NCBI RefSeq assembly: GCF_029227915.1
Contig: NC_079886.1
Coordinates: forward strand, 6,200,001-6,264,000
Source of the DNA: Hydractinia symbiolongicarpus
Lineage: Eukaryota; Cnidaria; Hydrozoa; Anthoathecata; Hydractiniidae
DNA: 64,000 nt
Reading direction: 5' to 3'
Positions within the stretch are counted from its first letter, which is position 1. Each line of letters begins with the position of its first letter. Positions 1-64,000 of this stretch are shown here, one piece after another. Position numbers and translations under genes: made by a program. The notes beneath the pieces are model-generated. The model made no database searches, was not told where the DNA came from, and was given only the letters and a program-made list of their open reading frames with translations.

Positions 1-940
1 ATTTTCTCACCAACGATGTAAGGATGTTCATTCGGAATATGCATCTATACCCCGTATACAACAATAAATGTGCAAAGTTTTTAGAATGCAGTACTATAAT
101 CGTTCTGTTTGTTGCGTAAAGAAGGTTGTGATTCTTGTGTAATTCTTATCTAATAATGTGTTTGTTGAAACAGGAATGTAGAATAACTCGTGACAGAAAG
201 CCAACGTACACAAAGTAATAAGAACTTTGCGATATTTTTCGTAGCTGGAAAACAATAACAACAAAAACGTTAAAAATATGGAAGCAAGTTTATTAGAAAG
301 GAGTAATGGCGCAAAGAATTGAAATGAGTACCTTGCGTCACAAACATGCAAAAGGACGCAAGTGTGAAAAGTTTCTAAAAAAGAGATTTTTTCAAACTAA
401 ATTTGGTTTTCTTGTGCGCATAAGACTTCTGTCTTCGCATTATTACTCTTTATTAGCGCCTTCTAGCAATAAAGAATAGACAGGTCAGCGCGTCAAAGAT
501 CTTTTGCGGAGTTTAAACTCCTAACACTTATTTATTCGAATGCGCTTATTATTTCACACTTCTTAACCTCAAATTTCTTTGTTTGTCATCTTTTAAGAAA
601 CAACAATTCAAGCCAACCGCGATCCCAGGACCTGTTGTCTCTTTTTGTATATCCAACGGAGAAAAATTGCTCTGGGTCTAGGTTGGGCAAAACGAGCGCA
701 GAATCGCTGGGAAGGAAAAAACGGGACGAGGTTATATTTTTGGCCTGAATTTGTTCTTTTTTGTTCTTATATCCCTGAAATATTAGGGTCTTTTGATTAA
801 TGGAAACATATTTCTTTATATAAATCAGGAACCGAAACAGAAAGAAATTACGAATGTAGTTTATTGCGGCTCAGTGCGATGAACGTAAATTAGGCAAGTT
901 CTAAGAGCGAAGTTATGATTTTATAGGATTTTGTTCTAGG
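1..940. other. Non-coding stretch, AT-rich
   Basis: I see no convincing gene here. A minus-strand open frame at 94-351 is hydrophobic, but it has no recognisable domain and no obvious splice partner. The stretch probably is intergenic or belongs to a gene outside the window. Confidence 0.4.
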
Positions 941-959
941 AAAAGTATGTCTTGTACTT

Positions 960-1735
960 GTAGCACTCTTTGTATGGAACACACTCCCTATTCCACACTC
1001 TTTATGGCCTATTTCGTTGTGGCACACTCCATAGCACGCTCCGTATGGCACATTCTGTATGGAAAACTCCGTATTCCCCACAGTTTTATGGCACATACCG
1101 TATGGGTAAAATAATTTTTTATTTTTTGTCCTGTTTGAATATTATCTCTGCTTTGATCTCAACTTCTTTTCGGCTCTCTGTTTCCTCCGCTGCCTACGCT
1201 TACTTCTTCTATTCCAATATTGAATTTAAAATGGGTTAAAAAACATCGGTAAAAAATAAAGTTCGGTAAACAAAATCGGCAAACACGTTCGTTTAAGTAA
1301 GAAGAAGTTCGGGAAAAATTATTGGTCGGCTAAAATATTAGTAACTGAGCAAAAATAAGGTACTCCGTACGGCATACACAACCTCGATTCCAGGGCGTAG
1401 TGCTTTTCGATAAAAATGAAACGCGCACGAGTTTCATCCTCATATCAAAAAACGCTACAGGCCCTGGAGTCGAGGTTAACCTTGACGGCATACACTCCAT
1501 ATATATTGCACACTCTGTATACCACACTGATTAATGGCACACACTCTATATAACATACTCTCTATACACAATGTACGGCTAACTCCATATACCACACTCC
1601 GTTTGGCACACTTTTTACGGCATGCACATTTTGTATAGCACACTCTCCGTATTGCACACTCCGTGTAATAGCGTGCTTAGCATGTTTTTATTTGTATAAT
1701 CTTGTGCACAACAGAGTATCCGTATCGCATATACT
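960..1735. repeat. Degenerate minisatellite around GTATGGCACACTCC
   Basis: Many imperfect copies of a short word resembling 'ccgtatggcacact' fill 960-1110 and 1355-1735, for example 'tccgtatggcacattctg' near 1039. Unit length drifts between about 13 and 20 bases. The two blocks are separated by about 250 bp of unrelated AT-rich DNA, and the second block is interrupted by a small palindromic insertion at 1381-1476. Confidence 0.6.
1381..1476. mobile_element. Short MITE-like insertion with inverted ends
   Basis: The left end ACCTCGATTCCAGGGC is matched on the opposite strand by the right end, whose reverse complement reads ACCTCGACTCCAGGGC, one mismatch in 16. The 96-bp piece interrupts the minisatellite. 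A central GAAAC...GTTTC stem lies inside. It has no coding capacity. No clear target duplication was found. Confidence 0.55.
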
Positions 1736-1978
1736 CTATATGTTGATTTATTTCGGATAAGATACTACCTGATTAATTTTTTTATTGGAGCATTATTTTT
1801 TTTTTTCTTCGGAAACAATATTGCAAACCAAACTCAGTATGTAGCAGCTGGGTGGAGTAAATCTTTGTAGGACCCATGCTCCTCTCCTATCTTATCTCTT
1901 TCTTATCCCAACCATCAATTGTGGCAGAAGGAGAGATCACGCTCATTCAACATAGCCCGCGGCAGCGAACTTCAGAAA

Positions 1979-2040
1979 CGCGCATGCGCGAAAATTGGAA
2001 AACATAAATCGTAAAAATCCTAGGCGGCGATGACGTCATC
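1979..2040 (+). promoter_or_regulatory. Promoter-like GC palindrome and CRE
   Basis: CGCGCATGCGCG at 1979-1990 is a 12-bp palindrome containing the NRF1-type core GCGCATGCGC. GATGACGTCATC at 2029-2040 is a palindrome containing the full CRE/ATF site TGACGTCA. Both stand out in AT-rich DNA and lie about 370-430 bp upstream of the first ATG of the RAG1-like gene. Promoter function is inferred. Confidence 0.45.
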
Positions 2041-2413
2041 ACATTCAAAGTAATGCACTAACAGCCCAAATAAAGTCTATCACCTACATATTAGACCCAA
2101 AATGTGTTTTATTATGGTATGTGAGGCCACCGTCTCGTAGAAACAACAAAAATTGCAGCCATAGCCATTGTTGTGGTTACGGAAATAACGAAACTATAAC
2201 CGACGAGAAATCAGTGAATTTCCCCATTTTCCACGTTAAAATTACAAAAAATAAAAGTTTTTCTAGCAACATGGTATATATTCCTATAAAGGCACATCAT
2301 TTAAGTTTTTAATTGTGAAAATTTCATTCTACTTACATATTTTTTCAGCTAAATATTAGGAGAAACGTAGAGCTCATATTTTGTCTAAACGCAGTTACAG
2401 CCGCTAGCCAAAC

Positions 2414-5400
2414 ATGGCTGCTAAACACAATGTTGAATTGGACAAACTATGTCGAATATGTGGATTTCTTCTCCCGAAAAATAAGAACAATACGTTCAAG
2501 GTTTCAAACCCTAAGGTCAGTAGAAGAATGCAGGAACATTTGTTCATAAACATTGAAAATGACACTGAAGTGCTACTCTAGACTTGGACAATTGGACCAT
2601 AGAAAAAGCACAAGTAACTTTGAGTTGTTTAAATGGACAGAGCATAGTGAGCAAAATTGCAATGTATGTGAAAACGAAATAAAACGAAAAAAAGGGGGAA
2701 GGCTTGGAAAAAGGATGTCCACAGGACGTTATAGTGTCTCAAATTCACACTGGACCAGAAATGAGACATCAAAAATTAATGAAAAGTTAGGTGAAACAGT
2801 CGTGTTGATGAAGCAAAATTTTAAAGAAAAATTCAATGATAACCTTTATTTATGCATATGCCAGTTATGTGAAAATTTAATGCAGAAGCCTGTGCTTTTG
2901 ACTAAATGTCAACACAGCTTTTGCTTCAAATGCTTCATACCAACAGTGGAGGGTCGCCCTCTCGAGAGTACCATATGTCCCGTTTGCTTCACTTTGGTGA
3001 CTCCAGAATTCGTTACACACTCTCAAACCATATCCTATTTATTAAGTAATTTGAAAATTGATTGCGAAAAATGTGGTGAAGTTTTCAAACATGGGGAATA
3101 TTGCAAAGAAAATCATCTCAGCATGTGTATCGGGCAAAAGTCGCCACTATTGAGTGATGTTTTTAAATTAAACAAGGAAAATGATATCCCGAGAGAATTT
3201 GAAAAAGCTGCTCTCCATGTGATCAAAACAAAAATGGCACAGTCAACATTACCAAATAATGGCATTGAGTTTATGACTGGTGGATCAAGAGTAAGAATAA
3301 CATTATTTCAATCCAACATCACATATTAGTTTGTCCCAAAAACGATTAAAATTATATGTACTTTTTTTTATAGCCCTTGGTCTTCACATCAACACCAAAA
3401 GCAAAAAAAACAACAGAATTAAGTAAAAGGACTGTTCAAAAACGCAACAAATTCATCTTAGGCCAACTTCAGCTTACTACAGGTTAACACAATTTTACTT
3501 AGTTAGTTAACATATATATATACCCATACACAAACATAGAGTTGATAAATTAAGGCTAAGACTAATTTTTGCAAATTTACGGTACTGTAAATAAGGTTAA
3601 CTTAAAACAAAACATAATTTCAAAAAATGAATTCATATAACATATATACAGCAAAAGTGTACTCATAAAAGTTTGAACTGGAAACTTTCAAGTCATACAA
3701 CCATAATACAATATAAGCACATAATTTTGCTATTGCTTGATAATTCAGGTGGTGGTGCTGAGACATTGGTAACACAAACCTCGAAGTTAGTAAAATCCTT
3801 CACTGAAGAAGATAAAGAGAAAATTTTGAGTCAGGCAGATGTTTTTCCTTCTGTTATAAGTGCAGAAACAATGATAGCAATGAAAGTTGATCTTGGAATT
3901 CCCTGGGAGAAACTGAAAAAGATGGGAAGGTGAGCAAATTAAAATTATCAAATTATGTCATGTGCTATAAACAGCCAAAAATGCATAATATTATATAAAT
4001 TTATCAATAAATTTCGTATTCCTTTTCTGTGTTAAATTACAGGTGGCTAAAATCATTGAAAATAAACGTTGACTCTCAATCAAAACAACGACAAATAGCT
4101 AAAAAATGGACTGGTGAAGATATAGCTGTTGAAATGATAAACTTCCAGTTCCCAAAGGACAAAAAGGGGAAATTCTTGTTTGAGGATGCACCATGGGGTT
4201 ATCTTATTGATGTTGTTACACATATTCTGTATTATCTTGATGCACTCACAGAGTAAGTTAAAACTTTCAATATGTAGGAAAATGGTAAACTTATCAAATT
4301 ATCAGACTGACATTCAATTCAAACTTACAACATTAAAAATTGTATTAATGTATCATTGCAAGTAACACACATGGACTGAATTTCATTTAGACATTCTCAG
4401 TTTGTTGAAAGAAGCACCTATCAAAATGAAATTCATGTGAAAATCGGAGGAGACCATGGAGGAAAATCATTTAAGATGTCCTACCAATGTTGTAACACAG
4501 TTCATCCAAATAGCAGAGGAAACACAGTTGTGTTTAGCTATTTTGAGGCAAAAGACTTTAGGATAAACTTGAAACTAGGTTTGTCGCGATTCAGTGATCA
4601 AATAGATTTACTACAAACATTAGACTGGAGGTGAGTTACAGAATTGACGTATCAATGAAAAAAATATTTTCATACAGTAATCAAAAATTGCAAAAACCAT
4701 AAAAACTATAAAAATACTAAAATATACTACAATATATATTTCCTAGAATGTTAAAAACAAATGCTAAAAAGGCAGCAAATTCATGAATTTGAAAAAGGGA
4801 ATTATGCATATACTAAATATTTTTTAGACAAAGAAATATCAGGGTATTCATGTTTGGTGACTATGAATTTTTGTGTGTGATATATGGAATAACCGGTGCA
4901 AGTGGTATGTAACTTTCAAAAAAAAGAAAAATTATTCTAAATGATGTTGCAATCACTCAATATTTCAATTAAATTTTCTACAGGTCGTCATTGCTGCCTT
5001 TTTTGTGAAATAACATCAAAAGAAATGAAAACACCTCCATTAAAAAGAGGAACAATAAAACAACGAACCTTGGAATCACTGAAAAGTGACCTAACAAGAT
5101 TTCGAAATGCTGGCGGCAACATAAGTAACGCAAAAAACTTCAATAATGTTATTGACGATGCTATGTTCAACATACCTCTTGATCAAGTTAGTAATTTCAA
5201 TTTGACTAAAGGAAGTTAAAATGCAAAAATAACTTTCACATATTATTTCTCTCCAGGTAGCACTACCATCACTACACATTTCTTTGGGAACATATTTGAA
5301 ATTTTTCAATATGCTAGAAGATCAATGTCATCTCTTGGAGGTAGGTAGCAGGTAGTGCCGCAATCAAAAACAAAACAATGACAGATGAAAGCTTTGAGTC

Positions 5401-6761
5401 ATATGTGGCGGCACAAATTAAAATACGCGACTTGGAATATCTTGTTCAAGATTACCACAACAAAATTAATCTTGTTCATGAAGCCATTACCACGAACATA
5501 TTAACAAGACCTGAAAAAGAAGAGGAGATACTGAGCATCTATCATCCAAGACTGAAACACTTGAATGATAAAATGAGAGAAAAGGTAATTCTCTCATATC
5601 ATAGGGCAGGGTTTTAATCTTACACTTGAATTATGTAACTATACAAATTTTTCCCACTATAAAACATGCATTATCATTAATTTTTAAAATATATTTGAAA
5701 CAAAATCGCACTGAGGAAAATTCAAACAAAGTATGATGATTATTTTTTCTTTATTTTTTAAGTTGGCACAAATTGATGAATTGGAGGAAAACAATATTTT
5801 GGAGAAAAACACAGGGCCTTGTGTGAAGTCATTAGACACAAAATTGAAGCAAATAGGCGTTGAACGTCAAGCATACCATGGAAAATCCTTTATTGGTAAT
5901 GACGTACATAAAATGTTAAAGGTAAATTGGTGTTTCGAGTGGTTATATATACAAATTTTTTACAAAAATCAATTTTCCAAAGTATTTTTATATGAATTTC
6001 AATCTCCTTGTTCATACATCATAAAATTTTTTTTAATAGGTGAAAAATATACTGGAATTATGCAACAGCATCTCTATCTTGGTAGTGAATTTGGGATTTT
6101 GTGATACTGATATACACCGAGAATCCATTCAGCTATGTACAAACTTCAAGCTCCTTTTTAATTACTATTCAAAGTGCCACAACTTGATGAATTCTGTAAA
6201 AAACTTTGAAAATGCAAAGATACAGGAATTGTAGCTATGCTTTACTTTTTTCTCACCACATAAGTCTTGGTACCTAATATCAGTCTTGTGACAATCAGGT
6301 GTGTGTTATGCTATCCAATTTGAAAAAGAAAATTTATCGCTATGAACAATTTTTGAACAGCGAACAATTTTTGTTAATGCTTTGGGATTTAAATCTTTTT
6401 TAAAATATTCGTGTCAGTTTTTCAAGATTTTGTTTCAGATACAGCTATCAAAACTTTGATGAGTTTCTTGAGGAAAACTTTCCCAGGTGAATCTGTTACA
6501 CCAAAACTACACATGCTGGAAAATCATGTTGTAGATTTCATTTCAAAATGGAAAATCGGTTTGGGATTGTATGGTGAACAAGGCGGGGAGAGCATTCACC
6601 CTGAGTTTAATATGTTAAGAAGCACATATAGTAGTGTGAGACCACCAACATCAAGAGTGCGTGTCATTATGGAACAACACCATTTAAAAGTAACACCAGT
6701 ATGCAAAAGCTATATTCCTAAGATTAAGAAACGGAAAACAGAACTTCAAATCGAAGAATGA
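2414..6761 (+). CDS. RAG1-like protein: N-terminal zinc/RING region plus DDE core (multi-exon, lesions)
   Basis: Exons read by eye: 2414-3290, 3374-3482, 3749-3929, 4043-4252, 4391-4630, 4828-4904, 4984-5186, 5257-5340, about 5342-5584, 5763-5921, 6040-about 6234, 6439-6761, giving roughly 960 residues (vertebrate RAG1 about 1040). The N-terminus has LCRICG and CNVC zinc pairs, then a RING (CQLCE, CQHSFCFKC, CPVC) and a trailing CEKCG...H...C finger, in RAG1 order. The core has candidate acids in GGDHGG (codon 4452), FGDYEF (4859) and GEQGGES (GAG at 6588), a CLFC pair (about 4996) and LHMLENH (6507-6527). These match the spacing logic of the RAG1 DDE triad and its CC/HH zinc site. Known family role: RNase H-fold DNA cleavage and transposition. 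Lesions: frame change near 2565-2580, a frame break at 5341-5360, and an unclear junction after 6234. It may be a decaying transposon or domesticated gene, or hold sequencing errors. No RAG2-like kelch gene is adjacent. Confidence 0.75.
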
Positions 6762-6765
6762 TTTA

Positions 6766-6850
6766 GACTATTAGCTGAGATAGCCAGTGGGGAAAGTATA
6801 TAATGTATAGTAATTTTAACATTCAGACCATTAGCTGAGATAGCCAGAGA
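6766..6850. repeat. Direct repeat, 60-bp period, after the RAG1-like gene
   Basis: The word ATTAGCTGAGATAGCCAG occurs twice exactly 60 bases apart, at about 6770 and 6830. The first copy starts within about 10 bases of the RAG1-like stop codon. It could be 3' UTR or a remnant of an element end. Confidence 0.6.
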
Positions 6851-6859
6851 GAATGTATA

Positions 6860-7731
6860 TATATATAGCTAGTACATTTTTTAGTACAATTTAACATGAG
6901 TATAATACTTTAAACTTAGCTTTAGTTGTTGCTAGAAAAATATCAGGTTATTAATCCATTGCCAATGACACCATGTTGATTTTTCGACTTTTCGATTGAC
7001 TTCAACGACCACGAAAATTCCCAAACTTTAGACTCACATATCTCGTAAAAAAAATATGTAAGTAAGATTCGGGTTTTTTTAGAAGGTTAACCAAGTATTC
7101 CTCCATACGAGTATGCAATTAGTTTGTTCAGAAAAACTTCTGAACGCGATTATTTGAGCATTATCCTGGGATGAGCAAAACGAAACTTTTAAAATGATTC
7201 CATATTTCCCTGAAGAGCCACCGACATACTTGCGAAGTTCCTTCTTCCTTGTTTCTGCTTGATTGAAATTCCCAAGCACGTGGTCAAACTTTCCGAAGCC
7301 AAAAATAATACCTTAATCACAATTCAATAGATCTTTTATTTAAAATCAATCAAGCATACAAATCAAAAACAAACAATTCTTTGATGCCGCAGCCGCGACT
7401 ACCATCTTGAAATTTCGCTGACGTAATCACAAATTTCTTGCGCGAGCAAAATCTCTGAAGTTCACGGCTTAAATGAGCGTGAGATATGGGAGCGTTCTCT
7501 CGTAGTGTTACCTACTCGAGTTTACAATCACGGTGAGTATGAATTTCCTAGCAAATTTGCTATTCTCATAGCCTTCCTTCCCCAAAAACAATTAATTATG
7601 TACCTTGTACTCTAGGAAAAAAGAAAGTAATTCAAGTAGACATATTGTAAAAAGTATATTTAAATATGTATACATAGTATTTTTAACACAGATGTACAAA
7701 GCTTGTTGTATAGGAGAAATATAACACTTGC
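6860..7731. other. Non-coding spacer
   Basis: No supported gene. The DNA between the RAG1-like gene and the Harbinger transposon is AT-rich, and its open frames are short and lack family features. Confidence 0.4.
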
Positions 7732-8060
7732 TTAAGGCCGTTTCACATTACAGAAATATATTGAATCCAATATATTGGAAATTATTGATAACTATTGAAA
7801 AATATTGCCTCAATTAATTGAAATAATGTGAAACCAACTTTTGAGACACGTTCGAAAAAACATTACGCAATCGCTTTCAATACTTGTCAAGACTTTTTAA
7901 TTCAAACACGGTTTGAATTAAAAAATATTGCAAGGGAAATTCTTTTGTTGTGAGAAGACTCAATTGTTCTCCGAACAATAGAAAAATCGAATCAGCAAAG
8001 TATTCGAAATTTGTCTGTCTGAAATAAACAGTAAATGAAATATACGATCGAAGATAAAAG

Positions 8061-9017
8061 ATGGAGCAAAATAACATTTATTATTTTGAAAGTCAGCCAC
8101 ACGATTTTGCTACGAATGATCAAATACTATTTCCTCAAGCTACGACGCAACAGCAACATGCCGCACATGTCTTCACTCAGAGCTCACCAAAACCAACCTC
8201 GTCAATCTTGAGCCAAAACACACAAATATTCGGTCAGAGCGTGCCACAGCAACTTCAACCTTCACTCAGCCCCGTATTACAAAATGCAGAAGATGAAACT
8301 TCTGCGAAACCTCAGAAGCGAGGAAGAAAAGGCTTGAAACATGAGAAAGTTTGGAGTAGTGGTGAAACTGAACATTTGATAAATTTGTGGTCACAACACG
8401 AAGTTCTATACAAAGTTAGTTGCCCAGGATATATGGACAAAAACAAAAAACAACTGGCACTTGTAGCGATTGCAGCCGAGCTAAATTGTAGCGAGAGTGA
8501 AGTACAAAAGAAGATGCACAGCATGAAGACTTATTATGGGACATTACGTCAGAATTATGAGGAATCGAAGAGGAAAAGTGGAAGCGGGAGAGCTGATTTG
8601 AAGAAGCCTAATTGGCCTTGGTATGCATTTATGGAATTTTTGAACGATAACTTGACTTCCAAGCGCACATATTCCAACATGAGACAAAACGAGGCTTCAT
8701 CGGAGATTGACGATTTAGAGTCTCACGAATCTTTCTATGTGACCCCAAAATCGAAAAACAACCGGAGTAAGGGGCAAAGTTCGTGTCAACAAGATCTGCT
8801 GTACGTCAAACAATCTGCGCTTATGGACAAAGCTTTGAATGTTTTGTCTACTCCTAAGCCGAACGCACAGCCTTCTGAAAAGTCAGCTGACGATCTGTTT
8901 GGAATGATGGTGTCAAAGTCTATGTCTTCCATTCCCGAGAGCGAAGATAAGGAGGAATTGAAGATAGAAATCCAATCACTTATTTTACAAACAAAACGAA
9001 GAATACAGCTTTTCTAG
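8061..9017 (+). CDS. Harbinger accessory MADF/Myb-like DNA-binding protein
   Basis: Single exon of 318 residues starting at the first ATG inside the transposon. The first 75 residues are Q/S/P-rich and low complexity. From about residue 93 comes a trihelix/MADF-like block with a tryptophan at the start (KVWSSGETEHLINLW), a central SESEVQKKMHSM helix and a PWYAFMEFL end near residue 187. The rest is polar and ends in a charged, possibly coiled segment. In PIF/Harbinger elements the second protein binds the transposon ends and brings the transposase to the nucleus; that role is inferred here. It converges on the transposase gene with 50 bp between the stop codons. Confidence 0.85.
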   Translation: MEQNNIYYFESQPHDFATNDQILFPQATTQQQHAAHVFTQSSPKPTSSILSQNTQIFGQSVPQQLQPSLSPVLQNAEDETSAKPQKRGRKGLKHEKVWSSGETEHLINLWSQHEVLYKVSCPGYMDKNKKQLALVAIAAELNCSESEVQKKMHSMKTYYGTLRQNYEESKRKSGSGRADLKKPNWPWYAFMEFLNDNLTSKRTYSNMRQNEASSEIDDLESHESFYVTPKSKNNRSKGQSSCQQDLLYVKQSALMDKALNVLSTPKPNAQPSEKSADDLFGMMVSKSMSSIPESEDKEELKIEIQSLILQTKRRIQLF

Positions 9018-9067
9018 AACCCTTAGATTCGTCATTGTTTGTATTTGTTGTTTTGGTGAATAAAGTT

Positions 9068-10418
9068 CTATTGTCCGTATACTTGATTCCATTGCCAATG
9101 CACCTGGCCTATACCTTGAAAATAATCACTGAAAGAATTTCGAATATTTTCTGCGCGTGTGCTAAAGTTTCTTGATTTTGTTCCTTCCATCGGGGACAGA
9201 CTTGATAGGTTGTTAAAAATATTATCTTTGATTTCCGGTCCCTCCGCGTTTGTATACGTTTGCATAGACATAGTACACAGCATATTATGTAACGCACAAG
9301 TAGCTAACGTTACTTTTACAGCAGATTCGGGAAAAACATTTAATTTTGCAGTGAGGCAGCGAAACCGATTTACAAGTATTCCAAAAGCGTTTTCACTTGT
9401 TCTTCTTGCACGTGATAAACGATAGTTGAATATGCGCTTTGACTCAGTAAGTCCTTTCTGTGCGTAAGGTTTCATGCAATACTCAGTTAAGGGAAAAGCA
9501 TCATCAGCAACTAGAACGTATGGCAAGAGTGGCTGGTCACACTCAGGGTTAAGGAAGGAATCATCAATTCCAGATTTGTTTGGCAGTTTTCTCCTTTCTG
9601 GTAAATCTATGCTGTTTGTAGATAATCCTCTAAAAAATTCACACCGCCTGAAAACTCCACCATCGCTCAGACGTCCCTGGCAGCCGATATCGACAAAAAT
9701 AAATCGATAACGCGCATCAATGATACCTAGTAAAACTAAACTGAAAAAACCTTTGTAGTTGTAGTATGTTGAACCGCGAAGCTTAGGATGGTACAGAGCA
9801 ATATGTTTTCCATCCATTGCCCCAATGCAATTTGGAAATTGCCACATCGTTTCGAATTCAGATGCAATTTCAAGCCAGTCGTCTTTGTTTTCGGGGAACT
9901 TGAGGAAATCATCTTTTAGTGTATCATATAATGCTTGACAAACCTGAGGAATAAATGTGGCAATGGTTGAAATACCAACAGAATAGTGATGATGTAAGCT
10001 AGTAAAATTCTCCCCAGTAGCGAGAAAGCGCAAAGTTATTGTCAGCTTCAACTCCGGCTCCAAAGGTTTCCGTAAATGCGTTGTCTTCTTCGTTAATTTA
10101 CTTCTGACTTTCTCAAGTAAAAGCTAAACAAAAGGATTGTTTTAGATCAAACTCAGAATTATTTCACATGAATATCAAGTTAAAAATTATATTCACCTCA
10201 TATATGTCTGGGCTCATTCGCAGGTATTTGCGGAAACTCTCTTCGTCATACAAACGTAGTTCTTGCACTAAGTTATCGTAAACACCGATCGATTTTCGTT
10301 TTTTCATCCACTCCTTTACCCAAATTCTACGCGTAACCTTAGGTTTGGAAAAGTTTGTCGGAAGTAAAGTTGTAGCAATAATAATCGCAGCAACCGCTTT
10401 TCTCTGTTCCTCAGACAT
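9068..10418 (-). CDS. PIF/Harbinger DDE transposase (HARBI1-like), two exons
   Basis: Minus strand. Exon 1 is 10418-10197 and exon 2 is 10123-9068, with a 73-bp GT-AG intron in phase 0; together 425 residues. The N-terminus (MSEEQRKAV, then NLVQELRLYDEESFRKYLRM) is the usual Harbinger helical region. The DDE_4 core keeps all three acids: IGAMDGKH (about residue 178), FVDIGCQG (about 219) and RTSENAFG (about 318). LSDGGVF and ALHNML motifs are also typical. Length matches the family (about 350-450). It cuts and pastes the element at its TIRs. No stop or frameshift is present, so the enzyme may be active. Confidence 0.93.
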
Positions 10419-10596
10419 TTTGAATTACAACAAAATTTAAATGGACATTTAAAGAGACATTTAAAGAGACAATTTGCAATAATTCGAAATATTTTCCAAT
10501 ATAATGAATTCAATAATTTTCAATTGATATCATTATTCATAAATATATTGCTGTCAATATTTTTCTATATATTGCTGTAATGTGAAACGGCCTTTA

Positions 10597-12360
10597 CTTA
10601 CTTACCTCCCCCTGTTCAAACGACCCCGAAAACTTCTCATCCCTTTTCACTTTCTACGACTTTTATATCTGGTCTTTAAATTGTTCAATGCCAGTCTTAC
10701 AAAAAAAAGTAAATAATAAAATGGCGAACAAGCTGCGCGAATCTGGCTGCACAGCTTTTTTTAAGTTTTGTTCATAGTTGGGAATTTTATGCAAGACATT
10801 GAGGGTAGCTAGCTAGACACTGTTAAAATGTTTTTTAAAAAATTCTTTTTTGTTGGTTTGGTTGTTACCTAGCTATTTATAGGTATATAGCTATATTACA
10901 ATGTCGCAAAATGGCAAAAATTAAGCTGTAAACATAACTAAAACCTTTATTTTGAAGTAATCACCAGAGAACCAAAATCTTTTTAAATGACCACAACAGA
11001 ACGACCAGCTAAATAAATAAAACAAAATAAACGCAACTACTGCTCGAATGTGAAACAATTTATAAATGTACACAACAGTTCATGTTCCATTTTTCTGAAA
11101 TGTTTATGTCTGGTGTGAGTTGGGTTTTATGCAACAGTTGAGACAGAAGGCTTTTAAAACCACATGTGAGAATTAACAAAAAAATTAATCTTTTAAAAAT
11201 GACCTATTATCTGAATTGTAAACCAAATATAACGAAAAACACTATACTGATGATCAGAAAATATAGTTTTGTTTTTCTCACATGATTTCTGTTCAAGTAA
11301 AAAAATTATGCTTTTGATATGAACGTTTTTTCCTTGAAATGTGTTACATTTTATTTCAAAGAATGAATTTACTACTGAAAACACTATTTTTGTTCTGTTC
11401 TTCTTGTTTCCATAACTGCCTTTAGCCGAATAAATAAATAAATAACTTAGTTGATATTTATCGCGAATTCTGCGAATTTTATTCATATTTTTGAAAATAA
11501 TCTTTGCGAATGCATTTATTGGACCTCAAAACATCTTAAAAGTAGCTAGTTAGCAAGAGCATCAAGTATCAGAAAAAAATGTGGGAACTAAGTTCCCTTT
11601 TATTTATCATATTTGGTAGTTTAAGGTCATGACAGGTTGTTTCACAACCTAGTGCCCAGGATTAATTATTAATTCCTGTTAAAAATATTGAAAAATGTTA
11701 AAATTAAAGTATAGATAATAATTTTCTTTTTATCTTCGCTACCTTCGAGCAACAGGTCGCCATTAAAAATATTAAAAATAAATATAAAATACAATTAATT
11801 AGACACACGCAACTATCTCCTCCTTATTGCCGCCATTCATTTTATCATGCACACTGTGATTGGGGAGATATAAATAGATAACAAAATTCTATAAACATTA
11901 GAGAAGAACCTTCCGTACATCGCTGTTACAGACAATCCGTGATAATTATTATGTTGTTTATTTTTATGCCAGAAAAACCTAAATATACATAAAAAACAGA
12001 GATTTTACTTTAGGTTTATAACCTGATAGAATGGGTTTTTTTTGTTTGTTTATTCGCAGGGAGCAAGAGTTATTATTGGCTTAAACTAATGTCTACAAAT
12101 AAAAAGAAAACAGCGTTGTCTGATTTAGTACTGCCAGCATTAGCAGAAGATCGACTTGTCAAATTAATTTTAATTCATTATCATTTCGGCAATCGGAGAA
12201 AAGGAAGTTAAGACTGATAGAGTCGCTAGTTCAGACACTCGGTTCTGGTGTTTGGGGTTCACGACTTTAAACTTTTCCCACTTGTCTCCAGCATGAAAAA
12301 AAAATAGAACACACGCACATGTTTATAAAATGATTAGGGTAAGTAAAAAACGCTAATTTT
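10597..12360. other. Non-coding AT-rich spacer
   Basis: No supported gene. A 40-codon frame starting at ATG 12089 follows a splice-acceptor-like 'tttattcgcag', but it ends at 12209 and matches no family I recognise. Confidence 0.35.
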
Positions 12361-12365
12361 TTTCT

Positions 12366-12530
12366 TAACACGATGCGGGTTATGCAAAGGTGAAGGTAGG
12401 TAAAACACATTGATTGAAATTTTATGCCGGTTATACGAAGGTGCGGGTTATCTGATAGCATCTAGTTTATAACTACCTAAAAAAGCTGAGCTGCGGGTTA
12501 TACGATGTGCGGGTTTACCAGAAAATACGG
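12366..12530. repeat. Degenerate short repeat around TGCGGGTTAT
   Basis: Variants of 'tgcgggttatacgaaggtg' occur at about 12372, 12425, 12442, 12491 and 12509, spaced irregularly. They are GC-rich against the background. The unit is not coding. Confidence 0.4.
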
Positions 12531-12689
12531 TACTACTAAAGAAACAGCTAGTTCTCTGGTGGTTACTTCAAAATACTGCTGGTTACTGCTGGTTCCTACT
12601 TTTAGTATCTACGGGCTTCACCACAAAACATTGGATTACGGCATTTGTACACCATTTCATAATTGGCTGCTTAATCTGAATACTGGCCC

Positions 12690-12893
12690 GTGATTGGTTC
12701 AACCAGTATTATGACGCGAATCCCGCCGCAAGAATTCTTTCCAGGACATGGTCCATGTCTTAGCTGGAGGAGTCCTAGAGTATTTAATGCTCTTTTCCAG
12801 CTTAGCAGACCCAGTAGGGTTCATGCCTGCCAGACAACTCCCTGCAACATCCAACAGCCCACACAGTGCACTATCTTTTCAATTTCTCACCCA
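12690..12893 (-). mobile_element. SINE body copy, reverse orientation
   Basis: The reverse complement of this block contains 'gcactgtgtgggctgttgga' followed by 'gggagttgtct', a clear match to the body of the forward SINE at 13055-13100. Both then run into a related 'aaatactct...actc' tract. The copy lacks a tRNA-like head, so it is 5' truncated. Confidence 0.6.
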
Positions 12894-12908
12894 TATTAAT
12901 TCGACTGT

Positions 12909-13195
12909 TGTGGCGCCGTAGATTAGTGGTTTTAGCTCTTGTACTCTGTGCGGGAGACCGGGGTTTGATTCCTCTTAACAGCGATTCAACATCGGTGAGT
13001 GAATGTTACCATAGCCCCGGGTTAATTCAAGCCATGTGAGGGAAATTGGGGAGATGGCACACTGTGTGGACCGTTGGATGTTGCCGGGAGTTGTCTAGTA
13101 GAGCGTGGGCCCTAATTGGATCTGCGTAGCTCAAAATAAGCATGAAATACTCTATGACTCTCCATCTAAGCCATGATCCTCCTGGAAATAATAGA
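12909..13195 (+). mobile_element. tRNA-derived SINE
   Basis: The head has a polymerase III A-box-like TAGATTAGTGG (about 12920) and, about 45 bp on, a B-box-like GGTTTGATTCC (about 12962; consensus GGTTCGANTCC). An unrelated body follows (GTTGGATGTTGCCGGGAGT), ending near 'ctggaaataatag'. The head is too divergent for a working tRNA gene. A second copy of the body lies head to head at 12690-12893. Confidence 0.65.
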
Positions 13196-13636
13196 GGCTA
13201 TATCCCTAGATATTTGCAAGACTAGCCATGTAAAATATGCACATCTATCTTTCTTTCTATCTCTTTACAAAGCTCAATATCTCTATCACTTGAACATGAT
13301 TACTGTTAGTTATTTTGATAAGTATTTGGATTATTTTCAAAACAATAAAAAAATTATGTGCATACAAAGCCCTGGGGAGGAATATGGCAGCCTGAGTTCA
13401 ATTTTTGCCAAAATGTACCTGTTAGACTTTGTGGATTCTTGCGATTGAGAGTCTCTCTTTATGTGCTGTACCTTGGTGTACTGAATGATATTGACTATTT
13501 TAGTAAAATACTTGCAGTATTACATTAGCTAGCCTGTTTTGAGCATATAATAATCATGACAAAATAATAATGATGACAAGGAGGGTGGTATGACAATAAT
13601 AATATATGTCTTGTTTTTCGCTTGTATTATAATTAT

Positions 13637-13763
13637 TAGTCAGTGGCCCGTGGAAAAACCCATAGGTTCGCCAGTCCTTTTTTACCGCATTAGGTGCTTC
13701 TCCCTCCTTGCGGTACCATTTGCGTGACAGACAGACGTAAATATATGGGTATTAGAATATAGA
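13637..13763 (-). mobile_element. Non-autonomous Helitron copy (degraded)
   Basis: On the minus strand it begins TCTATATTCTAATACCCATA and ends with the hairpin-forming tail that other copies show as CCCGTGG...CCACGGG before CTAACGACTAG. The internal words ACCGCATT, GCGTGACAGACAGACG and GTTCGCC are shared with copies at 33.2, 35.4 and 63.7 kb. Confidence 0.55.
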
Positions 13764-14000
13764 TTTTAGCAAAAATAGCTAATTGTTGTTAAAAATCACA
13801 TCAGAAAAATATTTTTTTGTTTAACCACTAGCTATTTTTGTATACATTTATTTTTGTAATCTAAAAGGAAATAAAAGACAGATTTGAATGTTTTAAACAT
13901 TATATATATATTTGTTCTAATAAAAGGGATGTGCAGAGATTTTTTACTTTGTTTTTTTCATTAAGAAACGCTGTTTACGTATGCATTAAATTTATTTTAG

Positions 14001-14098
14001 ACTAGCCAGTTGCCTGTGGAAAAATCTACGGGTTCGCTAGCCCATTTTATACCGCATAGTGTGCATGTTGCTACTTGCATATGGGTAATATAATTTAG
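14001..14098 (-). mobile_element. Partial Helitron copy
   Basis: It contains 'actagccagttgcctgtgga', 'tctacgggttcgct' and 'ttttataccgcat', the 3' half of the local Helitron family in reverse orientation. The 5' part is degraded. Confidence 0.45.
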
Positions 14099-14706
14099 CT
14101 TATATAAAATATTTCTGCAAAAAAAAAATATAAAATGATCGAATGTATTTGTTTAATAAAGTCTTTATTAGTTGCTGTGTTTCAAAATTAAATGCACTGT
14201 TTATCTATTCTTTAAAACAATTTAATTAGGTGACTCCGACTTAATTAGTTGATCTATGGGCAGTAGTAGCTTATGGTCGGTCAGTTGGCGAAATAAGAAT
14301 AATTTCATTGAGAATGTATGGCTGGAACAACATTAAAAAATAATATAAATTAACAAAGAAGGAGGGTCTTACCACAAGCATATTTTTCTATGTATTACTG
14401 CATCACTCACGCAGTTAATATTTTTTGTTGAAATTAATTCTTTATTCATGGTAATTTGTTGCGTTGAAACTAAAATATGCGATAGGCTTATTTTTTAATC
14501 AAAAAAATAGTTACGTGGTTAAATAAAAGTTTAAATTTTTATGTGATTTATACCAAAAATTAGCTCCTTCCGCTAAAATAATACAAGTGAAGAACAAGAC
14601 ATATTATTATTGTTGTAACACCCTCCTTTGTTATGATTATTATGTATCTTTATAATTACGCTAGCTACAACGTAATACTGCAAGATTTTAGTAAAATAAT
14701 AAAAGC

Positions 14707-15510
14707 AAGGTAAAATATGCTTGTCATAACAACCTCCTACAAAAGTATTAAGTATTAAATAAATTTGTACTTAGATTTAGGTTGTCTTAGACTGCACATA
14801 AAACATTAAAAGAACACAAAATTTTTAATAAAAATAATATAAATTGTATCATTTCTCTTCTGTTTTGTCCAACTGCAAAATAACATCTTATTAATTATCT
14901 TAGTATAATAATATGTGTAATAATGTGTCTGTCTGTGACTTTTGCAAAGTAGGTTATATTCATCACAATTTTCTTTAACAAAGTCAGGAAAACATCACCT
15001 ATAAATTTGTTCTGTAATTTACCAAACTTTGACACTCAAATAATATTGATGTCAAAGGAAAGTATATTAACATTAGTGGAGCCATTGCAGCGCGATTTTA
15101 AGTTTAAGGCTAAATAGTGTAGAAACAGGTGGAAATAACTGATGTCATCTCCTGCGTGGGGAACTAGGGATCACCCGATATATCGACCATCCCATATATC
15201 GACCACCAATATATCGACGGGTCATTGCTTATTTCATCAAAATTTGGATTTGTTTTAAACTGATCTTCTTGATTGTTTTTCTGCCTAAGTGAATTTTTCC
15301 ACGGATCAATTAGTATACAATATTTCTATACATTAGCAAAGCTTTTTGAAACTTAAACTAAGAATGCCATTCTTCTTTATTTAAAGATTTAGCAGGCTTA
15401 AAAAGCTTGAGTTTTTCTACCATTAATAAAATATATGGATATAATGTGTGAGACTTTGTCATAGGTCATTTATTTGACCTGTAGATTTGACATAAATTTT
15501 ATTTATTTAG
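14707..15510. other. Spacer upstream of SHPRH with a short ATATATCGACC repeat
   Basis: No gene. At about 15176-15221 the word ATATATCGAC occurs three times at 16-20 bp spacing. A 'tttatttag' at 15502-15510 could be the acceptor of a 5' UTR intron just before the SHPRH start. Confidence 0.4.
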
Positions 15511-15526
15511 ACTTTAGACATAGTTT

Positions 15527-18500
15527 ATGATAATGAAATCAAGTCAGCCAAATTCTTATACATTTCAAGTGCGTACTACGAAAAGGGAAGGGTCATTTCA
15601 GCTAAAGAAGTTGCCGCTTATTCATAAAGAAGTTAAACTCACCCATCAAAGAATTCATTGGATACAATATTTACATGAAAAAGAAAATGACTTTTTTCTA
15701 ACTTTTGAAAGTAGCAATTCTGGAATTTATGATGTTTTAGTAACCTGCAAAGACCAAGTTGAAGGGAAAGAAAACTGTTTTCCAAATGGGAACATTCTAA
15801 CTGCACAACTAGATACATATAGTTATTTCTTAAGATCACTGGACAAAAATTATCGAAACGGAAAGATATCTTTAATTTTGAAATTTGATGCAAGCCAGGT
15901 TTTGTGTATTCACATTGTACTTGAAGATTTAGCCTTTCAAAATGCAGACGAGTTTGATTCTGTAACAAAATTATCAAGTAATATATTTGCAGGTACTGAC
16001 AGTACTGTGAAACCAATACTGCAGTACCTTTACTCTCTAAAAGATGACTGTGTGCAATATGAAGAATCTACACCAGTTATCAAAAAGGATGTTCATGATC
16101 TATACCAATACATCAAAAATCATCACACATCACAATTTCGTTGTTATTTTAATAACAAATGCAAGCAGGACATAAATAAAGCTTCTAATATTCCCAATCA
16201 AATTTACCCAATCACTGATGACAATAAAGTTGGTAACGAATTACAATCAACCGATTTGCGCTTTATATATCAACATGAACTACTGATTCCATCTCTGAGA
16301 ACATATCAGGCAAAAGCTATCCATTGGATGATATTCAAAGAGAGATACAATTGTTATGAATCAGGTAAACATAGTGAATGTGAAAATATGTTTTAGAAAA
16401 CTATACTGGATAATTACATATTATTTAGATATAGTACGAGTTAATTTTTAAAATGCTGTTGTTAGAAACAATTTCTGGCATACAAGCCTAAATGTGCAAG
16501 GCAATGCAAAACTCTCAGCCTTTTCTCCAAGTAGAAAATAGATTGGGACTTCAGCACCAACACCAACACAGGAGCAATAACATGTAATTGACACTTTTTT
16601 TCATTTAGCCACTCTACCTGTGGCAGAAATAAAAATAAAAATATTTTTTACAATGTAAAAATTTAAAAATTCTGCAGGGATAAAGATAGGAAAATATTTT
16701 ACTAGATGTGTATTTTATGTTTTGTGGTAGTTCAAAAGATATTTTTTATACATTACAGAGAATCATACAGACCTTCATTCATTGTGGCAAGAAATTATCT
16801 GCGAAGATGGAAATAAGATCTACTTTAACCCTTATAACACGGCGTATGGTTCATGATTTTATTTTTATATCTACAGTCATACCTGTCTTTCTGGTCAACA
16901 CTACAAGCAGGCCCCTCAATGAGGAAAAAACTACCCACAGGATAAAACGCTTACATTATACAACGTGTATTCGATCACGTACATACCTAAGTTTACTTCA
17001 CGTATGCGATTTAATTTCTTTAATATTTTATAAAAACAATGTAAAACTGCTGCCTTGTTTCCCATTCACATATCAGTTTTTATTTCAAGGTACCAAAATT
17101 GAAATTTGTTAAAATAGACGAACTTCATTAGTCTTTTTCCAGGATGTGAAACAAAAAAAATTTCCAAATCCAAAATTGCCTGTTTCCAACCTGTAAGCTA
17201 TTTCTTTAGATGTGCATATTTTGCATTTTTCTTGTTAGGCTACCAGAGCATCAAGTCAAGCTATCTAAAATAGACAGTATAATATAGCTAAAATAAAGGC
17301 CTTGTTGAGGCACAACTTTTAGTAAAGAAAATAAGCCGAATTTCACAAAAAAAATACAAAGATACAAAGTCACCAGCAATGTTTTATGCAAAGGCAAAAT
17401 TGGGGCAGAATTTTGTAAACCATTTTAAGTATGTCTGATTAGTAGGTAATTGATTTTATTTGAGATGCTTTCGTTTAGTTTTGATATATTCATGTTAAAA
17501 ACGTTTGTTGCAACAACCATTAAATCACCAAAATAGTTGACTTGAGCGGTCCTTTTAATTCCTGGCGGTAGCTATGTAGCTAGCAATAAAATGTTAATCT
17601 TAAGTACTAAAAGCTGGTCTAGACTTTGAGTTTTTTTTCTCTGGGTGCCACCATTTTTATGTTGTCTTAGAAGACCATTTATGAAATGCTCAATTGAGCC
17701 TAATGTTACAATCTGATATTAACTATATCTATTTTCCATCAATCTATTAGGATTCTAAAGTTTGAAAATATTTTTGACTTTCAACATTTTATAAATAAAA
17801 ATGCCTTTGTGTACTGTATACTGCGATTTAATTGGTGTAATTTAAAATATATAATATATATATATAGTCTTTTATAATGTTTAGTTTATCGAAAAGGAAA
17901 CCAACGTCCCAAGTGTTACCAAAAGGAGGTATTCTTGCAGATGAAATGGGATTAGGTAAAGTTTGTATTATTCGTTTACATAACAACTGGTATAAAAGAA
18001 CTTGTAGCAAGAATACAAGCACTAAATTCACCCATCTAATAAACATAAGTTTGTCTAATTTAAATCATATTCTGATTTTATTGGTACTGAATATTTTGTT
18101 TCTCACATATAAAAGTTGTATCATGACATCACACCTTCTTTTTTTTACTTTTTGGAGTGTCTACTTATTTAGGAGATCTAGAAAGAATTGCAAAATTTCC
18201 TTAAAATTTAGGGAAGATAATAAAGGTTTAATCTAGTGTAGGAATATAGAAAATAAGAAGGAGAATAAACTAAAATTTAAAAGCACCACTTGCCCTATAT
18301 CTATTGTTCTTAAATTTAATGCTTGTGCTCCTCGATTAAGTTCCCCCCCGTAAAATCTGATGTAATGTAACTTTCTCCAAAGCAAGAATAATTTACAGCG
18401 TGGCAAAATATCCAAATTACAACTTTATTCCACTAACTTTATACATTTTTTGATTGCAAAGATTTTATTAGAACAAGCATATGATATGTTGGGCAGTGAA

Positions 18501-21500
18501 GGGGGTGTTGGAATAAGTGTTACTTGCAGGATAGGTTCTGCTTAGAAAAAGTTCAGAGAGTTACTTCCTTTGTTGACTAACAGGGTCTTGTCAATTGAGT
18601 TAAAAGGTAGGTTGTATGAGGCCTGTGTAAGAAGTGTTATGTTGTACGGTAGTGAGACATGGGCAGTGAAGCAGGAAGGTCTTGACTGTTTAGAAAGGAA
18701 TTATATAAGAATGGTTAGGTGGATGTGTAATGCCAGTCTGAGAAACAGAAAGAGTTCAGATGAGCTAAGAAGCAGGCTAAGTATCCGTAGAATTAAAGAT
18801 GTTATCCAGATAAGAAGATTGAATTGGCTGGGGCACTTGGAAAGAATGGAGGGGGATAATTGGGTAAGAAAGTGTAGAGACTTAATAGTTCCTGGGGCAA
18901 AGTCCAGAGGCAGACCAAGAAAGACTTGGCAGGGGGTTATAAGGACAGACTTGATACAGAGGAAGTTGAGTTTACATTTAACACAGTCTAGATCAGATTG
19001 GAAGAGGGTCATTAATATGCCCTGTCCAACCCATGCTAGCATGGAAAACGGACATTAAGCCGAGAAAGATGATGATGAAGCATGTTTTGTGTATAGTAGT
19101 ATAACTTTTGTTCATACAAATTTAAGACATCTTCATATATTTTTATTAGGGTAGATTTATGCATAGAAACTAGCTGTTTTTTAAGTTCGCATAAATTATC
19201 ATAATCAATTTGAATCAAACAACATAGCTAGAGAGTATTTTGGGTGTTTTCAGTGTTGTTAATCCATTTTTTATTCCTATAAATTTTTTCTTACACAAAT
19301 AATATCTAAGGCTACAGAATATAACAGCATTTAAATTTCTATTCCCAAATTGTGTGTACTACCTGTAGCTAAAGCTATGTTTCTTAATTTTATTTTGTTG
19401 AAAATTTAAAGTGCTAGATTTCAAATTATAAGCTGAGTAAAGCATAGGCTGTGTCTCAAGAATAATACGATAGAAAAAATAGAGTTTGTTCTCCTATCTT
19501 TTAAAGATATCACGAAGGCATATTTTATGTTTAGCTTTGGAGTTAACTAACTAGAATAAATCCTTATGTTGATTTAGCAAAATGGTGTTACTGCAGTCTT
19601 TTTTTAGTTTTCTATGGACTTCTATGGACTAAATTTTTTATGTAAAATGCAATGCATTTCTCTATTTAAGATATTAAAATCACAGACATCAGTTATATTG
19701 TCGAAATTTACTCTTTTGCTCTTTGGTTTAAGAATTTTTCACGTTTGTAAGACCAAGTGACCGTTGAATTTATTTAAGAATACTGTATTTCATCGATTAT
19801 TGTTGCTTTGTTAATGGTTAATATTTCAGTTACCCTGCTTTTTTGTTAGGTAAAACTGTGGAAGTACTTGCATGCATACTAAACAATCAAGCTAAAGAAA
19901 AGTTCAAACTTGTACTCACTGATCCAAAAGAAGAGAAAAGAAATGTTGATAACGCTATTGGTTATTTGAAGTATCCACAAAACATTATCCAAGGTGAAAA
20001 TGTAAGCAGTGAAGGTAAAAAAGAGGATATTTCAAGCAATGAAGTTGTGACTGGTATTCAAAATGCTCCTAATTGTTTCCGTGCTGAAAAACGTAAATCA
20101 GTTACAAATAACGATGAGATATTGGTTAAAAAATGTAAGACACTAGATGTAATCAATCTTGACAAGGAAAGTACTGACTTTGATATCATTAAAGATGTCC
20201 TTTCTAATTTGGTGGATAAATGCTGTGAGAAAAGTAAGAGATACATAGAGGACATTGAAAAAGGGAGCATTCAATCATCAGATAGTGGATTAGATAACGG
20301 TGGACTTAAAAGTTGTAATCAGCAATCCCAAAAATGTAGAGAAAACATTTTAGGTGAAGAAAACACTCATAAGGATTCCTTTGATGATTTATATTTCTGC
20401 AAATGTTTTGTTTGCGGTGATTTACCCAAAGGTATTAACAATCACAACAAAGTTAAATGCACTGAATGCACAAATGTCATGCATCAACAATGTACTGGAT
20501 ACATGAATTTAAATGTCAGCAGTTACCAATGCCCAACTTGTGCCATGAAAGAGGTAGAAATGTTTCCCTATGTTAACAAATATTTAAGCCTCTTCAATAT
20601 ATTGTTGTTTATACGTTTCAATAAACATTTTTTTTAGGCGAGACACAATAAACATTTAGCATAATAATGGTGCAAGTGTAACATTTTGCAATTTAGGATA
20701 CTGTTTTTGCATTTACGTTCAATTAGATAAGAGAAATAAAAAAATGTTATAATTGATAGTAAAAAGTTCAATTTGTTGATGCCATGATACCCAAGGCAAC
20801 TTTTTCTGGTGATAGTGACAAATTTACATTGATTACGCTGTCAGTAACAAAATACAAATCAAATCGATGTGATTTTGCATCTTCTTATTGGTAAAACAAA
20901 AATACGTTGGTATTTAATAGAATTGTGCATTTGGTGTTTAAAGACTATAGAAAAACAAAGAACGCTATATTACAGCAAATTGAAAATCAGGTGTAATTCG
21001 GATTACACCTGATTTTCAATTTTTCATTTTTCAATAATGTGAACAATGTCACATTATTTTCCCATATGTAAAATAATACAGGACATCTCTTTATATGAAT
21101 TATTTCTTAAGTTGAACACCTTATTTTAGAAACATTAAAATAAGCAAGACTTGGGAAATAAATTATAGACTTGTTTTTGTACAACATCTAATTTTGAAGT
21201 GCATTGTGCGTTTACCTTTAAGTAGAAAAGGAAAGCAGGCAAGTTGATTATTATTGATGAATATATATCAAGTATGCAATAAAAAGTTTCTGATACATAT
21301 GAGTTGGGACTAGAATAGGCATGGAAGTTTACAAAATATGTGTGGAGTGTAGCAAAAGTTTATCTGCATAGTAGGTGTTTTTCATCAACTCAAAAGATGT
21401 TTAGATGAAATTTTATTCTAGATGATAGACACTCATTGCACTCTCATTGTGTGCCCTGACACGCTACTTTCTCAATGGGTGGATGAAGTCCAAAAGCATG

Positions 21501-24500
21501 TTAAAATAGAGAAATTTAAATTTATGGTAAGTTTCAGTTCCCCGTGCTATTCAGTATGTACAGTTCAATTTTCAGCTCTAGATATACATGGTTTTGAATG
21601 ATTTATTCAAGATCTAACTAAATGCACTGATATATTTTGCAGCTTTATCATACAGTGTATGCTAGTAACGCATTGTTTCTTTTGATTATTTTTTTACATT
21701 GCCTTTGTTAACATTTTTAGGTTTACAGAGGCATAAAAAATCATCAGTTTTTGCAGCCGAAGATGTTGGCAGAATACGATTTAATTATTACATCTTTTGG
21801 TACATTACGGCTGGATTTTTATTACTTTATGGCAGATCAGGGTAAGGAAAAGCATCTAAAAGACATGTTGTAAATCATATGTAATTTTCTTTCTATTTTT
21901 AGTGGTCATTGTATATGCAAAGTTCATGTTTTTTAAATGTGCCTTTGTTTCAGTATGAAACTTTCCACTTTATCAAAACAAATGCTTTTTAAAAATGTAA
22001 AAAAGCATGTATAATTGTATATTTTTTTGTGTTTATTGTTTTAATATCTCTTCATCCAATTCACAGCTCTTAGGCTTTCTGTGAAATGTTTAAACATTTA
22101 TACCTTCTGATTGACCATCAATGTTGTTTGAGCCCCTGTTAAGCCTTCTAAACTGGCTAAAAGGAAAGGAAAAGACTTGTGTGTGATATTTAAAGTTACT
22201 GCAACAAATACATTTTTTATTTCTTTAAATGATGAATTGAATAATGGTTAAATAATGAAGATTGTGTAAGCAGATTTGTTATGACTTTCCTCTTATGCTG
22301 AAAATGCTTTTTGATTTAAAAAATAAGCTTATACCTTAAATAAAGGTATGGGTTTTGTTGCTGCTGTATTTACTGACAAATCTAGGTTGAGGTTAGATTT
22401 GACATTAAGATGATCTTTCTGGCATTGGGTATCTGACTGTCGTTGCATTGCATTTAGCCTCAAGAAAATTACGGTATCAAAAGAAATATGCTGCATTGCC
22501 ATGCCCGTTACTAGCACTTAGATTTTGGCGTATGTGTATTGATGAGGCACAAATGGTTGAATCAGATAGCACAAAGGTGGCAGAAATGGCTTTAAGGATA
22601 ACTGCTGTTCATCGTTGGTGTGTAACTGGAACACCCGTGCAGAAAACAGTAGAAGGTGAGTTGTTCATATTTTGTTGCACTTGAAAAAAAGAATGTTTAA
22701 CCTTTTTTTACATGTATATAAAGCTAAAGTAGTATATTTCTTTAATGCATCCAGAATAAAAGTTCTGTGGCCAGGTATTTAGTTTAGTAGCAGTAAAGCT
22801 TTTAATATGCTACAAGATGTTGCTGCAAGGTTTGATTGAATCTGCACTGTAATCTAAAATATAAGTTGAAACATGTTAAATCACATGTTTTTCTATAATT
22901 CTTAACTAAAACGCAATTACAATTTACTGTGAACAAAATAAAAAACAAACAAATTAAATCATAAGAAAGGTTGCTTAGCCATTTTCATTAGAGAAAATGT
23001 AATATGAGGTGTGTTTGTAGTGTTTATTTGTGATCAAGTTTCGTGAATCGAAATGTGCAATATTAAGTTTACATTATTTTACCTTGTCTTACTTTAAACC
23101 CATATAATACATAAGAATAACTCACTGCTTAAATAATTATTACGTTTAGTGGGTCTGTTGATCTTTTTTCTTATTGGTTAACAATTTGTTTTTATTTATT
23201 TTCAGATGTTTACGGATTGTTGCTATTTCTCTGTGTGAGACCCTACTCTTGTAAAGTTTGGTGGAAAAGAGCTTTGCTTGATCATTTTCATGCTGGTGAC
23301 CATGAACCCTTTTTTAAACTAATGTCAAAAGTAATGTGGAGGACTTGCAAGGTTGACGTGGAGGAACAAATTTGCCTACCAAAGCAGACAGAATATCTGA
23401 CGTGGTTACAATTCACTGCAGTGGAGCATCATTTCTACGCAAAACAGGCTGCAAAGTGTGCAGAAAGCACGAAATATCATCTTAACAAAGATTTCTCCTA
23501 TTTAAGTGATTCGTTACAATTGAAGGATCTTAGTAAACAAACACTTAGTAAATTGCTCTCTCCTTTACTTCAACTTCGACAAGCTTGTTGTCATCCAGCT
23601 GTAGTAAGAAATAGTCATTTGAGTTCAGAGAAAAAGTGTGTTACCATGGAACAACTGTTGGGGAAACTAACCTCCAATGCTAAAGTTGAAGCTGCAGAAG
23701 CTCACCGAAAGTTACTATGTTCTTTAAATGCATTAGCTGGCATTGAGATTTTGCAGGAGAATTATGTAAAGGCTGTCGAAATTTACAATAGTGTTATTGC
23801 TTCGTGGGAAGAGCACAATGATTTGACTACAGACTCTTTACAGGTAACTCAGAAGTGTTTCTTTTACCAGACAAATGTTGTTCAAGAATTCCTTTAGGTC
23901 GAATTTAGGAGGGTAAGTGAAATATCATTCAAAGGAAGACATTAGCAGTCGAAGAAAAACCATATTGGATTACTTGTTTTTATGGTCAGTAAATGAAGTA
24001 AAAAAATTACTCCCATCTGGACATACATCCAAACATGGGTGCTGTAATACCAGACAGTACAAAATAATTTTAAGCATACGACAAAGCTTATTATTAGTGA
24101 TTGGTTTAGGCAGCAAAATTCATTGAAATTCTCCAATCATAATATAAACTTCTCACAAAAGTTTATTCCATTAAGGTAATTTGGATTCATTGGCGCACCG
24201 TGAAGTTTTTTTTAGTAGGCTCTTTTTTACTTTTTCTCTAAGTATGCCTAAATATTTGGATAAACTTGAAAATTTTTATTTTTATTTAGAAACTGCATAC
24301 CCTCCACAATTTACACGATATCTTGTATGAATATATCGATAGCCATAACAGTGATCACACTAATAAAATAAAGAATGATGCAGAAAGTTTTCGGTCGAAG
24401 TATCTGGCTGATATTAACGGTGCAGTGCACAACAACAAGATTTCGTTAGAACAGCTGAATGATGATGTTACAAAATGCAAAGATCAGGTCTGTGGTAAAA

Positions 24501-27500
24501 AATGGAGTATATCTGATTTTATTGATATATTAGAGTGTACTTGCAATCGACCAATATTGTAGCAATATTATTTTCAAGCCATTAGAAAGAACAACTTTTA
24601 ACTAGACAAATTTCCATTAGTATTTGTTCTTATTTGTACATGTCTAGATATTATTTCAGGATTAAGTACAATTTTAATGAAAATATTATCATTTAGGCAA
24701 AACAGCTAATTTCATGGTAACTTTGTTGCTTCGATTTAGGTTGATTTTAAAAATCCATGGTGGTTGAACCTTATTTTGTTCTGTGCACATAACAATTTTA
24801 AAGATGATTTGTCGTATCGCTTAAATGATGAACTATCTGCAGTGAAAGGTTTATCAAATGTTAACATCAGAGGAAAGTAAGTTATTGCTTTTTAAGTTGT
24901 ATTAAAATGTTATTTATTTATTTTCTTGTTCTGTTTATAGCTGGGTATTGGTTTTTCTTGATGTACGCAATTATACATAAAAGATTCGCATATTTATTTT
25001 GGAAAAGACACTCTATCACTTGTTATCGGAAATATATTGGTGAAACTGTTGCTTTTTTAAGCAGAATTTTTTTTAGTATTTTTTCCTAATTTTACTTTTT
25101 ATGCTTCAATTATGTTTAGGTTCAAAACTCTGGATGGTTTTCAACTTATATTCAATCAACAGCTGGAGAAAATTGAGGTATGGATTTTACGAAATATCTT
25201 CATGCTTCAAGTAATTGAATTATCATTATCTAATAGACCTATTTCAATATCCATTTCCATTCCGCAAAATACACAGCCGGAATAGACATACTAACATGAA
25301 AACGAGGTTAGTTTAGAGACAATTTTAATTTTCCAGCGAAGTGATGTACATATAGTTTGTTTACCTTTATTATTTCTCAAATTAACTTTTCAAATGGGCA
25401 AATTATGAACTTTTGGTAAAGAAATAAACCATGGCACTTACTTTATACCCATTGGGCTTATAAAAATTGCTGGTTTATATTTTTTTCCAGTGTTTAGCTA
25501 GCTAGCTATTGTTTCTCTTATGACTCTGATTTGGATTTTATATTTTTTGAAACATCTGTAATTAACATTATGACTTGGCTATCCCTTTCCTCCAAGGCTA
25601 TCCGAAGCATGTTGGGTTGGTGGTATTAGACTGAGAATTGTTCTTCATCATGTTATATGCAATGCAATGCAATCACCCATGATAGTACTCATAAGTATCC
25701 TTGAGCATTGATTATTTAAAAATTATGCCCTGTAAGAATGTTACGGTTGCAGCTACAGATAATTGTTTTTTTTTTTTTAAATTCACAAAATGTTCTGTCA
25801 ATAGGTAGTATTTCTAAAGTATTGCCAGATTGTTATTCCATGTCAAGTATAACTATGGGTATTGTAATTTATTTATACGTAAAAGCAAAGATCAAAAACT
25901 TATGTATATAAAAATAATTTTCTTAAGGGGTGCTCTTCTTAGACAAATCTTATAGAATTAACATAATAGCTTTTCTGTGTTATACTTGTTGTTCGTTCAA
26001 AAGCTAAGAGAATTGTAGATGAACAAACCGCTCACGATTTGTTTCAAGTCACATCTTGTGTCAATGCAATAATGTTTAGCCAGGTAAGCTGCGCAGTACT
26101 CTCTTAGATATGTTTAGTACTTGATCGATTTCCCACAATAACTTATAACCTATAAGTTATATGGCCTAAGAAAGTTAAGGAATTTTTAAATAAAATAAAC
26201 ATCCTTACATGTTCAGGAAATGATAAACCTACAATACTAATATGAATAGCAGGGGAGTGTTACAATAATAACGATACATAGCTGGGCAGCACATCATCCC
26301 TGAGTACATGCTAGCTATAACATTCAACCTATAAAATCTGGCTATGAAAAGCTGGGTTACTTTTTTAGGAAGATATTTATAACCTATATAATTATAATAT
26401 ATATAAATTATAATTATATAAGTTATATGAAGTTTTAGTAAACTAGGTAAACATTTTATAACTTCCATTATAAAATATATAAACTTTTTGTAGGAGTAAG
26501 AAACAAGAAGTTCGTTTGATTAAAGTTGCCATAAATACACACTTAATATCAATAAATATTCATAATTTTTGTCACACTACCACTACTAATACCCTCAATA
26601 TACTTTTATCCACTACGATCCTTTCAATATGGCAGTTGAAAATTATAAAACCAACATTTGTTGATAACTAAGGTCAGGACAGCTAGTAAACAACTTGGCG
26701 TCCTGAACTTTATCTAAACTTACCTTGTTTTCATGCAATGTTTTTTGCCACCACGGCTAATCATGGCGATATTGAAATAGGTCTATTGAGAATATAAAAA
26801 AAATTGTTTAATAATCCCGTTTTGACATGTGGCAAACCAAGATTTCGTGATTCGGATTTTACCTGACCTCAGGTTTTCAGACGAATTTTTTACATTTTAT
26901 CATCCGAAATAAGTAAAAAAAAAACTTAAAGAAGTTCAAATAAAATGTTACAAGTCGTTTTGAACTAAAGTTTAAGCAGACATTGGTGTTTTATGCAAAA
27001 TTTAGGCTTCTGATGACGTAACAAAAAAGGCCTGACTTCTGTTAAAAATTCCATAGTTTTGAACGTAATGGCAGCTTGTATTTAAAAAAGCCAGGGACAA
27101 AAATTCGGCAGTAAGAAACTAAGGAAATTAATTCTTGTAAAGTGATGATCTCATAGGTTTATGTTATTTTTTATGACTGAATAAACAGTCCAAACTTCTG
27201 CGATCTGATCCACCAGTTCTGTAGTAATCAAAATAATGATTTAAGTAAGACTATTTCTTGTCCAGAAATATAATGAACAGGGACATACAATATAGGGAAC
27301 TTCATTCCATAAAAGATATGTGGTTTGGTTTGATCATTGTAACAATCTTTTTTTATCTTCTATTTTTTAGGAGTACCGCACAAGTGTGTTGGAGAGTCTA
27401 AATGTTATTTCGACTTTTCCAAGCAAGCTTGCTGTACAAGAAACAGCAGAATGTTGTTTACGTCCAGTTGAACAATCTGAAACTCCAAGGTTAGGAAATG

Positions 27501-30500
27501 AATAGCTAGAAAAACAGTTGTATTACTTTTTGTTGTCGATGCTTATAAAAGAATTATTATTTCTTGACGTGTTTGCTTGCAAGATGAATCTGGCATGTGC
27601 AATTCACACGAATGTGCATATCATCATTGCGCTGTATGACATTCCTTTATTTTGTGAAAAAGTCACTTAGAGTGTGTTTAGTAGCGAGATCGAGAAAATG
27701 ATGGCAACAGAGGACACACAAAAAAATATCCGTAAAACATGGAAGAAATTGCTAAAAACATCTCCCATGGATAATAAGTCATAACGCTATAAATATTATC
27801 ACCTTCAAGTCTTTTTAATTCAATTTATTTTATGCCGGCAAAAAATAACCCCGAGGTGACATGTCATTCAATTCAACAAGTTATATTTTGCTTTGCGATC
27901 GCACGTTCCCATACACGAACAAGTTTAAACAAGTTTAAATTAAAGAGAGAAAATAAGAACAAAACTTTCGTAAGTTCAAGTTACATCCAATTTAGAGAAT
28001 AACCACGCTGGCAAAATTTTCCGACGGGAATCAAGAATTTTGTTAACACGTTGGCAATTGGCGACGTACTGACGTGAATTAAAAAGGCATTCTTTTTATT
28101 TATTTCTCTGTACGAGCATCGCAAAAACACAAGAATAGTAGTGTATGCATTCCTATGCTTTCTTGTTGCGGAAATTTTCAGTAATTCATCTGTAGGCCTT
28201 ATGTGTTAGTAATATTTGTATTTGTAACCTTGTCCCGTTGTTGAGTTTATGTATTTGTAAAATACTTCTGAGATGTTCCTTTTGTATTATAGGTGCTGCT
28301 ACTGCAGTGCAGAAGATGTGATAAATAATTATGAGAAAGTTTTATTTTCACAGCAAGGATACAACACTTTCGAAAGGTTAGTGTATACGGTGGTACTCGA
28401 GTAAATTGCACTTTCATAATTTAAAAACTATATCAAATTAAATGGTAGGTCCCTTCAGAATATACCTATAGCTAAAAAACTCATGCAATATTCACTTTCC
28501 TGGGCATTCGAATTATACTGTATATCGTTTTCAATATTCACTGTACATAATTAGTTTTCGGCAAAATATTTATTAAACAATGCAGCTGCCAGGTAAAAGA
28601 CGAAGAATAGACATTCCACAACTGTCAAAACAGAGAAACCTGACCACAAGCCCAGCTGGCCACCGATGTCACCAAGCAAATTTGCGATCTGATAGAATTC
28701 TTCTTCCTCAATTATTTGAGATTCGAACGTTTGAAAGAATATTCGAATGTTTACTTTGTCATCCATAGATATCTGCGTAACTGAGGATTTAAACTTCTGT
28801 TCGCTTAGTTGTACGTCGTAGTTCGTTTCTTGGCAAGGAAGGTTGCATTTTTTCAGACATTTCAGCGATTTTTGTCTGACCAACTGAGCGACGCTGTTGG
28901 TACAATTGCTATCGTTCAAATTACAGGTTCTGTTACTGTCCAATGATGGACTAGTATAGCTTGTACAGTTACAAAGCCGTATGGTTGTTCGAGCAATGCA
29001 GGTTTCACGACATAGACTTGATGTGTACTTTTCCAGATATCGCTCGCCATTCGATCGAATTCCCAAGTCCGTGTATTCATCTTGGATACAGCTGTTATTT
29101 TTAAACGGATCGGCACGTCGTACAATTTTCTTTCGAAGTGATACGTAATGTGTGTATCCGGGTCCAAGATGGTAACTGTTTGAATATAAGTCAGCGTGTT
29201 GTCCTTGATCACCAATGTTCATGATAACAGCTGCAGTTGGAGTCATTTCGTGGTATTGACTTTGCTGGATATTAAGTGTCAAAAGTAAACCATTATCCAT
29301 ACCAGTGGACGAAACATGGAAGATTTTCTGTTTTTTTCCCTTGTTATTATATCGTGAATTGAAGGTGAAGCAGTTACCGTATTTCCAATGCCACGTCTGT
29401 TTCCATTTAGTCTTGTTTTTGCAGTCGTAAATCCCCTTCCAGCGGCATTTTTCAAACATTTCATTAAAACTATGTCCGAATCTATGGACGTCGTCCTCGT
29501 TAGACAAGGCCATATCTGCCATTCTTCTGTATATCTCGAAGTTTTTTTTTTGCAAGTTCATTTCTTCTTTGTCCTCTTGGAATTCAGTATTATCTTCTTC
29601 AAAGTCGTACCATGTTCCAAACCCTGTTGTTTCGTTGGTCATCTCAGTGTAGTTGGTCAAGTAGTTGTTGCCTGTGAAGCTGACTTGAGAGTCGAGTTCG
29701 TAAATCATAAAATTATTTATCATATTCGTATTGCAAATAGTGACTTGTGGAAATGCTAACACACTTTCTTGTTGCAGTCTTATTTTCGATTGTGTTGGTC
29801 GTTTGGCATATTGATCAAGCAGAGGTTTTATCTGGAACCATAAGCCAATTTGACATCCTATAATCGCTAATACCCAGAAGACGCGGATTGTCAGACGGCC
29901 ATGCGAAATAATATGCATAAACCCATGGGCTGTTGTTGTTTCAGCAAATTTTTTAAAAACTGCGCTGAGAGTTTTCGGTTTCTTCTTTGAAGTATAGCTA
30001 GCTGGCGTTTTTGTCTTTGTGTCGTAATTACCATCAGAAGTCGACTTAACGTTGATTTTTGGCATTTTTTCTTTCGATCACGTCAAGCGTTTCTATTCAC
30101 TAACGCATTCACACAAACTGATTTTCTTGTAACAGGCGTTCGTGTATTTTTTAGTTTGTGCTGCTATATGATGTTTGTATGTGACATCTTCCTTTTTCTC
30201 ACAGAGGAATATTGTAATTATAAAAAGCATACTAAATATGGCTATTAAAAAGTAATTTTAAAATATATTGTAGCTATTCCCTTTGAGGTGGATTGATAAT
30301 ATGTACATAATATCAAAAAGTGGAGGTTATTTTTTAATTTTGTTTTATAGCTGTATGTGTTGATGTATAAAGCAACCATTCTGTTATCGATACTCTTTTA
30401 TGTATGACCTTGTCAACACATTATTTCGCTGAATGTGTTACCGACCACACAACTCGCATATTTCTCCCATAAATTTTATTACATAACCGTAGGCAAAGCT

Positions 30501-33500
30501 GCCTTTTGAATAAGTTTTATTTATCGCTCGGTACAGATTATAATACGGCATACATTTTTTAAGTTCGGATATTTTTAGCTTGTTTTTTTTTACAGTCTAA
30601 ATGCGTGAAAAATAAAAATATCAGAACGAAAAAATATATGTCATATTGTACGATGCTTCAGTGCGATAATAGTTTACATTAGTGAAAAATTTCAAACCAT
30701 GCTACAAAAAGAAAATAAAATACAAAAAAAAATCTCAGATTAATTAGACAACAATTAAATTGTTTTTGGTATAAAACCCGTGACAAAAATTCAAGAGTTA
30801 CTGATGCATGACCCACAAATAAACAAAAAGACAAAGGACACAAAGAATAGTTAATTTATCGTGAATATTAAGTATTTAATTTAGTTTGCGTGTGTTTATT
30901 TTTTTTATAAATTTAGTTTTATAAAATACGAAACATTTTTATAGATTTGTTTAATAGCCGTCATCGTAGAAAGTTGTGGACAATGAAATTTCATTCATAT
31001 GTCACAGACGAAATTACCAAAAAAAATCTTGGTTTGCGTAGCTTTGTTTTCAAAATTTTTTGATTTTTGAGGTAAACATTTGTTGTTGTTTTCTCTCAGT
31101 ACCCAGACTCCAAAAAGTTCGCGCCGTTATTACATGTACAATATGAGATATTGTATTTTCAATATAAATAATGTAGAAATGCTAGTTGCGTTTTATGTTA
31201 GGAATTTTGAGATTCGTCAAGCCTTGGTAACAAAACTCGGGTTTCGTGTAACAACCATTAACATTTAGCATTACTGACCTTATTTTTACAAAGCCAGCTA
31301 AAAGCAACTATAAAGCCTGGAAGAAAATATATAATTTCTATGCACGTCAAAGCTGAGAAGCCTGACCACAAGCCAATCTGTCCTCCAATGTCGCTGATTA
31401 AGTTTTCGAGCTCATAGTACGTTTTGTCTTCAATCACTACGGATTCGAAACTTTTAAAGTAAAGAGTCACTTTTAATAAGCTGTCTTCATCTTCAATACC
31501 GAAATCATCATTTATCGTCCTTCGTACAACTTCTTGCGATATTGGAAACTTGCTGCTTGATATCCCTATATCATATTTGACTTCATGGCATGCATTCGTA
31601 CACGCGCATGGTAAACTACCATTCCTGTAGTACAGGTAAATATTACCGGTGCACTCAAAATGTTCGTGCTTGCATGTGAGGTTGCTATCCAAAGAAGGTA
31701 ACCAATAACCAGAACAACCGCACTCTTTAATCAGTACTCTAGCAAAACATACAGTTTTACATAACTCTTTTGAATATTTTGATAAGACTCTCTGTCCATG
31801 AGATCTGACGCCAACGTCGATTTGAGAGTGTTTGTTGCAGCTGTTGTTCTGGAATGGGTCAGCGCGCTCGTAGCGTTTTTTCTCTATGGTGACTTCGTGC
31901 GCGAAGCCTGGTGCAAGACTGTAGGCGTGGTTTTGTAAGTCTATTTTTTTATCTTGCTCGTCCACGTGCAGCATGATGCCAGCCGTCCGAGTTAAGTTGG
32001 GATAAAATTCAGACTGGTTGACGTACATTGTCACAGATAGTCCGTTTTCATTTCCAGTTTCGGTAACGCTAAGAAGTTCGATTTTATGATTGGTGCTGTT
32101 GTATCCGCTGTTAAAAGTGTAGCAGTTTCCATATTGGTAATGCCAGAACTGCCTCCAAGCTTGTTTGTTTTTGCAATCATATATATGCTTCCATTGACAA
32201 GATTTTATCACTTCATCGAAGCCATGTCCGTATTGATACATGTAGTCGGCGTTTTCGATGAGCACGTCGCCAATTTTGTCGTAAAGTTCAACGTGCTCTA
32301 AATATTCGGTAAAATGGTTGAAATCAATCGATAAATAAGCGTCCTTTCCAACAGTTGTTTCGATATCATCGTATGTGTTTGTGCCAAGTGTTATGTTCAA
32401 AACCTCAAATAATTTTGTCAGTTTGGTCTTTTTGATCATGTTTGACGAACAGATGGTCACTGCTGGAAATGTAGGCGCGACCTCTTCTTGAAGCCATATC
32501 TTTGACGTGGTTGGCTTGGATGAATACTTGTTTAGGAGGGAAGTTATTTGAATCCATAAACCGATTTGACATCCTAAGATAGCAAGTATCCATAAGAATC
32601 TGCATATGTTAGTTCTTGAACTTACAAGATACGATATACCATGGGCTGTTGTGGTGCTAGCAAAAGAGCTGAAATGATAATATAAGTCGTTTGATTTGCA
32701 GTCAGATGTTTCAAAACCGCTTTGGACCTTGTTTTCTTCAGTCATGGTGATTTATTTTGCTTCCTATTTTCTCATGTGTTGATGGAAACTAGCGAACTTC
32801 TGTTTTTTACAAACATCAATTTTTATGGTGGGAATATTACGATCTGTTCATATTTGTTCATAATTGAGACGTTGTAACGCAAAAAAACAATTATTTTTTC
32901 ATTTATTTTTTTATGTGCTTCCAAATTTATTTTGCTTATCTTTCTTTTTTTTCCCTATATTTTTTGTTTATTTTCCTACTTTTCTTCGAGTTACATGTTT
33001 TCACGTTGTCGAAAATCAAACATGTTGCGTAAAAGTATTTCCGAATGTTGTGGACAATTATAGCATACTGTCCAGTACTTAAGGTGAAGTAGAAGATAAC
33101 GTGTAGCATATGATAATTACTTTCAAATATTCTCTTTAAAACTTTAAATACAGTAATTAAACGGAATCCACTGAACTCATTGGGTGAAGTAGTATCAATT
33201 CTTTTCTCAAGAGATATCGGTTTGCTATCTATATTATAATGCCCGTATACGTCTGTCCGTCCGTCCATCCGTCCGTCCGCCCGTCTGTCTGTCACGCAAA
33301 ATGGTAGCTTGGCTGCGCAATAGCGAGAAGCACGCAATGCGGTATAAAAGGACGGGCGAACCCGTGGATTTTCCACGGGCTAACGACTATTCTATAAATT
33401 AAAACTGATTTTGTCTTATATCGACTTTCACAAGGTTATATCGGCTTTCCTATTTTAACAATTTTCTTTTTTCAAATTATGGGATCTGTCGATATTTATA

Positions 33501-36500
33501 ACGATATATTGACATGTTTTGAGCTCTTTGTAACCGTTGCATCAAATCAAATCGATTTAATTTCGTCAGCAATTTTTCTTGTCAATTTTGCTGCATTGCA
33601 TGATAAAAAGAGAGAAATATGCCGAACAAATCGCACCGTGACCCCTTCGATTAAGAACGTAAAATGAAATTTATTTATCGAAAGTTATGCAAACACGCGA
33701 ATATATGCCCTTTGTAGTAGTGTCCTTACAGAAAAAAAGGTAAAATATTTTAGCCAAAGTTTAAAACAAAGTTTCAAAGATATTTCTGTGTTAAAGTCAT
33801 TCAGAAATGCTTGTATTTAGTTTTAACTCACTGAGTTTTATGTACGTTATTTTGTTACAAAAAATATTTCATAGTTATTGACTCGTGTTTACAAAATTTC
33901 TGTTTGTCATCGTCGCCATTCTTACCAAAGTTGATATCCAGATAAACAGGTACGATTGAAAACCAGATTCTGTTTAGTCAGCATGATTACATTGCAGTAA
34001 TATTAGACACAAGTAGCTACATTCGATTTTAGTTACCAGTACAGGAGATCAGCGACTTTTTATACAACAGCAAGCTTTACTTGCTATATCACAAAAAAAT
34101 TAAGAATATGATATTTAGTATATATTATATATTAACTATATATTTCTATTTGTTTATTATTATTATTTTTGTTTTTGTTTTTTGTTATTTTTATTTCTGT
34201 TTTGGTTTTGTTATTTAGCGACTCAACAGCAAGTGGTCTTCGATCTGAAACTGAATTAGACAGAGTATTGAAGACATTTTTATCCTTTGCGAAAAATTAT
34301 GGTAGCTACTTTTACATCTCTTTTGAAAAAAACAATTACAATCCAAATTCTCTTTTGCCATACTTTACTCTAAATTAATTCGACCATGCTTTTGTGATTA
34401 TTAACATGTTGTTTCCATTGTTCTCAGGATGTCAACAAGATATTGTGACACAAGGTAAAGAACACATCAAGTATCAAGAGATGTTGAAAAAAGAGTTCAA
34501 AGTATGTAGCTATAACTTTGTTTACTCTTGATTGTATTAGGTTTAGTTCCTTAACATAATCTGAATATCCAGAGAACAGTTTTGGCACTTTAACCGTGAT
34601 ATTAGAAATAGAGAAGGAGATTGAACTCATCTCAGTGCGCATTAAAACTCTATTTAAATTGATATTGTTGGTCTCAATCATGGCTTACACGAAAGTCGAG
34701 CTAATGGCGGTAAAATGTTTGATCACTGAGGACAAAAACAACATAAATCGTCTTAAATATATTATTAGGTATTCAAATATAACTGAAAATGATTTATGCT
34801 ATATAAGCACTTACCTTGTTTTTAACTCAAGTTTTCTTATAAAATAAACTTCAAAGTTTTTGAACTAGCTAGCTAGCTATAACCTTCGAAATTTTGCATA
34901 GAAACATACAAGTTTGTTGCACATAAAACCAGCCGAAAAAAGAACAATGATTTTAAAATTTTTTAGAGGTATTGATTACCTTCTTAAAGCTAGTAACATA
35001 GCATTTTTTAACAAATACAGCTCCTCGTGTTGTCTCTGTTCCCTCGTCAAAACAGACTTTCGATTTACTGCTATTTAACATATTTTACAGACCGTAGCTT
35101 ATTTAACAGCTAAAAAGAATAACGAAAAAAAAAATTTTCTTTTATTACAAAATAAAAATAAAAAAAAAGTAGCAAATTCATCATAGAAAATTAATTATTT
35201 ATAAGCTTGTTGTCTAGATGTCTATGTGGTTCTAACGTTTGTATAATTTCTAGCACATTGACCTTGTGAGTGGTCCGTTTATTACACGACATTCTTCAGA
35301 AGGTACAGGGATTGAGCTTATGGAATCATTTCTTATCCCCTTTAATAGTCATTTTTCTTTTTAAATTGTGTAATTTCATCAAAGTTTCTATAACAACTAG
35401 TCGTTAGCCCGTGGAAAATCCAAGGGTTCGCCCCTCCTTTTTATACCGCATTGCGTGCTTCTCGCTATTGCGCAGCTAAGCTACCATTTTGCGTGACAGA
35501 CAGACAGACAGACAGAGGTATACGGGTATTATAATATAGACTAGTCGTTAGCACGTGGAAAAATCCACGTGGATCGCCCGTCCTTTAAATTTACCGGTCG
35601 CAACAAAGTGGACAAAAATATATCGCATTTGGTATTAGTGCACATTTTAAAATTTTCGTGTTTCCGTTACGGGACGCAGCTTTCGCGGACACACAGACAG
35701 ACGACGGCTATTATTAAAGTGATAACCGACAGATTCATTTCTTATATTTTTTTCGTTACATTCTTTCTTTTTTGTGCTGTGTTTCCTATATAAATAATGC
35801 ATGTTCGTTAGAAAGTTACCCTTGCATGACTTTCAAAACACATTATTTTAAAATAACTTTCCAAATGTTATTACGGTCAACCTGGGTCATATTTTACGCC
35901 ATATTTTAACGCCATATTTTAACGCCATATGAAGAAGTCAGGGGATAAAATAACATTTTACTTGCGTATCGTTGACTACGAAGCACCTTCAAGGGAAATT
36001 GTGAATTGTGTCATTTATTTCAGGTGCAAGCATCAGCGCTTTTGTTTCAAGATTTTACTGCAACTTTTATCGATGTCTGTCTGCGGAAATAATGATGAAT
36101 AGAATAGAATAAAATCCGAAAACTAAGATTAATACTTTTATAATATAGTTTTCTAGATATTAACAGTTAAAATACATACTTTTATCTACATTTCTGCGAC
36201 GGAAGAATTTGCCGGCTAACGACTAGTTAGTAACTATTTGTTATTTTTATTTTCAGTGTATAAGGAGTATGTACATATCCTGCCATCATCGGGTGCAAGC
36301 ACTCGATGAGTTGGACATGTGTACAATGAGGTTACGCTTTCCTTTCGAGTGTGAAGAAGACATTGAAAGTAAACCATACGTTGTTAAGAAACACGAGGTT
36401 TGTTATTTTTTATTACTTGCGTTTGCTTGGTACACTCATTTGATTTAAAGTACAACTGCTAACTCGGTTGCTTCATTGAAGTTGTACTGCCTGCCAACCT

Positions 36501-39500
36501 TGTTGCGTCATTTAAAGGGCGTTGGTTTAGTTGTTTCATGTTGTGTTTTATGATATTTACATGGGTGTGGATTTGAACAGGAGAAAGTAAATAAAACAGA
36601 TTGTCATTGCTATATACCCTTCATACTCAAGATACTTCGATATTTTGGGCGGGAATAAATGTGTTCACCATACATTCTTTATCTAGCTTCACTCAGCCCA
36701 ACTAACATACGAATCTGACAAGATAATTGCTCGTAACGAATTGAAAGTGAAGGAGAGCCAACTCTTATATCTTCAAAATTTAGCCAAGGTATGTTTCTTT
36801 TTTTCCGCTTAAGTTGTTGTAAAGAATAATTCGCGCTACGCATGCGCATAATTGTGTTACACAGCAATAAAAAGCTGACCCATTTTCATATTCTACGTTC
36901 CAGGGAAGGACGGTGTTTTGGGGGTTTAATATATGATCACTAAAACGCCCCTGGTTAATTCAATTATTAGGTGTGTAACGCTAAGGGAAATTTTCTTGGG
37001 AATAGGGGCACTATTAACGATTTGAAAGATTTTAGTTATTTAGATTGTGTTAATGTTTTTGTTACGTTATATATGTTTTCTTTTGTCGTATAACATAGAT
37101 TCAGACAGAACATGACGGCTTTAATCCAGAGACATGCCCTATATGTGTCTCGCAATTCGGAGCCGAGGTAATAACTCACAGAACCTTTTATTTTTATCTT
37201 TAAATACCCAGAGTTACACTTTGAATACCCAGAGTTACATAACTGTAGTGTTTTTTTATTAGTTTGCTCACATCCCTCGCTGTTTATATTTCAGTGGGCT
37301 GTTTTCAAGTGTGGCCACTGCATATGCTGCAAGTGCGTGGTCCAACTACAAAGCAGGTCGTTTGTATATGTACGTAACAACAAGGCGTCATTGAGGTGTC
37401 CGATATGTCGCGCAGTAACTAGTAGCAACGACGTGTCATTTGTTGTGACCAAGTTAAAGAAGCCTGAAGGATTCGACGCTGGTGTATCTATTAAGGTAGT
37501 TTTGTGTGTTACTTTGCGAGATTTGCAAGAAGTAATTTTTGAAAATATATGAAATTTCGCGAGATCTTTACTAATTTCCTTATCCATAAAAATGCCACAA
37601 AGTGATTCATTTGTGAAAAGTATACGTTATTTTAGACGATGACTGTTTTTTTATTTAAAATAAATCCCAATACCCCAATATTTTTTGATATTTTTTGATA
37701 TTTTTTGCTTGAAATGAAAATGTATTCTGCAACTTCCACTGATGCATTTGCCAATAAAGGACTCCTATTTACAAAAAAACAACCTGCGAAGTACTGTCGG
37801 TTCCCTAATTCCGAAACACTTTGTCTGCTAGTCAGAGGTGTCCTCTAATTAAAAATATCTGCTATTTGTACAGTCCTGTTTCGTTTTAATTCGTTAGGAA
37901 ACGGATTTCTAGAAGCGTTAACGTACGGACGTAAACCCAATCTTATCAGCTTATTTAAGGGAGAGAAAATGCGCGAATGGAGAGAATGGAGAGAAAATAG
38001 AAATACCAGTAAAATATATTTTTATGGCAGAACTGTATGGCAGAAAATATATATGCAACATAAAAATTAATATTTAAAGTACAGCATATTATTTTCTTTC
38101 CTGTCCGCTAATTAGAGAAAATCCCTGGTAGTAAAGTTCATTTCATGCAGCGATAAACTGTTGGTTAATAAGAGTTTCCTGCTTTTGCATTTATTTGAAG
38201 TGTCCGTTATTTCGACAGTCAACTGTTTTTAAATGATTCGCATCAAGCTAATTCTGATACTAAATTTTCATGGACGTTTTTAGGGTGGATACTCGACTAA
38301 AATCGAAGCTGTCCTCAGACGCATCAAATGGATACACGAGCAAGATAGCCGAAATAAGATCCTTGTATTTTCAAAATGGATGGATGTCTTACAGCACATC
38401 GGATCTGCTCTTCGCGAAAACGAAATCCTCTATAAAGTATTGGACGGTAGTGCGAAACACTTTCAGGTTTGAACTCTCGTGTTTTGTTTGCTGTTGATTT
38501 TCTATGAAATACTGTCATACCTTGCAGCCATTTGTAGTAGGAAACATTCACAACCTAAGGTTGCTTCAATTTTCTAAATGTTTCCCTCCCTCTTTCCTCA
38601 TTAAATTTTGACTTCCATACAGCTAGGTTAGTTTCCATTTGACTGTTTTCCGCTACAACGCAAAAAGCTCACGAGTTTGACGAAATTAGCGTGCGCATGC
38701 CCCATTAAAAAAGCTCGTAAGCCTTTTATGATACACAGCGGGAAATGCAGACAAATAGAAACGACCTTTTTGTATTTCATATTCAGCAAAAAGTTTTGTG
38801 TCTGTTGACAGTCCTGTTACGAAAACTCGTTGGTAATAAAACTTGGCGTCTTCATTTTTTCATGCAAATACATTAGGTTGACTATAAACATGATTACGAT
38901 TTAGACTTCGCTGTCGTCTTTCAAGGAAAGCGTCGACATTAATGTTTTGTTGATGTTGCTTCACACAGGAGCTAGAGGATTGAATATAATCGAGGCAACT
39001 CATGTTATACTTGTTGAGCCAGCTCTTAATCCGGGTGATGAATTGCAAGCTGTTGGGCGAGTTCATCGGATTGGACAGACAAAGTAAGTTCTTTAAGTGT
39101 ACTTATTTTTACAGTTACTGAGTTTCGCAAGTCGCAAAATTGCATATTTTCATGTACTAATTTATGCTTATGAAATAAATTACTTCTGGCGTGTGTTTTT
39201 GCGAATTAAAGGGAAATTCGAGATGTAATTGGGATCTAAATTTAGAATGAATTTTTGACTCTTTTTTAACGATGCCAGCTTGTTAGAAACTTCCGGAGTA
39301 TATATTAAAAGAAAAGAATGAACCTTTTGGATTTTACTCAATTGATTTTAAAGAAATTGAAAATCATCTGGAGGTTTATAAATTTTGAACTGGTACAGTG
39401 GTTTAAATGTTTCTGAAATTGCACGCTAAATTTTTGAATAAGCATAAAATTTTAGTGAAAAAGACGAAAATGTAATAATAACAAAAACAGTAAATTGTGT

Positions 39501-40245
39501 ATGAGACAACCCTATTAGTTTAAAGTGGGCCCTCACCCCCATTGGCTACGCCTCTTGTAAAGTCACTTTCCGGATAAATTTTAAGCAAAACTAAAAAAGT
39601 TGATGTCTGCATAATGTTCGTTTATTTTGATGATGAATTTTCTGACTGCTAAAAAAAGCTAACACCCTTCCTAACAGGACGTCCGCGGATGTGAAAACCT
39701 TAAAAAACATTGCAATTACAATCTTTCGCAAAAAATATTTTGCGTTAATATTTGGCGAAATATGGCACTCGTTCGTGTTTTTGTGAAAATCTTGTGTGCG
39801 TGTTTGCAGGGCGACATATGTGCATCGTTTTGTAATAAAAGGCACCGTGGAGGAAAGAATGTATTCTTTACTGAAGACTAGAACGCAGATTGAACGGTGA
39901 GTCTGTTTAGAATATTTCTTCACTTTTCAAAATGAAGATTCCCCAAATAAGGTAACTCTTTTAACCCCCCCCCCCCCCCCCTCCCTCTTCTCGTAAGAGA
40001 ATTCTAATGAAAGATATTTGTCACTAACCCCCTAATATTGCGTTTTAAAGGAATTTATAGGTTTGAGGTTTTCTGTTTTCCGCGTTTTTAATTCTATGTA
40101 CTGGGCGTAATGTTTTGACGTTTTGGTGTTTGTGAAAATCAAGTCAACATTCGAGTCAAATTGACACAAAATAATTTTTGTTTTTGTTTCTAGAAATATA
40201 AACACTGGTTTAACCGTGGGTGATTTAACTTCGCTGTTCATTTGA
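15527..40245 (+). CDS. SHPRH: SHPRH: SNF2 ATPase, PHD and RING E3 ubiquitin ligase, 23 coding exons
   Basis: Exons: 15527-16364, 16759-16843, 17885-17955, 19850-20553, 21422-21526, 21721-21841, 22458-22655, 23206-23843, 24290-24487, 24740-24876, 25120-25177, 27371-27489, 28293-28376, 34219-34301, 34428-34501, 36257-36397, 36687-36788, 37099-37167, 37295-37495, 38284-38466, 38905-39083, 39810-39896, 40194-40245. All junctions are GT-AG and phases agree; total 4527 nt, 1508 residues plus stop (human 1683). Motifs in order: Walker A DEMGLGKT (about 330), PHD CFVCGD...CPTC (about 514-563), DEAQ box (about 670), TGTPVQ, LRQACCHP, RING CPIC...CGHC...CPIC (about 1263-1312), helicase C with FSKWMDVL and GRVHRIGQTK (about 1462). 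Known role: PCNA polyubiquitination in replication-damage tolerance, in the nucleus. The linker-histone (H15) domain of human SHPRH is not evident between Walker A and the PHD. Start: ATG 15527, with an in-frame stop just upstream at 15521; ATG 15533 is an alternative. Confidence 0.95.
18485..19075 (+). mobile_element. 5'-truncated non-LTR retrotransposon (LINE tail) in SHPRH intron 3
   Basis: The frame 18570-19058 encodes a typical LINE reverse-transcriptase C-terminus: LYGSETWAVK, then RMVRWMCNASLR, IRRLNWLGHLERM and SRGRPRKTW. Related sequence in the same frame extends upstream to about 18500, broken by a stop (TAG at about 18543). It ends in a short GATGATGATGAAG run, like the microsatellite tails of RTE-type elements. 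The endonuclease and RT core are missing, so it is dead. Confidence 0.85.
20977..21022. repeat. Perfect 21-bp inverted repeat, 4-nt TCGG loop
   Basis: Arms at 20977-20997 and 21002-21022 are exact reverse complements (AAATTGAAAATCAGGTGTAA and one more base), with loop TCGG. It lies in SHPRH intron 4. In RNA it would form a 21-bp stem. Confidence 0.85.
25233..26790. mobile_element. Non-autonomous DNA transposon with about 90-bp TIRs in SHPRH intron 11
   Basis: The left end reads AATAGACCTATTTCAATATC and the right end (26768-26789) is its reverse complement. Similarity continues inward on both sides (CATGAAAACGAGGTTAGTTT against CATGAAAACAAGGTAAGTTT). The 1.4-kb interior has no transposase. 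Target duplication is not clear. Confidence 0.7.
28551..30065 (-). CDS. DEG/ENaC channel subunit, HyNaC-like, intronless (copy A)
   Basis: Single exon, 504 residues. Short cytoplasmic N-terminus with the gating HG pair (TTTAHG, residues 47-48), TM1 at about 59-80, then FPQVTICN (105-112). The large cysteine-rich extracellular loop contains RADPFKNNSC, CRETCIART and CNLPCQETNYDV. The pore/TM2 region is GDIGGQLGLWSGFSVLTVVE, with GFS in the G-x-S selectivity-filter position, followed by a very short C-terminus. Length fits the family (450-550). Such subunits form trimeric sodium-conducting channels in the plasma membrane; in Hydra they are opened by neuropeptides, and that ligand is inferred here. 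It lies antisense in SHPRH intron 13, beside a paralogue. Confidence 0.93.
   Translation of the reverse strand: MPKINVKSTSDGNYDTKTKTPASYTSKKKPKTLSAVFKKFAETTTAHGFMHIISHGRLTIRVFWVLAIIGCQIGLWFQIKPLLDQYAKRPTQSKIRLQQESVLAFPQVTICNTNMINNFMIYELDSQVSFTGNNYLTNYTEMTNETTGFGTWYDFEEDNTEFQEDKEEMNLQKKNFEIYRRMADMALSNEDDVHRFGHSFNEMFEKCRWKGIYDCKNKTKWKQTWHWKYGNCFTFNSRYNNKGKKQKIFHVSSTGMDNGLLLTLNIQQSQYHEMTPTAAVIMNIGDQGQHADLYSNSYHLGPGYTHYVSLRKKIVRRADPFKNNSCIQDEYTDLGIRSNGERYLEKYTSSLCRETCIARTTIRLCNCTSYTSPSLDSNRTCNLNDSNCTNSVAQLVRQKSLKCLKKCNLPCQETNYDVQLSEQKFKSSVTQISMDDKVNIRIFFQTFESQIIEEEEFYQIANLLGDIGGQLGLWSGFSVLTVVECLFFVFYLAAALFNKYFAEN
31258..32745 (-). CDS. DEG/ENaC channel subunit, HyNaC-like, intronless (copy B)
   Basis: Single exon, 495 residues, same orientation as copy A and 1.2 kb upstream of it on the minus strand. 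It has the HG motif (TTTAHG, residues 35-36), TM1 with ILAILGCQIGLW, FPAVTICS, the loop motif RADPFQNNSC and a pore segment SDIGGQIGLWSGFSALTCIE. Both copies share order, length and lack of introns, so they probably arose by tandem duplication, perhaps after a retrocopy. They diverge strongly in the loop, which suggests different ligand or subunit roles. Nested in SHPRH intron 13, antisense to the host. Confidence 0.93.
   Translation of the reverse strand: MTEENKVQSGFETSDCKSNDLYYHFSSFASTTTAHGISYLVSSRTNICRFLWILAILGCQIGLWIQITSLLNKYSSKPTTSKIWLQEEVAPTFPAVTICSSNMIKKTKLTKLFEVLNITLGTNTYDDIETTVGKDAYLSIDFNHFTEYLEHVELYDKIGDVLIENADYMYQYGHGFDEVIKSCQWKHIYDCKNKQAWRQFWHYQYGNCYTFNSGYNSTNHKIELLSVTETGNENGLSVTMYVNQSEFYPNLTRTAGIMLHVDEQDKKIDLQNHAYSLAPGFAHEVTIEKKRYERADPFQNNSCNKHSQIDVGVRSHGQRVLSKYSKELCKTVCFARVLIKECGCSGYWLPSLDSNLTCKHEHFECTGNIYLYYRNGSLPCACTNACHEVKYDIGISSSKFPISQEVVRRTINDDFGIEDEDSLLKVTLYFKSFESVVIEDKTYYELENLISDIGGQIGLWSGFSALTCIEIIYFLPGFIVAFSWLCKNKVSNAKC
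33228..33390 (+). mobile_element. Short non-autonomous Helitron, forward
   Basis: Starts TCTATATTATAATGCCCGTA after an A and ends with the hairpin CCCGTGGATTTTCCACGGG (33361-33379), then CTAACGACTA before a T. 5' TC, 3' hairpin and a CTA(G) end between A and T are Helitron hallmarks. The middle has a (CCGT)n-like run and no coding capacity. Confidence 0.75.
35397..35540 (-). mobile_element. Non-autonomous Helitron, subfamily A, first of a tandem pair
   Basis: On the minus strand it runs from TCTATATTATAATACCCGTA to CTAACGACTAG, with the terminal hairpin CCCTTGGATTTTCCACGGG. It directly abuts the next copy with no spacer. It contains a (CAGA)n run on the plus strand. Confidence 0.75.
35541..35730 (-). 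mobile_element. Helitron-like copy, subfamily B, second of a tandem pair
   Basis: It starts on the plus strand with CTAGTCGTTAGCACGTGG, the reverse of the family 3' end, and its body differs from subfamily A (CGTGTTTCCGTTACGGGACG, then GACGGCTATTATTAAAG). The same body follows subfamily A again at 63.86 kb. The 5' limit is uncertain. Confidence 0.55.
36195..36226 (+). mobile_element. Isolated Helitron 3' end
   Basis: The text 'gccggctaacgactag' matches the family 3' terminus in forward orientation. The body upstream is degraded or absent. Confidence 0.35.
39965..39981. repeat. C17 homopolymer run
   Basis: Seventeen consecutive C in SHPRH intron 22. Length is likely to be uncertain in the assembly. 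Confidence 0.8.
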
Positions 40246-41031
40246 ACTTGTCTGTCAAGTGCACGATGCGATGTTATGTTGGTTACATTTTTGGCGCGAA
40301 ACTAAGTTATGCTTGAATGTAAAATCGAAGAAGTTTTTAGAATTTTATGTGCATATTCTTATATTATATTTATTCTATTTATAAAAAGATTTTATAAGTA
40401 CATGGGATTTTCCTGACACATGTCATCTTTTTTATGCGCGTCGTCATATTTCATTGTTTCCCTTCACTAATTATTGGTTTTTCAAGAACCCATTTTACCG
40501 CAACTCGGCTGCCATTTTAAATATACATAAAAATGACCTGTTTGTTATATTGTTTTGCGAGAATCGAAAGGTAGATATTTTTTGTCCTAGTTAGAACCTC
40601 GTTTTTTTTTGTTTCTGTGTGATTTTTAGACACAAAGAGTTCTATTTTTCGCTTTTCATTTCACAATATTTGTTATTTTTCTTCCCATTTTTAAATGTTT
40701 TACTTAAATCGAAATTTTTTACTAATTCTTACGAACAGTATGAGGGATGACAGTAACATGAATATTATGGAATATAAAGATTTTGGATTACATCCAAGAA
40801 TTTATTTTTATGTTAATAATATCAGAATACCCATAAGCGTGATCTTCGAGCACTGAATTCAAATACCAGGTCAACTTAGTCCTCCATAAGGTCCATGCCT
40901 CGTGCGGGGTGAATAATGAATTTTGTGGAGAAAAACAGTCTTAGATTTCACTGTGTCTTGAAATTTAGGTCAGGTCTTACTTCTTTGATCACGTGTTCGT
41001 GTGCATTTAAAGCCAACCTTTTGTTTTCTCT
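40246..41031. other. Convergent intergenic spacer
   Basis: This stretch separates the SHPRH stop from the stop of the minus-strand glycosyltransferase-like gene. It should hold both 3' UTRs. AATAAA-like words occur, but no further gene is visible. Confidence 0.5.
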
Positions 41032-43786
41032 TCAAATTGAGCATTTAGTCAAACTTTTAGTTTTTTCAATTAAAATATGTTTCAACAACTCGATATTTAA
41101 TTCCCTGTTTTTATTTTTGCGATGTTGTAATTTAAAGGGATGTATAAACCAGAAGTTTGGATTTTGTAAGTACTTCACCCAAAAATAACGACTGTCGACG
41201 ACTCGAGGATCATTCTTACGTACGTCGCCGGGTATATAATGTCCTTCTAAAGGTCGTATGTCATTGGATGGCGCAAGAAATCGTAATATCGTGGGTATGG
41301 CGATTTCTAGGAAAACGTTTTCCTGGAAAAATATTCTTGATAGTTCTTGGAAATGCAAGGCGTGATGTCGTGGTAGGTATAAAATATCTGAGCGTCCATT
41401 ACGAGCGTATTTTGTTTCGTTTCCATTTTGCATATACGTGTTGTATAAATTATGATAAACTTTAAACTTGTCTGACCTTTTTTTTACTTTGTCCACAGCT
41501 TTTCTGCAATTTTGAAAACCGTAAGGTGATACCCACCAATACCAATTCTCAGGAATTTCCTTTTCTAAACTTACGGTACCGAATTGGTTGTTTGATTCCC
41601 AGATATGATCTCGATCAAATTTACTATGCACCAGATTCCAGTAGTTCAAAATTACGTCGTCGTTTATATAGAAATATCCGTCATAACCATAGTAACGGCG
41701 AATAATATTCGACAAACATTCATACCCAAAGATGCCTCTATTTATGTCTACATAAGTAATGTTCGGAAAACTTTCATTTGACTTAGATCCGCAAACATAT
41801 ATGTGAGGAAAAACAGGCTCGTAAAACTGTCGCAACAGCGGAACACTATCGTAATGAGGGTGGTTATAAACGATAACGAGCGCTATAGTTGAAAAATATC
41901 TTCGTAAACATTGTGTCGATGTTTTTTCGTCGTACCAACGAACAGCTGTTGAATTTATGGACGGTTGCGCTTGAAAGGGTTTCAGTAAATCAAACAAACC
42001 TACGAAAAGAAACATGTAGGTTATTATTTCAGGGTTGCCACAGAGCCTGGAAAACCTTCAATAGCCTGAAATTAAAAAAGGTGTCTGAAAAACCTAAAAA
42101 AGCCTGAAATTTCCACGTAAGCCTTTTCGTTGTTTTGCAAAAGCTTTCACTTAATTTAAAAATTCTGATACAAAAGTCACAGGCAGTTAGCTTTTATTGT
42201 TCCCTCCATGCAGTTTCTTTGTTATAAATAAATGCACGGTCAAAGTTACCGATAATTAACATTGCGTTATTTCGTTAAAATGTTTTAATTATTCGCCTCT
42301 GTCCAAGAAATTAACAAGAAGAACAATTTTCAAAAAGATTTTGTAAGTGAATTTTTTATTTGCTCTAAACATGAATTGGGAAATTTTTTTTTCGTAAATT
42401 TTATTTCCTCTAACCATATACATTTTTGATAGGAATTTTGTCTGAATCTGGATGTGCTTATTTTTGCTGAAATTGTTCTTATTATGTTTTTAACTGAACA
42501 CAAAGTGTAAAAAATTTAAATTTAGCTTTTATTTACAAGAAAAGTCATTTTCGTAACCCCAAACAGGCCATAAAAAAGCGAAAATTTTTGTGAAATATAT
42601 GAATTTTACGAGAATGCGGCGTATAACATTACTTTCAATAAACTATGGTATAACTGAAGAAAAATGTGTAGTTTATGCTGTGCAGTTCCGTGCCTATAAA
42701 TGTAATTTTCCAGGGAGTGCGACTCATCTTTCCAGGGTTCGCAAAATAACAGTGCGCAATATATTTACGACAGGGAATTCCCGTAGATTGTTCAACGGGT
42801 TAACGACTGTATATAACTTGGGATGAGAAGAAAATCCATGACAGAGAATACAGAACAACGGTCAGGAAGATTAAAGAAACCATCAACAGTGTAGCACGTA
42901 ACAAACACAGAAACAGCATCTCGTATCAACTTCCTGAGATTTGGCTACCAGCTTTACAGAAGAAGTAGTTACCTACATCTAGGTCCGAAAATGTTAATTA
43001 CCGTAATTAACTGTAATTATCAGCTCGTTTCTGATTGGTTAATTTTTAAGAATTTCGATCCTCTGCAATTATATAAATACATGCTCAACATCATTTTACT
43101 TTGCCCGATGATGGGAGAAGGATCTCCCGAAACGTTGCCTACTAAACTATCATGTTCAAGAAATGATAAACTTTCCACAGTAATATGAATACTGAACAGA
43201 CAAACCGAAATAATCTTTTATAATGTATATAACTTGTTTGATAAATATGTTTTGTTTTTAAACAATTTTTTTGTTTATCGCCTACACGCCACCATTTGTT
43301 ACATTTGTCCTTTAATTTTTGCCCCTTCGTGGCTGCATTCTTTAATTAAAAAAACTACCTTATATTTCACCTTTAATATCTTCGATGGTCATTCATGATG
43401 ACTAAGAAATGTCAAGACAAAATTTTTCAACTGAAACCAATCACTTTGCTTCGCTGCAGGAGTAAAAAACCATTTAAGTGTGGGATGTTTAGTTGTAGTC
43501 TTTATATACTGGTAATATTTGAGTCGTCAGACGAAAATCGTAGCAGGTTCAGAGAATATTTTGTGCTCACTACAACCAAACTTTATTATTTACTCACTTA
43601 AATATCAAAACAAAATTCCTTGCCACGAAACAGTACCATGACGATCTATATGTGAAATTTTACATTGGTGGATAAGATTTGGGTGCTTGCCTTTTCAAAA
43701 TAAGAAATTTGAATGTTCTTACCTTTGTATCCCAATATGACAACTAGAATTATGATTAATGTTGAAAGAAAAACATGCAGTCGCAT
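41032..43786 (-). CDS. Putative type II membrane glycosyltransferase-like protein, two exons
   Basis: Exon 1 is 43786-43723 and exon 2 is 41999-41032; both borders are GT-AG and phase 1 agrees, giving 343 residues. Exon 1, only 21 codons, supplies MRLHVFLSTLIIILVVILGY, a signal anchor typical of Golgi type II enzymes. The lumenal part opens with a beta-strand-like ALVIVYNHPHYD and has a DXD-like INDDV in YFYINDDVILNYW, a usual metal/nucleotide-sugar site. NWYWWVSPYGF and LYLPRHHALHF follow. I do not recognise the family, so the enzyme class is inferred from topology and the acidic motif. It is transcribed toward SHPRH. An alternative is a non-catalytic Golgi protein. Confidence 0.7.
42825..43200 (+). 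mobile_element. 3' end of a Penelope-like element
   Basis: The frame ending at 42969 reads WDEKKIHDREYRTTVRKIKE...LPEIW, like the C-terminus that follows the GIY-YIG domain in Penelope-like elements. About 135 bp later, 43105-43133 has CCGATGAT, a GGGAG...CTCCC stem and CGAAAC, resembling the hammerhead-type motif of such elements. It lies in the intron of the glycosyltransferase-like gene, antisense to it. A 40-bp match to its end occurs at about 26211. Confidence 0.55.
43105..43133 (+). ncRNA. Hammerhead-ribozyme-like motif (degenerate)
   Basis: C(C)GATGA at 43105-43111, stem GGGAG (43113-43117) with CTCCC (43124-43128), then GAAA (43129-43132). The second core base is C instead of U, and one extra T sits before the stem. 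Self-cleavage is doubtful. Confidence 0.4.
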
Positions 43787-45240
43787 CTTCGTTCTAATAT
43801 ATGTTTTTATGTTTTACAATATCATGTGGAAAACATTTCGAAGGGTCAGAACCACCATCATTGTGTGCTTCGAGTAAAAACAAAATCACCTGAAAGATCA
43901 GATTAGTATACAGAATATATTCTCGTTCGCCTTGCGGAATTTTTACGGCAGCCGAGAAATAATTGAAGTATGTTCGGCATGCGCAAGTTTTACCGATAAA
44001 ACTGCTAACTAATTTGCTGTATAATTTTTATGGAATTTTCGATTGATTAGGTGTTGGTCTAATTCTATGGGGCGCCAGCATTGACAATACTACGATTCAA
44101 CATATATATGTTCAATAGTATAATATATATGGTCAAATATACATGCCCAAGTACAAAGAAAATATGGTCTTTTTTAAAGTATATATGTCCAAGCAAAAAT
44201 ATGTATTGTCTATTTTAGGGTAATTATACCCAAAAACAAATATGCATGATCTATCTCGGCATTTATATGCGCAAAAAATGCATATTGTGAATTTTTAAAT
44301 ATACATGCTCATGATTAAAGACAAGACTCTAACTATAATGCTCAAACTGAGCGTGGAATGGCTAGTCTCCTTACGAGTTAAACGTCTCTTCATCAAGGCG
44401 TTGTTTTGAATTTTTTCAAGTTTTTTTGAGAAAAGGAAGGATCAGATATCTTAAGTTCGACTTCCGATATTTATATGTTCTGTCAATACTTTTTATACTT
44501 GCCCACTTACTACAAATAAAGAATGAGTATTAACGGATTTTCATTTTCACTGGAAGCACCATAGGCTCAGCACTGAGAAAAAGAAATCGCCTAATCAGAA
44601 GAGCTATTTTCACTAGGGAAAATGTAGGACAGCTTTTCACCTAACACTAAAAAAAAACCCGGAAAAGTGAACTCCAACAAGCTGTAGAACTCATTTCTCA
44701 CTCTGATCTCACATCGCAATATTTATGTACTTCCCAGTACTAAAATTTATAATTAATCTATGACTTTCACCTGGCCTACCAAAGACAATTCACTGCTGCA
44801 CAAAAAAACATAACGGTTAAATATAGAAATTACCTTGAGTGGATAAAATTTCACGGTCGTACGAGTGGATTTAATTTCGCGGTTAAGCCCTTCTGGAAAA
44901 TTTCGTGTGGATCTAATTTTGAAGAAAAGCTAAAAAAGATAATGTTAAAAAATATCAAATTTTAGGCATAGTTTGGCGATGCTCTACTTTATCTTCTCAA
45001 CCAAGCTTTATTGTTTTTTCAGCAGGTTTTCCCACTCAGATGGCAGGTTGTCAAGCCTTTGAATGAAGGTGCATTTGCTGATTGTTGCAGCCGCGTTTGT
45101 TCTGATTGATTTATGCAGCATAATTGTTTTGATTGAAAATTGATCTCAAAATGTAAAGTACATGTGTTCGTAAAGAATACACATTGCGCGCATATTTTTC
45201 ATACAGTGAAAAAAGCCCGAAGACACCACAATTACAAACT
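43787..45240. other. Non-coding stretch with degenerate ATATATGTCCA repeats
   Basis: From 44095 to about 44310, variants of 'atatatgtccaa' recur every 25-45 bp. The rest has no gene that I can support. Confidence 0.4.
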
Positions 45241-45242
45241 CG

Positions 45243-45652
45243 ATTAATGATTGGAAGTAACTCAATTGATAATTTGAACACTCAATTGATGGTTGGAAGT
45301 AACTTAATTGATGATTGGAGGTAACTTAATTGATGGTTGGAAGTAACTCAATTGGTGGTTAGAAGTAACTCAATTGATGGTTAAAAGTAACTAAATTGAT
45401 GGTTGCAAGTAACTCAATTGATGGTTAAAAATAACTCAATTGAAGGTTGGAAGTAACTCAATTGATGGTTGGAAGTAACTCAATTGATGGTTAAAAGTAA
45501 CTCAATTGAAGGTTGGAAGTAACTCAATTGATGGTTAGAAGTAACTCAATTGATGGTTAAAAGTAACTCAATTGAAGGTTGGAAGTAACTCAATTAATGG
45601 TTAGAAGTAACTTAATTGATGGTTAAAAGCAACTTAATTGATGGAAGTAACT
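45243..45652. repeat. 22-bp minisatellite with 66-bp higher-order period
   Basis: About 18-19 tandem copies of AACTCAATTGATGGTTGGAAGT, nearly all with the palindrome CAATTG. In the distal half, units alternate in threes, marked by GAAGGTTGG, GATGGTTAG/GG and GATGGTTAAAA. This gives roughly three copies of a 66-bp super-unit. Confidence 0.92.
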
Positions 45653-46001
45653 TGGAAATTTTCTCTGCTAAATTGGAATTATGGTATTGGTTGTTAATAA
45701 CTCAGTAATCATAAAATGTAATCTGTGATAAACTTTGATATTTGTCTAAAAAAATTCGTTTCACCTGCAGCATCAGTACTCGTCACCATCTTCATAAGAC
45801 ATTTGAAGAAAATGTTCAACCTCAAAATATAACATCGTATCCTGTTGGGATTAAATGCAATAACTTGACAAAAGATTATAGTGAGGGTTTTGGAGAAAAC
45901 AGTGACAACCTGCCGCAAACAGCGCAAATATGCTGACCAAACACATTAGCGCGGTTTGCGATCCTTTAACAACGTACGAATAAATTTATTCTTTTGAAGT
46001 T

Positions 46002-46255
46002 ATGTCACACCAAGTAGCAGCTGCTTGTTTGATCCTAGCAATAATCGAAAATGATAAACGTGAGAATAAATACCAAAAAACAACAACGGAGATTGGATTA
46101 AAAAAGAAAAGGAATATAGATTGCATGCCAATCTTATAAAAGAGTTGAAGGCAGAGTACTCGGATGCATATGAGGAGATAATGAGAATGGAGAGCTTCGA
46201 AGAAATGTTAAGATATATTGAGCCATACACCAGGAAGGTTTATTTGGAACCGAAG
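46002..46255 (+). pseudogene. Fragment of a PIF/Harbinger transposase N-terminus
   Basis: A frame starting ATG 46002 (MSHQVAAACL) shifts near 46090-46100 into one reading HANLIKELKAEYSDAYEEIMRM and YIEPYTRK, then stops at 46255. The EL-(x)-D-x-MRM block is the Harbinger N-terminal pattern, also seen in the intact element at 10.2-10.4 kb. The DDE core is not found downstream. It is a relic, or less likely an exon. Confidence 0.5.
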
Positions 46256-46532
46256 TAATTCGTGTTGACTCGTGTTGACCATTTTCTTTTTAGCAACAGA
46301 AGAAATCTTTTGCTCTCTGAGTCACCAATTTCCAACTGGAAGACAAAATCTTCGACTATCGATGCATAAGAATATGACCTAAATCTTTTATTTCTTTTAA
46401 ATGTTTTGTTCGTGTGCTTTTATAATTTCTACAATTTTAGTGATGGGTGTCACTTGTGGAAGGGCGTTAACACTGAGGGCATTACTAAAGGGTAAGCGCT
46501 TATCAATTACTAAGATTTTATATTTTCATGAC

Positions 46533-46539
46533 TTTTTTT

Positions 46540-46570
<31 letters not shown>

Positions 46571-46571
46571 G
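46533..46571. repeat. T17-G22 homopolymer junction
   Basis: Seventeen T followed directly by 22 G. The G run could form a quadruplex. The exact length is probably unreliable. Confidence 0.85.
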
Positions 46572-47894
46572 TAATTTTAATAGAAAACATCATAACATCA
46601 TTTGCGTCACTGTTTTTATCAAGAAAGTTTAAGTTCTAGATTTCGGACCAAATTTGGCCTAAAATATTATTTTATTATTTTTGGTGGCTAAAATCAACAT
46701 AATGTTATCACAATCATCTCCAGTATACTTTTTTGGGCACTGTGTTAAATTTTGCTGAAAATTAAATTAAAATTAATTTGAAAAAAATAGAATGGGCGTT
46801 TGGGAAAGTGGGCGTTGATCTACGGTTATTAAACAAAAAAACTCAAAGTAAAACAACGATCTTCATTCAGTTTTATATTGTATAAGAATAAAGCATATCG
46901 GTGTCGTCTTTGGGTGGCTCCTCGATATCGATATCTTTCGATGGTTCAGAAGCTAAAATAAAAAAAACAACAACAACAACAATGACGAAAAGAACTTTAA
47001 AACGTCTTCCATATAGATTTTTTTTCACTTTTTTTTTGAATCTATGTTGCATTATACAAACAAAAAGCCCTTATGGTGGGGACGAGTTTTAAAAAAGTAG
47101 ATGGATTAAGTAAAAAAGCAAATAGGAGAGTTTTAAGATTATTTTTTTTCCAGCATCCACATTTTATGTGCGTTTGTTACTTTAAAATGCTACTTAATTG
47201 TAATTTAAAATTGAAAGGTGATAAAAATGCTATTTTTGTCACCCTTCAAGTGTGCTACTTTTGTCACCCTTCAAGTGTGCTACTTTTGTCACCCTTCAAG
47301 TGTGCTACTTTTACGGATTCAAGAGAATTCTTATAAGCATATGTAGCAAAAGTTGTTAAACTGTATTTTTAACCGCGACAAAGCTAGAAAACTTTAAAAT
47401 AATTTTCTATATTATCTAATATTTGCATAGATTGCCAGCGCTGTTTTTTTTTTGTTTTTTATTTACTTTTTTGTGCTTTCACTCAAAATGAGACACTACT
47501 AAAAAATGGAGGGAATGAAAATTGCTTACTATTCCTGCGATCCGTGGGTGACCAGTGGAAAATTTTAAGTACATGTGTAAACCATTGTAAACTGACAAAA
47601 TAGTAGTTTTTATCTTCTATTTCACAACAAAAATATAAAGGGTCGCTTTTTTTGTCGACTAAATCTACTGGTTTAATCTAGTGTTAACTTTTAAAATTTA
47701 TATTTAAGACTTCTGAAATAAAAGAGCACGAAAAAAAAATTAATCTACTCATCGGTAAAAAAATTTTTTGTTTAAAATCATCAACCTTGAAGAGCTCCGA
47801 GAATGAACATGAATTTAAATAAAGTTAGTATATAAATCTCGTGTTACGTTAAAAATATTTCTCTTTTTGTTGTCTAAAATCCCTTTTTAAGTTT
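46572..47894. other. Non-coding stretch downstream of the GPCR
   Basis: No gene seen. It is AT-rich with simple repeats (a CAA run near 46970) and the 25-bp tandem repeat listed separately. Confidence 0.4.
47228..47312. repeat. 25-bp tandem repeat, about 3.3 copies
   Basis: TGCTACTTTTGTCACCCTTC plus AAGTG is repeated nearly perfectly three times, with a partial fourth copy. Confidence 0.85.
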
Positions 47895-50800
47895 TTAGGA
47901 AGGTATTTTTGGTAAAAAAACAAAACGAATGAAGAAAATGAAGATTTCTATACAGTCAATGGTGGTCGAATCCACTTTCTCCTCTACAGCAAATGTTGGG
48001 TTTACAACCGCCATTAAATGTTGCGCTGGGTGCACTGTGCTACTGTGAACACCATGTTTTGGAGTTACTGATGCTCCACTCTCGTTGGATACTTTACGAA
48101 TACTTCGATCCATAAACTTTGGCGAACTCTAAACAAAAAATTTTTATTAACTTGTTTTTATAATTTTGCCTGTGACTTTGTAGCAATAAATTGTGGAGTG
48201 TCAACCTCGTCCCCAGGGCATCTTGTTTTTTCTCCGACATCGGGATGGCGATACGATAATTATTGTTCGCCCTCCTGTATCAGAAAAAACAAAATACATA
48301 GGGGCGAGGTTATGGCTTTCACTCTTTCTTGTACGGGGACCATTAAAATTCTTCGTAACGCTTTAGGGTGAGGCGGGATGGATGCAGAGGTTAGTTTCTT
48401 TCGAATTGTTAAAAATGTTAAGGAAAAGAGTTGATAAGATCATAGCTAAAATGTCTCAGTCAGATCTCCAACCTCGTCCCCATGGCTTGTTAGTTTTTTT
48501 ATATTTACACGGAATCCCGTCAAATATGTGATATTCGTAAGACACGTGTTTATCGTTATCGTCTCTATATATTCTAACATCAAATATTCTGTACAAATAA
48601 AGTATAGGCAATGATCTCCATCGTAGATCTCCATCGTAGATGTTCTGTATGTCGTAACAGAATATAGTAAAGTGTAACAAATCCTGGGACAACGTTTCAG
48701 ATGTCGACCCCTTAAAACACGTAATTTACATATTTATAATACTCGTGTCTGTTTTATTGCCAACCTGGTGCATACCAAATGGCCAACTTGGTATACACTA
48801 TGAACGAGAAAACATACTGTAAGTATATGGAAGAGTAGGCTTTTTTATGTTGCGCGTAACACAGTCCCGTAAATTCAGTGTAGGATTTTAAAAAGTGGCT
48901 TCTCTAGATTGCCAGGAAACGCATTGAGATTCAACAAAATTGTTTTCAAATCATCTTTTAATTTCTTATGTTGAAAGTATTACAGTATGGCAAGTAAAAA
49001 AAAAAGACAGAATTTTTTTCCGTTTTTTACACCAAGATAACAAGGATTGTTGTTGTTGACTTGTTACGTTGGGAGAAGGAACCAATATATTTACTTTATA
49101 TTTTTTTAAGAAAAAAAATATTTTAAAATAATTATCCGCAGTACGCCCGCACTTGCCCCCTCCCCTATTCCCCTGGGTCCTACGGCATTCTTATAAATGT
49201 CCGTAGGCCGAATTACTCGCCTTGCGGTACCATGTTCTTCTAAGTACGGGTAAAAACTGAAAACATAGGTTACATTCAGGTAATTAGGTATACCTCCGTG
49301 ACTGGTGATTAAATAGTAATTATATTTTTCATTCAATGCATAAGGGGTTAGAAAAAGGGTGAAGGTTATCAGAAGAAGTGAAAAATTTAAATGATCCGAT
49401 TCCATAAATCGTTAATGTACCTGCAAACTTGTGTGTGTGTTGAAAGTCTTTGTTGTCGTGACAAACTCCTTTCTTCCTAAGATTTCTTTACAAAATGCTT
49501 GGCGTACCTAAATAAATGCAATCACGGATGTTTTTGCTAGATAAAGAAAAATCAAAAATGGTAAACTTAAGTCTATACGTTATGTACATTTTTCTCGGTT
49601 TGATAGAACAAACAGAGAAAATTGTCAACCAACCTGTTGATCGAATACCACATGAAACACGAAAAACCAAAATCCCTAAAATATAATGACACATAACAAA
49701 CCTCGTTACCAGGACTGCATACACAAAAAAATTGCCGTACATCAAGAACTAGGGGTTAGTAATTCCGTTTATTTTTATTTTTTTCTAGTAAAGTCCAAAT
49801 TTGTTAGGCTTTGATAGTTAGTTATGGGTCGATCCGTCTAAAATTCGAAAGTAAGTAGAAGTACACGTTATTAAGAAATACACGTTTTTCTTAATAACGT
49901 TTAAGCTTCAACAGATGTGCTTTTTTAGCATTAAAATATTAAGAATAAGGGAAATATACGGTCAGTGTATGGATAATGTTGAAGTTATCTTATTGCAAAA
50001 AGTTAATAGAGTAAAACTCTTTTAAAATATTTTTCCGTCGCGAAAAAATTTCGTCTCCGATTATCGAACAATCAAAATGTTGACTTATACTGATTCAATT
50101 TGGTTATAATGCATAAAATGGGTTAAATTTTACTCCTAATGTTAAACTTATTAAAGATGGCACAAGCTAAAGAAAGTCAATATTTACCAGAGTTCCATTG
50201 GAAATGACAAAGATATATCCCATTACATGTGGATTGACTTCGATAAAAAATCCCAAAATAAATGTAATTCCAAGCAGGGGCATAATTATAACCATACTAC
50301 GGAATGTGCTCCTAAAGAAATATCAATACAGCTTAGACATGCATAAAGATAACAACAAAGTCTTTTTTTACCGATTAGATATTTACTATTACTAGCGCAT
50401 TAAAGTAGAAAGAACAGTCGGTCAATTCTTGAATGCAGCAATGCAAGGCGCATTATTTGGTAAGTACCTTTTTTGCGACCAGTAATTTTTGTGGATGATA
50501 TTTACGCAGAATAAAATACGCAAAATTAAATTACGTGCAATCAAACTAAAGCTGGCAATTGGCGAAAATATGTTCCGCGAGATTAAAGCGAAATTAGCAA
50601 TTCGCAATATTGTAAAAACTAGTTATCATGGGTAAGCACTTCAAAGTGTTAATTGAATTCACAAAATTTCCCTTAAACGCGAAAATATCTCCCGCGATAT
50701 TATTCTCTACCATTGCGTCGCAATCCTCGAAAATTTCTTGTCGTGAAAGAATAAGCTCTGGATACTACTAGTTCATATTACTTACAAAACCTTGTCGATT

Positions 50801-52346
50801 CCACCTTTTCTATTTCTTGATCTGAAAACTTGTTTGGCCACGATTGATATGATCAAAATAAACAAGAAAACATTTAACTAAACAAAAAAGAAGATTGTGA
50901 AATTTACATGCGTGCAAAAGGATTCATAAAAGACACAACAAGTTTAACTAATTCTTCTTCTTACTCCTAACATAACTGCAATAGGTCCTTTCCATAACCA
51001 TTTGTCTTGCACAGAATAGCAGCTAAAACGAAAGAACAGTTTTAATTCCGCTAAAACATGAAATTCAGTGTGGGAATCAACTTAAAATTTAAAAAATCTA
51101 TTTTATATGAAATTAAAAACGACACTTTAGCTTGTCAACTAACGATTTATCACTCATAGAGAGACCACGCCCAGCACTGTAGGTTAACTGATATATTATG
51201 TCTGTAAGAAAACATACTTAGGTGTATTAGCATATTCAGTGTATTTCACCGCCACCGTGATGCTCGTTGTGAGAAGAGGTAAACCTGGCATAAAAAATAG
51301 AAACAGTACCGTACTTACTCTATTATTTCAACCTCACCAATATATTTCCAACTCCCTTTTATTTCATCCTCTTTAATATTTCATCCTCCCTAATATTTCA
51401 TTCTCCCTAATATTCCTCCTCCCTAGTATTCCATTCTCCCTAATATTTCGGTCTCTCTAGCGACCCTTTTCGGCATGGGCTAAAAAAATAATCCCGCCTC
51501 TCTAATATTTCCACATGCGCTTAAACTAATGGCTAACATTTTATGTAATTAGTTTGATATCTTATCTAGCTTTCCGAATGGTTATGGTATTCCTTATCTA
51601 AGAAGGAGAAGGAGAAAGAGAAGGACGTACTTACCCCAACCAATCATACTGTACAGTATATAGCTTCTCCACTTTGAAGCTGTGTTGAATACTGATCGAA
51701 GCATCGTAAATATGTGCAGTCCTTCGACCAACATACAGGCGTAAAAACTTGTTGCAAGGTAATGATAAATTATCACCATACTGATACACATACCCTGTGT
51801 TAAAAAAGAGATATAATTATTTACCAGAGGGTTTCGTGTTGTCGGTCTTGGTCTCAATTTAACTGTTAGACAACAAAGCCCTTTTTAGAGAGAAACGTGA
51901 AAATAACCCATTCAGGTCACTAATAAGCAAGGGTTCACGTACAAGCTTTACTCTCAGCAAGTCACTAATAAGCAAGGGTTTGCGTACAAGTTTTACCTGA
52001 TTGACCTGCCTGAATTTTTTTTAATAAAAATTGTTTTATTTTCTCTGATTGCTTGATGTATTCGTTCTTCTTAAAATACCAATTACCTTCCGATGCAGAT
52101 TTTTGCATACTAAAAGCGGCTTTTTTGTTTTAAGTGAAAGTGCATGTTAACAAATAAAGCATACCTTATATTTGATAATCCTGTACCGAATATCATCATG
52201 TATAAAGAGTACCATTGTGTCACTCAATAAATAGGCGATCAGTAGCTGCTTGTGAACGAAAAACTTTAACGATTTTGGAAGTCTAAATAAAATACAAGCT
52301 ACGGCAAAACTACACTGATACAGAAACACTGACGTGGCGTGTGTTA
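47895..52346 (-). CDS. Class B/adhesion-type GPCR, seven-transmembrane part and tail (5' incomplete)
   Basis: Eight exons on the minus strand: 52346-52165, 51794-51635, 51284-51218, 51022-50965, 50877-50786, 50311-50188, 49675-49634, 48128-47895. All junctions are GT-AG and phases agree (319 codons with stop). TM1-2 contain FLYQCSFAVACILFRL and KQLLIAYLLSD. TM3 has the class B signature CMLVEGLHIF. TM4 is YSMIGWGLPLLTTSITV, followed by an ECL2 cysteine (NCYS) and TM5 KGPIAVMLGLNVFLFILI. TM6 has MPLLGITFILG and TM7 ISNGTLGFWFFVFHVVFD. The tail is S/T-rich and about 78 residues. The signal sequence, GPS site and extracellular domain are not in these exons and should lie above 52.4 kb. Ligand unknown. 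Confidence 0.85.
48207..48314. mobile_element. Possible MITE with AACCTCG ends
   Basis: The left end AACCTCGTCCCCAGGGC and the right end GGGGCGAGGTT form imperfect inverted repeats. A similar left end occurs at 48472 (CAACCTCGTCCCCATGGC) and in the 1381-1476 element. It lies in the last intron of the GPCR gene. Confidence 0.35.
51345..51470. repeat. Pyrimidine-rich minisatellite, unit about 18 bp
   Basis: Variants of TTCATCCTCCCTAATAT repeat six or seven times in a GPCR intron. Confidence 0.65.
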
Positions 52347-54310
52347 CTATATTATGAACAGCGCGATAAAATTACTCTGTTGATATCCATTCTAATCGAA
52401 TTTTAGTCAATTGTGATGCTAACAGAAGGGGCATTAGTTTCTCAAGGCAGCGTTACTATAAAAACTTTCAAGAAACGTAAATAAACCAGGGAAGCTCTCA
52501 AACAGGACAATGTAATACAAAGAGAAGAACAAAGAAGGGGAAAAATTATTAAAGGTAAAATTTTGTCCATTGTATTTATTTTCTTATTAGCAGTTTTTTA
52601 CACTAAACTTATACAAAACCTGCAAATATATTATCTCTTTCTTCTTCTCTTTCTTTTGTATGCAGGATTAGCTAATTTTCATACGATATCATATGAATAT
52701 TGAACATGTACAACATCGTATACGACACAATGGTACGGCGTAACTGTGTATACTTTTGTGTGATACAGAGTGCGGACACAGTATGATTATGTGGTAAAAT
52801 TGATGCAAAAAATGGTGTCTTTATTATGACCTCAAAATATTCTAGTGCGTTCAAAATTCTCATTTTTCAGGTAAATTGCTACTCGGGCCACCTGTCCTAG
52901 TCGTCATAGGTTTTGTCATGATAAAAACAACAACTTTTGTTTACCTTAGCGTCATCAGGACAATAACTGACACACAAACAAACATGTAAGAAACAGATCG
53001 CATTATATATTCCAAACGAAGTTGAAACAGCAGAATCTCCTTGTCTCGCGAATCTCTTTGACTCTATGAAGAAAACGAAAATAAAAATACGTCGCCGTAA
53101 ATCGTATCGACATACGTTAACATGCAATTTGCTATAAATTGGCCTGGTTTACGCGAATATTAAATCATATCAAGTCATATCGAGTTCTTAAATTTATTTA
53201 TTTTTACTAGAATTAATTGAACCTTCGTGTTGGTGGCGTTTCAAATTACTACTTAAGCAAGGCGAATGGGCAACAATTTTTCATAGCTAACATGTTAGTA
53301 CAGTCTGCTGTTCGTTTAACACTATTAATATTATCTACGCAAGGCAAACGAAGATAATTTATAAAATATTCTCGTACGTTTCCATATAACGCAGAATATC
53401 TAAGAAAGCCTGTGTACCAGTATATAATCTATCTTTACATAGCAGTAGATTGTACCATAAAAAATAAATATAACCTATGGAGGAGTACCTACCGGTGCAG
53501 GTTGTGTTGGAGTTCCATTTAAACAGCCGGAGGAACACACTATAAAAAGAAGTTCATAGAAAATGTCAATCAGAAATAGACAATCAGAAAAATTTTCAAT
53601 ACAGGCGTCGTTTACCTTTTCGTCATTTTTACATCAATTTAATGGCAGTAATTTCTTCAGAGCGCGTAAAAGAACTAACAAACGTTCGGATCTATGAGAG
53701 TTCGACCATATGCAATATGAAGGCAATGTCGTTGTTTTTGCATATCGAGTACACACAAAGTTATTCGAATTAATTTTCTTACAATATAAAAATGCCACTT
53801 CGATTTTAAATAAGCGGTACTGAATTAATCCAGGCATCAAAAAAACCGGCACTGACAAAACATATGTAAAACCTGCCGTCGTCAGAAGAGTTGGTTGGAG
53901 AGACACGTACAATTTTGGACACAATATATATTAACTTGCAGGTTAAATTTTGAACCACTGCATTGCTCCTCCAACACTGACTGCAAGGGAAAAAGGAGCC
54001 AAAATTTCATACTTATTTTTCTACAAGAATGTGGTTTTACGGCCCTTTTCGACATCCATCCATTAGGATACAGAATAGTGTTAAACTTGATCTTCAAAAT
54101 TAGCTAATATACCCATCATGAAAATAATATAAAAAACAGAATGAGAATGCGTTACCTGTTTCATTGGTTGTTGAATTGTATGGTGCACTAAAGTTAGTCA
54201 ATGTTAATACATTGGTTGGTGGAGAGGATGTGGTAAGCTCGTTGCTTCCTGGTAAATATGTGAGCAGAACCAAAGAGAGATGCAGAGCGCAGTTAATATC
54301 TGCAGAGAAA
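52347..54310 (-). other. Region with candidate upstream GPCR exons
   Basis: Two minus-strand blocks look like spliced exons. At about 53541-53495, flanked by AG and GT, a frame gives CSSGCLNGTPTQPAP. At about 54300-54161, another gives a leucine-rich start and then a Ser/Thr/Asn-rich stalk (TNFSAPYNSTTNETG). Both would suit the extracellular part of the receptor, but I could not chain phases through to TM1. The rest is non-coding. Confidence 0.3.
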
Positions 54311-57118
54311 GGAGAATTTATGTTGTACATATGAAACGGTGCAGATTTCGAATTGAATATTATATATTCTCTTTTATTTCTCCCTATAAGAAAAAAACTG
54401 CCGCTTTATGTTTAGAAAGAAGAAGTTCTTATCGCAATTTTATCGACTTTATAATCGTGTGTTGTTGCTGAGAAGAAAAACAAAAGAAAGAATTTTTTAA
54501 GTAAATTAAAAACTAACAAGACGTATGATATACGCAAACAACCTCGCCAAAAAAGTTTATAAAAAGCTGAAGTTAGACACGACATATTTTGCTTTTCGGA
54601 TAGGCAATAATATTGATAGAAAATTTCTCGAAATTTCAATTTTCGTTAGGTCAGTCTGTAAACACGTCCTCGCGGGCGAGATAGTAAAAAGAAAAAAAAA
54701 GTAAAAATAGTTACCAAGATGAGATTCGAACACACGACTACTCCCGTGTCGGTGCTCAGAGAGGCAAAAATTTCCATTCTTGTAGGACACATTTGCGTTT
54801 TAATACAAGCTCACGAGCTTGTAATTACATTTTATACTTTAAAAATAACTTTAAAAAATTCAAGACTTCTTAATCATTCAATGTGTTGTGAAATGATGAT
54901 GAAATCATGTTTAATGCAAAAAAAATCCTTTTACAGAAGTTTTGTGCTTCTTATCATAAAACGGTTTGTTGTTATTTTCATAAAAGAGACAGCAAATAAA
55001 AACGTCCCAAACGAAGTAGACAACAATGTTTAATTGCCCGTGACTCTGTCTCTACATAACAACGCGTTTGCATTCAATTGCTATACATTCAAGCCAATTG
55101 AAAATGTAAACAAAATTTTTATGCAATAAAGATAGATTGTATAGGTTTTTTTTACAGACGTTGTTGTAGAAAATTCATAAACAGACAGACATGGACAAAA
55201 TATAATGAAACAGAACAGCTATTTTCAAATTTAACCGCCGCAGGTTTTTTTATTATTGAAAACATTGACAAGACTTTAGATCTTAGGTTATTTGGTTAAA
55301 TACGTGCTAATACGTGCTCTTAAAACATACAAATGTTTACAGATATCAGCACGACCATTTTTCCCGAATTTCGCGACGTTCGTGAGCCGCGATGTGGATT
55401 GCACGAGCGCGCTAAAGAATGCAATTTGCGATTTTAAATGCTTTCTAACTGGTCTAAGTGCGCGCAAAAGTAGAGACTCTACAGATGAAGGCAGAGTAGT
55501 GACCATTTCACCCTTTTTGTACGTGTTTTTTTAAAAATAACAAAAAAATGTCTTTGCTTCTGTAATTTTGTCCAGAAACAAAGATTTTTTAATTTTCTCC
55601 GACTACCACACTTGCAAATTGTATAATAACTTGAAAAAAATAAACAAGATACTCACATAACTTCAACATTGCATTAAATAAATCTTTTTTAAATTTTGTT
55701 CTTTCCGTTATCAGTGAATTGCAGCAGCGCATTTGGAGTCTTCAATATCTGAAGAAGACTTTTTTAACAGCAATGATTATTAGCTTTTTTCACGAATAAA
55801 TACTTACACTTAATGGTTATTGATATTGCATATGTTAGCAAATAAAAACAATATGAATGAGATATATCTTTTTGATCGGTCGGAAATTAGTATAAGAAGT
55901 TGACTGAATGGCGGGCAATAAAACTTGTTAAAAGCAAGACGTAAAACCCTTTCGATCCTTCCAATATAACTTTATATTCCAATATATATATATATTAATA
56001 ATTCAACGAAATAGTCTTTCTTTTGATCTAGTTTTAAGAATTGAAGTTGGAAGTGGTAAAATTTCCATTTACAAGCGTTTTTTAAATATATATCCAGCAA
56101 AAAACAAACACAGATTCATTAAACACACCCCAGATAAAACAATTGCGTACATACGTAGTAATTTTATCAAAGATGCGTACATTCACTTGAGTACTAGCTT
56201 CTTTAAAGTTGCATTTGGTTGAATTCAATCCCTATTTTTGGCAGTTGAATATTCTGTTAAAGCACTGTACAAACGCGCACCCATTTTCTCTGGACTGGAT
56301 AAAATATTTGGTCTCCAACCTGTTTTATTTGACTCGCTTTGACGCACCGCAAACATTACAGTGCAACCAGAAAAAACTTAGCCAAAGTTGAACATGTCCA
56401 TCCTTTAAAAAAAACTTATAAAACCGAAGAAAGTTGTGCATCTTTCCTGTTTACACGGTAATTTTTTTATCTTACATTTAAACAGTCCATTTAAACTTGC
56501 CGTGTATTGTAGCCTTAAGACACCTTTCCAAACCCTTTTTTATTAAAATTATTATTTTTGCAGAAGGTGAGCTTTAAATGGTTGTTTAAATAAGTATTAA
56601 GTAACTTTCATTGATCACTAAACAATATTAGCTAAATTTACTGCTTTCTATCAGGGGTGGATACATACCACGTCAAAGACGTCAAGTGACGATGGTAATT
56701 TGTCTACCTGTATAACGGACTATGTCAATCCAGAGGGTCATAGTAGTGTGTAAAGTTCTTTTTATGTAAACAACGTGTGCCGATCAGCGGGAATTGGTAT
56801 AAAATAGGTTCAGCGTGCCGTAGGGCCACGTCTGTGCGCTGTATCTATTTTAATTTGCATGCTGCATGATTATTTTGACGAAGATAGTCGGTGGTACGTT
56901 AAGCGGTAGTGTTTCTTGCGACGGTAAAAGTCATACATATCTACAGAGTTGAGCAAACCTGTAACATAGACTAGTGACATATATAGTCTGTGTAGCACGA
57001 TATTTGAATGAAAAAAAGGTAGCCGCACATAACGATATAACTCGAATTACCAGTCTAGTGACTTAGCAGTCGGCTGGATACGATTACCCCTGTAAAAAAA
57101 GCTTTGTTCTTATTAAAC
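54311..57118. other. Mostly non-coding; one tRNA-like B-box segment
   Basis: No gene supported. At 54720-54770 the minus strand reads a B-box-like GTTCGAATCTC preceded by a tRNA-arm-like sequence, perhaps a SINE head or tRNA relic. Many open frames here overlap on both strands and lack family features. Confidence 0.3.
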
Positions 57119-57639
57119 ATGACTTCAAAAACCATGTCTGACAAGGTGACTAGTGCTTTTTTAAGTAAATATGTCGATGTAATGAAAGAGATTTTTAACT
57201 CCCACATTGGTGGTTTTTTAAAATTACCTACATTAAATTTTCTGCTGCTACTGGAGAATGGAAGTGTATTAAAATATAGGATAGCTCCTTTAGAGTTTCC
57301 TACAAAGTTTGTTCAAAACAACTCGGAAACACTCATTTAGTTTTTGTTCAGCTATAACAATGCAATAATTCAGTCATAAACTGGCTGGCCTTAATTGTTT
57401 TTGTTAAATATTCTTTTTTTTTGTTCTCAGAATAATTTTATTTTACAAAACGTGTCATAAACAAATATATAAATGGTAGCTCAGTTGTGTTGTTATGTTT
57501 GTGAATGTATTACTAGCTAGGCACAAGACTCAGATTGGCTTTGTTTTTCTTGTTTTAGCTCTGAAGCAAGTGGAAACTGCTTATACAGCTCGGTATCATT
57601 AATGTTGTCAGGAGACAATTCATTGTGCCATGATTTAAG
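57119..57639 (+). CDS. Possible OTU-like cysteine protease, first two exons (partial)
   Basis: Exon 57119-57306 starts MTSKTMSDKV and ends before GTTTGT. Exon 57559-57639 follows 'tgttttag' and reads SEASGNCLYSSVSLMLSG...LR before GTTAGT. Phase 2 agrees at the junction. The GNC(L)Y-S block resembles the catalytic-cysteine strand of OTU deubiquitinases (DGNCLFRA), with S/E in place of the usual aspartate. The next exon would have been just before or beyond the Tigger insertion at 57722, and I do not find the histidine part. It could be a host gene split by insertions or a relic of an OTU-bearing transposon. Confidence 0.4.
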
Positions 57640-57973
57640 GTTAGTTACTTCTTTAGAGTTGTGTATTTATACTGAGTTTTATTCTACGCATCCCCTTCTA
57701 TATTCTATTTTTGAACAAGTACAGTGGAATCCCGTTAAAGCGGACACCCTCTAAAGCGGACAGCCCGTTAAAGCGGACACTAGCACTTGGAACGGACTGA
57801 TTTTAAGTCAAACTCTTATAAAAAGCTCTCTATAAAGCGGACAGTCATAAAGCGAACACTCGTTAAAGCGGACAATTTATTTTGCACCAAATGAATATTT
57901 TTCCTATAAAGACTCCCTGTAAAGCGGACAGTACAAAACAAAAAATGGAAACAAAGATTTTGCAACGAAATTT

Positions 57974-58201
57974 TTATTCTTCTTTTAGACATTTTCTAAC
58001 TTTTTTATCAACAGAGTCTAAAATCTTTTTAATACACCTTTCTGTAAAAGACACAGCTTTGTGAGGGCCAATGAGTGCGTAATGCACTGGAATTTCGAGA
58101 CCATAACCTGCCCCACGGTTCACGCGTTTCCCAGTGACTTTGCATCTGATCGTACAGCTTGGGATTTTAAGAAATTTATTGAACAATTTGCTTAAATTCA
58201 T
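57974..58201 (-). other. 75-codon antisense open frame inside the Tigger element
   Basis: MNLSKLFNKFLKIPSC starts a lysine-rich frame on the minus strand between the left TIR and the transposase relic. It is outside the known pogo gene plan and matches nothing I recognise. It may be captured host sequence or chance. Confidence 0.25.
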
Positions 58202-58439
58202 TGGAACATGTCAAACGACTTTTCCTTCCAGCAAAACAACAACTGCAAAGCTATCATGTTCATTGTCGCTTTCTGGTTTCAAACAGAGATTTTCATCGTC
58301 GACTTTCAGTGTCCAAATGTCCATATCAGCATGGTATCCTCGAACGAAAGATTCAAAACAATACTCTATACTTGTACTCTATACAAAACAATAATACAAT
58401 AGATTGCAATAAAAGAGCAACTAAAGAGCAGTGAATTTG

Positions 58440-59660
58440 ACGATTTCAAAGCTTCTGATGGCTAGATCGCTGAAAATCCACCTTCTCAATCAAAGAACGT
58501 CGCATTGTCGGCGAGGCTGGAGATGTATCTACAGAAACCGTTTCTTCTTGGATAGAGAGGGTAAACGAATTGATTGAAGGCTACTCTTTGGATAACATTT
58601 AAAACATGGACGAATCTGGCTGTTTTTTAAAGCCTCACCAGATAAAGGATTAGTCTCAAAAGGAAAACAAGCAAAGGGTGGCAAAAAATCGAAACAAAGA
58701 TTAACTGTCGCTTTTTTGTCAATGCAGCTGGCGAAAGAGTTGACGAACCCTTTATCCCTTTATTATCTGGAAAAGTAAATCACCACGCTGTTTCCTTCAT
58801 GCCCTGCTGATGTTCATTACTTTTCTAATCCTAAGTCTTGGATGACATCGGATGTCATGGAAACCGTATTGACACGTTTTAACAGAAAGCTGGTACTCGA
58901 AGATAGAAAAGTGATCCTTTTTCTCGACAATGCTCGACAATTCTCGCAGATCAAGATCGTCTTTTTACCGAAAAATACAACTTCGAGGTTGCAACCACTA
59001 GATGCAGGCATCATTCAAAATTTCAAGGTTAAATATAGAAAAAGACTTGTTAAATACGTATTGGCAAGAATCCAGGAGAACACATCAGCAACTGAAATTG
59101 TCAAGGCTATCAACGTGCTTGTTGCTATTCGCTGGATACAAGATGCGTGGAAGGAAGTATCCAGCTCGACAATCAAAAATTGTTTTCAGAAATGTGGCAT
59201 CAAAAGAGATAGCGAGGAGATAGAAGAAAAAGACGGAGATGATGATTTGGAGTTTGAGGCACTTGTAAAGGAATTTACTACAGACTTATCCGCAGCAGAA
59301 TATGTCAACTTCGACGCAAACGATCCAGCATCAGAACCCATGATTAACGAATTAGAAATCGATTGGCGACAGAAGGTCAGAGATGATAGTATCGATGCAA
59401 TCTGCAATCGAGAAAAGCCAGATGATCAGATTCAGGAAATTTCTGACGACGACCAAGATGACGAGGATAATGACGACTATGGGCCAAAACAAGAAGAGCA
59501 GATGAGCTGCAAAGAAATCATCACAACGTTGGACAAAATGCGCCGTTGCACCGTCTTCGATGAAGAAAGTCAAAAAATGCTGACGGCAGTTACAAAAAAG
59601 ATTGAGGATCTACAAATTAAATTCAAGGAGCAACCCTCTATCAAAGACTTTTTCTTGTAA
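58440..59660 (+). pseudogene. Broken Tigger/pogo (DDE_1) transposase
   Basis: Pieces in several frames: DDFKASDG followed by a stop where tryptophan is expected (about 58474), ERRIVGEAGDVSTETVSSW, NMDESGCF (first catalytic Asp region, just after a stop at 58598), and then a 272-codon open part 58842-59660. The last holds VILFLDNA (second Asp), FLPKNTTSRLQPLDAGII and a C-terminal acidic tail. In-frame stops and frameshifts separate these pieces. The CENP-B-type DNA-binding N-terminus is largely missing. Confidence 0.85.
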
Positions 59661-59924
59661 AGTTTGATTAATGTTTCTGAATATAGCTTATATACCCTCA
59701 AATCCTAGCCTCCTAACTTCTTACTTTAACCCCAGTAAAGCATAAATCACCTTTTTCGGTCAAAATCCCATCTAAAATAAACTTGACACAAACTCTCTAT
59801 AAAGCGGACATCCCGTTAAAGCGGACAGTTTTTTTTTGTCCCAATGGTGTCCGCTTTAACCGGATTCCACTGTACAACTAAATAATAACTTATTTGGTAA
59901 GAACATTTAGCAATTTTTGTCAAC

Positions 59925-60965
59925 ATACTATGCAAGACCACAATCCTGAGAGATTTCAATTGAGAACAAATTAATGACAAAATTATGGAAATAAACAACT
60001 TCCATCCCAACCTAAAGTTTACCGTGGAAAGAGAACAAAAAGGCAGTATTCCATTTCTGGACACGCGAATCATACACAAAGGCGAGAATTTAACATCAAC
60101 GTAGTATAGGAAAGCTAGTAACATAGGAATTAAAATGAACTTCAACTCGCTAAGCGTTTCGTAGTAACCGTTCTGGTGTATAGGATTCATTACGCATTGA
60201 GTACTTGGAAGAATTTTCATCAAAGTCTCTTGAACGCAAAATTTCTCCTTGAGAATAACCAGTACCCTCCATCGTTTTACGAATAAATTATCGAGAAGAC
60301 CCTGAAAAAGATATACCGACTGAAACCACCTACGGTAGAAGAAAGTTACAACGAAGAAGCAGAGAGAAAACTTGGCTTTCTTCAATATCAAGAAAAGGTG
60401 ACGGAGAAATTTGAACGCTCGTTAAAACGCATTAATGCACCCTGCAAAATGGTCTCCACAATTAAGAAAATAAAATCTGTTCCACCATCATTGAAAGCAC
60501 CTGTGGCGAAGCCTATGCAGAGCGGTTTAGTGTACAAAATAATGTGTTCACGATGTCTATCGTGTTATGTGGGGCAGACTACCCGACCTCTTTTAACCCG
60601 TATCAAAAAGCATAAATATACTGCCGTGGGACTTCTTTCAAGGTATGTAATGTGGAGCTATCAATCAATCATGCAGAAATTATGGCAAAATCGATTAAGT
60701 CGGAATATCATTTAATGTCACTGGAGGCACTTTTCGTTCGGGAAATAAAGCCTAAAATAAACACAAAGGACGAGTTTAAAAGCCGTGAATTAGTAATAAA
60801 AAAAGTAATGACTTTTTAATCATTTAATACATTTTTACTAGTGTGTAGTGTATGTAGGTAGATGTTGATATGTGATGTGAATACCTTTTATTTAGTAGTT
60901 TTACTGTTTTTAAACTTTTACTTATAGCCTGATGATAAAGTAATACTTCGAAATATATTGCTAAA
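59925..60965 (+). mobile_element. Penelope-like element relic with GIY-YIG end
   Basis: Degraded frames read NNFHPNLKFTVEREQKGSIP then FLDTRI (reverse transcriptase thumb region), LERAKFLL-like text and, in an open stretch at 60398-60715, SGLVYKIMCSRCLSCYVGQT, TRPLLTRIKKHK and, in another frame, SLEALFVREIKPKINT. YVGQT-R-R-H with a CxxC is the Penelope GIY-YIG endonuclease pattern. Several stops (e.g. about 60103, 60162) make it dead. It begins only about 50 bp after the Tigger right end. Confidence 0.75.
60929..60953 (+). ncRNA. Hammerhead-ribozyme-like motif at a Penelope-like 3' end
   Basis: CTGATGA at 60929-60935, a short AAGTA/TACTT stem, then CGAAAT (GAAA 60950-60953). The core words fit a hammerhead, but stem II is short and has unpaired bases at its base. 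The location downstream of the GIY-YIG relic fits the known occurrence of hammerheads in Penelope-like elements. Confidence 0.45.
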
Positions 60966-60999
60966 ATAAAAACTAAATAATAACCAACATTTTAAGAAT

Positions 61000-61257
61000 T
61001 TTAAGCAAGTATTTGATATGTCCCTGGCTATATCTGATAAAGATTACCCCCATGGTTCTTTACTTACAGAGTTGTGCAATTTAAAGCGTATAATTCCAAA
61101 AACGGCAAATGGGCAGGTCTTGATATTAACCATTGGTTACCTAGCAGGCTGCAAGAACGTCCTCATCAAAAGGGTGATAGTACGTTTTACTTTTGCAGTT
61201 ATAAGAAAAGCTGTTTTTTATGACGTTGTTACAACTGCAATTTTCAAGCTATAGCTA
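61000..61257 (+). other. Open frame, possible exon
   Basis: An ATG at 61018 opens 78 codons beginning MSLAISDKDYPHGSLLTELC. An alternative frame in the second half reads NGKWAGLDINHWLPSRLQ. Either could be part of the possible OTU-like gene around it, but splice borders are unclear. Confidence 0.25.
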
Positions 61258-61613
61258 GCTAGCTGTACCAAACATGGAAACTCGAGCTAAATATTTATGG
61301 TAAAATTATACAGTTTAGTCTTTATTTTTTCTACTTTTTATACTTCAGAAGCGCCATATTTTATAAAAGAGCAATATGTATTGTTTCCTCCAAAATAGCA
61401 TTAATATCTTGCAACAAGTGTCACATCCTCATTTTCGTAGCCATTTTTACCACTTTCGTGCTCTTATATTTGGGCCAATACCTTTTTTTCTTTTACTTAC
61501 GGCCGGAATCGCGTACCCAAACTATTCTTTTTCTTGTGACTAAGAAACGTTTCCTAATCCTTACATGTAAAAAAACATAAAACTTGAATATTTCCATCAT
61601 AAAAACCATTTAG

Positions 61614-61842
61614 GAAAAAAAAAATCAAAGAGAAAGTTCAAAAAGGCTACTGCTACCCACATGGTCCCCAAAACATCCCTGATCGGCCAGAACTTTATGT
61701 TCTATTCATGAACGGCGAATATTATTATGGGGATAACTTTTCACAATGGTGTATGGAAATTATGCAGTTTTTAGAAAAGTGCCAAAAGAAAAAAAGGTGC
61801 AGCACATTCATCTTGAACAAAATGTGGCCATTACTAAAGTGA
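61614..61842 (+). CDS. Candidate terminal exon, unknown protein
   Basis: After a 'ccatttag' acceptor, a frame of about 75 codons runs to TGA at 61840-61842 with coding-like composition: VQKGYCYPHGPQNIPDRPEL, then YVLFMNGEYYYGDNFSQWCM. The family is not recognised. It could be the last exon of the gene whose first exons lie at 57.1-57.6 kb, with the Tigger and Penelope insertions in between. A Helitron remnant begins right after the stop. Confidence 0.35.
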
Positions 61843-61844
61843 TT

Positions 61845-61975
61845 AATCGGTAGGTCATGGATAAATCCACAGGTTCGCCCCTTTTTTATCACATTTCGTG
61901 TCTTTCGTAAAACGATTTTAACTTTGCGTTACAAACAGACGGACGCACTACGCGTACTATTAACAAATAGATAAT
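61845..61975 (-). mobile_element. Degraded Helitron copy
   Basis: Contains 'atggataaatccacaggttc', 'atcacatttcgtgt' and 'acaaacagacggacg', matching the local family in reverse orientation with many changes. Confidence 0.45.
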
Positions 61976-63727
61976 GATCTACAGTATACCACATACCCGG
62001 CAGTAGAAATGAAAGGCTCGCTTAAGGTTAGGGGTGGACTAAAGATTTAGTTTCAACCCAAAATTTTTTACTAAGACAATACTTAGGTTGTAATATCGTA
62101 CCGTTTCATGCATACCATTGACCTTGGTATAATATTTTAAAAATTTGCATTGGGAAACAGAATTTCTAATCCAACAGTAAAATTAAAACAGAAACCAGCA
62201 CAGTGATTACGGAAGACGAAATTGGACAACATCAATTTTTATGCAACATTACGAGAAGATTTCAGAAAAAACTCACAGCATGTTGCATAGATTTATAATA
62301 GTAGCCAAGGAAATCGTAGGCAAATATTTATAAATTACCGGAAGTGGAAACCGATTGAATCTGACGGAGAATGAAAAACAACAAACGGAGTGTAATTTTA
62401 AGGATCTACCAATCATTAAACGAATGTGGCAGGCACGTACGCATGACGTTTTCAACATTTAATGATTTTATGTAATCATTTACCCATTAAATTACATTTT
62501 ATTTCTGCAATTACAAAACTATGAATTTCCTTTCTATTTAATAACACAAATATAAAATGTATAACGTCAACTTTGCCATTTGAGACTTTTTGGCGTCCGT
62601 ATCCTTGCATTGTTTAACATATGAAAGGAATAACCACAAAATGAAATGTTGATCTGTTGCTTGAATAACCTTATTAAATTCTTGATTTAATCACTAGCGT
62701 TAAAAATCATTAAATGTGGAAAAAGGTGTATGGAAACCAGATTTTAACAGAGTGTTTATCAAACGTCATATGATAGATAAATTCGGAAAACAGTTATTTT
62801 GTATTCGCTTTGTGTAAGAAGTGGTGAAAGTTTCCTTCTTGTGTGATTGTGTTGGAAATGTAGCGATGAAAAAATTGTTTTGTTTGTTCATAGTGTCAAA
62901 AGAAACGTTTTTCTACTCCTTTGCACCTATTTGCATTTATTCTTCCAATAATTGGAAGAATAAATGCAAATAAATGCATAATCTTACAGATATGGAAGAT
63001 ATTAAATTAGGTATCCAGATATTAAACAAACATATTCGCCCACACGCCATTATAAAGGATTGAATGTGATTGGACGTTTGCAGATCGAATGATTTTGCTT
63101 TATTAATAACGGTTTTTTTTATAATAGTTGCCGAAATACGGTATTGGGGGAGAGGAATTGAGTTAAAAAAACCATCTTGGTATTTGCACTTTGTCTAAAA
63201 AATGCACTGGTCATTGGTTTGAGAAAGATTTACATACTTTAATCTCAGAATTTTTTGTGATTAGAATTCAAAACATGCGAAAAAGTTTTCCAAATAAAAT
63301 TCCAAATAAAATTTTCGTTAACTTTTTTAGTTGCAGATTCGTGGTGTATTTTTCCTTACTATTAAACAATCTATAAAATTACTCGAATAGCATGATTAAA
63401 AAAAAGAAACAGAGCAAGAAATATGGAGAAAAATAAGGAAGAGAGGAAAACCCTAGTAAAAAGTTTTTTGCAATCCTGGTGAAAATGTAGAGGCCGGGTA
63501 GCTAATAACTTTGTCGCCTCCACTAATTATGTAGGCCATCTTCTGTTGTATTCGTGCGTTTTGAACTTCTCAAAAGTCATTTATAGTATCAAGGGCAGTG
63601 TTAGGACTTAAGTTTTCCGGTTATATGCAAACAAAAAGATGTGCTTATCGTTAATAACTTTAAATATAGGACTCTCGCGAATTTGTATGTCAAGGCGTAC
63701 TGCCAAGATGCGTGATTAACTGATTTT
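61976..63727. other. Non-coding stretch
   Basis: No supported gene. It contains a perfect 21-bp inverted repeat at 62929-62971, listed separately. Confidence 0.4.
62929..62971. repeat. Perfect 21-bp inverted repeat with one-base centre
   Basis: ATTTGCATTTATTCTTCCAA plus T (62929-62949), a single A, then its exact reverse complement (62951-62971). Confidence 0.9.
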
Positions 63728-63730
63728 AAA

Positions 63731-63863
63731 CTAGTTGGTGAGCAGTGGATAAATTCACTAGAAGATCCATCCTATATTTACCGCATTTCGTGTGTCTCGT
63801 TACTGCGGTTGTCATTTTGCGTGACAGGCAGACAGACGTATACGGGTATTGTAATATAGACTG
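63731..63863 (-). mobile_element. Helitron subfamily A copy, first of a tandem pair
   Basis: On the minus strand it begins TCTATATTACAATACCCGTA and carries the shared GTCTGTC and AAATGCGGTA words. The terminal hairpin region is weakened. It abuts the next copy without spacer. Confidence 0.65.
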
Positions 63864-64000
63864 GTCGTTAACCCATGAAAAAATCCACGGGGTCACCCGT
63901 CCTTTATATATCGCATTTCGTGTTTCCGTCACAGGACGCATCTTTCGCGCGCAGACGGATGGTATACGGCTGTTATTAAAGAGATGTTAACGTTGCTCGT
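63864..64000 (-). mobile_element. Helitron-like subfamily B copy, second of a tandem pair, runs off the window
   Basis: Starts CTGGTCGTTAACCCATG and has a hairpin-like tail (ATCCACGGGGT). The body CGTGTTTCCGTCACAGGACG and GGCTGTTATTAAAG matches the 35.5-kb copy. The other end is outside the window or undefined. Confidence 0.55.

Follow-up and report, generated by a model that had tools for sequence, protein, structure and literature searches.

The gene at 2414-6761 very probably belongs to a DNA transposon of the cut-and-paste type, 5.5 kb long (1938-7481), from the Chapaev superfamily and now probably inactive. It lies in a window of 64 kb, the whole stretch of DNA that was analysed. The element is a further, not previously described member of an already described family. 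Its combined architecture, in which a RAG1-type zinc N-terminus, a RING and a RAG1-like core share one gene, has already been published. A preliminary description made from the letters had held these parts to be known only separately, a view that gives way to the accounts of Chapaev in PMC4411706 and PMC3985635.

Chapaev Transposases and the Family of the Element

DUF1280 was described in 2014 as the Chapaev transposase, in a clade with RAG1 (PMC3985635). Two Chapaev subgroups are described as carrying an N-terminal "Chapa" domain and a RING (PMC4411706). The Chapa domain is named after Chapaev and was identified in the lancelet and the starlet sea anemone; in the same source, the authors infer that Chapaev, Transib and the RAG lineage descend from a common ancestor in which Chapa, RING and core had already been joined. 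DUF1280 is reported to be enriched in Hydra, with 13 and 31 genes, compared with 0 to 4 in five other cnidarians (PMC7642931).

The read-through protein of the gene (962 aa) matches Pfam DUF1280 (PF06918) at 6.2e-12 and 46 bits, with a cut-off of 25, as a Chapaev core does. A RING follows the N-terminal domain, as in the Chapaev subgroups (zf-C3HC4, 4.1e-6, 27 bits, cut-off 21). RAG1_imp_bd stays below its cut-off of 23.3 (E 0.11, 12.5 bits), and the N-terminus is damaged there.

Gene Anatomy

By splicing, the gene consists of 11 exons on the + strand, separated by ten introns with GT...AG ends (Table 1). Nine of these introns keep the reading phase. The relative P0001 aligns by tblastn from residue 8 to residue 961 in order, in eleven stretches with gaps (E 7e-156); eight relatives used as tblastn queries gave no other matches in the window at E 1e-3. 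The preliminary description had placed the start and stop of the gene correctly. It had counted about 12 exons; splicing gives eleven.

Table 1. Features of the element and its gene, in positions of the window
Feature	Position	Strand	Basis or remark
Target-site duplication AGAT, 5' side	1934-1937	.	Repeated directly outside the 3' inverted end
5' terminal inverted repeat, CACGCTCATT	1938-1947	+	Exact inverted match to 7472-7481
Exon 1: RAG1-type N-terminal zinc region, damaged; RING and trailing finger	2414-3290	+	Splicing, Pfam, tblastn
Zinc motifs of exon 1	CRIC 2450, CY 2571, CNVC 2658	+	Located in sequence
RING and trailing finger	2859 to about 3130	+	Exon 1
Exon 2	3374-3482	+	Exon 1/2 junction spells TGGSRP (by eye)
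Exon 3, core begins	3749-3929	+	Splicing, tblastn; model range
Exon 4, DUF1280	4043-4252	+	Splicing, Pfam, tblastn
Exon 5, RNase H strands, KIGGDHGG	4391-4630	+	
Candidate first catalytic D	4452-4454	+	Exon 5
Exon 6, FGDYEF	4828-4904	+	
Candidate second catalytic D	4859-4861	+	Exon 6
Exon 7	4984-5186	+	
Zinc CxxC	4995-4997, 5004-5006	+	Exon 7
Exon 8, LHISLG motif, then start of long-helix insert	5257-5584	+	Splicing, tblastn
Exon 9, VERQAYHGKSF motif	5763-5921	+	Splicing, tblastn
Exon 10, end out of phase with last exon	6040-6230	+	Splicing, tblastn
Exon 11	6439-6761	+	
Zinc H..H of HMLENH	6510-6512, 6525-6527	+	Exon 11
Candidate third catalytic E (second E of GEQGGES)	6588-6590	+	Exon 11
Stop	6759-6761	+	Exon 11
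3' terminal inverted repeat (AATGAGCGTG on +)	7472-7481	-	Pairs with 1938-1947
Target-site duplication AGAT, 3' side	7482-7485	.	Same 4 bp as 5' side

Several other genes can be recognised in the window. Just downstream of the element lies a second DNA transposon-like pair with the arrangement of PIF/Harbinger elements: the + strand encodes a MADF/Myb-like protein (8058-9014), the - strand a DDE_Tnp_4 transposase (9071-10123). Exons at about 17868-23894 (+) look like an SHPRH-type SNF2 gene, on the basis of an SHPRH helical domain and SNF2 at 23133-23894 and of "GGILADEMGLGKV" near 17925, seen by eye. Two adjoining DEG/ENaC-type sodium channel genes, each a single open frame on the - strand, occupy 28554-30077 and 31261-32751 and match the whole ASC profile (2.4e-81 and 5e-81). 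A DDE_1 transposase fragment at 58779-59657 (+, 2e-28) is of the pogo/Tigger type.

Ends of the Element

The unit spans 5,544 bp, more than the gene itself, and 476 and 720 non-coding bases separate the gene from the element ends. These ends are an exact 10-bp inverted repeat that starts with CA. They were spotted by eye, the exact words were then located, and the scan for duplication plus repeat was made afterwards, so that the test is post hoc. For this test, both flanks were dinucleotide-shuffled: an exact 10-bp end next to a 4-bp duplication turned up by chance in 27 of 300 shuffles, in 2 of 500 when a CA start was required, and in 0 of 500 when the start had to be CAC. Shorter exact ends were frequent by chance, with 9 bp in 79/300 shuffles and 8 bp in 208/300. 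A weaker, gapped similarity continues inward from the 5' repeat to about 1980 and was equalled in 1/300 shuffles. The ends were not picked out by a plain inverted-repeat search, nor by local alignment of the flanks, where the best score of 40 was reached by 20/200 shuffles.

Chapaev target duplications are 4 bp long. CA-starting inverted ends next to a short (4-bp) duplication are found here at 1938-1947 and 7472-7481. Ends of the form 5'-CA..TG-3' and duplications of 2-5 bp are described as mostly the rule in the transposon clade of Chapaev (PMC12730594). Judged by its inverted ends and the flanking target duplication, the gene sits in a mobile element. Because these features flank it, the many introns, earlier counted as unusual for a mobile element, are no argument against one.

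Lesions in the Copy

Two frame breaks and an out-of-phase intron, all missed in the preliminary description, can be found in the gene. Exon 1 has a deletion with a frameshift near 2570: by tblastn, P0001 residues 8-46 align before it and residues 56-308 after it, in different frames, and the nine residues between them (47-55), among which is a cysteine from one zinc pair, lack a counterpart in exon 1. The earlier claim of N-terminal zinc pairs, RING and core in one gene stands for the parts and their order, but one zinc pair is partly deleted. In exon 8, a frameshift near 5343 puts P0002 residues 480-509 and 511-593 in different frames (tblastn). The last intron is flanked by P0002 residues 645-707 and 708-806, and its GT and AG junction is out of phase.

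Read from its sequence, the gene is a broken copy. Because of these breaks it should be inactive on its own, and as an autonomous element it probably is. An intact relative might still mobilise its ends.

Alternatively, this could be a host gene that was domesticated from a Chapaev transposase and still makes protein, the frame breaks perhaps being sequencing errors. The gene retains most of its coding sequence undamaged, its catalytic and CC/HH residues, and ten recognisable GT...AG introns. We nevertheless consider domestication very improbable, in view of two frame breaks, one of which loses about nine residues with a zinc cysteine, the out-of-phase last intron, the transposon ends and target duplication that still flank the gene, and the many relatives in Hydra (15/30 homologues).

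Relatives

Among the 30 proteins that the homologue search gave, 15 are from Hydra vulgaris, where several isoforms can come from a single locus; echinoderms contributed 10 and a snail one. After P0012, P0015 and P0028 were left out, 27 were aligned; with E values up to 10, DUF1280 was found in 24 of these and RAG1_imp_bd in 5. P0001 scores above the cut-offs for RAG1_imp_bd, a RING family and DUF1280 together, and in a precomputed domain list it is the only one of the 30 homologues with all three.

A second search, with the sea urchin protein P0020 as query among the best 7988 candidates by word sharing, returned 24 proteins. The 13 new ones include echinoderms (two starfish among them), a periwinkle, a lancelet and the EukProt entry Em0001g2046a, which we take to be a sponge protein. 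DUF1280 is present in 9 of the 10 scanned (P0020 and nine of the 13). Over both searches, relatives come from Hydra, echinoderms, molluscs and a lancelet. The crinoid protein P0153 has RAG1_imp_bd above its cut-off and a RING below it, while P0154 and P0162 have a RING family above cut-off. A RING in P0157 and RAG1_imp_bd in P0158 fall below theirs.

The N-terminal zinc regions of P0158 and P0162 also match zf-AD (ZAD) weakly, below cut-off (7.4e-5 and 4.4e-4). These matches hint at a possible relationship between ZAD and the N-terminus of RAG1.

A tree was built from 30 of the 43 relatives and the protein of the window. The latter groups with P0001, P0004 and seven Hydra proteins, ten rows in all (support 100/99), and its nearest rows are from Hydra.

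Comparison with RAG1

For vertebrate RAG1, 233 proteins were found, of which 120 were listed and 22 aligned. Over the whole profile, the family matches RAG1 at 98.6% and E 1.2e-15, much of which comes from the RING and the N-terminus. The N-terminus of the relatives alone gives 99.3% (E 7.6e-21), and the RING 98.1% (E 1.1e-13). The whole core gives 6.0% (E 0.0062), with only 67 C-terminal columns aligned; its RNase H part gives 15.8% (E 0.0016) and its C-terminal part 36.7% (E 3.6e-4). In the same comparison, domains paired with a partner other than their own reach E 0.024 or worse. A broader family alignment did not raise the scores: corresponding core parts gave E 0.0007-0.016 and at best 26.9%, compared with 0.027 or worse for forward non-corresponding pairs and 0.15 or worse for reversed RAG1 profiles. 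Mouse RAG1 as a single sequence matches the family profile at 8.6% (E 0.0039). Taken by itself, the profile evidence for the core is suggestive, not decisive.

The case for a RAG1-like core rests on the predicted fold. The model is that of P0001, which is 41% identical to the protein of the window, and has a pTM of 0.58. It has the RAG1/Transib fold: an RNase H core in which D, D, E and the CC/HH zinc residues follow the order of RAG1, at about 14% identity to RAG1 over the aligned fold and with a long-helix insert between CC and HH. Its best 46 Foldseek matches are all RAG1, RAG1L or Transib. The D, D, E and CC/HH residues were also located in the window sequence, where the preliminary description had placed GGDHGG, FGDYEF, GEQGGES and the CC/HH motifs. 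The first D is two columns off the first D of RAG1 in the profile alignment, and was placed from motif order and the strands of the model instead.

The preliminary description had named another fold, or a best match to a family such as KDZ, as what would speak against its reading; neither appeared. That the element belongs to such an unrelated DDE family and resembles RAG1 by chance has a negligible probability. Nothing was found in its support: the 9 Pfam matches obtained up to E 10 include no KDZ family, and the Foldseek matches point to RAG1 and Transib.

The junction of exons 1 and 2 encodes a GGxRP motif like GGRPR of RAG1, noticed by eye. In some structures the model range from 313 aligns to RAG1 from 391, at modest model confidence; this stretch is possibly a nonamer-binding-like region. 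In the profile comparison, the segment aligned over five columns at 0.8%, which gives it no profile support.

Domain order and core fold are the same as in RAG1, and RAG1L-RAG2L pairs have been reported from cnidarians (PMC7204232). A RAG-type (RAG1L-RAG2L) transposon of the direct vertebrate RAG lineage could account for both, but is highly improbable here. The core sequence is far from RAG1: among PDB sequences, no RAG1 chain is in the best 60 of 73 matches of the single sequence to E 10, nor in the 5 matches of the family profile, where prefoldin comes first. The Pfam match is to DUF1280, not RAG1. The duplication is 4 bp and not the 5 bp given for RAG-type elements (PMC7204232), and the ends read CACGCTC, not an RSS-like heptamer. 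The non-coding flanks are too short to accommodate a RAG2-like gene, and no such partner was found in the element.

Mechanism and Meaning

An intact Chapaev element of this kind would encode one transposase. Its RNase H-fold core, with D-D-E and a CC/HH zinc site, would bring the two CAC...GTG ends together, cleave them and insert them into target DNA at a 4-bp stagger. By analogy with its family, the DDE enzyme would be of the RAG/Transib type and work by cut-and-paste, with hairpins as possible intermediates. The zinc N-terminus and the RING may have accessory roles as in RAG1, such as DNA or partner binding or ubiquitin transfer; the RING of RAG1 is reported to be a ubiquitin ligase (PMC4411706). 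The analysis itself establishes the gene anatomy, the family, the inverted ends, the duplication, the lesions and, for a relative, the fold; we infer the transposition chemistry, these accessory roles and the loss of function in this copy alike.

N-RAG-TP and a fusion hypothesis for the origin of RAG1 are described in PMC8355894. A different origin can tentatively be proposed, although we lean against it: the whole RAG1 frame (zinc N-terminus, RING, GGxRP nonamer-binding-like segment and core) may have come down undivided from a common ancestor of RAG1 and Chapaev, in which case the N-terminus would never have been a late fusion with an N-RAG-TP-like element. If true, DUF1280 elements would be a living outgroup that keeps all parts of RAG1, including its DNA-end-binding module. 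The element itself illustrates the published link between Chapaev and RAG1 and reveals no new one.

Comparison with Known Systems

Chapaev. The element shares the transposase family, the RING and core found together in two subgroups, the CA...TG ends and the 4-bp duplication; its damaged N-terminus is putatively of the Chapa type. It differs in that the copy is broken, and its identity to the 30 homologues in the tree does not exceed 50%.

Vertebrate RAG1. The N-terminal zinc region, RING, DDE RNase H core, CC/HH zinc site and domain order are alike. The low identity over the fold, the long-helix insert, the lack of RAG2 and the place of the gene in a transposon are not.

RAG1L, ProtoRAG and TransibSU. 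RAG-type elements are described as having 5-bp duplications, RSS-like ends and a RAG2L partner (PMC7204232), none of which is found here.

Canonical Transib. The core is described as its sole identifiable domain (PMC4411706); the present element also has an N-terminus and a RING.

N-RAG-TP of Aplysia. This transposon likewise carries a RAG1-type N-terminus. It is described as wholly RAG1 N-terminal-like sequence (PMC8355894), whereas the element has a core as well.
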